NCBI GenBank assembly: GCA_003223255.1
Contig: QHYJ01000102.1
Location: 33,235 to 66,318 of the forward strand
Reading direction: 5' to 3'
Length of the DNA stretch: 33,084 bases
Source of the DNA: Acidobacteriota bacterium
Lineage (GTDB): Bacteria > Acidobacteriota > Terriglobia > Acidiferrales > UBA7541
Part shown: positions 1 through 33,084 of the stretch, piece after piece
How the letters are laid out: each line of letters starts with the position of its first letter
Position numbering within the stretch: the stretch's first letter is position 1
Notes under the pieces: model-generated
What the model was told of the DNA's origin: nothing
Database searches by the model: none
Seen by the model: only the letters and a program-made list of their open reading frames with translations
Position numbers and translations under genes: made by a program

Positions 1-86
1 CGCTTGCTCCAACGAGGTACTAAACCAAGGAGAAAAGCTCTCCGGGCTTCTTACTTAGGGCCTATAACTTACAGCGGAGAACTGTT

Positions 87-1250
87 TTATTTGGAGCGAA
101 ACACCAGGCAGGTAATGTCGTCCGATTGGCGGGTGGCGCCCACGAATTCATCCACACGCTTCATCAGGAGCTGCAGAGTCTCCTGTGCATTCCAATCTGG
201 CAGATTGCGGATGGCTCCCAGCCAACGGCTGTTTCCAAACTCTTCGCCGGATTCATTGAAGGCTTCCACCACTCCGTCGGTAAAAAGAATCAGTGCGTCG
301 CCCGGCCGCAATTCCAAAGTAGCGGTTTGGTATTCTGCGCCAATCTTGATTCCCAGCGGCAAGCCGCCGGTTTCCAGAGATTCGAACGCCCCGTTCGCGC
401 GCCGCACAATCGGCGGATTGTGTCCTGCGTTTACATAGGTGAGGCGCCGCGTTGCCGGCTCGTATTCGCAGAGAACCGCCGTCGTGAACCGCCTCCCATC
501 CAAGCTGTACGCCGCTGCATACCGGTTCAGCCTGGTTGCGAGTTCCGCGACAGGCACGCCTTCGCCAGCAATTGTGCGAAGGCTCGCCTGGAGCGTCGCC
601 ATCAACAACGCCGCCGGTACACTTTTCCCCGCTACGTCCGCAATGACCACGACTAATCTTTCTTTGTTCTCCGGGTCTGGATAAAACGCATCGTAGTAAT
701 CGCCCGCTACGGAATTCTGCGGCCGTGTGGCAAACGCAATGTCCGCGCCTGCTACTTCAGGAGCTTGGGATGGCACCAGCCACGTCTGAATCTCTCGCGC
801 GATTTCCAGGTCGCGCTTCATGGTGATTTTGTCCGCCAGCTCCAGCGAAAGGAGGAGCAGGAAAATCAGCGCCGCGAACAATTCAAACTTGAATTGGATC
901 TCAACCTTGTTTCCGAATTGAAACGTGAACCCGGACATCACCAACAGGGCCAGCGCCAGCAACAGCAGCACGCGCCGGGCTGGCGTCATCTTCATCAGCA
1001 GCGCCCAGAAAATGTCTTTGGCGACGTGAAATGGCCGGTGCCACTTCGGCAGCTTCTGGATCTCCTCCCAATCAACTTCTTTTCCGTAGAAGCCGTAGCT
1101 GGCACGCGCATCGGCGGCAAATTGCGACCACAGATCGTCCAGTTGCCGGCCTTCACTCACGCGCTGCCAGAATTGCCGCACGCGATTCGCCGGTCTTGCA
1201 GCGGGGGGCGAAGAAGCGACACCCGGAGTTGGAGAGGCGCTTGCACTCAT
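87..1250 (-). CDS. Membrane-anchored SpoIIE/RsbU-type serine phosphatase
   Basis: PP2C-family (SpoIIE/RsbU type) protein phosphatase, a family that usually dephosphorylates anti-anti-sigma factors in partner-switching pathways. From the chosen Met (387 aa), a Pro/Ala-rich N-terminus is followed by two likely membrane helices at about residues 92-110 and 121-138, then a linker with EIQTWLVP that resembles the start of RsbU catalytic domains. Catalytic metal-site motifs are GDYYD (183-187), ADVAGK (204-209), a late FTDGVVEA and the terminal QSDDITCLVF. The frame stays open 26 codons further upstream, but the downstream Met gives a sensible N-terminus. It lies 81 bp after dinB on the same strand and may be the last gene of the prfA-prmC-dinB series. 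No anti-sigma or STAS partner is visible, so the target is unknown. Confidence 0.85.
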   Translation of the reverse strand: MSASASPTPGVASSPPAARPANRVRQFWQRVSEGRQLDDLWSQFAADARASYGFYGKEVDWEEIQKLPKWHRPFHVAKDIFWALLMKMTPARRVLLLLALALLVMSGFTFQFGNKVEIQFKFELFAALIFLLLLSLELADKITMKRDLEIAREIQTWLVPSQAPEVAGADIAFATRPQNSVAGDYYDAFYPDPENKERLVVVIADVAGKSVPAALLMATLQASLRTIAGEGVPVAELATRLNRYAAAYSLDGRRFTTAVLCEYEPATRRLTYVNAGHNPPIVRRANGAFESLETGGLPLGIKIGAEYQTATLELRPGDALILFTDGVVEAFNESGEEFGNSRWLGAIRNLPDWNAQETLQLLMKRVDEFVGATRQSDDITCLVFRSK

Positions 1251-1331
1251 GGGAATACTTGGACGGAAGCTAAAGTATAGAACATTCGGCGCCGTTCTGC
1301 TTGGAAACGCAGCCTCTTTTGCGGGCATCCA

Positions 1332-2579
1332 CTATTCTTCGCGATTGTGGTCCAGATCGTCCGCACACAGCGAGCCGCCGAATTGCACTTTGCCGAAGCC
1401 AAAGCGGTCGCGCAAGCGGTCCGCAGCCTTGGTAAGCTTGGCCAGTTTCTCGCGACGCTCCGCTTCCAGCAAATCGAGCTGCGGGTTGCCTTGCGTGAAG
1501 CCGCTAAGGCTTACTCCCAGCAGGCGGACCTTTCGTTTTGTGTCGCCATGCTTGCGAAAAAGCTCTTGAAACACGGTGTAAATGTCGGAATCAAGCTGCG
1601 TGGGCCGAGCGAGGGTCTTGGCGCGCGTATGCGTTTCAAATCCCGCATAACGGATGGTTAGCGTGAGCGTGCGTGCAGCGAGCCCTGCTTCGCGCAGCCG
1701 CTTGCAGGCTTTTTGCGAAAGATGGCTAAGCATGGTGGCCATCTCATGCACATCGTCCGTATCTTGCCCGAATGTATGGTTGTGCGAAATGGATTTCGGC
1801 TCTGCATCGATCACGAATTCGTAGGAATCGCCGCCGCGCGCTTTTCGGTAGAGCGCCTCGCCCCACTGGCCGAAGATCTTTTCCAGTTGTTCTTGTGGAA
1901 CCGCGGCGAGCTGCTCGACGGTTTCGATTCCCAGCGCGCGCAACGCTCTTTCCGTGACTTCGCCGATGCCGGGAATCTTTCGAACGGAAAGCGGCGCCAG
2001 GAAGCGCGCTTCGCGACCCGGCGGAACCCACACCAGCCCGCGCGGCTTGGCTTGCTCGGAGGCCACTTTCGCGGTGAGGCGCGTGGTGGCGAGGCCTCCC
2101 GAGCAAGGAAGCGCCGTGGTCTGGGTGATGGTGCGAAGAAGTTTGTCGGCTGCGGCGAGGGGCGGCCCGTGCAAGCGTTCTGTGCCGGCGAGATCAAGAT
2201 AGGCTTCGTCGATCGAGACCATCTCGACCACCGGCGAAAAGTTTACAAGGGTGCTGGCAACCCGGTCGCTCCATTCGCCGTACTTTTCGTGACGACCGTC
2301 GAGGAAAATCGCGTGCGGACAAAGCCGGCCTGCCGTTCGTAGCGGCATCGCGGAGTGAATCCCATATTTGCGTGCCTCATAACTGGCAGCCGAAACGACG
2401 CCCCGCTGGTCCTTCTGCCCGCCTACCACAACGGGTTTGCCGCGCAATTCCGGCCTCTCGAGCAATTCCACGGACACGAAAAAAGCGTCCATATCCACGT
2501 GCAGAATGGACGCGACCGCATCCGGTGCCGGCTCCTCCACCGGCCCGTGCTTGGCGCGAAATCGTGCGAGTTGCGGCAT
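1332..2579 (-). CDS. dinB: DNA polymerase IV (Y-family)
   Basis: Error-prone translesion polymerase of the DinB/Pol IV family, 415 aa. The catalytic acidic residues are present: D29 in HVDMDAFF, and D124 and E125 in SIDEAYLD. A helix-hairpin-helix region (IPGIGEVTERALRALGIET) and a little-finger domain follow. QLDLL at about 367-371 resembles a beta-clamp-binding motif, followed by a charged tail of about 44 residues. The N-terminus is about 25 residues longer than usual before ILHVDMD, but no better start is seen inside. It lies 69 bp downstream of prmC on the same strand, which suggests co-transcription. No LexA box was identified. Confidence 0.95.
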   Translation of the reverse strand: MPQLARFRAKHGPVEEPAPDAVASILHVDMDAFFVSVELLERPELRGKPVVVGGQKDQRGVVSAASYEARKYGIHSAMPLRTAGRLCPHAIFLDGRHEKYGEWSDRVASTLVNFSPVVEMVSIDEAYLDLAGTERLHGPPLAAADKLLRTITQTTALPCSGGLATTRLTAKVASEQAKPRGLVWVPPGREARFLAPLSVRKIPGIGEVTERALRALGIETVEQLAAVPQEQLEKIFGQWGEALYRKARGGDSYEFVIDAEPKSISHNHTFGQDTDDVHEMATMLSHLSQKACKRLREAGLAARTLTLTIRYAGFETHTRAKTLARPTQLDSDIYTVFQELFRKHGDTKRKVRLLGVSLSGFTQGNPQLDLLEAERREKLAKLTKAADRLRDRFGFGKVQFGGSLCADDLDHNREE

Positions 2580-2648
2580 GGCAGTAGCCTACGCCGGACA
2601 GTCGCAAGGCTCAACCTTTCTCGCTGTGCCTTTCCCTTGTACGCTGGC

Positions 2649-3641
2649 CTACAGGCGCTCGGCGGCGAGGACGCGGGGGATTCCGGCGAGATCGTTGGTT
2701 ACGCTGACCCTGGTCCAAGTCGATGCGTCGAGCAGGGGCTGGATGGCCGGCAAGCCGTTATGCCCCAGTTCCAGGACAAGAATGCCGTGCGGACGAAGAC
2801 AGTTTGCCGATTGCGCGATCAGATCCCCGTAGAGTTCGTAGCCTTCTTCGCCGCCGTAGAGCGCGATCTCCGGTTCGTGCTCGCGGACTTCGCGCATCAA
2901 AGTTGCGGCTTCCCTGCGCCCTACGTAGGGCGGATTGCTGACGATAAGATCCAAATAACCCGGCTGGTCACCTGCGACGCGTGAATGGTTTGACGAATTC
3001 CCTGCTACTGCGGCTTGTAGTTGTAGGGGCGCACCATGCTGCGCCCCGCCGGGCGAAGCTCTATCCAAAAGGTTTGTTTCGACGAAGCGGATGCGTATTG
3101 CGACGTTGTGCCGAGAAGCGTTGCGGCCGGCCACCTCAAGCGCGGCAGCGGAAAGATCTGTTGCCACAAATGCCGCCCCGGGAAGTTCTTTGGCCAGCGC
3201 AATCGCGATGCAGCCTGAACCAGTGCCGATATCAGCAATCAGCAAGCCAGCGCCGTCGGTTTTTTGCGAGCGTCCGGCGCGGAGTTCGCGTAACGCCAGG
3301 CGGTCCAGCGCAACTTCGATGACCTGCTCGGTCTCCGGCCGCGGGATCAGCACATCCGGCGTCACTTCGAATTCCAGTCCCCAGAATTCCTGCTTTCCGG
3401 TGAGGTGCTGTGTCGGTTCGCCCGCCGCGCGGCGGCGAATCAACGCGGAATAGCGCTGTGCATTCGCGACAGGAATTTCTTCTTCGGGATGCGAGTAAAT
3501 CCACGTGCGATCGCGGCCCAGCACGTGAAGCAGCAGCAACTCCGCCGCGAGCGTGTAGGAAGGCACACTCGCGTCGCGCAATTGCGCGATGCCCGACTTC
3601 AGCTGCGCGCGGATAGATTTTTCTTCCGAAAGGCGATTCAT
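2649..3641 (-). CDS. prmC: Release factor glutamine methyltransferase PrmC (with internal insertion)
   Basis: SAM-dependent methyltransferase that modifies the Gln of the GGQ motif in release factors. The 330 aa comprise an N-terminal helical domain, the VLIPRPETE signature (about 98-106), the SAM motif DIGTGSG (about 137-143) and the catalytic NPPY (236-239). Between ETNLLD and YLDLIVSNPPY there is an extra stretch of about 35 residues (about 194-229) rich in Gly, Ala, Gln and Ser. Part of it, GGAQHGAPLQ, is encoded by a REP-like hairpin at 3022-3047. The family normally has a short loop here, so the insertion is probably tolerated between the SAM-binding strand and the NPPY loop. The gene follows prfA on the same strand, the classic prfA-prmC pairing. 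The start has no clear Shine-Dalgarno sequence. Confidence 0.93.
   Translation of the reverse strand: MNRLSEEKSIRAQLKSGIAQLRDASVPSYTLAAELLLLHVLGRDRTWIYSHPEEEIPVANAQRYSALIRRRAAGEPTQHLTGKQEFWGLEFEVTPDVLIPRPETEQVIEVALDRLALRELRAGRSQKTDGAGLLIADIGTGSGCIAIALAKELPGAAFVATDLSAAALEVAGRNASRHNVAIRIRFVETNLLDRASPGGAQHGAPLQLQAAVAGNSSNHSRVAGDQPGYLDLIVSNPPYVGRREAATLMREVREHEPEIALYGGEEGYELYGDLIAQSANCLRPHGILVLELGHNGLPAIQPLLDASTWTRVSVTNDLAGIPRVLAAERL
3022..3047 (-). repeat. REP-like palindrome (type 1) inside prmC
   Basis: TGTAG is followed by a perfect hairpin with an 8-bp stem (GGGGCGCA / TGCGCCCC) and a 6-nt loop. The GTAG head next to a palindrome is the known layout of REP sequences mobilised by RAYT (TnpA_REP) transposases. 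Close relatives are at 9056-9081 and 28323-28347. This copy lies inside the prmC frame and is translated. Confidence 0.75.
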
Positions 3642-3773
3642 CCAAGAAGACTTTCTTTCTGACTGCCGCCGGCTTCATGGTAGCCAAGCGCGACGGATCC
3701 ACAAGGGCCAGGTTCCGAGCCGGGCCGAGGCCACGGGAACGCCTGCTTAGCGGGGACAATGCCTTGCCGAGGA

Positions 3774-4865
3774 TTATGCCTCAGCGAGTTCCTGCTGGAG
3801 CCGCTCGGCTTCGTAATGAGAAACCAGCGCATCCACCAGCGGCGCGAGTTTGCCGTCCATGACGTCCGTCAGTTGGTGCAGCGTCAACCCGATGCGATGA
3901 TCCGTCACACGGTTTTGCGGGAAATTGTATGTGCGGATTTTTTCCGAGCGGTCGCCGGTTTTAATCTGTCCGCGCCGCTCGGCCACGATGGCCGCCTGCT
4001 GTTTTTCCTGTTCCCGTTCGTAGAGCCGCGCGCGAAGCACGCGCATGGCCTTGGCGCGATTTTTGATTTGCGATTTTTCATCCTGCTGCGAAACAACCAG
4101 CCCGCTCGGAATGTGTGTGATCCGCACCGCGGAATACGTCGTGTTGACCGACTGCCCGCCCGGGCCGGAGGAGCAAAAGGTGTCGATGCGCAGATCCTTC
4201 GGCTCGATCTTGATGTCGATTTCGTCCGCTTCGGGCAGCACCGCAACCGTCGCTGCGGAAGTATGGATGCGGCCCTGCTGCTCGGTCGCCGGCACGCGCT
4301 GCACGCGGTGCACGCCGCTTTCGTATTTCAGTTTGGAATAGACCTTGTTCCCCTGAATCGCCGCCACAACTTCTTTCATCCCGCCGAGCGAAGATGGCGA
4401 GCTTTCCAGCACTTCCACTTTCCGTCCTTGCGTTTCCGCGTAGCGTGAATACATGCGGAAAAGCTCCGCGGCAAAAAGCGCGGCTTCGTCCCCGCCCGTT
4501 CCCGCGCGGATTTCGATGAGCACGCTCTTCTCGTCGTTGGGGTCTTTCGGCAGCAGCAGGAGCTTCAGTTCGCGCTCGACGGTTTCCTTGCGCGCGGCAA
4601 GCGCTTTTTCCTCTTCGTGCGCCATCTGCTTCATCTCGGCGTCGTCCGCTTCCAGGAAAAGCTGGTGCGCCCCCGCAAGATCTTTCACGATTTGTTTGTA
4701 CTCGCGGTGCTTGGCGACGATTTCCTCGAGTTCCGCATGCTGCTTGGCGATTTTCTGGAAACGCGCGGAATCGCCCACGACCTCCGGCGAAGAAAGCTGT
4801 TGCGTCATCTCCTCGTAGCGCGAGTCGAGCTGGTCCAATTTTTCAGTCAAGGTAAGAACGGTCAT
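3774..4865 (-). CDS. prfA: Peptide chain release factor 1
   Basis: Class I release factor that terminates translation at UAA and UAG. The protein is 363 aa from the chosen start. It has the RF1-type codon-recognition tripeptide PAT (192-194) in [14 protein letters not shown], and the catalytic GGQ (236-238) in [14 protein letters not shown] rather than SPF distinguishes it from RF2. The frame extends 52 codons further upstream, but the ATG at 4865 is preceded by AAGAGGA at good spacing and gives the N-terminus expected for RF1 (a [13 protein letters not shown] helix). prmC, whose product methylates this GGQ, follows directly downstream. Confidence 0.97.
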
Positions 4866-5346
4866 GGCAAATCCTCTTGGAAAATCGAAGTTAGAAAGTT
4901 GAAAACGGGAAGACTGGTTTGGGGCGCTCCGCAAGGGAGCGTAAGGCGAGTCAGCTAATAAAATGCCGCGTACATCATTTTGCTCTACTGCAAGAATAGC
5001 GCCGAACTGCGAAACATGCAATTAGATGCCGCCGATGGTTGCTGGGGTGCGGCGCGCTATACTACGATGCTCAAACAGCCATGAAACTGCCTGTGACCAG
5101 GGAAGGTTTCCAGTCATTCTCAGCATCGCTCAAATCGAGACTGTCGAGCGCGTCGCTTCGTATCCGGCCAACCCCTCCCGACACTTGGGTGATGATGACC
5201 ATGGGCGAGCAATACACTTGTCGTTCCACTTCACGAGGACCAACGTTGCACAACCACAAAGTCCGGCGGGACTTCCCCAACATCTCTGCTGCAGCGGCGG
5301 AGTGTAAAAGCGATTCTAAAGGCCGCATGTACCAGAGCTGGCGGCG
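4866..5346. other. Intergenic region between prfA and the Rieske gene; no gene supported
   Basis: 481 bp between divergent genes. It should hold the promoters of the prfA operon (minus) and the Rieske gene (plus), but no convincing -35/-10 pair was found. An A-rich stretch around 4875-4910 resembles the A-rich arms at 7720-7808. Short overlapping frames exist on both strands (about 86 codons minus, 5071-5328; about 90 codons plus, from 5081). Neither has a recognisable domain or a good ribosome binding site, so they are not called as genes. Confidence 0.5.
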
Positions 5347-6462
5347 ATGAGCGAAGCGGTACGAACAGTAATGCAAACGAGCGTGGAGGAAGCGCGCGAA
5401 ACCTCTGGCGAGGTGGATCCCGGTTTTCTGTGGGATTTCTGGTATCCGGCGGCGCGAAGCACGGACCTTCGTGCGCAGAAACTCGCGAAGGCGCTCTTGC
5501 TGGAAGTGCCTCTCGTGTTAGGACGCACTGCCGAGGGAAAGGCTTTTGCGATGCGGGACGCCTGCCCCCATCGCGGCATCCCGCTTTCCTATGGTCGAGT
5601 GGAAGGCGAGACGGTCGAGTGCTGCTACCACGGCTGGCGGTTCGATGCGTGCAGCGGCCAGTGCGTCGAAATTCCTTCGCTCACTTCGCAGGACAAGCTG
5701 AAAGTGGAGCGCGTCTTCGCGGGGCATTATCCCTGCGAAGAGCGCGACGGCTACGTGTGGGTCTACATGAACGCGCCGGGCACACGATTGCCAGAGAGAA
5801 TTCCGGAAGCGCCGGCGCTAAAAGTCTTTGGCCAGAAGTACAAGATCATCCATCTTTCCTGCGAACTGCCATCGCACATCGACCACGGCATCATTGGCCT
5901 GATGGACCCCGCGCACGGGCCGTTCGTGCATCAATCCTGGTTCTGGCGCAAGCGCGCCAGCATTCACGAAAAGGCCAAGCAGTTCGAGCCCATCCCCAAC
6001 GGCTTCCGCATGAGCCCGCACACGCCGAGCGCAAACAGCGCGCCGTACCAGTTGCTCAAAAAAATCACCGGCGAGCCCGTGACAACCACAATCGACTTTA
6101 TCCTGCCGAATCTGCGCACCGAGGTCGATCAGAGCGGCAAGCTCTGGTTTTCAAGCCGCGCGACGGTGACGCCCGTCCGGCGCGATTTGTGCCGCATCGA
6201 TTTCGTCGCGGCGTGGAATTTGCCGCTGCCCGTTTTCTTGTTCCGGCCGTTCGCGAAGAAGTTTTTGCGCCAGGACCAGGAAACCATGATCCAGCAAGCG
6301 GAGGGTCTGAAGCACAACCCGCGCCTCATGCTGATTGACGACGCGGACCGCCAAGCGAAATGGTATTTCGCGCTGAAAGCCAATTTGCTCGAGTCGCGGC
6401 GGACCGGCGCGCCGATGGTGCATCCGATGGATGGACCGGTGACATTGCGCTGGCGCTCCTAA
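5347..6462 (+). CDS. Rieske [2Fe-2S] non-haem iron oxygenase
   Basis: Ring-hydroxylating-type oxygenase alpha subunit, 371 aa, in the group that includes VanA-like demethylases and pheophorbide a oxygenase. The N-terminal Rieske domain binds 2Fe-2S through C73-P-H75 and C92-x-x-H95 (DACPHRG, CCYHGW). The catalytic domain has the mononuclear iron motif D187-x2-H190-x4-H195 in MDPAHGPFVHQ. No ferredoxin or reductase gene is adjacent, so the electron donor and substrate are unknown. The start is ATG 5347 with only a weak purine-rich stretch upstream; an alternative ATG is 24 bases downstream. It stands 86 bp upstream of the asparaginase gene on the same strand. Confidence 0.9.
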   Translation: MSEAVRTVMQTSVEEARETSGEVDPGFLWDFWYPAARSTDLRAQKLAKALLLEVPLVLGRTAEGKAFAMRDACPHRGIPLSYGRVEGETVECCYHGWRFDACSGQCVEIPSLTSQDKLKVERVFAGHYPCEERDGYVWVYMNAPGTRLPERIPEAPALKVFGQKYKIIHLSCELPSHIDHGIIGLMDPAHGPFVHQSWFWRKRASIHEKAKQFEPIPNGFRMSPHTPSANSAPYQLLKKITGEPVTTTIDFILPNLRTEVDQSGKLWFSSRATVTPVRRDLCRIDFVAAWNLPLPVFLFRPFAKKFLRQDQETMIQQAEGLKHNPRLMLIDDADRQAKWYFALKANLLESRRTGAPMVHPMDGPVTLRWRS

Positions 6463-6548
6463 GCTCACGGGCTTTCTCTCACTGCTAAACTCTAATTCCA
6501 AACGTCGCCTGTTGTATATTGCCCTGGCACTCTCAGGAGGCTTGGAAC

Positions 6549-7718
6549 ATGGAATTGTGGTCACGACGTAAATTCTTTCTTACTTCCTTGGCTGGTAGCA
6601 CCCTCGCCGGAGCCAATAAAATCTTCGGTCGCACACCCTCGAACGGAGATGGTGGTCTCTCCCTCGAAAACCCCGCTCCTCCCTCTCCGGGCAAGCCCGC
6701 CGCGACAGGTAAGCGCCCGCTCCTTATCTCGAGCGCCAACGGCCTGCATGCGCTCGACAAGGGCATGGACATCCTGCAGAAAGGCGGGGACACGCTCGAC
6801 GCCGTCGTGGCTGTGGTCACTGTGGTCGAGGACGATCCCAACGACGATTCCGTCGGCTATGGCGGACTCCCCAATGAGGAAGGCGAAGTCGAGCTCGACG
6901 CCAGCGTGATGCACGGGCCAACGCACCGTGCCGGGGCCGTCGCCGCTGTGCGCCGCATTAAAAACGTTTCTCGCCTCGCCAAGACTGTGATGGAAAACAC
7001 GAATCACACGATGATCGTGGGCGATGGCGCGCGGCGCTTCGCCGTAGCTCAGGGATTCGAGGAGATGAATCTCCTGACCGAACATTCGCGGAAGATTTGG
7101 CTCGCTTGGAAGGCGAAGTCTTCTTTTAATTGGCGGCCCGGAATTGATTCGCCTGAATGGAAAGAGCACATGGCCACGCTGTTTGACGGCGACGAAAAAC
7201 AAATCGCCTACGCCGAGCGCGTCATCGCGCATCCGCCCACGGGCACGATTCCCTGCATGGCGGTGGACGCTAAGGGCGACATTTCTGCGACTACTACGAC
7301 TTCCGGCCTCTCCTGGAAAATTCCTGGGCGCGTTGGCGACTCTCCGATCATCGGGGCAGGTTGCTGCGTGGATAACGAAGTAGGTGCCGCGGGCTCCACG
7401 GGCAAGGGCGAAGAAAACATCAAGGTCTCTGGCGGGCATACCATTATCGAAATGATGCGCCAGGGAAAATCGCCGACCGATGCGTGTCTCGAAGCCATGT
7501 CCCGCGTCGCGCACAACTACAAAAACGACAAGAAAAAACTCGGCACCTTTCATCTTTATTTTTACGCCATCAACAAAGACGGCGTGCACGGCGCCGCCTC
7601 GCTCTGGCGCAATGGCTATGAAGCAAGCAAACAGGCCTCCTATGCCGTCCACGACGGCACGGAAGCTCGTCTTGTTCCTTGCAAGGCCTTTTTTGACGAG
7701 GCCGGCGGCGACCAATAG
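6549..7718 (+). CDS. Tat-exported N4-(beta-N-acetylglucosaminyl)-L-asparaginase / isoaspartyl peptidase family
   Basis: Ntn-hydrolase of the aspartylglucosaminidase/plant-type asparaginase family (peptidase family T2). The family is made as a precursor that cleaves itself before a Thr, which then becomes the catalytic nucleophile. From ATG 6549 (389 aa), chosen because CAGGAGG lies just upstream and the N-terminus is a twin-arginine signal (SRRKFFLTSLAGS). The predicted nucleophile is T233 in PTGTIPCMAVD, with the substrate-site stretch TTTTSG about 15 residues later. The residue before T233 is Gly, where many members have Asp. The substrate could be glycosylated Asn, isoaspartyl dipeptides or Asn; the sequence does not decide. 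Location is expected to be periplasmic. Confidence 0.88.
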   Translation: MELWSRRKFFLTSLAGSTLAGANKIFGRTPSNGDGGLSLENPAPPSPGKPAATGKRPLLISSANGLHALDKGMDILQKGGDTLDAVVAVVTVVEDDPNDDSVGYGGLPNEEGEVELDASVMHGPTHRAGAVAAVRRIKNVSRLAKTVMENTNHTMIVGDGARRFAVAQGFEEMNLLTEHSRKIWLAWKAKSSFNWRPGIDSPEWKEHMATLFDGDEKQIAYAERVIAHPPTGTIPCMAVDAKGDISATTTTSGLSWKIPGRVGDSPIIGAGCCVDNEVGAAGSTGKGEENIKVSGGHTIIEMMRQGKSPTDACLEAMSRVAHNYKNDKKKLGTFHLYFYAINKDGVHGAASLWRNGYEASKQASYAVHDGTEARLVPCKAFFDEAGGDQ

Positions 7719-7719
7719 C

Positions 7720-7808
7720 TGGAAATCGAAAAATGGAAAAGTGAAAATGGGATAGCAACCATGAGCGGCTATAGAAGGGCACTGTTTTCCATTTTCAATT
7801 TCGATTTC
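7720..7808. repeat. A/T-rich imperfect inverted repeat between two genes
   Basis: The left arm at 7720-7740 (GGAAATCGAAA then AATGGAAAA) is repeated in inverse at 7785-7808 (reverse complement GAAATCGAAATTGAAAATGG). The arms flank about 44 bases. Transcribed, they could form a long A-U-rich hairpin that ends the asparaginase transcript or joins it to the next gene. No U-run of the classical terminator type follows the second arm. Confidence 0.5.
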
Positions 7809-7817
7809 TAATTTCAA

Positions 7818-8960
7818 ATGTCGGCACACATGGATCAGGCAAACATTTTAATCATTGGCGGTGGGGTGATTGGCTGCGCCATCGCCCGCGCCGCTTCCGC
7901 GCGCTGGCAGGACGTTTTTCTGGTCGAGCAATTTCCCAGGCTGGGCATGGCCACCAGCACGCGCAACAGCGGCGTCAACCACTCTGGCATTTATTATCCG
8001 AAGAATTCGCTGAAGGCGCGTCTTTGCGTGGAAGGCAATCGCCTTACGTACGAATTCTGCGAAAAACACAACGTGCCTTTCCGCCACTGCGGCAAACTGG
8101 TCGTTGCAGCTGATAGCCACGAAGAACCCGAGCTTACGGCGCTGAAGAAGCGCGGCGAAGACAACGGCGTCGAAGGGTTGCGACTCGTTGACGCGGCGGA
8201 AATCCGCACACGTGAGCCGCACATCAAAGGCACCGCCGCGCTGCATGTGCCGTCAACCGGTATCGTCTCCGCTGAAGAGCTCGTTCATGCCTACGCGCGT
8301 GTGGCCACCAATCAGGGCGCGAACCTCGTCACACACGCGAAAGTCGTCTCCCTCGAACCGTCCGGCAACACGATTCGCGTCGGCTTGAAAATTGGCGGCG
8401 ACGCAGATTCACAGGAAGAAAAAATCGAGGCACGCTGCGTCATCAATGCAGCCGGGCTTTACGCCGACGAAGTTGCGGCGATGCTGGGCAATCATTCGTG
8501 GAAGATTTACCCCGTGCGCGGCGAATACTGCGAAGTGCGCGGCCCACGCTCTTCGCTCATCAACAATCTCGTTTATCCGCTACCGCACCCGGACGGGTTG
8601 AGCTTGGGCGTGCATTTCACCAAAACGCTGTGGGGAACGTTTCTGCTTGGGCCTACAGCGACCTACGTCGAGGGAAAAGACAATTACGAGAAGAACCGCC
8701 TGCCGATCGCCGCGTTTGCGCAAAGCGCGAAGACGCTATTGCCTGAAATCGAAGAGCGCGACTTACAGCTCGGGTACACCGGCCTCCGCCCGAAGCTCGC
8801 GGGTCCAACTCACAAAGGCGGCATCGTCGATTTCGTGATTGCGCGCGACGCCAAAGTGCCGCAGGCGATCCATCTCGTGGGCATGGAGTCCCCCGGGCTC
8901 ACCGCTGCGCCCGCTGTCGGCAATTACGTTGCACAGTTGGTGAAACAGGTACTCGCGTAG
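7818..8960 (+). CDS. lhgO: FAD-dependent L-2-hydroxyglutarate oxidase/dehydrogenase-like protein
   Basis: FAD-dependent oxidoreductase of the DAO family, 380 aa. It has an N-terminal dinucleotide-binding fold (ILIIGGGVIGCAIARA) and the stretch NSGVNHSGIYYPKNSLKA that is typical of L-2-hydroxyglutarate oxidases. The C-terminus has GLRPKLAGP and GMESPGLTAAPAVG, matching the FAD-closing region. LhgO-type enzymes oxidise L-2-hydroxyglutarate to 2-oxoglutarate and pass electrons to oxygen or the quinone pool. The start at 7818 has no Shine-Dalgarno sequence because the upstream stretch is the A/T-rich repeat; ATG 7830 is an alternative. The symbol rests on family resemblance only. Confidence 0.82.
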   Translation: MSAHMDQANILIIGGGVIGCAIARAASARWQDVFLVEQFPRLGMATSTRNSGVNHSGIYYPKNSLKARLCVEGNRLTYEFCEKHNVPFRHCGKLVVAADSHEEPELTALKKRGEDNGVEGLRLVDAAEIRTREPHIKGTAALHVPSTGIVSAEELVHAYARVATNQGANLVTHAKVVSLEPSGNTIRVGLKIGGDADSQEEKIEARCVINAAGLYADEVAAMLGNHSWKIYPVRGEYCEVRGPRSSLINNLVYPLPHPDGLSLGVHFTKTLWGTFLLGPTATYVEGKDNYEKNRLPIAAFAQSAKTLLPEIEERDLQLGYTGLRPKLAGPTHKGGIVDFVIARDAKVPQAIHLVGMESPGLTAAPAVGNYVAQLVKQVLA

Positions 8961-9000
8961 TGATCCGGGTTCCGTGGCCCGTATTCCGTGATCCATGACA
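8961..9000. repeat. Degenerate CCGTG-type tandem repeat
   Basis: The stretch after the lhgO stop is made of degenerate 7-8-bp units (TTCCGTG, GCCCGTA, TTCCGTG, ATCC). The same kind of array occurs at 23748-23771. The two arrays share ATCC/CCGTG words but are not identical. Confidence 0.55.
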
Positions 9001-9055
9001 CTTGATTGTTGGGCTCCTGATTGGCGACCGGTTACCCGCCAGAATCTAGGGCACT

Positions 9056-9081
9056 TGTAGGGGCGCGGCATGCTGCGCCCC
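9056..9081. repeat. REP-like palindrome (type 1), intergenic
   Basis: TGTAG is followed by GGGGCGC, an 8-nt centre containing the palindrome GCATGC, and GCGCCCC. It is nearly identical to the copies inside prmC (3022-3047) and purL (28323-28347). It lies between the convergent ends of lhgO and tyrS. Confidence 0.75.
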
Positions 9082-9113
9082 GATTGAGGATGGTCTTGCC
9101 AAGTCTAGGGAGC

Positions 9114-10346
9114 CTACTCAACGACGATGCGAACGAATTTCTTTTTCCCCGCGCGAAGAAGGAAACTTGCCGGCTTGCTGAGGTCAATGTCTTTCCGCGG
9201 GTCGTCGACGATCGCGCCATCAATCTCGACGGCTTTCTGCTTGATCAATCGTTCGGCCTCTGTTTTTGAAGGCGCGAGTTTCAGCTCAACCAGTAGCGCG
9301 GTTAGCTTCTTCGCGGGTCCTTTCGGCAATTTCACGGTTGGCGCTTCTTCCGGCGCTTGCCGTTCACGGAACACACGCTGGAAATGTTCCGCTGCCTTGC
9401 GCGCTGCTTCTTGGCCATGAAAATCGCGGATGACTTCGTCCGCAAGACGCATCTTTGCATCCATGGGATGCAGCTTGCCGCTCGATACCTCCTTTTGCAT
9501 TGAAGCAATCTCTTTTGGCGTGCGGTCCGTCAGCAATTCGTAGTAAGACCACATGAGTTCGTCAGGAATCGACATGAGCTTGCCGAACATTTCCGACGGC
9601 GGCTCGGTAATGCCGACGTAGTTGCCGAGGGATTTAGACATTTTGCGCCGGCCGTCGAGGCCTACAAGAATAGGCATTGTGAGCGCCACTTGCCCGGCTA
9701 GACCGTATTCCCGCTGAATGTCACGGTGTATCAGCAAGTTGAATTTTTGTTCGGAGGCGCCCAGTTCAACATCGGACTTGAGTTCCACAGCGTCGCGTGC
9801 GGTCAGCAAGGGGTAAAGCAGTTCGTGAACGGAAATGGGCTGGTTGTTGGCCAGGCGAGAACGAAAATCCTCGCGCTCCAGCATCCGTGCTAATCGATAA
9901 TGAGAACAAAGCCGAACGACATCCTCGGCGTTCATCTTGCTGAGCCACTCGCTGTTGTAGCGGACCTCGGTTTGGTTGCGGTCGAGAATTTTGAAAACCT
10001 GCTCAAGGTAAGTTTTCGCATTGGCCTCGACTTGCTCGCGCGAAAGCGGCGGGCGCGTTTCCGATACGCCCGTGGGGTCGCCAATCATCGCCGAGAAATC
10101 GCCAATCAGGAAAACGGCGGTGTGGCCCAGGTTCTGAAAATGCTTCAGTTTGCGCAGCACCACGGTGTGCCCGAGATGAAGATCAGGAGCCGTGGGATCC
10201 ACGCCGAGATAAACACGCAGCGGCTTCCCCGTTTTGCGCGACGCTTCGAGCTTTGCAACCAACTCAGGTTCCGGAATGATTTCCACGACGCCTTTTTTGA
10301 TGTAGGCGAGCTGCTCTTCGATGGGTTTGAATTTGTGTTCAGTCAT
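9114..10346 (-). CDS. tyrS: Tyrosyl-tRNA synthetase
   Basis: Class I aminoacyl-tRNA synthetase that charges tRNA-Tyr, 410 aa. The Rossmann-fold signature is HLGH (57-60, the HIGH motif) and the second signature is KMSKS in [17 protein letters not shown]-terminal S4 RNA-binding domain covers about the last 65 residues ([24 protein letters not shown]). The overall pattern fits the TyrZ-like subgroup. The frame runs 10 codons further upstream, but the Met at 10346 (MTEHKF) gives the better N-terminus. purN lies upstream on the same strand, with a REP-like element between them. Confidence 0.95.
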
Positions 10347-10402
10347 CTCAGCTTTTTGTTTTACACCTTGCGTCATGGTTCCCGCTTGGTTTAAGGCCAG
10401 AC

Positions 10403-10428
10403 GTCCGCCTCGGAAGGCGGCCGCTACA
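10403..10428 (-). repeat. REP-like palindrome (type 2) overlapping the purN stop codon
   Basis: On the minus strand the element reads TGTAGCGGCC followed by a CCGCCT/AGGCGG hairpin. Its TGTAG head contains the TAG stop codon of purN (10424-10426). A close copy is at 23896-23923. Confidence 0.7.
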
Positions 10429-11029
10429 ACTGCAGTACGCGGCGGCCGGCAATCTTGTATTTTCCCTCAAGAACGATGCGAACCGCTTCGGAATAAATGC
10501 GATGCTCTTCTTTCAGGATTCTTTCCGAGAGCGAAGCTTCCGTGTCGTCGTCTTTCACCGGAACGACGGCCTGCACGATGATGGGGCCCGCGTCGAGGTT
10601 TTCGTCCACGAAATGCACGGTGCAGCCGGCGAATTTCACCCCGTATTCCAGCGCCTGGCGTTGCGATTCGAGGCCCGGAAACGACGGCAGCAGCGAAGGA
10701 TGAATATTCAAGATGCGATTCGGAAACTTGGCCACGAAATAGGGCGAGAGCAGGCGCATGTAGCCGGCAAGGCAAATCAAGTCGACTTTGTGCTCGTCGA
10801 GAACGGCCCCAACCTGACGGTCGTAGACTTCGCGCTCCAACCCTTTAGAGGGAATCACGCGCGTGGCGATGCCACGCGCTTTGGCGCGATCGATTCCCGG
10901 AGCACCTCCGCGATTGCTGATGACAATGGCGATTTCCGCGTTCGGGATGCGGCCCGCAGCCACGGATTCCGCCAAAGCTTCAAAGTTCGTGCCGCGGCCG
11001 CTCAAGAGCACGCCAATGCGCTTGGTCAT
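10424..11029 (-). CDS. purN: Phosphoribosylglycinamide formyltransferase 1
   Basis: Transfers a formyl group from 10-formyl-tetrahydrofolate to GAR, the third step of de novo purine synthesis. 201 aa, a normal length. Visible signatures are the N-terminal [12 protein letters not shown], the catalytic [12 protein letters not shown] (Asn and His), and [13 protein letters not shown] containing the catalytic Asp region. The last codon pair and stop (Leu, TAG) lie in a REP-like element, so the C-terminus may have been reset by its insertion; the final residues RRVLQL are still plausible. The other purine genes of the window lie about 12 kb away at 22694-29487. Confidence 0.95.
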
Positions 11030-11391
11030 AAACGGGAAACGTTAGCACACCCTCGCGTAAGCGCAAAATTCGGAGAAAAATCCTTCAGCACGTATCTGCT
11101 TAGTACGCTCCTCCGGCGACAAATCCGCGCAGCTTTAGCATTGCTGAAACCTAGTTTTAGAATTTCCGGTTTGACATGAACCGCCGCTGCTCCTACGCTC
11201 CGCAGCAGCAATCGAATTTGTTGATGAACAAGATTTGATTGCTTCGTACTTGGGCCAGGTGAAAGACTCCAGCGTTTCTCGGCAAGATTGAAACAACTCC
11301 TCGGGACTTGATCGGCCACAGAAAAGTGGTGTACGCCACGAGCGCGGACGAGTGCGTTCAATTGATCCCAACCAGACCCCGAACCGGAACA
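11030..11391. other. Gene-free stretch upstream of the TonB-receptor remnant
   Basis: 362 bp without a supported gene. Small frames on either strand show no domain. A plus-strand reading of about 36 codons ending near 11290 (with IEFVDEQDLIASYLGQVKD) has protein-like composition but lacks a start and was not called. The region should have held the promoter of the gene whose remnant starts at 11392; no clear -35/-10 pair was found. Confidence 0.45.
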
Positions 11392-11690
11392 ATGCGAAGG
11401 ACAATCGGAACGTGGGTTGCGTTCAGCATTTTCTTGCTCTTCCGCAACCGAGGCATGGGGGCAAACGATCACAGGCGCGATCGTGGGAACCGTTACGGAC
11501 TCCTCGAAGAGCGTGGTCGCTGGGGCAAGAGCAACGGTCAAGAACCTGGAACGCGGTGTGCAGAACAGGACTGAGTCAGGCTCAGAGGGGTTTTACACCG
11601 TTCTCAACCTCCCTCCGGAACACTATTGCGTTACCGTTGAATACCCAGGCTTCAAGAAGAGTGTGGTTCCAGACGTGAGAGTGCAAGCCA
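11392..11690 (+). pseudogene. 5' remnant of a TonB-dependent receptor with carboxypeptidase-regulatory domain
   Basis: The ATG at 11392 opens a signal peptide (MRRTIGTWVAFSIFLLF) in one frame. Near 11440 the meaningful reading moves to the next frame: ATEAWGQTITGAIVGTV, then DSSKSVVAGARATVKN, EGFYTVLNLPPEHY and VEYPGFKKSVVPDVRVQ. This is the N-terminal carboxypeptidase-regulatory-like domain typical of large Oar-like outer-membrane receptors. A loss of one base around 11440 would explain the shift. The similarity ends near 11690, where the sequence becomes the antisense of the neighbouring ABC ATPase gene. About 1,000 residues of barrel expected in this family are absent, so the gene is dead. 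Confidence 0.8.
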
Positions 11691-12492
11691 AAGCGCAGCC
11701 GCAGCAGATAGCCGCCGGGCACAGAGGCTTTCAGCTCGCGAGGAGTCCCCAGCGCAATGACGCGGCCATGATCGATGATGGCCAGGCGCTGGCACAGCGC
11801 GTCCGCCTCTTCCATGTTGTGCGTAGTGAGCAGAATGGTTTTGCCGCTGGCGTTGTATTCGCGAATGATTTCCCAAAGGAGCAAGCGCGTCTGTGGGTCC
11901 AGGCCCGCGCTCGGCTCGTCGAGGAACAGCACCTGCGGATCGTGCATCATGGCGCGCGCGATGGAGTGCCGCTGCATCATGCCGCCGGAGAATCCACGGA
12001 CCATCTGATCGGCGCGGTCCGTCAGCTTGAATCGCTCAAGCAGGGCTTCGGCACGCTTCATCCGCTCGTGATGGGGGAGGCCGAAGTACGCTCCGTGAAA
12101 CGTCAGGATTTCGCGGGCGGTCAAGTTGAAACCGAGATTCAGACGCTGGGCAACCACACCGATCAAGCGTTCACAGCGACCTGTTGCTTCCACACGTCGT
12201 GCTCGCCGAGGAACGCCTGGCCGGAAGTAGGGCGAACACGCGTGGTAAGAATGCCAACCGCCGTGGACTTTCCCGCCCCGTTTGGTCCCAGGAGGCAGAA
12301 GATTTCCCCCGGTTGAATTTCCAGCGAGATTCCGTCCAGGGCGGTGATTTGCGGTTTGCCTGCCTCGGCAGGCTTGGGCGGCTTATTTCTGGTTTTGGGC
12401 GCGCGGAACGAAAAGCCGCCCACGGCCGCGGCGACGGGAGGAGGAGAGGTGTAAACCTTGCGCAATTCGAGTGTACGGATGCCAGCTAGCAT
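11690..12492 (-). pseudogene. ABC transporter ATP-binding protein (DrrA-like), frameshifted and 3'-truncated
   Basis: ATPase subunit of an ABC-2-type exporter. The first frame (12492 down to about 12170) has Walker A GPNGAGKST and runs to HDVWKQQVAV. The reading then continues in another frame with ERLIGVVAQRLNLGFNLTARE, the signature FSGGM, Walker B VLFLDEPSAGLD and the H-loop TTHNMEEAD. One missing base near 12170 explains the break. The 3' end leaves the family after GGYLLRLRFG, at the junction with the receptor remnant. The permease gene that normally follows is missing. If the frameshift were a sequencing error, the protein would still lack its C-terminus and partner. Confidence 0.82.
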
Positions 12493-12618
12493 GGAGGACG
12501 TTCCTCAAGGACACTACGCAGGCGCGGACGAAAAATAACGCCAGGGCGCCTGAATAATAGGCAAAAAACCTTAGCACAGGTGCGGCGAGCCGCAAAATGC
12601 GGTCTTACGTTCGAGGGC

Positions 12619-14015
12619 TCAGTTAGGACGATCCGGCGAAAGGCCAGGCTCCACGGAGGTAGCGGGCTCCAGAGGAGTGAGAAGCGGGCTAGCGGCGCGA
12701 TCGGCAGATTCCGTAGCGGCAGGCGCGGGCCGTGCGGCCCACCGGCGGGACGCCATTCGAACGAGCCAGAGCATGCCCCCAAGGACTAAGAAGAGCATCA
12801 GCCAGCGCAAGAGCATTGCCAGCAGCGTGGCATCGAGGGCCGGTGATTCGAATCGGAATTGCCGCAGAACGCCGCCGCGGTCGAGCATCCAGTGCCAGGC
12901 GGTGTGCGCCACAATCGCGGAAAGAATGATCGTTCCCGTGCGTTCAGCGACCGCGTAGCGGAAGAAAAGCTGTAACACGGGAATGAGCAGAATGAGGACG
13001 AGAAGCTGGCCCAGCTCGACCCCGGCGTTGAACGAAAGCAGAGACGTCAGGAGATGCGTTCCGGCAAACTGCAGCGACTGCCGCAGCGCAAACGAAAAGC
13101 CAAATCCGTGCACCAGCCCGAAGCCAAAGGCTATCATCCAGCGACGCTGTACGCTCCCGGCTCCCACGATATTCTCGAGCGCCATGTAAACAATGGAAGC
13201 TGCGATGAGCACTTCGATCAGTGGCGGGAACCACAAGAAATCCGGTGCAAAATTGTAGGCAGACGCAATCAACGTAGTGGAATGCGCCACGGTAAAGGCA
13301 GTGACGACGGGAATAAGTGCGCGAAGCCGCCGGAAGGGAATCACCAAACAAAAAAGGAAGAGCAGGTGGTCGGTGCCGTCCCAAAATTCAGCGCGGCTTG
13401 GTACCACTGCGGGTCGAGACGAACCAATCCGGGATCGCCGTCGAATTCGAACGCGCGGACTTCACCGCCGGCAGGAACGAAGCGCAGAACCGTGATGACG
13501 CGCAGCCCCAAGCGCCCAAACCGCGGCTGAATCGAAAAACGCGAGCGATCCGACTGAATCGATGTGTCAAACAAAACATCCAGCAAGGTCTGATCCCAAT
13601 ACACATCCGTGGTATCCGTCAGCGCCGGGCCCGTGACGTGGGCGAGGGCGCTTTCATTAGAGCTGAAGGAGAAATCCGACGGCAGAGAGATGCGTGTGGC
13701 AACGACCTGCGGATTCGAAAGAAGCGTATCGCCTTCGTACATTTCAAAAAAGCCCGCAATCCACATCTTCGCCGCACCGGGGAGCAAAGCGCCAGCGCGC
13801 TCGAGATCGAGATAGCCGGGGCCGCGCTGGGGAAAGCTGATGTCGCGCATCGCCTTGAGCGGCACACGCACCAGCAGATGAAGATGCCGGCCTTCGGGCT
13901 TCACAAACATCTGCACGGTGACGTCGTTGGGAATGTCGTGGGCGCGCGCAAAGCACGGCAGAAAGAGAAGCGCCGCGCCCAGGAGCAACGGGTGAATTCG
14001 AAGCATGCGAAACAT
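12619..14015 (-). pseudogene. HupE/UreJ-like membrane protein, frameshifted
   Basis: Two consecutive frames form one protein of the HupE/UreJ_2 family. The first (13341-14015) has a signal peptide and then HDIPNDVTVQMFVKPEGRHL and the extracytoplasmic N-terminal domain, ending at VRLDPQWYQAALNF. The second (12619-13407) carries the membrane part: DGTDHLLFLFCLVIPFRR, several transmembrane helices with HS and HG motifs, and a Pro/Ala-rich tail. At the join (about 13385-13400) the linker expected between QAAL-F and DGTDHLLF is shortened and the frame changes, so a deletion not divisible by three is likely. Function of the family is unclear (metal or small-molecule transport has been proposed). 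It follows the cupin gene by 11 bp. Confidence 0.8.
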
Positions 14016-14026
14016 GGATGTTCTCT

Positions 14027-14620
14027 TTACTTGGCGACGTAGCCTGCCGGCAAAACTTTGTGCGGATCAACGCGCACAACCAAATATACGATTTGGCCGG
14101 AGCTGATTTCGCTGAACCAGTGCGGCGTATTCGGCGGAATGATGACCACGTCGCCCGGCCCGATTTTGCGGCTCACGCCATTTTGGATCGGTCCGCCCCG
14201 TGTGCTGGGGCCGTTGAGGATCGTCACGACCGGATGGTCGGCAGGGAACTCCGACGTATTGTCCATGGAGCCACCGGTGACCAGCGTCGCGTTGCCTTCC
14301 ATCACGTGGTAAACCTCGGTGATCTGGCTGTGCTCGATGCCGCCACCCGCTTGCGCGCCTGACGTTTTGGCACGATGCACCACGCCGACACCAACGTTAT
14401 ATTGGCCATTGATGCTGACCACACGAATGGCCTGATCGCTGATCCGATCCGAAGCCGTCTTCTGCACTAACGATTGAATCTCAGCATTACCGACGTCGGT
14501 TGCCGTTCCACGAGGCAGATGTGGCGCGACGGGACCGGTGCTTTGCGTCTGCGCGCGGAACCGGCCCGGAAGGCTGAGCGCGCATAGGACCGCGACAAGA
14601 CTAAGAATGAATTTCTGCAT
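14027..14620 (-). CDS. Exported cupin-domain protein
   Basis: 197 aa with an N-terminal signal peptide (MQKFILSLVAVLCALSLPG) and one cupin domain. The first cupin motif region includes IEHSQITEVYHVMEG and the second is GPGDVVIIPPNTPHWFSEI. His and Glu residues in these motifs would bind a metal, but not all canonical ligands are evident in the first motif. The middle segment HPVVTILNGPSTRGG is typical of secreted acidobacterial-type cupins of unknown substrate. It sits between the NHL-repeat gene (36 bp upstream) and the HupE-like gene (11 bp downstream), so the three probably formed one transcript. Confidence 0.8.
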   Translation of the reverse strand: MQKFILSLVAVLCALSLPGRFRAQTQSTGPVAPHLPRGTATDVGNAEIQSLVQKTASDRISDQAIRVVSINGQYNVGVGVVHRAKTSGAQAGGGIEHSQITEVYHVMEGNATLVTGGSMDNTSEFPADHPVVTILNGPSTRGGPIQNGVSRKIGPGDVVIIPPNTPHWFSEISSGQIVYLVVRVDPHKVLPAGYVAK

Positions 14621-14656
14621 GACTCCTCCCCGCGAAGATGAATCTGCGGCGCAACA

Positions 14657-15856
14657 TCATTTGCTCGTCGGCCACACCACGCCCTGGTCTTTCTTGCTGA
14701 CCGGCGCCATTCCTCTGTAGATGAATTTCTGCACCCGCTGCCCACGATAGGTCTCGGTGGTGAAGATATTGCCCTTCGAATCGGTGGCGATGCTGTGCAC
14801 CGCGTAAAACTGCCCGGGCTGGCGCCCGCCGTCGCCGAAGCTGGTCAGGATTTCCAGCGTGTCGCGCAGCAGGATGTAAATTTTCTCGTTCGACCCGTCG
14901 GCAAGAAAAATGTATTTCTGCTGCGGATCTTTCGAGAACGCGATGTCCCACGTCGAGCCGTCGCCGAGGGTTCGCTTCGCAATGAACGTTTCCTTTACGA
15001 ACGTGCCATCTTTTTTGAACACCTGGATGCGGTCGTTGGGGCGATCGCAAACGTACAGCAGGCCGTCGTTGGCCAGCTCCGCGCAGTGCACGGGATTGCG
15101 GAACTGCTGCGCGGGCGGCGAGTCCGGATTGTACGGGCCAAGGTCCGTGTCGTCGGGCTTGTGCCCGTAAGCGCCCCAATGCCGCTTGTATTTCCCGGTC
15201 TCTGCATCAAAAACGATCACGCGATGGTTGCCGTATCCGTCGGCGACGTACAGCTCGTCGGTGACTTTGTCGACAAACATTTTTGCCGGCCCTTTGAGAT
15301 TCTCAGTGTCGTTGCTGCCCTGGCTCATACTGGGATGGCCGATTTGCATCAGCAATTTGCCATCTTGCGTGAATTTCAAAATTTGATTGTCGTGAAAATG
15401 CGAGCGGTCTTTGCCCCGGCCGTTGCCGCCAATCCACACGTTGCCTTTGTAATCGACAGTAATGCCGTGATTTGAATCCGGCCAGTCGTAGCCCTGGCCC
15501 GGGCCGCCCCAGTGGCCGATGAGATTGCCGTCTTCGTCGAACTCGAGCACGGGCGGGGCGGGGACGCAGCATTCCGCAGCGGGCGGATTCGCGGTCGCAT
15601 AGATTTCCATGGGCTCGAAGGTATTCGTGCGGTGCACAATCCAAATGTGGTCCTGTGCATCCACCGACACGCCGACCGACATGCCTTGCACCCAATGGTT
15701 GGGAAGCGGTTTCGGCCACAGGGGATCCACTTCGAAGCGCGGCGCCTGGACTTCGGCGGCTTCGGCCGCTGCTTTTTTCTGGAGCATCACCGAGCCAGCC
15801 GCCAGCGCGGCGAGCAGCGCAAGAAAAATTGCTCCGATATAGAAGTTGCGTTTCAT
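14657..15856 (-). CDS. Membrane-anchored or exported NHL-repeat protein
   Basis: 399 aa. The N-terminus has a hydrophobic segment (about residues 5-25) that works as a signal or anchor. The rest is a six-bladed beta-propeller of NHL type: repeated units such as VLEFDEDGNLIGHWG, ILKFTQDGKLLMQIG, ELYVADGYGNHRVIVFD, LLYVCDRPNDRIQVFKKDG and NIFTTETYRGQRVQKF. The family includes peptidyl-alpha-hydroxyglycine amidating-lyase-like proteins, but no enzymatic activity can be claimed from the propeller alone. First gene of the minus-strand series 15856 to 12619. Confidence 0.85.
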   Translation of the reverse strand: MKRNFYIGAIFLALLAALAAGSVMLQKKAAAEAAEVQAPRFEVDPLWPKPLPNHWVQGMSVGVSVDAQDHIWIVHRTNTFEPMEIYATANPPAAECCVPAPPVLEFDEDGNLIGHWGGPGQGYDWPDSNHGITVDYKGNVWIGGNGRGKDRSHFHDNQILKFTQDGKLLMQIGHPSMSQGSNDTENLKGPAKMFVDKVTDELYVADGYGNHRVIVFDAETGKYKRHWGAYGHKPDDTDLGPYNPDSPPAQQFRNPVHCAELANDGLLYVCDRPNDRIQVFKKDGTFVKETFIAKRTLGDGSTWDIAFSKDPQQKYIFLADGSNEKIYILLRDTLEILTSFGDGGRQPGQFYAVHSIATDSKGNIFTTETYRGQRVQKFIYRGMAPVSKKDQGVVWPTSK

Positions 15857-16102
15857 GTTCTTCTCCCGTGCGTTTCGGGCTCGTGCAATAAAGCTCCAGC
15901 CAAAAACTCACGCCCTCGTCGGCGTTCCGTGTTTCGCGGCGGTTTGGGCCAGGCGGAGATTCTAAATTATTTGTGTGGATTCACAAGCATTTGCTTTGAA
16001 GGAGTAAGGGTTGTAAGGGTTGCTGCCGGATACCTTCAGCGCCGGGTTCGCGCTAGAATGCCTCTTCCTTCTTGAAGCCAATTCGTCCTAGGAGCTGTTG
16101 GA

Positions 16103-17527
16103 ATGAGGAATCGTAGGAGTAGGACTCAGAAATTGGCGCAGCGCGTGGCTGCAGCGGGAATGCTGTCGCTCGTGTTGGCAGGAGCACCGGATTTCGCGCA
16201 ACAAGCCGCGCCTCGCGACCCCGCAGAAGCACCGCCGGGCAAGGCGCAAGGGAAAAGTTTGCCGCGACCAGGCGGCGCAATTGCACGCCAAAGCATCGAT
16301 GAAAAATCGATGCGGACGTTGATCCATGACCTGGTGAGCTGTGGCACGCGCCTCACGCTTTCTTCCTGGACCGATCCTAAGCGCGGGATCGGCTGCGGGC
16401 GGGACTTCGTGCTGGCGCGGCTGAACGAGATTGCCCGGCAATCCGGCGGAAAGCTGCAAATTGCGGTGGACAAGTTCGAGTCCAAGTCGGAGCGCACGGG
16501 GCCCAATGCGGTTCATCTCGAAAACGTGTACGCGATTCTGCCGGGCTCGGATCCCAAGCTCGAGAAGACCGTCTTCATCGTCGTGGGCGACGTGGATTCG
16601 CGGCCCTCGAACGTGATGGATCCCGAAGTGGATGCGCCGGGGGCCGACGACGACGGTTCCGGGACGGCCGTGAGCGTGGAATGCGCGCGGCTGCTGGGCA
16701 AAGCCGCCGCCAGCGGACGCGCGAAGTTTCGCTCCACGCTTCTCTTTGGCGTGCTCTCGGGCGAAGAGCAAGGGCTGCTCGGTGCCTACCGGTTGCTTGA
16801 GTGGACCAAGGAACAGGGATACACGGTCGGTGCGATGCTGGATAACGACATTGTGGGCGCCGATCCTGCGCCGGGCAGCCCCCACCGCGTGCGGGTTTTC
16901 TCTGGAAATGGCGAGGTCGAGGACGCTGAATCCCCGGCGCGCGAACTTGCCCGCGCCATCGAAGAGATTGACGGGCGCAACGCGATTCGCATGATCTTCC
17001 GCCAGGATCGCTACGGCCGCGGCGGCGATCATTTTCCGTTTTACAAAGCGGGCCTGCCCGCCGTGCGCTTCACCGAGCCGCTCGAGGATTACAACCACCA
17101 ACACCAAACGCCGCGCACGGAAAACGGCATCGAGTACGGGGACTTCGAGAAATATCTGAACTACACGTTCATGGGCAATGTGGCGCGGGATAATGCGGAA
17201 GTGTTGCGCCAATTAGCGATGGCTCCCGCCCCGCCCACCAATGCGCGGCTCAAAGGCGCGGTTACGCCGGACGCGAAAGTCTCTTGGGCTGCGGACGAGG
17301 ATCCCGAGCGCGCGGGATTCGAAGTTCTGTGGCGTGAAACGACCGACCCACGCTGGCACGTCTATGAATTTGTGGCGGAATCAGGCGAGGCGGTCTTGAA
17401 CGGTGTTTCCACGGACAATCATTTTTTTGCGGTGCGCTCGGTCGGCAAGAACGGCGCGCGTTCAATCGCGGTTCCAACGGAAATGGAACGCCGCCCGCCG
17501 CCGGGCCCAACAAGAAGTAATCAGTGA
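16103..17527 (+). CDS. Exported M28-family zinc peptidase (one metal ligand changed)
   Basis: 474 aa with a signal peptide (basic MRNRRSRTQK, then AAAGMLSLVLAGAPDFAQQ). The M28 aminopeptidase core has GADDDGSG (bridging Asp), GEEQGLLGA (catalytic Glu pair), DNDIVG (Asp ligand) and a C-terminal RGGDHFPF...YNHQHQ (His). The first ligand motif, usually GHYDSR, reads GDVDSR at 162-167, so Asp163 stands where a zinc-binding His is expected. A fibronectin-type-III-like C-terminal domain follows (about 375-470). ATG 16103 has TAGGAG nine bases upstream. It is followed 67 bp later by the S10 peptidase gene. Activity is uncertain because of the ligand change. Confidence 0.88.
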   Translation: MRNRRSRTQKLAQRVAAAGMLSLVLAGAPDFAQQAAPRDPAEAPPGKAQGKSLPRPGGAIARQSIDEKSMRTLIHDLVSCGTRLTLSSWTDPKRGIGCGRDFVLARLNEIARQSGGKLQIAVDKFESKSERTGPNAVHLENVYAILPGSDPKLEKTVFIVVGDVDSRPSNVMDPEVDAPGADDDGSGTAVSVECARLLGKAAASGRAKFRSTLLFGVLSGEEQGLLGAYRLLEWTKEQGYTVGAMLDNDIVGADPAPGSPHRVRVFSGNGEVEDAESPARELARAIEEIDGRNAIRMIFRQDRYGRGGDHFPFYKAGLPAVRFTEPLEDYNHQHQTPRTENGIEYGDFEKYLNYTFMGNVARDNAEVLRQLAMAPAPPTNARLKGAVTPDAKVSWAADEDPERAGFEVLWRETTDPRWHVYEFVAESGEAVLNGVSTDNHFFAVRSVGKNGARSIAVPTEMERRPPPGPTRSNQ

Positions 17528-17594
17528 AGTGGTCACGGTCGCGGTGGCCTAGTGATTTTCCCCGCGCATTTCGATCCTAGAGGGGAGCATATAG

Positions 17595-19166
17595 ATGCGA
17601 AAGGTCATTTCCTTGGGTGCGGTGACCTGGGTTTGGCTGGCGTTGGCGGGGCGCGCGGCGGCGCAGGCCCCTGCGCCGGCACAGGAGCGCGGCCCGCGAG
17701 CGCCCGAAGCCAAAACCGACGAAAAGTGCGACGCCGCGGCGACCAAAGAAGAATCCTCGGCGACCGATCACTCGATTCGCATCGGTGGGCAGACGATTTC
17801 CTACAAGGCGACGGCCAGCACCACGCTTCTGAAGAACGACAAAGGCGAACCGGCCGGTCTGCTGTATTCCGTGGCCTACACGAAGAGCGACGTGAAGGAC
17901 CTCAGCGCGCGCCCGGTATCGTTCTTGTACAACGGAGGTCCGGGCTCAGCCACGATGTGGCTGCATATGGGAGCGTTCGGGCCGCGCCGCGTGTATACGG
18001 TTAACGGGGCGTTCACGCCGCCCGCACCCTATAAGCTTGTGGACAACGCCGAAACGTTGCTGGACAAGACGGATCTGGTGTTTATCGACGCCATGGGCAC
18101 GGGCTACAGCCACGCCGTGTGCAAAGCGCAGGAAAAGGATTTCTTTGGCATCGACGAGGACATCGAGGCCTTCGCGCAATTTATCGTCACCTACCTGAGC
18201 CGCAACGACCGCTGGAATTCGCCGAAGTTTCTGATTGGCGAAAGCTACGGGACATTCCGCTCGGCGGCGCTGGGCAATTACCTGCAATCGCGCGATTCGG
18301 TGCACTTGAACGGTATCGTGCTGATCTCCTCGGTGCTGGATTTGTCGTCGCTCACGTTTACCCCCGGAGACGACCGGCCCTACATCTTCTATCTGCCGAG
18401 TTACGCGGCCGTGGCTTGGTATCACAAAGTGTTGAAGGACCGCCCCGCCGACGTCGTGCCGTTCATCGAAGAGGCACGGAAATACGCCGAAGGCGATTAC
18501 GCCACGGCGCTGTACAAAGGCTCGGCCCTTTCCTCAGCCGATAAAACGGCCGTGGCCAAGCGCGTCTCGTATTTTACCGGCCTGTCCGAAGAATACCTGA
18601 TGAAAGCAGACCTGCGCGTGAACCTTAGCCAGTTCCGCGCAGAGTTGCAGCGCAAAGAAGGCCTCACGACGGGACGCATTGACGCGCGCTTCACCGGCTA
18701 CACCTACGATTTGCTCGAGGAAAATGCGCAGGGCGACCCGGAAGGGCCGGCGGTGGGTGGCGCGTTCACTGCGCTCATCCACTCCTACAATCACGATGAG
18801 CTGAAATTCGGGAAGGATAAGGCGTACCACAATTCAGCGAACGCGTTTGGAAGCTGGAACTGGGTGCGCCGCGAGCAGCATCGGTTCGGGTTCCCGGCTG
18901 CGCCGAATGTGGATCAGGACCTGGCACAGGCGATGATCACCAATCCCAAGCTGCTGGTGCAAGTCGAGAACGGCTACTACGACCTGGCAACGCCGTTCTT
19001 TGCCACCGAGCACACCATGGAGCACTTGGGCTTGCCCGAAGCGCTGCAGAAGAACATCAAGCTGGATTACTACAACGCGGGACACATGATGTATCTGCAA
19101 GATCAGGACCGCGTCAGCTTGCACAACCAAATCGCCAGCTTCATCGACCGCGCTACTCAGCCTTAA
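17595..19166 (+). CDS. Exported serine carboxypeptidase, family S10
   Basis: 523 aa alpha/beta-hydrolase peptidase that removes C-terminal residues. A signal peptide (MRKVISLGAVTWVWLALAGR, cleavage near AAAQA) is followed by a Pro/Ala-rich linker. The oxyanion region is LYNGGPGSATMWLHMG (111-126). The catalytic triad is Ser217 in IGESYGT, Asp463 in NGYYDLATPF and His497 in YNAGHMMYL. The start is backed by GAGGGGAG upstream. It is likely co-transcribed with the M28 peptidase and could complement it in periplasmic or extracellular peptide breakdown. A 6-bp-stem hairpin (19156-19172) spans the stop codon without a U-run. Confidence 0.93.
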   Translation: MRKVISLGAVTWVWLALAGRAAAQAPAPAQERGPRAPEAKTDEKCDAAATKEESSATDHSIRIGGQTISYKATASTTLLKNDKGEPAGLLYSVAYTKSDVKDLSARPVSFLYNGGPGSATMWLHMGAFGPRRVYTVNGAFTPPAPYKLVDNAETLLDKTDLVFIDAMGTGYSHAVCKAQEKDFFGIDEDIEAFAQFIVTYLSRNDRWNSPKFLIGESYGTFRSAALGNYLQSRDSVHLNGIVLISSVLDLSSLTFTPGDDRPYIFYLPSYAAVAWYHKVLKDRPADVVPFIEEARKYAEGDYATALYKGSALSSADKTAVAKRVSYFTGLSEEYLMKADLRVNLSQFRAELQRKEGLTTGRIDARFTGYTYDLLEENAQGDPEGPAVGGAFTALIHSYNHDELKFGKDKAYHNSANAFGSWNWVRREQHRFGFPAAPNVDQDLAQAMITNPKLLVQVENGYYDLATPFFATEHTMEHLGLPEALQKNIKLDYYNAGHMMYLQDQDRVSLHNQIASFIDRATQP

Positions 19167-19219
19167 GCTGAGATGGGGGGCTCAGGCTGACATCTTGTCC
19201 TGAGGCGTTTCCCCAAACG

Positions 19220-19285
19220 TGTCATCCCGAATCCGCGCACCCTCTTTAAAGCTAAAATTTGTCGCGGGGTGAGGGATCTGCTTCC
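19220..19285 (+). repeat. Repeat element sharing TGTCATCCCGAATCC and GAGGGA-CTGCTT with purL insert
   Basis: It begins TGTCATCCCGAATCC and ends CGGGGTGAGGGATCTGCTT. The reverse complement of 26619-26664 reads TGTCATCCCGAATCC, a CCCCGCG/CGCGGGG hairpin, then GAGGGACCTGCTT. The two therefore share both ends and differ in the middle, where this copy has about 20 extra A/T-rich bases. Confidence 0.65.
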
Positions 19286-19324
19286 AGGTTTTGTCTGCGT
19301 TCTTAACCAAAGTTCTGTCTGCAG

Positions 19325-19498
19325 TTATTCATCGCCTTGTTCGGAGAACCATAACCTGCTGCACTCCGGGCATATGCCGTGCGAAAACTCCACCTGGGCT
19401 CGCTTGCGAATGAAGAGCTCGATTTGCTGCCAGCTTCCGTCCTCTTTTTGATTACGTGGTGCCTGCGGGCTTCGTAGACAGGATTCTGCCGCTTTCGA
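19325..19498 (-). pseudogene. C-terminal remnant of a sensor kinase/response-regulator-type protein
   Basis: An open minus-strand frame of 57 codons, closed upstream by a stop, ends QKEDGSWQQIELFIRKR, then AQVEFSHGICPECSRLWF and SEQGDE. The pattern G-x-W-x-x-I-E-x-[FY]-I...[FV]-SHGICPEC is a hallmark tail found at the end of many PAS/GAF and response-regulator proteins. The CxxCK part that normally precedes it is absent or scrambled, and no receiver or kinase domain is upstream. It is a short relic. Confidence 0.6.
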
Positions 19499-19755
19499 TT
19501 AACCCAGCTCCAACACAGATCGCACGCGTTTTCCTGGGAAGGATGGAGCTGATCACCCGAGCGACGGAAAAAGCAGTTGGAACCGCGCTGGCCTCGAGTG
19601 ACCAAGCGACACTGCAAAAGTACGGGCGCGTTCTGGAGCCGATCCTCCACACGATGATGGCGAAAGAATCGAATCATTCGCGGGCACGGAAGCTTGGCGA
19701 ATATCTAAGCGCGATAAACTCCGCGCAGATCATGCTGCGGCTCAACCAGAAGTAA
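19499..19755 (+). pseudogene. Possible 3' remnant of an unknown protein gene
   Basis: The plus frame ending at 19755 (open from about 19414) reads, in its later part, IARVFLGRMELITRATEKAV, then LQKYGRVLEPILHTMMAKES and LGEYLSAINSAQIMLRLNQK. Composition and amphipathic helices look protein-like, yet there is no good start with a ribosome binding site, and its 5' part overlaps the antisense of the sensor remnant. I do not recognise the family. It could be a small intact gene using GTG 19456, but a decayed tail is more likely. Confidence 0.4.
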
Positions 19756-19791
19756 CTTTGACCGGCTTGCCTTCTTGTGCGGTGATTCGCG

Positions 19792-20193
19792 CTAGTGCTG
19801 GGCGGCGGCAGCGGGCTGCGCGAAGGTGACGAAGTGCCCGCCCGGATCCTGGACGGCGAACTCCTTCATGCCGTAAAACGCGGTGCGCACCGGCATGACC
19901 ATGCGCACATCTTTCATGGCGGCAAGAACAGCGTCGAGATTGTCGACCTCCATGTAGAGATAGGTCGGCCCCTTGCGCGCCTCGGAGGCCATCCCCGCGG
20001 GAGCGTCCTTCTCCACGCTGGCGTAGGTTTGGTACATCACTTCGACGGAGCCCTTCTGAAAAATCACGAAGCCGAGCTTGCTGCCGTCGGGAACTTCGAC
20101 GGCCTTGGTGAATCCGAGACGGTCCACCCAGAAGGCAATGAGCGGCTCGATTTCCTTGACCAGCAAGACCGGGGTGATGCGTTTAACGTGCAT
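19792..20193 (-). CDS. Glyoxalase/bleomycin-resistance (VOC) family protein
   Basis: 133 aa vicinal-oxygen-chelate protein with two beta-alpha-beta-beta-beta modules. The N-terminal half is ITPVLLVKEIEPLIAFWVDR, then LGFTKAVEV; the C-terminal half includes TYLYMEVDNLDAVLAAMKDV and FAVQDPGGHFVTFAQ. The Glu and His that typically bind metal in this superfamily are partly present (E in YMEVDN, H in PGGHFVTF), so metal-dependent catalysis or a binding role are both possible. It is read away from the cdd1-like gene from a shared regulatory region with a 19-bp perfect inverted repeat. Confidence 0.88.
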   Translation of the reverse strand: MHVKRITPVLLVKEIEPLIAFWVDRLGFTKAVEVPDGSKLGFVIFQKGSVEVMYQTYASVEKDAPAGMASEARKGPTYLYMEVDNLDAVLAAMKDVRMVMPVRTAFYGMKEFAVQDPGGHFVTFAQPAAAAQH

Positions 20194-20253
20194 GGGCCGT
20201 TTCTCCGGGGCTCCTTGGCGTGTCGTGTGGGGCCCGCCTGGGCCATCCTGTCC

Positions 20254-20282
20254 TTGACCTGGCAGCTAGTCTAATTTAGACT
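20254..20282 (+). promoter_or_regulatory. Promoter of the cdd1-padR unit
   Basis: TTGACC at 20254-20259, a 17-bp spacer and TAGACT at 20277-20282 match the sigma-70 pattern (5/6 and 4/6). The -10 box lies in the right arm of the 19-bp inverted repeat. A start about 7 bases later would leave a short leader containing AAGGAG before ATG 20306. Confidence 0.55.
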
Positions 20283-20284
20283 AG
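20266..20284. promoter_or_regulatory. Perfect 19-bp inverted repeat, probable operator
   Basis: CTAGTCTAATTTAGACTAG has 9-bp perfect arms around one central base. It covers the -10 boxes of both divergent promoters, so one dimeric repressor could silence both. The PadR-type regulator encoded at 20732-21400 is the natural candidate. Confidence 0.7.
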
Positions 20285-20295
20285 TGGAAAGTCAA
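20268..20295 (-). promoter_or_regulatory. Promoter of the glyoxalase gene
   Basis: On the minus strand TTGACT (20295-20290), a 16-bp spacer and TAGACT (20273-20268) form a sigma-70-like promoter whose -10 box is in the left arm of the inverted repeat. It mirrors the plus-strand promoter. Confidence 0.5.
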
Positions 20296-20305
20296 GGAGA
20301 TTCTT

Positions 20306-20704
20306 ATGACCCAGAAATCGCAGGCCCGGGATGGGATCCTTTCCGGCAGCAGAGGAAGCCTTCGGCCCGCCCGGCAAAGTCGGCGGCGCCCCCGGAGGGA
20401 CGCCGTGCACTCGAGGTCGCCGAGGTCGGCTCAGCCGCGGCAGCTCCCGGATTTGCTTTCCATCGGGCCGACGATGCTTCGCCATTTCGAGATGCTCGGA
20501 ATCCACAGCGTGGCACAGCTGGCGAAGCAGGAGCCGCACAAGATGTACGAGAGGCTGAACCGCAAGACGAGACAGCGGCAGGATCCATGCGTGCTGGACA
20601 CGTTTTGCGCGGCGGTAGCGCAAGCGCGGAACCCGCGATTGCCCGCGGAGCAGTGCGAGTGGTGGTACTGGAGCCGAAAGAGAAAATCGACGGCGCACAG
20701 CTGA
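20306..20704 (+). CDS. Cdd1-like (pathogenicity locus) helix-hairpin-helix protein
   Basis: 132 aa. The C-terminal 85 residues match the Cdd1/pathogenicity-locus family: LPDLLSIGPTMLRHFEMLGI (a helix-hairpin-helix), HSVAQLAKQEPHKMYERL, RQDPCVLDTFCAAVAQA and the terminal CEWWYWSRKRK. The family is small, widespread and of unproven function; the HhH suggests nucleic-acid binding. The first 47 residues are Arg/Ser-rich and do not look like the family, so the true start could be further in. ATG 20306 is favoured by AAGGAG seven bases upstream. It is followed 27 bp later by padR, with the glyoxalase gene divergent upstream. Confidence 0.78.
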   Translation: MTQKSQARDGILSGSRGSLRPARQSRRRPRRDAVHSRSPRSAQPRQLPDLLSIGPTMLRHFEMLGIHSVAQLAKQEPHKMYERLNRKTRQRQDPCVLDTFCAAVAQARNPRLPAEQCEWWYWSRKRKSTAHS

Positions 20705-20731
20705 CAGTTCGCAGGTAGAGAAAAGAGGATC

Positions 20732-21400
20732 ATGACGAGGCTAAGATTAGCTGCTCGAGCGCGCGCGTCCAGCAACGAGAAGGCAACCCCACGAACGCGC
20801 GCGAGAAAAAAGGAGGCACTCACGACGCCGGATCTGGTGCTGCTGAGCTTGCTGGCCGAGCGGCCCATGCACGGGTACCAGGCAAATGCGGAACTGGAAA
20901 GACGAGAGATTCGAGACTGGGCGGCGATTTCGCGTCCCCAAGTGTATTACTCGCTGGAAAAGCTGGCGCGCACGGGATGGTTGCGGAGGTTGGAGACCGA
21001 CCAACCAGCGGCGGGGCCAGAGCGCGATACCTTCGAAACCACGGAGAAGGGCCGCGAAGCGCTTGCAGACGCGCTCGAGCGAGAGGAATGGACGACGCAC
21101 CGCGACCACCCGGCTTTTCTGACCTGGCTGGCGCTCTCCTGGCAGGCGCGGCCCGGCGTTTTTCGTAAGCAGTTGAAGAAAAGGCGAAAATTCCTGCTAA
21201 AGGAACTGGCGAGAGAAAGAAAAACGATGCATGCGATTTACGCCGAGGTAGGTCACAGGTTCCACGAGGCGGTGTGGATGGTGGGCTTGATGATCGATCA
21301 GATTCGAACGGAAATACGCTGGACGAGGCAACTGGAGCGCGGATTGTCAAGAAGAGCGCGGGCAGTCAATACCGTGTGCGCAGAACGATGGCCCAAGTAA
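20732..21400 (+). CDS. PadR-family transcriptional regulator
   Basis: 222 aa. An N-terminal basic stretch (about 1-28) precedes the PadR winged helix: TTPDLVLLSLLAERPMHGYQ, then ISRPQVYYSLEKLARTGWLR and ETTEKGREAL. The C-terminal half is a long helical region (FRKQLKKRRKFLLKELARER), matching the Vir-like C-terminal dimerisation domain (PadR subfamily 1). AGAGGA lies just upstream of ATG 20732. It is probably co-transcribed with the cdd1-like gene and may control that operon and the divergent glyoxalase gene through the 19-bp inverted repeat. Ligand unknown. Confidence 0.9.
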   Translation: MTRLRLAARARASSNEKATPRTRARKKEALTTPDLVLLSLLAERPMHGYQANAELERREIRDWAAISRPQVYYSLEKLARTGWLRRLETDQPAAGPERDTFETTEKGREALADALEREEWTTHRDHPAFLTWLALSWQARPGVFRKQLKKRRKFLLKELARERKTMHAIYAEVGHRFHEAVWMVGLMIDQIRTEIRWTRQLERGLSRRARAVNTVCAERWPK

Positions 21401-21517
21401 AATTCAGATTTCCCGGAGATCGCCGCCCGCGCACGCCGCAGCACCACCGTTGCGCGCACGGTAAAGCGCGATCAGGACTCAGTTTAATTGCGACAGATCC
21501 TCTCTAACAGCTATCGG

Positions 21518-21937
21518 TTACGGTTTGATCGGGAGGAAGTGCGCCGCGGAAGGGGCGGTCCAAATCACATCGCCCTTATCGTCGTAAAACTGCAGCGAAG
21601 GTTGGCCGGGCAAGGCGTCGTCTGGAAGCAGGTACGTGCCACCGTGCTTTTTTATTCTGGCTTGAGGAGAAAGACTAAGGCGCGCGTAGATGTGGCCGTC
21701 GGCGTCTTTGAGCACGAAATCCTGAGCTTCGACCGAGCGCGCGTGGAGGACGTCCGGTTCCATGCGGTCGGCCCTCGCTGCCGCCGCGACGCGCTCCGCG
21801 TGCCTCGTGCTCAGGAGCAAAAGGGAAAGGAAGAACAGCAGGGCGATCGCGCTGGCGGATTTCCAGCGGCGATTCGCGGTTTCAAGTTTTTCCACGCGGG
21901 TAGCCAAGGTCTGAACATCTAGCGGTGAAGAATTCAT
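21518..21937 (-). CDS. Small membrane-anchored protein of unknown function
   Basis: 139 aa from the ATG at 21937, chosen because AGGAGGTG precedes it. A short N-terminal coiled-coil-like helix (VQTLATRVEKLETANRRWKS) is followed by one transmembrane segment (about 27-45, ASAIALLFFLSLLLL). The soluble part has a beta-rich stretch, VLHARSVEAQDFVLKDADGH then IYARLSLSP, and later PSLQFYDDKGDVIWTAP. Such proteins recur in Acidobacteriota-like genomes, but I know no assigned function. It is divergent from the RcnB-like gene. Confidence 0.75.
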   Translation of the reverse strand: MNSSPLDVQTLATRVEKLETANRRWKSASAIALLFFLSLLLLSTRHAERVAAAARADRMEPDVLHARSVEAQDFVLKDADGHIYARLSLSPQARIKKHGGTYLLPDDALPGQPSLQFYDDKGDVIWTAPSAAHFLPIKP

Positions 21938-21978
21938 AGGCACCTCCTGGAGTTGGGCAGGGCAATCTCTGTGCATTT

Positions 21979-22042
21979 GGACGACCGCTCGCGTCTCCTC
22001 GCGAGCACCTCTCTCCTGCGCTCACGCTCGCAAACGTCGTCC
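21979..22042. other. Nested inverted repeats between divergent genes
   Basis: An outer stem GGACGAC (21979-21985) / GTCGTCC (22036-22042) encloses a perfect hairpin GCTCGCG-tctcct-CGCGAGC (21987-22006) and a smaller GCG-ctca-CGC. It could be a structured leader of the gene at 22101, a regulator site or a relic of a mobile repeat. Confidence 0.45.
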
Positions 22043-22100
22043 GCAAAGCCTATGCTAGCCGCATCCCCCCAAGGCTCTCAAGCCCCTTTAAGGAGGAAAC

Positions 22101-22550
22101 ATGCTTTCACGTTTTTTGCGGCTAAGCATCGCCGGGACTTTGGCAGCGGCGCTATTTTCCAGCCCGGCGTTTTCGCAAGGCAAAGGTCACGGCAAAGGCA
22201 AGGGCCACAACAAGAACGAGGACGACCAAGGAGAGAGCAGCAAGTACTATTTTGGCGAGCGCGATCGCGAAATCATCACGCGCTATTATTCGAATCGCGG
22301 CTCGAATCTGCCTCCGGGCTTGGCCAAGCGCGGAGGAAGTCTGCCGCCGGGCCTCGAAAAGCACTTGGAGCGCAACGGCACGTTGCCGCCCGGATTACAA
22401 AAGCGCATCGAGCCGTGCCCCATGGAGCTCGAACGGCAACTGCCGCCCCTTCCCGCAGACTACCATCGTGCGGTGATTGGTGCGCACGTCCTCATCGTTA
22501 ACAAAAATACGAATGTGATCGTGGACATCATGAAGAACGTTGTGAGGTAG
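22101..22550 (+). CDS. Exported RcnB-like protein with repeated LPPGL motif
   Basis: 149 aa with a signal peptide (LRLSIAGTLAAALFSSPAFS) and AAGGAGG upstream of ATG 22101. A Gly/Lys/His-rich stretch (KGHGKGKGHNK) follows and could bind metal. Three spaced copies of LPPGL(A/E/Q)KR or LPPGLEKH sit at about 70-100, then an RcnB-like C-terminal part, PLPADYHRAVIGAHVLIVNK. RcnB of E. coli is a periplasmic protein tied to Ni/Co homeostasis; that role is not shown here. Single-gene unit. Confidence 0.72.
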   Translation: MLSRFLRLSIAGTLAAALFSSPAFSQGKGHGKGKGHNKNEDDQGESSKYYFGERDREIITRYYSNRGSNLPPGLAKRGGSLPPGLEKHLERNGTLPPGLQKRIEPCPMELERQLPPLPADYHRAVIGAHVLIVNKNTNVIVDIMKNVVR

Positions 22551-22610
22551 GTTTCTCTTGTGGCCGCGAAAAGATTGTCACAAAGATTACAGAATTCGGA
22601 GAGAAAGAAT

Positions 22611-22634
22611 GCCGGGCTGAAGCCCGGCGCTACA
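22611..22634. repeat. REP-like palindrome (type 3), intergenic
   Basis: GCCGGGCT-GA-AGCCCGGC forms a perfect 8-bp stem and ends GCTACA, the reverse complement of the TGTAG(C) head seen in the other REP-like elements. It lies between the RcnB-like gene and purM (convergent). There is no U-run, so it is unlikely to be a plain terminator. Confidence 0.65.
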
Positions 22635-22693
22635 TTAAAAACCTGAAGAAGATTCCTCGCTGCGCTCGGAAGGAAGCGGAAAGCAAATGTTAA

Positions 22694-23740
22694 TTAGAGG
22701 TTGAGGGAGCCGGAGAAGGAGACGCGGGATTTGCCGGATTCGGCGCGCTCGATGCGGCCGATGCGACAGAATTTTTCGCGGCGCTTCTTGAGGTCAGCCT
22801 CCACGGACTTCACAAACTTCGGCGGCACGACCAGAATCATCCCCACGCCCATATTGAAAGACTGCAGCAATTCGTCTGTGTCAATCTTCCCGAGTTTGGC
22901 AAGATATTTGAAGATTGCCGGAACGGGCCAGGAGGCCAAATCGATTTCCGCTTTGACGCCGCTCGGCAGGACTCGCGGCAAGTTTCCGGGAATGCCGCCC
23001 CCGGTGATGTGCGCGAGCGCGGAGACCCAACCTTTTGCGAGGATGCCTCGCAGCGGCGGCGCGTAGCAGAGATGCGGCTTGAGGAGTTCTGCCCCGATTT
23101 TGTTGCCGACCTCGGCGACGTACGTATCCGACTTTAGCTTCTCCACCTCAAAGATCAGCTTGCGCGCGAGCGAATAGCCGTTGGTGTGCAAGCCGGCAGA
23201 AGGCAAAGCGAGCAACGCGTCGCCGGGCTGGACCTGCTTGCCGGTGAGAAGTTTCTTGCGGTCCACGACGCCGACAATAAAGCCTGCGAGGTCGTATTCG
23301 CCCGGCGGATAGAAGCCGGGCATTTCCGCGGTTTCGCCACCAATGAGCGCGCAGCCCGCTTTGCGGCAGGAACGGCTCATGCCTTCGACAAGTTGCTCGA
23401 CCACCTGCGGCTCGAGCTTGCCCATCGCGAGATAGTCGAGGAAAAACAGCGGCTCGGCGCCTTGCACGAGGATGTCGTTGATGCAGTGATTGACGAGGTC
23501 GCCGCCGACGGTGGAGTGCACGCCCATGGCCATGGCCACTTTGAGTTTCGTGCCCACGCCATCGGCGCTGGAGACCAGCACAGGCTCTTTCCATTTCTTG
23601 TGGTCGAGAGCAAAGAGCGCGCCAAAGCTGCCGATGCCGCCTAGGACTCCGGGCGTGAACGTGCGGCTGGCATGATGCCGGATGCGCTGCTTGGCTTCAT
23701 CGGCGACGGCGATATTGACACCGGCATCGGCGTATTTCAT
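22694..23740 (-). CDS. purM: Phosphoribosylformylglycinamidine cyclo-ligase (AIR synthetase)
   Basis: ATP-dependent ring closure of FGAM to AIR, fifth step of purine synthesis. 348 aa from the Met at 23740 (MKYADAGVNIAVADEAKQRI), the normal N-terminus with the YADAGV motif. Other signatures are GIGSFGALFALD, SSADGVGTKLK, the Asn/Asp-containing NHCINDILVQGAEPLFFLDY, GGETAEMPGFY and HITGGGIPGNLPRVL. The frame extends 20 codons upstream with no good start. It is separated from lepB by 190 bp that contain a tandem array and a REP-like element. Confidence 0.96.
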   Translation of the reverse strand: MKYADAGVNIAVADEAKQRIRHHASRTFTPGVLGGIGSFGALFALDHKKWKEPVLVSSADGVGTKLKVAMAMGVHSTVGGDLVNHCINDILVQGAEPLFFLDYLAMGKLEPQVVEQLVEGMSRSCRKAGCALIGGETAEMPGFYPPGEYDLAGFIVGVVDRKKLLTGKQVQPGDALLALPSAGLHTNGYSLARKLIFEVEKLKSDTYVAEVGNKIGAELLKPHLCYAPPLRGILAKGWVSALAHITGGGIPGNLPRVLPSGVKAEIDLASWPVPAIFKYLAKLGKIDTDELLQSFNMGVGMILVVPPKFVKSVEADLKKRREKFCRIGRIERAESGKSRVSFSGSLNL

Positions 23741-23747
23741 AGGCAGC

Positions 23748-23771
23748 GTGACCCGTGATCCGTGTTCCGTG
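23748..23771. repeat. Degenerate CCGTG-type tandem repeat upstream of purM
   Basis: GTGACCCGTGATCC continues as GTGTTCCGTG, a run of 7-8-bp units related to the array at 8961-9000. It starts eight bases before the purM ATG (reading on the minus strand) and so covers the usual ribosome-binding area. Confidence 0.55.
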
Positions 23772-23895
23772 AAAGACGCCGCGACGAATCTCGCGCGCAC
23801 GAGCGGCCCTACAGAACGGAACTCAATCTTACGTCAAGAGCCAGGATTTGCCGCAGGCATGTGCGGCGATTACTTCAAGAACTGCCGAATCAGGG

Positions 23896-23923
23896 CGGCC
23901 CGCCTCTGAAGGCGGCCGCTACA
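23896..23923 (-). repeat. REP-like palindrome (type 2) after lepB
   Basis: On the minus strand it starts TGTAGCGGCCGCC and contains a CGCCT/AGGCG hairpin, close to the element at 10403-10428. It starts seven bases after the lepB stop. Confidence 0.68.
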
Positions 23924-23930
23924 CCGGAAC

Positions 23931-24641
23931 TCAGAACGTGCGGAAAATCCGCCGCCAACGCACTTCGCCGGGATGCAGGATGGCGTTTGCATAGGCGAAG
24001 AAGCGCTCGCGAAACTGGCCCGGCTCCCAGGCTTCGGGCGAAACGTCGAGGGACATGTAGATCATCACCGGCGTGCCGATGATGTCGTCGCGCGGGACAC
24101 AGCCCCAGAAGCGGCTGTCGTAAGAGTTGGCGCGATTGTCACCCATGACGAAATAACAGTCGGCCGGCACTTTGTAAGGCATACGCAATTCGTAAGGCTC
24201 GGTGGGGCCAGTCGTGTATTTCTCGGCGAGGCGCTGGCCGTTAACCCACACGGAGCCCTCATGAATGTCAATGGTGTCGCCAGGAAGACCGATGACGCGC
24301 TTCACGTAATCCGGCGTGTCGGGAGCAAAGGGTGGTTTGAAGATAATGACTTGCTGGCGCTTGGGATTGCGCCACAGAGGAACGTGCCAGTTGGTGAAGG
24401 GAATGCCGGCGTCGTAGCCGATGCGGCTCATGATCAAGTGGTCGCCAATGAGCAGCGTCTTCTCCATCGAGCCGGAGGGAATGACCCGTGCCTGCCCGAT
24501 GGCGCCGTTGATGAGCAGGAAAACGAGTCCCACCCAGAACCACGCGATGATCTCGCGCTGGATTTTCGTGCCTACGGGCAAGTTGGCTTCTGGTTTTTTT
24601 GTCTTTTCGGTTTTTTCGGCTTTCGCGTTGTCAGCTTTCAC
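23931..24641 (-). CDS. lepB: Signal peptidase I
   Basis: Membrane serine protease that removes signal peptides from exported proteins. 236 aa from GTG 24641, whose first 11 bases overlap the purF stop; an upstream ATG at 24680 would overlap more. The N-terminal Lys/Glu/Ala-rich region (KADNAKAEKTEKTKKPEA) is followed by one membrane helix (about 32-48). The catalytic Ser58 lies in IPSGSMEKTL and the general base Lys114 in DYVKRVIGLPGD. The C-terminal MGDNRANSYDSRFWG is the conserved box. It is embedded between purF and purM, so its expression is probably tied to the purine operon transcript. Confidence 0.94.
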   Translation of the reverse strand: MKADNAKAEKTEKTKKPEANLPVGTKIQREIIAWFWVGLVFLLINGAIGQARVIPSGSMEKTLLIGDHLIMSRIGYDAGIPFTNWHVPLWRNPKRQQVIIFKPPFAPDTPDYVKRVIGLPGDTIDIHEGSVWVNGQRLAEKYTTGPTEPYELRMPYKVPADCYFVMGDNRANSYDSRFWGCVPRDDIIGTPVMIYMSLDVSPEAWEPGQFRERFFAYANAILHPGEVRWRRIFRTF

Positions 24642-26139
24642 GATGCACCACCACCGGCGGCTCTGCGGCCCCGCGTCCATTGTCTATTGTAACCGAAGGC
24701 GCCCCCGGTTTTCCGTTGGAAGCGGGTTCGCGTACCTCCAGCTGTACAAGGTCTGTCGGGTAAATCCCGGTATAACAAGAGGTACAGAAACGGCCTTCGG
24801 TATCGGCGACCGCTTGTTTGAGGGAAGGAAGCGAAAGGTAGCCGAGCGAATCCGCGCCGAGGAATTTGCAGATTTGTTCGGGCGAGTTCGAGGAAGCAAT
24901 CAACTCTTCGCGCGTGGGCGTGTCCACGCCGTAGTAGCAGGGGGAAATCGTGGGCGGGCAGCTGATGCGTACGTGGACTTCTTTGGCGCCGGCTTCGCGG
25001 ACCATGCGCACGATTTTGCGGCTGGTCGTGCCGCGAACGATGGAATCGTCCACCAGCACGACGCGCTGGCCTTCGATGAGGCTGCGCACGGGGTTAAGTT
25101 TGAGCTTGACGCCGAAATTGCGTATGGCTTGCGACGGCTCGATGAACGTGCGGCCGATGTAATGATTGCGAATCAGGCCCATGCGAAAAGGAATTTTGGA
25201 TTCGAGCGCGTAGCCAACCGCAGCGGGAACGCCGGAGTCGGGCACGGGAACGACGATGTCGGCTTCCACAGGATGCTCGTGCGCGAGCAGGCGGCCAAGC
25301 ATTTCGCGGCTCTGGTTGACGGAGCGGCCGAAGATAATGCTGTCCGGGCGCGAGAAATAGACGTGCTCGAAAATGCACTGCTGGTGTGGCTTGGCAGGCG
25401 CGAAATGGATGGACTCGATGCCGCACTTGGAGATGCGCACCATCTCGCCGGGCTCGATTTCGCGGACGTATTGCGCATTGATGAGATCAAATGCGCAGGT
25501 TTCCGAGGCCACCAGCCAGGGGGTGAAGCCGCCGGGCGTTGCGAGTCTGCCCAGGACGAGCGGGCGGAAGCCGCGGGGATCGCGCGCGGCGTAGAGTTCG
25601 TCGGTGGTGAGAACGAGAAGGGAATAGGCGCCTTCCACTTGGTTGAGCGCGTCGCCAAGAGCGCCGGAAAGGTTGCGGGCCTGCGAACGTGCGAGCAGGT
25701 GCACAATGACTTCGGTGTCGCTGTTGGTCTGAAAAATCGATCCGCGATGCTCAAGTTTGCGTCGCCACTCAGCGGCGTTGGTGAGATTGCCGTTGTGGCC
25801 GAGCGCGACTTTGCCCTTGTTGCAATCGATGACGATGGGCTGCGCGTTGAGAAGCGCTTTGTCGCCCGCGGTGGAATAACGCGTATGACCGATCGCTGAG
25901 CTGCCGGGAAGCTTCGCAAGAACGCTGGGTTGAAAGATTTCTTCCACCTCGCCCATGGCGCGGTGGAGCTGGAGCTCGGTGCCGTCGCTTGAAACGATGC
26001 CGGCGGATTCCTGGCCGCGATGTTGCAGCGCGTAGAGGCCGAGATAGGCGAGGTTCGCGGCTTCGGGATGGCCAAAGACGCCAAAGACCCCACAGTGGTC
26101 GTGGAAATGATCGTCGCTCAAATCCGTCAAATTGATCAT
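24631..26139 (-). CDS. purF: Amidophosphoribosyltransferase
   Basis: First committed enzyme of purine synthesis: makes phosphoribosylamine from PRPP and Gln. 502 aa. The glutaminase half begins at Cys16 (HDHCGVFGV), the Ntn nucleophile after propeptide removal. The PRTase half has the PRPP loop VVLVDDSIVRGTTS. Cysteines in VRISCPPTISPCYYG and GRFCTSCYTGIYP fit the [4Fe-4S] cluster of the B. subtilis-type enzyme, which has a propeptide and is oxygen sensitive. It lies 192 bp after purL and overlaps lepB by 11 bases. Confidence 0.96.
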   Translation of the reverse strand: MINLTDLSDDHFHDHCGVFGVFGHPEAANLAYLGLYALQHRGQESAGIVSSDGTELQLHRAMGEVEEIFQPSVLAKLPGSSAIGHTRYSTAGDKALLNAQPIVIDCNKGKVALGHNGNLTNAAEWRRKLEHRGSIFQTNSDTEVIVHLLARSQARNLSGALGDALNQVEGAYSLLVLTTDELYAARDPRGFRPLVLGRLATPGGFTPWLVASETCAFDLINAQYVREIEPGEMVRISKCGIESIHFAPAKPHQQCIFEHVYFSRPDSIIFGRSVNQSREMLGRLLAHEHPVEADIVVPVPDSGVPAAVGYALESKIPFRMGLIRNHYIGRTFIEPSQAIRNFGVKLKLNPVRSLIEGQRVVLVDDSIVRGTTSRKIVRMVREAGAKEVHVRISCPPTISPCYYGVDTPTREELIASSNSPEQICKFLGADSLGYLSLPSLKQAVADTEGRFCTSCYTGIYPTDLVQLEVREPASNGKPGAPSVTIDNGRGAAEPPVVVHRES

Positions 26140-26331
26140 GCTTTTGCCAGCTTAAATCTCTCTCTTACACCAGGTAGCCACAACCAAACGAGACAATCCA
26201 TACCGCACGGGGCACGACATGGCGCGAAATCGCCGGATCGTGAAATCGCCCTAGGAGCACCTTCAATGCGACAAGCCCCGCGAGTCCTGGAAGGGCCACT
26301 CACAGCCAGCGCCCGGCGTTTTCAAGAGCGG

Positions 26332-28770
26332 TCATCGTGATGTTACTGCCCGCTCGAGCGAGTTGGCCCAGGCGTCACGAAGCGACGACACGGGGAACTC
26401 GATTACCGCGCGCCCCTTAAGTTCGATGCAGAAAGCATCCCCGCGAGTGACCTTACCGATTTCACGCGCCGCCACGCCGTATTGTCGCGCAATTGCGAGA
26501 ACGGCGGCAAGGCTTTCCCTCGAAACGCTAACGATGGCGCGGGCGCCGCGCTCGCCGAAGAGAGAGAATTCGAGGGGGGAGTTGTCATCGAGGTGAACGG
26601 CTGCGCTGAGGGAAGAAAAAGCAGGTCCCTCGCCCCGCGAGGAACGCGGGGATTCGGGATGACAGTCGTTCGGTGGGTTGCCCAAGGAGGCGAAGCAGGA
26701 TTCGGCGAGGGCGACGGCCAGGCCGCCGTCGGAAATGTCATGGGCGGACTCGACGACGCTCTCAGCGGCGAGGGCGACGAGGCAGTCGATGAGGCGCTTT
26801 TCGTCGGCGAGGTCGATCGAGGGCGGTTCGCCGGCAACAATGGCGGCGATGGTCTTGCTGTATTCCGAGGAGGAGAATTCCCGGGCGGAATCAGAAGTGG
26901 CGCGTGGCGCGTGGCGCGTGGCGAGAGAGGCAAAAGAAGAGCCATCGAGCAAGACGATAAGGTCGCCGGAGTTGCGGAAGGCGATTTTCAGGACGCGGGA
27001 GACATCGTCAAGGATGCCGAGCATGCCGATCACGGGCGTCGGGTAGATGGATTTGCCGAGGGTTTCGTTGTAGAAGCTGACGTTGCCGCCGGTGATGGGC
27101 GTGCCAAGGGCGGTGCAGGCGTCGGCGATGCCGTCGATCGCTTCGCTGAACTGCCACATCACTTCAGGCTTCTCCGGGCTGCCGAAGTTGAGGCAGTTCG
27201 TGGCGGCAATGGGGCGCGCGCCGCTTGCGGCTACGTTGCGCGCGGCTTCCGCGACGGCGTGCATCGCGCCGACGCGTGGATTGAGCTGGCACCAGCGGCC
27301 ATTGCCGTCGGTCGAGAGCGCGAGAGCGCGCTTGACCTCATTGGTTTTGGGATCCTTGATGCGCACGACCGCAGCATCGCTGGCGCCTGGGCCGGCGAGC
27401 GTGTTGGTGCGCACGGAAGTGTCGTACTGCTCGGTGATCCAGCGCTTGGAGGCAATCGCGGGAGAAGCGAGCAGCTTCAGAAAATTCTGTGTGAGGTTCG
27501 TGCCTTCAGGCGCGAACCGGAACCAATCCCTTTCGGACTCGACGCGCGGCGCAGGTGCGGCGATGGGACGGTTGTAAACCGGCCCTTCTTCCGCGAGCGG
27601 ATGCGCGGGAATTTCCGCAGCCACGCTGCCGTGATTCTTGATGCGCGCCAGGCCGCCTTCCGTGACGCGGCCGACCACCACGGCGTCAAGGCCCCATTTT
27701 TTGAAGACGCCGAGCACTTCCTGTTCGCGGCCCTTTTCCGCGACCAGCAGCATGCGCTCCTGCGATTCGCTGAGCATGATTTCGTAGGGGGTCATGCCGG
27801 TTTCGCGCTGTGGAACTTTCTCGAGATCGATTTCGATGCCCGTGCCGCCGCGCGAGGCCATTTCCACGGTCGAGCAGGTAAGCCCCGCCGCGCCCATGTC
27901 TTGAATCGCTACTACCGCGCCGGTCTGCATGGCTTCAAGGCAGGCTTCAAGCAGCAGCTTTTCCATGAACGGGTCGCCCACTTGCACGTTGGGACGCTTT
28001 TGCCGGGATTGTTCGGTGAACTGGGCGGAGGCCAGCAGCGACGCGCCGTGTATGCCGTCGCGGCCGGTTTTCGCGCCGACGTAAATGACCGGATTGCCCG
28101 CACCTTTCGCTTTGGCGAAAAACAAGTCTTCTTTGCGCGCGATACCTAAAGCCAGCGCGTTGACCAGAGGATTTTGCGAGTAGCACGGCTCGAAAGCGAC
28201 ATCGCCGCCGACGGTCGGCACACCGAAACAATTGCCGTAGCCGCCAATGCCGCGAATGACCCCGTCGAGAATCCGGCGGTTGGCAGCGAGTGTGGCCGAG
28301 TCAAGTGGTTGGTTGCCAAGCCGGGGCGCAGCATGCTGGGCCCCTACCGAAGAGATCGGGCCGAAGCGCAGGGAATCGAGGACGGCGATGGGGCGCGCGC
28401 CCATGGTGAAAATGTCGCGCAAGATGCCGCCGACGCCGGTGGTCGCGCCCTGAAACGGCTCGACATAGCTGGGATGATTGTGCGATTCGATTTTGAACGC
28501 GGCGACGAGGCCGTCGCCGATGTCCACAACGCCCGCGTTTTCGCCCGGGCCTTGCACCACCTGCTTGCCGCGCGTGGGCAAACGCTTCAGGTGCACTTTG
28601 CTGGATTTGTAGGAGCAGTGCTCGCTCCACATCACGGAGAAGATGCCAAGTTCGGTGATGTTTGGTTCGCGGCCAAGGATTTGCTTGACGCGCCGGTATT
28701 CTTCTGGTGTTAGGCCATGCTCGGCCGCGATTTCAGGTGTGACGCGGATTTCCGTGGGTGCCGTCGCCAT
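26332..28770 (-). CDS. purL: Phosphoribosylformylglycinamidine synthase subunit PurL (with three repeat-derived insertions)
   Basis: ATP-dependent amidation of FGAR to FGAM, working with PurQ (glutaminase) and PurS. 812 aa, longer than the small-type PurL (about 740). Signatures: [57 protein letters not shown] and [15 protein letters not shown]. Three extra stretches are visible: about 140-160 ([14 protein letters not shown]), encoded by a REP-like hairpin; about 616-625 (TRHAPRAT), from a 7-bp tandem repeat; and about 702-718 ([16 protein letters not shown]), from another repeat. All keep the frame and lie outside the core motifs. The ATG is six bases after the purQ stop, so translation is likely coupled. 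No purS gene is visible nearby. Confidence 0.96.
26619..26664 (-). repeat. Repeat element with GC hairpin inside purL
   Basis: On the minus strand it reads TGTCATCCCGAATCC, then a 7-bp-stem hairpin (CCCCGCG-ttcct-CGCGGGG), then GAGGGACCTGCTT. Its relative is at 19220-19285. It encodes the PurL segment [16 protein letters not shown]. Confidence 0.65.
26897..26923. repeat. 7-bp tandem repeat inside purL
   Basis: GTGGCGC is present three times in full plus six of seven bases of a fourth copy. The unit is not divisible by three, so copy-number change would shift the purL frame. It encodes TRHAPRAT on the minus strand. Confidence 0.8.
28323..28347 (-). repeat. REP-like palindrome (type 1) inside purL
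   Basis: On the minus strand GTAGGGGCCCAGCATGCTGC followed by GCCCC, close to the copies in prmC and at 9056-9081 (one arm has a mismatch). It encodes GAQHAAP, near-identical to GAQHGAP in the prmC insertion. Confidence 0.72.
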
Positions 28771-28776
28771 TTTGTT

Positions 28777-29487
28777 TTATGCGGTGGCCTTTGCTGCGCC
28801 GACCAGGGCTTCGACCATCGAACGGAAAATCACCAGGCCGTCGGCGGAGCCGAGCGCCAATTCTGCGGCGCGCTCGGGATGCGGCATAAGTCCAGCGACG
28901 TTGCGCTCGCAGTTCGAGATGCCCGCGATGTTATGAATCGCGCCATTGGGATTGCCGGCATCATCGTTCAAGCCGTCGGGCGTGGTGTAGCGGAAAATCA
29001 CTTGGCGATTCTTTTCGAGTTGGGCGAGCGTGGCGTCGTCCGCGGTCCAGTTGCCCTCGGAGTGTGCGATGGGAATTTTCAGAATTTGGTCCTTCGAGGC
29101 GGCATTCGTGAAGGCTGTGTCGGTTTGCTCCACGCGAATGTAAACGTGGCGGCAGATAAAGCGCAGGCCGCTATTGCGCATCATCGCGCCGGGGAGCAGT
29201 CCCGCTTCGCACAGAATCTGGAAGCCATTGCAGATGCCCAGAACCAAGCCGCCGCTGTTCGCGAACTTTTCCACGGACTTCATCACCGGAGAAAAGCGGG
29301 CGATGGCGCCAGTGCGCAGATAGTCGCCGTAGGAAAATCCGCCGGGCAGAATGATGGCGTCGCAATTCGCAAGATCTTCCGATTGGTGCCAGATGAATTC
29401 GACGGGCTTCTTGAGGACGTTTCCGATGGCGTAAAAGGCGTCGTGGTCGCAATTGGACCCGGGAAAAACAACGACTCCAAATTTCAT
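28777..29487 (-). CDS. purQ: Phosphoribosylformylglycinamidine synthase glutaminase subunit PurQ
   Basis: Class I glutamine amidotransferase that supplies ammonia to PurL. 236 aa. The nucleophile is Cys86 in [12 protein letters not shown], and the His/Glu pair is in MPHPERAAE near the C-terminus. The N-terminus ([17 protein letters not shown]) is the family's standard start. It is the first gene of the purine operon purQ-purL-purF-lepB-purM. Its stop is six bases from the purL start, consistent with a 1:1 complex. Confidence 0.96.
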
Positions 29488-29585
29488 GCCGTGGCAGCCC
29501 CCTGCTACTTTGCGGGAACTGTTATTTTAGCACAGCCACCCCTTCGCCGAATGGCCAAAGAAATGGAGTTCGCCGAGCCTGTGGA

Positions 29586-30992
29586 TTACTTGCGCGGCCT
29601 GGTCTTGCGCCGGGGTTTTCTTTCGCTGCGGCGCGAGGATTTCTGGGGATGTTGCGCGGCGGCAAGTTCCCTGCGCTTCTTCGCCGCCCAGCCGGGCTTG
29701 TTGACCTGGCGGCCGCGGCCGATTCCCAGGCTGTCGGCAGGGACGTATTCCGTGATCGTCGAACCGGCGGCGACGTAGGCATGGTCGCCAATGCGCACTG
29801 GCGCCACCAGAACCGAGTCGCTGCCGATGAAGACGCCCTTACCAATCGTGGTCGGATGTTTCTGGAAGCCGTCGTAATTGCAGGTGATGGTGCCGGCGCC
29901 GACGTTGGTCTTTGCGCCGATTTTGGCGTCGCCTACATAAGTTAGATGCGGCACTTTCGCACCTTCCCCGATGATCGTATTTTTCGTCTCCACAAAGTTG
30001 CCGATGCGCCCGCCCCGCTTCACCTGCGTTCCGGTGCGCAAGCGCGCGAAAGGACCGATGGTCACCCCATCTTCAAGGCGGCTCTCCATCACCCAAGATC
30101 CCGTCTTCACGCTGCAGCGCGCGCCGAGTTTGGTTTTGCCGAGCAATTGCACGCCGGCCTCGATCACCGTGTCTTCGCCGGCGGTCACGTCCGGGTCAAT
30201 GAGCACGGTTTCCGGCAGTTGCATCGTCACGCCCGCGTCCATCAGCGCGTTGCGCTTCCATTCGCGCAAGATGCGGTCGACTTCGGCGAGGTCGGCGCGC
30301 GTGTTGCAGCCTAGCACTTCGCGCGAATCGGCAGCGACCTGGGCAAGCACGGTCTCCCCCTTGCCGCTCATCACCGCAATGGCATCGGTCAAATACAGTT
30401 CGCGGTGCTTATTGTTGGGTTTGACTTGCGCGAGTGCGGGCCAAAGATTCTCCAAAGTAAAGCAATAAATCGCCGAATTGATTTCGTTGATTTCGCGCTG
30501 CTCGTCGGTAAGTTGCGACTCTTCGACAATTGCCGAAACGGCCGTCTCGGACTTGCGCACGATGCGCCCGTAACCCGACGGATCGGCGACCACCGCCGAA
30601 AGAATCGTCGCCGCGGCGTTGCCGTTGCGATGCGCGGCGATGAGCGCCTTCATCGTTTCCGTGCGAACCAGGGGAGCGTCCCCCGGGAGCACAAGGGCAA
30701 ATTTCGCGCGACCTAGAGGGCGCTTGGCGACGAGCACGGCGTGGCCCGTGCCATTTTGCGGCTGTTGCAGAACCGTTGTGGCCCCAAGCGGTTCGACCAC
30801 GGCGGCAACTTGCTCCGCTTGGTGCCCAACCACAACGACCGTCTCCCTGGCTTTCAGAGGCCCGCACGATCGGACGATATGCTCGACCAGCGTGCGCCCG
30901 CCGGCGCGATGCAAGACTTTCGCCAGGTTCGATTTCAGGCGCGTGCCTTTTCCTGCGGCGAGGACCATAACGGCTAGGTCATGGTTAGACAT
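29586..30992 (-). CDS. glmU: Bifunctional N-acetylglucosamine-1-phosphate uridyltransferase/glucosamine-1-phosphate acetyltransferase
   Basis: Makes UDP-GlcNAc for peptidoglycan and lipid A. 468 aa. The N-terminal pyrophosphorylase domain starts VLAAGKGTRLKSNLAKVLH, with QNGTGHAV and LPGDAPLV. The C-terminal acetyltransferase is a left-handed beta-helix of hexapeptide repeats (VLIDPDVTAGEDTVIEAG, IGNFVETKN, GVFIGSDSVLVAPVRIGD). A basic tail of about 30 residues (KSSRRSERKPRRKTRPRK) follows the usual end and could contact nucleic acid or lipid headgroups. It lies between lpxC and the purine operon, all on one strand. Confidence 0.96.
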   Translation of the reverse strand: MSNHDLAVMVLAAGKGTRLKSNLAKVLHRAGGRTLVEHIVRSCGPLKARETVVVVGHQAEQVAAVVEPLGATTVLQQPQNGTGHAVLVAKRPLGRAKFALVLPGDAPLVRTETMKALIAAHRNGNAAATILSAVVADPSGYGRIVRKSETAVSAIVEESQLTDEQREINEINSAIYCFTLENLWPALAQVKPNNKHRELYLTDAIAVMSGKGETVLAQVAADSREVLGCNTRADLAEVDRILREWKRNALMDAGVTMQLPETVLIDPDVTAGEDTVIEAGVQLLGKTKLGARCSVKTGSWVMESRLEDGVTIGPFARLRTGTQVKRGGRIGNFVETKNTIIGEGAKVPHLTYVGDAKIGAKTNVGAGTITCNYDGFQKHPTTIGKGVFIGSDSVLVAPVRIGDHAYVAAGSTITEYVPADSLGIGRGRQVNKPGWAAKKRRELAAAQHPQKSSRRSERKPRRKTRPRK

Positions 30993-31061
30993 GGTTAGCA
31001 GCCATTCTGCGGGAGGCGGAGACTTTTCGCAATGAGGGGATGGCCGGTACGCGGCCCATCG

Positions 31062-31982
31062 TCAATCGCCGGGGGCGGCTCGGGCTTCTGAGAGGACGCT
31101 CTGGTAGGTCTTTTCCCCGGCAGGGACCACCTCGCCCGAGGCCGTCGTAATGGTCCACAGGGAATGGTCGGCCAGCAGCCGGCTCACAAGTTGAGTGTGC
31201 AGGGAATGCCCTGCCTTGTGCGCCTCAACCCGCGCCAACAGCGGCAAACCTGCGAGAGCCAGGTCGCCAATCAGGTCCAGAGCCTTATGGCGGCCAAACT
31301 CGTCGGGGAAGCGCAAGGGACCGTTCATGATGCCACCCTGCGTCAGGACGATGGCGTTATCGAGGGAGCCGCCGCGGATGAGGCCCATGGCGCGCAAGGG
31401 CTCAATGTCCCGGTCGAAGCAGAAGGTACGCGCGCGAGCCAGAAGCCGGCGGAACGTGTCCGGCCCAACGATCATTTCCACTTCCTGCTGCCCGACGAGC
31501 GGATGCGGAAAATCAACGTAGCACCGGACGCGAAACTCGTCTGCCGGATAGATGCCGATGCGGCGGTCGCCTTCGCGGACTTCAAGAGGCTTCAGTACCT
31601 TCAGATAACGGCGCTTGCGGCGCAGTTTGCGCACTCCGGAGTGCTCCAGCATCTGCATGAAAGGTTCGGCAGAGCCGTCCAAGATGGGCACTTCGATAGA
31701 ATTAATGTCGATGTACACGTTGTCGATGCCGCAGGAATAAATAGCCGCGAGAAGATGCTCGGTGGTGGACAGAAGAACGCCCTGCTTCATCAGGCTGGTG
31801 GCGTAGCTGACGCGGGCGACATTGTGACCGTGGGCCTCGATCGGGAAATTGTCCAAATCCACGCGGCGGAAAACAATGCCGGTTTCGGCGGGAGCGGGAA
31901 TCAGGCGTACGCACCCGTACACGCCGGTGTGCAGGCCTACACCCGCCGCAAAGGATTCTCTAGCGATGGTTGTTTGGAACAT
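31062..31982 (-). CDS. lpxC: UDP-3-O-acyl-N-acetylglucosamine deacetylase
   Basis: Zinc-dependent committed step of lipid A synthesis. 306 aa, the usual size. The TTEHLLAA motif (E75 and H76) corresponds to the catalytic Glu78 and zinc-binding His79 of E. coli. GRHKALDLIGDLALAG supplies the other His and Asp ligands, and HKAGHSLH the catalytic His. Its presence shows the cell has an outer membrane with lipid A. It supplies the same envelope route as glmU downstream (69 bp) and is read divergently from the ctpA-like gene. Confidence 0.96.
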   Translation of the reverse strand: MFQTTIARESFAAGVGLHTGVYGCVRLIPAPAETGIVFRRVDLDNFPIEAHGHNVARVSYATSLMKQGVLLSTTEHLLAAIYSCGIDNVYIDINSIEVPILDGSAEPFMQMLEHSGVRKLRRKRRYLKVLKPLEVREGDRRIGIYPADEFRVRCYVDFPHPLVGQQEVEMIVGPDTFRRLLARARTFCFDRDIEPLRAMGLIRGGSLDNAIVLTQGGIMNGPLRFPDEFGRHKALDLIGDLALAGLPLLARVEAHKAGHSLHTQLVSRLLADHSLWTITTASGEVVPAGEKTYQSVLSEARAAPGD

Positions 31983-32254
31983 TCCCCGTGTACCTATACT
32001 AGCATTTTGCTGACCAAGCTGTGATAGCGTTGTGCTTTATTATCAACGGCTTACATATTGACTTCCCGCCTTGGAACCCGCTCGTGTGGTAATTACGCAA
32101 CAGTCGGCCTGATTCCGCGTGTCGGTAATCTCGGGCACCTCCTTCCGGCTCGATTTCCCGAGGCTTCCTTTTTGATTGTTGGCGTGTCCCAAGCTTTTAC
32201 GGTGCTATACTTAAGCTTCGTATTGGCGGGTAACTCCGTAGCTAAGGACCGGGC
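31983..32254. promoter_or_regulatory. Divergent promoter region of lpxC and the ctpA-like gene
   Basis: 272 bp between divergent genes. A TATACT (-10-like) at 32206-32211 would suit the plus-strand gene, but no well-spaced -35 was found. A CTCGGG (32130-32135) / CCCGAG (32157-32162) stem followed by a short T-rich run could be a weak terminator or attenuator ahead of ctpA. No binding site can be named. Confidence 0.35.
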
Positions 32255-33084
32255 ATGAATCGAGCAGCACGCATCGGTATTTTTTCCTTATCGGTTTTAA
32301 TCTTCTGTTATGCAGGAATAGGACACGTCCTCGGAAGGACTTCCGACGACAAGGCCTACAAGTCCCTGACCGTCTACGGGGAAGTGTTGCAGAAGATTCA
32401 GCAGGATTATGTGGATGACCCGAATATGCGCACGGTAACTGCCGGCGCGCTGCATGGGCTGCTCGAATCCCTCGATCCGCAGTCCAGCTACCTCACGCCG
32501 CGCGAATATGAGGAATACAAAAAGAAGATCAGCAACCCCGGCACGGGCGAGACAGGATTGACCCTTAGCAAGCGTTACGGCTACATCATCGTGCTGTCCG
32601 TTTTGCCGGATAGTCCGGGCATCAAGGCGGGGATTCGCAGTGGCGACCTCTTGGAATCGATTGGCGGATTCACCACGCGGGACATGTCCGTGGGCCAGGC
32701 CTTGAATCTGCTGAATGGCCAGCCAGGCACGGGAATTAAAGTCTCGGTAATTCGCCGCGGCAAAGCCGGTACGCCGGATGAAGTCGACATTGTGCGCGAA
32801 AAGCTCGCGGCGGCGAAGCTTATTGTTCAAAAACCGGAACCGGACATCCTCGTGCTGCGCTTCCCCTCGCTAGACGCGGGCCGTGCCGAAGAAGTGCGCA
32901 ACCGCCTTCTGGAAGCGGAAAAACAGGGGATTCACAAAGTGATTCTGGACGTGCGGGAATGCGGCCGCGGGCCGGTCTCGGAAGCGATTGCCATTGCGCG
33001 CCTTTTCATCCCTTCGGGTACACTAACGACGTTGCGCGGGCAAACCGTGTCGGCGCAAGTTTTTTCGGCAGAGCCCAAACAAGT
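32255..33084 (+). CDS. C-terminal processing peptidase (S41), 3' end beyond the window
   Basis: Only the first 276 codons are present. The N-terminus MNRAARIGIFSLSVLIFCYA is a signal or membrane anchor. TVYGEVLQKIQQDYVDDPN and GLLESLDPQSSYLTPREYEE match the family's N-terminal domain. A PDZ domain follows (about 105-185: GYIIVLSVLPDSPGIKAGIR, then SGDLLESIGG). The peptidase domain starts with VLRFPSLDAGRAEEVRNRL. The place of the usual DLRGNPGG reads DVRECGRGPVSEA. The catalytic Ser/Lys would lie beyond the window, so activity cannot be judged. ATG 32255 has a weak AAGGA upstream. Tsp/Ctp proteases trim periplasmic proteins. Confidence 0.9.
   Translation, partial: MNRAARIGIFSLSVLIFCYAGIGHVLGRTSDDKAYKSLTVYGEVLQKIQQDYVDDPNMRTVTAGALHGLLESLDPQSSYLTPREYEEYKKKISNPGTGETGLTLSKRYGYIIVLSVLPDSPGIKAGIRSGDLLESIGGFTTRDMSVGQALNLLNGQPGTGIKVSVIRRGKAGTPDEVDIVREKLAAAKLIVQKPEPDILVLRFPSLDAGRAEEVRNRLLEAEKQGIHKVILDVRECGRGPVSEAIAIARLFIPSGTLTTLRGQTVSAQVFSAEPKQ

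Follow-up and report, generated by a model that had tools for sequence, protein, structure and literature searches.

A GTAG-tagged palindromic repeat translated within a loop of PrmC in an acidobacterial genus

The palindrome in prmC and its family

The DNA analysed here, a stretch of 33,084 nt from an Acidobacteriota bacterium, is referred to as the window throughout; its genes and repeats are collected in Table 1. Its prmC gene is unambiguously identified (NCBIfam TIGR03534, 261.5 bits vs a cut-off of 199.1), and the product has the features of the PrmC/HemK family, i.e. the N-terminal domain PF17827, the GTGSG and NPPY motifs and a score at the equivalog level. The best named matches come from Acidobacteria bacterium YP1.bin9 (52%) and a Candidatus Acidiferrales bacterium (50%).

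Table 1. Genes and repeat elements of the window discussed in the text
Feature	Position	Strand	Remarks
prmC, release factor glutamine methyltransferase, 330 aa	2649..3641	-	TIGR03534; fold match 2b3t_A
Whole extra PrmC loop, residues 193-229	2955..3065	-	between strands 184-188 and 230-235
GTAG-tagged REP palindrome	3021..3047	+	GTAG head on the low-coordinate side; antisense relative to prmC
REP-encoded peptide GGAQHGAPLQ, PrmC residues 198-207	3021..3050	-	in-frame translation
Extragenic REP copy	9055..9081	+	between convergent genes 7818-8960 (plus) and 9114-10376 (minus)
purL	26332..28770	-	NF002290, 1000.5 bits; host of second translated REP and two other repeat-like inserts
Heptamer array in PurL (GTGGCGC on plus strand, 3.9 copies), translated	26897..26923	-	
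Second translated REP in the window, PurL residues 142-152	28315..28347	-	in-frame translation

An earlier note on this DNA had described a REP-like palindrome at 3022-3047 in the prmC frame, and we could confirm it there: TGTAGGGGCGCACCATGCTGCGCCCC lies inside prmC, with TGTAGGGGC at 3022 paired with the complementary GCCCC ending at 3047 and with GTAG at one end of the palindrome. It thus has the architecture of the GTAG-tagged REP superfamily, whose palindromes measure 20-40 bp and bear GTAG at one end. The 27-mer starting at 3021 has one exact match and one match with two mismatches in the window (0 expected from 100 dinucleotide shuffles), and the gapped pattern GTAGGGGCG-N4-12-CGCCCC has two window matches vs 0 expected; chance is excluded for the element, because two REP-like copies in the window stand against none in the 100 shuffles. 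The genome-wide search for copies that the note had proposed returned 10 places for GTAGGGGC-N12-GCCCC and 0 for the reversed control, and this strict N12 pattern is present in 33 of the 36 genomes of the genus. The element is dispersed and multicopy, as is characteristic of the superfamily, at a copy number that is low for a REP family. In 104 one-sided copies, taken from 15 congeneric genomes, the consensus reads TTTGTAGGGGC...GCCCCAGCTTGG: conservation covers a short T-run, GTAG, the palindrome GGGGC/GCCCC and a tail near AGCTTGG, and goes no further. In the flanks of these copies conservation around GTAG extends from about -5 to +35; the element has a length of about 25-36 bp, and a composite mobile element of larger size with the REP as its cargo was rejected. 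The subtypes GCAGCATGCTGC, ACGATATATCGT and ACGGCATGCCGT carry matched changes in both arms. The element at 3022-3047 is a GTAG-tagged REP of a low-copy family of an acidobacterial genus.

The extra stretch before NPPY in which the REP-encoded peptide lies is close in its limits to the residues 194-229 given in the note and, at 111 nt, is longer than the 26-bp element, as the note had pointed out. Since conservation stops at about +35, the REP does not include the remainder of the prmC loop. The strand that follows the loop leads into NPPY, and the distance from DxGTGSG to NPPY is 99 residues in the PrmC of the window vs 68 in the shortest congeners (loop +31). A structure predicted with AlphaFold from the window protein and 54 homologues has a mean pLDDT of 91.2, with the blocks covering residues 191-230 at 54-64 vs 95-98 in the neighbouring blocks; other slightly lower values are found for the first ten residues (78) and for residues 121-130 (81). 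The model matches E. coli PrmC in its complex with RF1 (2b3t_A) with a TM score of 0.93 by target length, and the fold around the extra loop is predicted to be intact. The note's suggestion that a housekeeping enzyme took up the REP in frame and was not broken by it is thus supported.

The prmC loop across the genus

In 31 of the 36 genomes of the genus prmC covers the loop, and all counts of loops refer to these 31. Allowing at most 3 wrong among 16 fixed positions (p<=0.003, 300 shuffles each), we found the same REP in the same frame in 12 of the 31 loops; degraded REPs in G015, G017 and G026 (p 0.13 to 0.44) are excluded from this count. The note's expectation of an insertion in this lineage only was therefore wrong, all the more so as REPs also occur in other core genes (see below). 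A heptamer array of the CACGAGT type is present in 14 loops (nominal p<=0.013, uncorrected, 36 loops tested), and six loops are 36 nt or less and carry no repeat. Loop lengths range from 30 to 183 nt, with the reading frame kept in 31 of 31. Near relatives differ at the site: G029 is empty vs G013 and G028 filled, and G014 is empty vs G023 filled. Because the rest of the loop is in congeners often a heptamer array, the loop looks built up in steps. The suggestion of a larger insertion that had carried in the palindrome holds in part, then: there is more in the loop than the REP, and in congeners this remainder is often a different repeat. In the rest of the window's own prmC loop a heptamer array is not supported (p=0.59).

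As a dispersed repeat the heptamer occurs in 19 of 61 genomes, which belong to a single taxonomic order, and the outgroups G036, G038 and G041 have heptamer arrays at the same place in prmC. Short tandem heptanucleotide repeats are present in cyanobacteria as dispersed 7-bp arrays. Dispersed 7-bp arrays are thus common to both; the unit differs, and here the arrays are translated. Other material is also seen in the prmC loop. The 159-nt loops of G019 (L018) and G008 (L023) are alike and contain no detectable REP or heptamer. The loop of G035 (L034) has a different palindromic repeat (GGCACGGCTTCAGCCGTGCC and a second hairpin) between heptamer-like stretches; CTAGCCAC stands on both sides of this repeat and may be a target duplication.

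The earlier note had named homologues across the phylum with the same residues encoded by unrelated codons as the observation that would speak against a captured repeat. The comparison does not refute the capture: the VGAQHAAP residues are absent from the prmC loops read from named relatives outside the genus, and within the genus it is the repeat that encodes them.

The prmC loop evolves near-neutrally. In three close pairs with few changes, dN/dS is 0.80 to 1.01 in the loop vs 0.12 to 0.29 in the body of the gene, and the pooled ratio of nonsynonymous to synonymous changes is 27:11 vs 85:157 (p=5e-5, on the small counts of these three pairs). Near-neutral dN/dS together with the kept frame suggests that the insert is translated and tolerated without its sequence being conserved.

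Translated repeats in other core genes

Of 30 purL genes, 13 carry in-frame REP matches; these matches, 15 in all, are distributed over three loops (1, 7 and 7), and reversed-sequence controls gave 0. The 15 were counted from 20 rows, leaving out one duplicate, three out-of-frame matches at the 5' end and one out-of-frame match in a conserved stretch. The PurL of the window also has repeat-like translated inserts at 26878-26940 (the heptamer array) and at 26608-26679. G025 (L191) has a similar insert at the latter loop.

The cleanest case of a REP insert is TrpS, which in the genome of the window has a 27-residue insert including GAQHAAPLQ between VRLQN and PAYECFYF. A clean empty site (27-column gap) is seen in 22 of 30 loci (29 relatives and the window's genome). 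Among the relatives, G011 has a REP-like peptide in the same loop; G018, G025 and G001 carry other material and G019 and G032 short extensions; G026 could not be scored.

A census of translated copies covered 119 REP places in 15 genomes by a codon-based test on both flanks (of 120 places, L095 of the only partly listed G005 was excluded), and host proteins were named by family searches or, for unscanned copies, from the flanking protein sequence. The test was passed by 15 of the 119 places, an approximate number, as the test misses true cases (SMC L306, RAYT-like L226 and L281) and passes the doubtful L260; the other 104 are treated as one class, with intergenic and antisense copies taken together. 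REPs of the GTAG-tagged superfamily lie mainly outside genes; the prmC copy is itself intragenic. The passing copies lie in DnaE (3), PrmC (3), PurL (2), MtaB (2), Der (2), TrpS (1), one unnamed protein and one doubtful case. Below the codon threshold yet decorated are SMC, a RAYT-like gene and one more unnamed protein. Heptamer arrays are translated in loops of prmC, purL, trpS and dnaE, sometimes beside REPs.

The REP is nearly always read in the frame that yields VGAQHAAPL; the exception is DnaE, where it is read in the other open frame (8 gene-sites vs 1, p=0.039). In the PHP domain of DnaE (L092, L280, L283) it is a REP of subtype B that is read in this other frame (RRGTI[HY]RAP), and in L092 and L283 the REP peptide is followed by a heptamer-encoded peptide. 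A protein at L292:1-1878, without a Pfam or NCBIfam match, has the REP-like peptides VGAQRAAPRL and VGAQQAAPLQ, the first of them between two CPxCG-type motifs.

Origin and meaning of the translated repeats

We consider it likely that PrmC acquired a low-copy GTAG-type REP, by insertion or exchange, in a surface loop that permits it, and that the REP is translated with the rest of the enzyme. Tyrosine transposases of the RAYT type are the probable mobilisers of REP copies. At most coding positions, or in most frames, an insertion would be purged; surviving copies would sit in flexible loops, mostly in the frame whose product, VGAQHAAPL, is small and free of Cys. A long, unconstrained loop may then become a repeated target for further REP subtypes and heptamer arrays. 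A RAYT gene flanked by REPs is a further mark of the superfamily. The RAYT model NF047646 scores over its cut-off in 19 of the 36 genomes of the genus and nowhere in the genome of the window (one match, 30.8 bits vs 80). No REP is present in the fetched flanks of the four Y1_Tnp loci of that genome (L077-L080), which gives no support to a resident REPtron. In G013, a RAYT-like/Y1 transposase-like ORF at L226:1158-1724 (a weak match, 20.5 bits) has a REP in frame (VGARYIVPL), which falls between the two matched halves of the ORF, i.e. inside a gene like its presumed mobiliser.

Mapped on a tree built from trimmed PrmC and PurL sequences, the presence of the REP in prmC is clustered (at least 6 Fitch steps vs 9.8 in shuffles, 0.55% of which are as low), and part of the pattern is therefore vertical inheritance with loss. 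Such clustering would also follow if the ancestor of the genus had gained the REP in prmC only once, with inheritance, erosion and loss thereafter; the order REP, heptamer, FDL, which is common to several clades, and the same prmC copy in the close pair G013/G028 fit this history as well. We nevertheless regard a single gain as rather unlikely. Three palindrome subtypes are found at the prmC site, and point mutation would need many paired changes to produce them. In the window's genome (G000) the intact GTAG head is on the downstream side in the reading sense; in its near relative G018 it is on the upstream side, i.e. in the opposite orientation. In TrpS, moreover, G000 and G011 have the REP, G018 and G025 have other material and most other sites are empty. 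The subtype in prmC also agrees with that of the other copies of the same genome (p=0.002 for 12 genomes, a value confounded by ancestry; 0.033 to 0.067 with one genome per sister pair, G005 and G010 left out). Against this agreement stands G005, whose prmC copy is of subtype A and most of whose listed copies are of subtype B. Both processes occur: inheritance is evident from the clustered distribution on the tree and from the copies that close pairs have in common, and the opposite orientation in G000 and G018, the three subtypes at one site and the subtype agreement point to re-insertion or exchange. Between them we moderately prefer repeated entry to a single gain.

Selection on the inserted peptide or on an mRNA hairpin, e.g. 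for tuning the translation of PrmC or its contact with the release factor, is improbable. The insert is kept beside the catalytic NPPY of a core gene in 12 of 31 congeners and one frame dominates, as would be expected of a function; the frame bias, however, is equally explained by avoidance of Cys-rich or stop-bearing frames, the pooled substitutions of the loop have no synonymous excess, and six of 31 congeners do with short, repeat-free loops. An RNA structure or known riboregulator at the prmC REP was rejected: a 101-nt RNA around the REP is no more stable than shuffled sequences (z=-0.23), and there is no Rfam match at gathering scores in window positions 2600-3700. The same lack of an Rfam match speaks against removal of the stretch before or during translation (intron, intein or ribosomal bypass), which would keep the REP out of the enzyme. 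Only the general fact that homologues are without the stretch favours such removal; excision would not require the frame to be kept in all 31 loops over their whole range of lengths, and 111 nt is too short for known introns or inteins, so that we give this reading very little weight. An artefact of assembly or binning of a fragmented genome (428 contigs) is hardly credible, given the same repeat, frame and gene site in 12 of 31 separate genomes, and in purL and trpS too.

Beyond insertion into PrmC itself, we tentatively propose, with slightly less than even confidence, that a few loops (one in PrmC, three in PurL and one each in TrpS, Der, MtaB, DnaE and SMC) may be standing landing sites, in which unrelated repeat families (REP subtypes, heptamers and other palindromes) enter, replace each other and decay, and through which the core proteome would steadily gain new loop sequence from the repeats present in the genome at the time.

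Intragenic REPs are already known. The passages of Di Nocera et al. 2013 (PMC3733652) drawn on here describe GTAG palindromes of 20-40 bp wholly inside ORFs whose proteins are known, tRNA synthetases and repair genes among them, propose that a flexible linker or loop may take up such an insertion neutrally, and give one case, recB of two Xanthomonas species, with a REP at about the same site. According to these passages GTAG repeats are mainly gammaproteobacterial, with most intragenic ones in Opitutus; those among them on Acidobacteria concern TIRYT transposases and TIRs. GTAG palindromes inside ORFs are what our cases share with the 'REP-decorated' proteins as described there. They differ from them in the acidobacterial genus, in the seven named core genes, in the reuse of the same loops by several REP subtypes and heptamer arrays, and in that empty sites and near-neutral evolution were measured. 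Rickettsia palindromic elements (RPEs; Ogata et al. 2000), in the part of PMC10969869 drawn on here, are likewise palindromic repeats in frame in unrelated housekeeping genes. They are about 150 bp long and reported from Rickettsia, whereas the present element has about 25-36 bp, a GTAG tag and a heptamer companion, and belongs to Acidobacteriota by its nearest named prmC relatives; it is therefore not an RPE. In the open-access literature we found no description of translated REPs in Acidobacteria and no published case of genus-wide refilling of the same loop by different repeat classes. What is new here is the genus-wide scale and the reuse of the same loops.

For annotation, our data imply a warning: VGAQHAAPL or HESRITSHQS in conserved enzymes are repeats and not domains. 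If our reading is true, the genus would be a natural insertion-scanning experiment, in which dozens of species mark loops that tolerate 10-50 extra residues. Empty and filled sites in close relatives would allow one to ask if REPs are still mobile, and if a translated repeat ever turns into useful protein.

Follow-up and report, generated by a model that had tools for sequence, protein, structure and literature searches.

The window, by which we mean the whole analysed stretch of 33,084 nucleotides from contig QHYJ01000102.1 of a soil bacterium of the Acidobacteriota, contains a gene for a glyoxalase-fold protein that faces away from two genes encoding a Cdd1 family protein and a PadR-family regulator:

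19792..20193, minus strand: voc, VOC/glyoxalase-fold protein of 133 aa (PF00903, E 7e-8)
20306..20704, plus strand: cdd1, Cdd1 family protein of 132 aa (PF11731, E 5e-22)
20732..21400, plus strand: padR, PadR-family winged-helix regulator of 222 aa (PF03551, E 3e-11)

All three products score above the cut-offs of their family profiles: the VOC protein with 33.3 bits against PF00903 (cut-off 20.6), the Cdd1 protein with 78.4 bits against PF11731 (cut-off 25.5) and the N-terminal winged-helix domain of PadR with 43.7 bits against PF03551 (cut-off 27). The predicted model of PadR, a monomer prediction with a mean pLDDT of 79, has two long C-terminal helices of high confidence (residues 143-173 and 179-207), which may correspond to the helical dimerisation domain of PadR-family regulators. 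The solved folds nearest to it are PadR-family regulators, namely Rv0047c, Rv1176c and the PadR of B. subtilis, and its best sequence match in the PDB is AphA. For Cdd1, no solved relative was found by sequence. Among 56 voc orthologs, at least 20 (e.g. L117, L119, L120, L123, L134, L154) have a signal-peptide-like N-terminus, which suggests an exported protein in these cases; the VOC protein of the window appears to be without one.

Between voc and cdd1 lies a 19-bp perfect palindrome, CTAGTCTAA-T-TTAGACTAG, with two 9-bp arms around a central T, and it is surrounded by a second inverted pair and by promoter-like elements on both strands:

20252..20258, plus strand: outer arm CCTTGAC, paired as an inverted repeat with 20291-20297, read directly
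20254..20259, plus strand: -35 element TTGACC of the cdd1-padR promoter, 17 bp ahead of its -10
20266..20284, no strand: operator palindrome CTAGTCTAATTTAGACTAG, conserved form CTAGTCT-N5-AGACTAG, candidate PadR site
20268..20273, minus strand: -10 element TAGACT of the voc promoter, in the left operator arm
20277..20282, plus strand: -10 element TAGACT of the cdd1-padR promoter, in the right operator arm
20290..20295, minus strand: -35 element TTGACT of the voc promoter, 16 bp ahead of its -10
20291..20297, minus strand: outer arm GTCAAGG, overlapping the cdd1 Shine-Dalgarno and the voc -35, read directly
20294-20299: cdd1 Shine-Dalgarno AAGGAG, overlapped by the outer arm GTCAAGG

The initial annotation had placed a single palindrome between the glyoxalase gene and cdd1-padR, and a search with CTAGTCTAANTTAGACTAG at up to three mismatches confirmed this, the only match in the window being 20266-20284 (none in 100 shuffles). 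No other perfect palindrome in the window has arms of 9 bp or more with a centre of 0-1 bp. Under a first-order Markov model, 0.59 palindromes of this kind are expected per window. Symmetry by itself is therefore weak evidence, and we take 20266-20284 to be a real site because of its conservation in relatives rather than its rarity. The promoters that had been described as facing both ways are present as well; each of the two promoter-like sites scores 9/12, and none was found in 50 shuffles of the 251-bp region. As a sequence layout, the conserved operator thus overlaps its own promoter-like elements. The outer inverted pair CCTTGAC/GTCAAGG, which takes in both -35 elements and the cdd1 Shine-Dalgarno, had not been noticed before; GTCAAG is seen again in most relatives, at a variable distance from the palindrome.

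For comparison we collected 60 padR loci, of which two (L121 and L157) are cut at the contig start, leaving 58 with upstream DNA. By record title the loci belong to the Terriglobia and Blastocatellia within the Acidobacteriota, with one acidobacterial locus, L137, titled Betaproteobacteria, probably a mislabelled bin. Absence of the palindrome from relatives, which the initial annotation had named as an observation that would speak against its proposal, was looked for and not seen: CTAGTCT-N5-AGACTAG, with at most two changes, closely precedes padR or cdd1-padR in every one of the 58 testable loci. Across 59 sequences including the window, the 12 half-site bases TAGTCT and AGACTA are essentially invariant and the centre is AT-rich and variable; the flanks of the site hold about 0.1 bit. 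In L160 (3961-3997) and L163 (3940-3976), padR is preceded by two adjoining operators at a distance of 18 bp from each other, and the outer bases of the second are altered.

The gene content of these loci shows what the site travels with. Ten loci keep the site and padR with no adjacent cdd1 (e.g. L156, L168, L170, L173). Two others (L167, L174) have cdd1 on the voc side, with the site still between voc and padR, and in L172 another glyoxalase-family gene (2282-2632) replaces voc, divergent to padR across the same operator. Five divergent voc-cdd1 pairs that are without padR (L176-L180) have no palindrome, the best match having 4-5 mismatches in 14 positions; the partnership of voc and cdd1 thus exists independently of PadR. 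Because the site follows padR and is absent from the padR-less voc-cdd1 pairs, PadR probably binds it and probably acts on both units.

The two promoters fare differently among relatives. Apart from the operator, the best conserved feature on the padR side is a TTG at a constant distance of 17 bp ahead of TAGACT (its first T is found in 48 of 58 loci), and the right operator arm thus seems to contain the -10 of the cdd1-padR promoter; in many relatives, however, the letters of the plus-strand -35 coincide partly with the complement of the voc Shine-Dalgarno, which confounds this conservation and weakens the case. For voc, a TTGACA-like -35 and a TATTCT-like -10 at a spacing of 16-18 bp are seen in about 38 of 59 loci; this -10 ends just before the palindrome, so that voc transcription would start inside the palindrome. 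In the window, just 6 bp separate the palindrome from GTCAAGG and the voc -10 lies inside the left arm, which makes the strict promoter symmetry particular to this window. The earlier description of a symmetric promoter with one -10 in each arm thus applies to the window but not to the relatives, where as a rule the voc -10 comes immediately ahead of the palindrome.

At the level of whole genomes, we scored the motif within one mismatch in a family sample of 89 genomes, 29 of which have an ortholog of the PadR of the window. It is present in 28 of the 29 padR-positive genomes versus 5 of the 60 padR-negative ones (Fisher p 6e-17, uncorrected for relatedness, the sampled genomes being related and the counts therefore not independent). 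In the one padR-positive exception, G018, the motif has two changes in its outer bases. A thirtieth padR match, in G007, is a fragment with in-frame stops, and the motif copy of that genome lies between gcvT and gcvH. As for the four other padR-negative genomes with the motif, voc is cut at the contig edge in G014, the locus runs off the contig in G033, and the matches in G003 and G072 look like chance hits. A sample of 396 genomes of the phylum includes 4 with padR, and each of these has the motif ahead of the gene, at a distance of 28 to about 470 bp (28-101 bp in the three where no cdd1 comes in between). Matches with one mismatch occur in 13 of the 392 others, whereas matches with none are confined to padR-positive genomes. 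In most genomes there is one copy, at padR.

Further copies were found in one clade of the genus. A wider regulon, which the initial annotation had expected to surface through more palindromes in the genome, did not emerge: further copies in the window's own genome are few and are located behind stop codons. Two genomes, G001 and G019, have about 20 further copies each (e.g. L097:1824-1866, L101:2961-3004, L103:3000-3018, L104:2947-2965). With gene ends taken from a codon-score gene caller, 44 of 48 intergenic copies, which are not all independent since those of G001 and G019 are partly orthologous, lie at most 45 bp 3' of a stop codon, versus 26-29% of random intergenic positions. We considered the dispersed copies as a promoter regulon and rejected this on account of their position just behind stop codons. 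Twelve of the 48 supply the stop codon of the gene from their own CTAG, convergent gene pairs are over-represented at the copies in G001 and G019, and copies often occur in tandem pairs about 25 bp apart. Between kch and qor, such a tandem pair begins exactly at an otherwise conserved stop codon in three genomes, while 27 others with the same gene order are without the pair; a search for a simple repeat insertion here did not demonstrate a target-site duplication. Since the dispersed copies are limited to part of one genus, they are derived from the operator or have converged on it. That PadR gained a second, genome-wide role in this clade, binding the approximately 20 operator copies, often between convergent genes, and so forming a roadblock or boundary where transcripts end instead of switching promoters, is a speculative reading that we consider unlikely.

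Taken together, the palindrome is very probably the operator of PadR, through which voc and cdd1-padR would be controlled jointly by autorepression and co-repression. The initial annotation had proposed PadR as the regulator of both units, and this is strongly supported by the comparison of loci, with the site at all 58 padR loci that have upstream DNA and at none of the five padR-less pairs; the stress or detoxification regulon and the ligand control that it had also proposed find no such support. Binding itself, as well as repression, ligand control and the physiological role, we infer. The two TAGTCT half-sites, with about 11-13 bp between their centres, would be read by a PadR dimer in successive major grooves. 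Once bound, it would cover the spacer and the -10 of the cdd1-padR promoter, leading to autorepression, and either the voc -10, as in the window, or the voc start region, as in most relatives, leading to co-repression. Loss of binding, presumably upon binding of an effector, would release both units together. That PadR covers both promoters is suggested by the position of the site and by known PadR-family repressors. Findings that count against this model include the unlikeness of the operator to the published PadR motif and the copies that one clade has behind stop codons, which one would not expect of a repressor with a local role only.

These findings also bear on three other explanations. 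The palindrome could be bound by another regulator, either a global factor or Cdd1 itself, with padR a bystander; Cdd1 has been described as a helix-hairpin-helix protein and adjoins the site, and copies dispersed elsewhere in a genome would fit a global factor. This is improbable in view of the ten loci that keep site and padR with no adjacent cdd1, of the padR-less voc-cdd1 pairs that have no site, and of the motif being a single copy at padR in most genomes and essentially absent from padR-negative ones. About as little probability attaches to the idea that PadR, at this site, activates voc or both units instead of repressing them. The PDB names AphA a gene activator, and relatives have the site downstream of the voc -10; yet the site overlies the spacer and -10 of the cdd1-padR promoter as well as the voc start region, positions typical of steric repression.

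The dispersed copies, with up to about 20 repeats behind stop codons in one clade, often as tandem pairs, raise the question of whether a mobile or REP-like repeat came to lie between these genes by accident. This we regard as highly implausible, as the padR-linked copy spans two classes, is the single copy in most species, keeps its position relative to padR and is universally present in relatives that keep padR, whereas the dispersed copies, being confined to part of one genus, are the derived state.

The reading of the palindrome as the PadR operator matters in several ways. To our knowledge, few regulators have been mapped in Acidobacteriota, and here comparison alone assigns a candidate operator to a previously uncharacterised PadR subfamily of this phylum. 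It ties a VOC protein and Cdd1, both of unknown role, into one predicted switch. The spread of the palindrome to the 3' ends of genes in one lineage offers a case for how operator-like repeats multiply, and the same lineage lets one ask whether a local repressor can acquire a genome-wide role. In the open-access literature we found nothing relevant on the motif, on PadR with a glyoxalase, on acidobacterial PadR operators or on Cdd1.

With respect to known systems, a divergent arrangement of repressor and operator is in itself ordinary, but the sequence of the site looks new for the PadR family. The published PadR operator is ATGT-N8/10-ACAT (PMC3506622, PMC5050560); this inverted repeat is not what is conserved here, where the conserved form is CTAGTCT-N5-AGACTAG, which points to a PadR subfamily with its own site. 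LmrR and other regulators of the ATGT-N8/10-ACAT type (PMC3506622, PMC5050560), among them the B. subtilis PadR whose operator complex has been solved (PDB 5x11), are dimeric repressors at their own and a neighbouring promoter, a likeness that is predicted for the present system. The target of LmrR is a drug transporter, in contrast to the VOC protein and Cdd1 here, where the ATGT/ACAT repeat is absent. The acidobacterial PadR paralogs of TIGR03433 (padR_acidobact) share the winged helix and the phylum, but with 30.5 bits the PadR of the window stays below the cut-off of 101.8 and is thus not a member. Rv0047c (PDB 8jxk) and Rv1176c (8ioi) of Mycobacterium tuberculosis, the nearest solved folds at 17-20% identity, have a long C-terminal helical domain like the one predicted in the model. 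Lastly, cdPadR1 of Clostridium difficile R20291 (PMC5050560) is likewise a PadR-family winged-helix protein; it binds inverted repeats around an AT-rich core in its own promoter, as is predicted for the present system. Its half-sites, TACT/AGTA, are spaced by 11-12 bp, and about 200 sites are predicted for it, whereas the site described here has the half-sites TAGTCT/AGACTA around a 5-bp centre and usually occurs once per genome.
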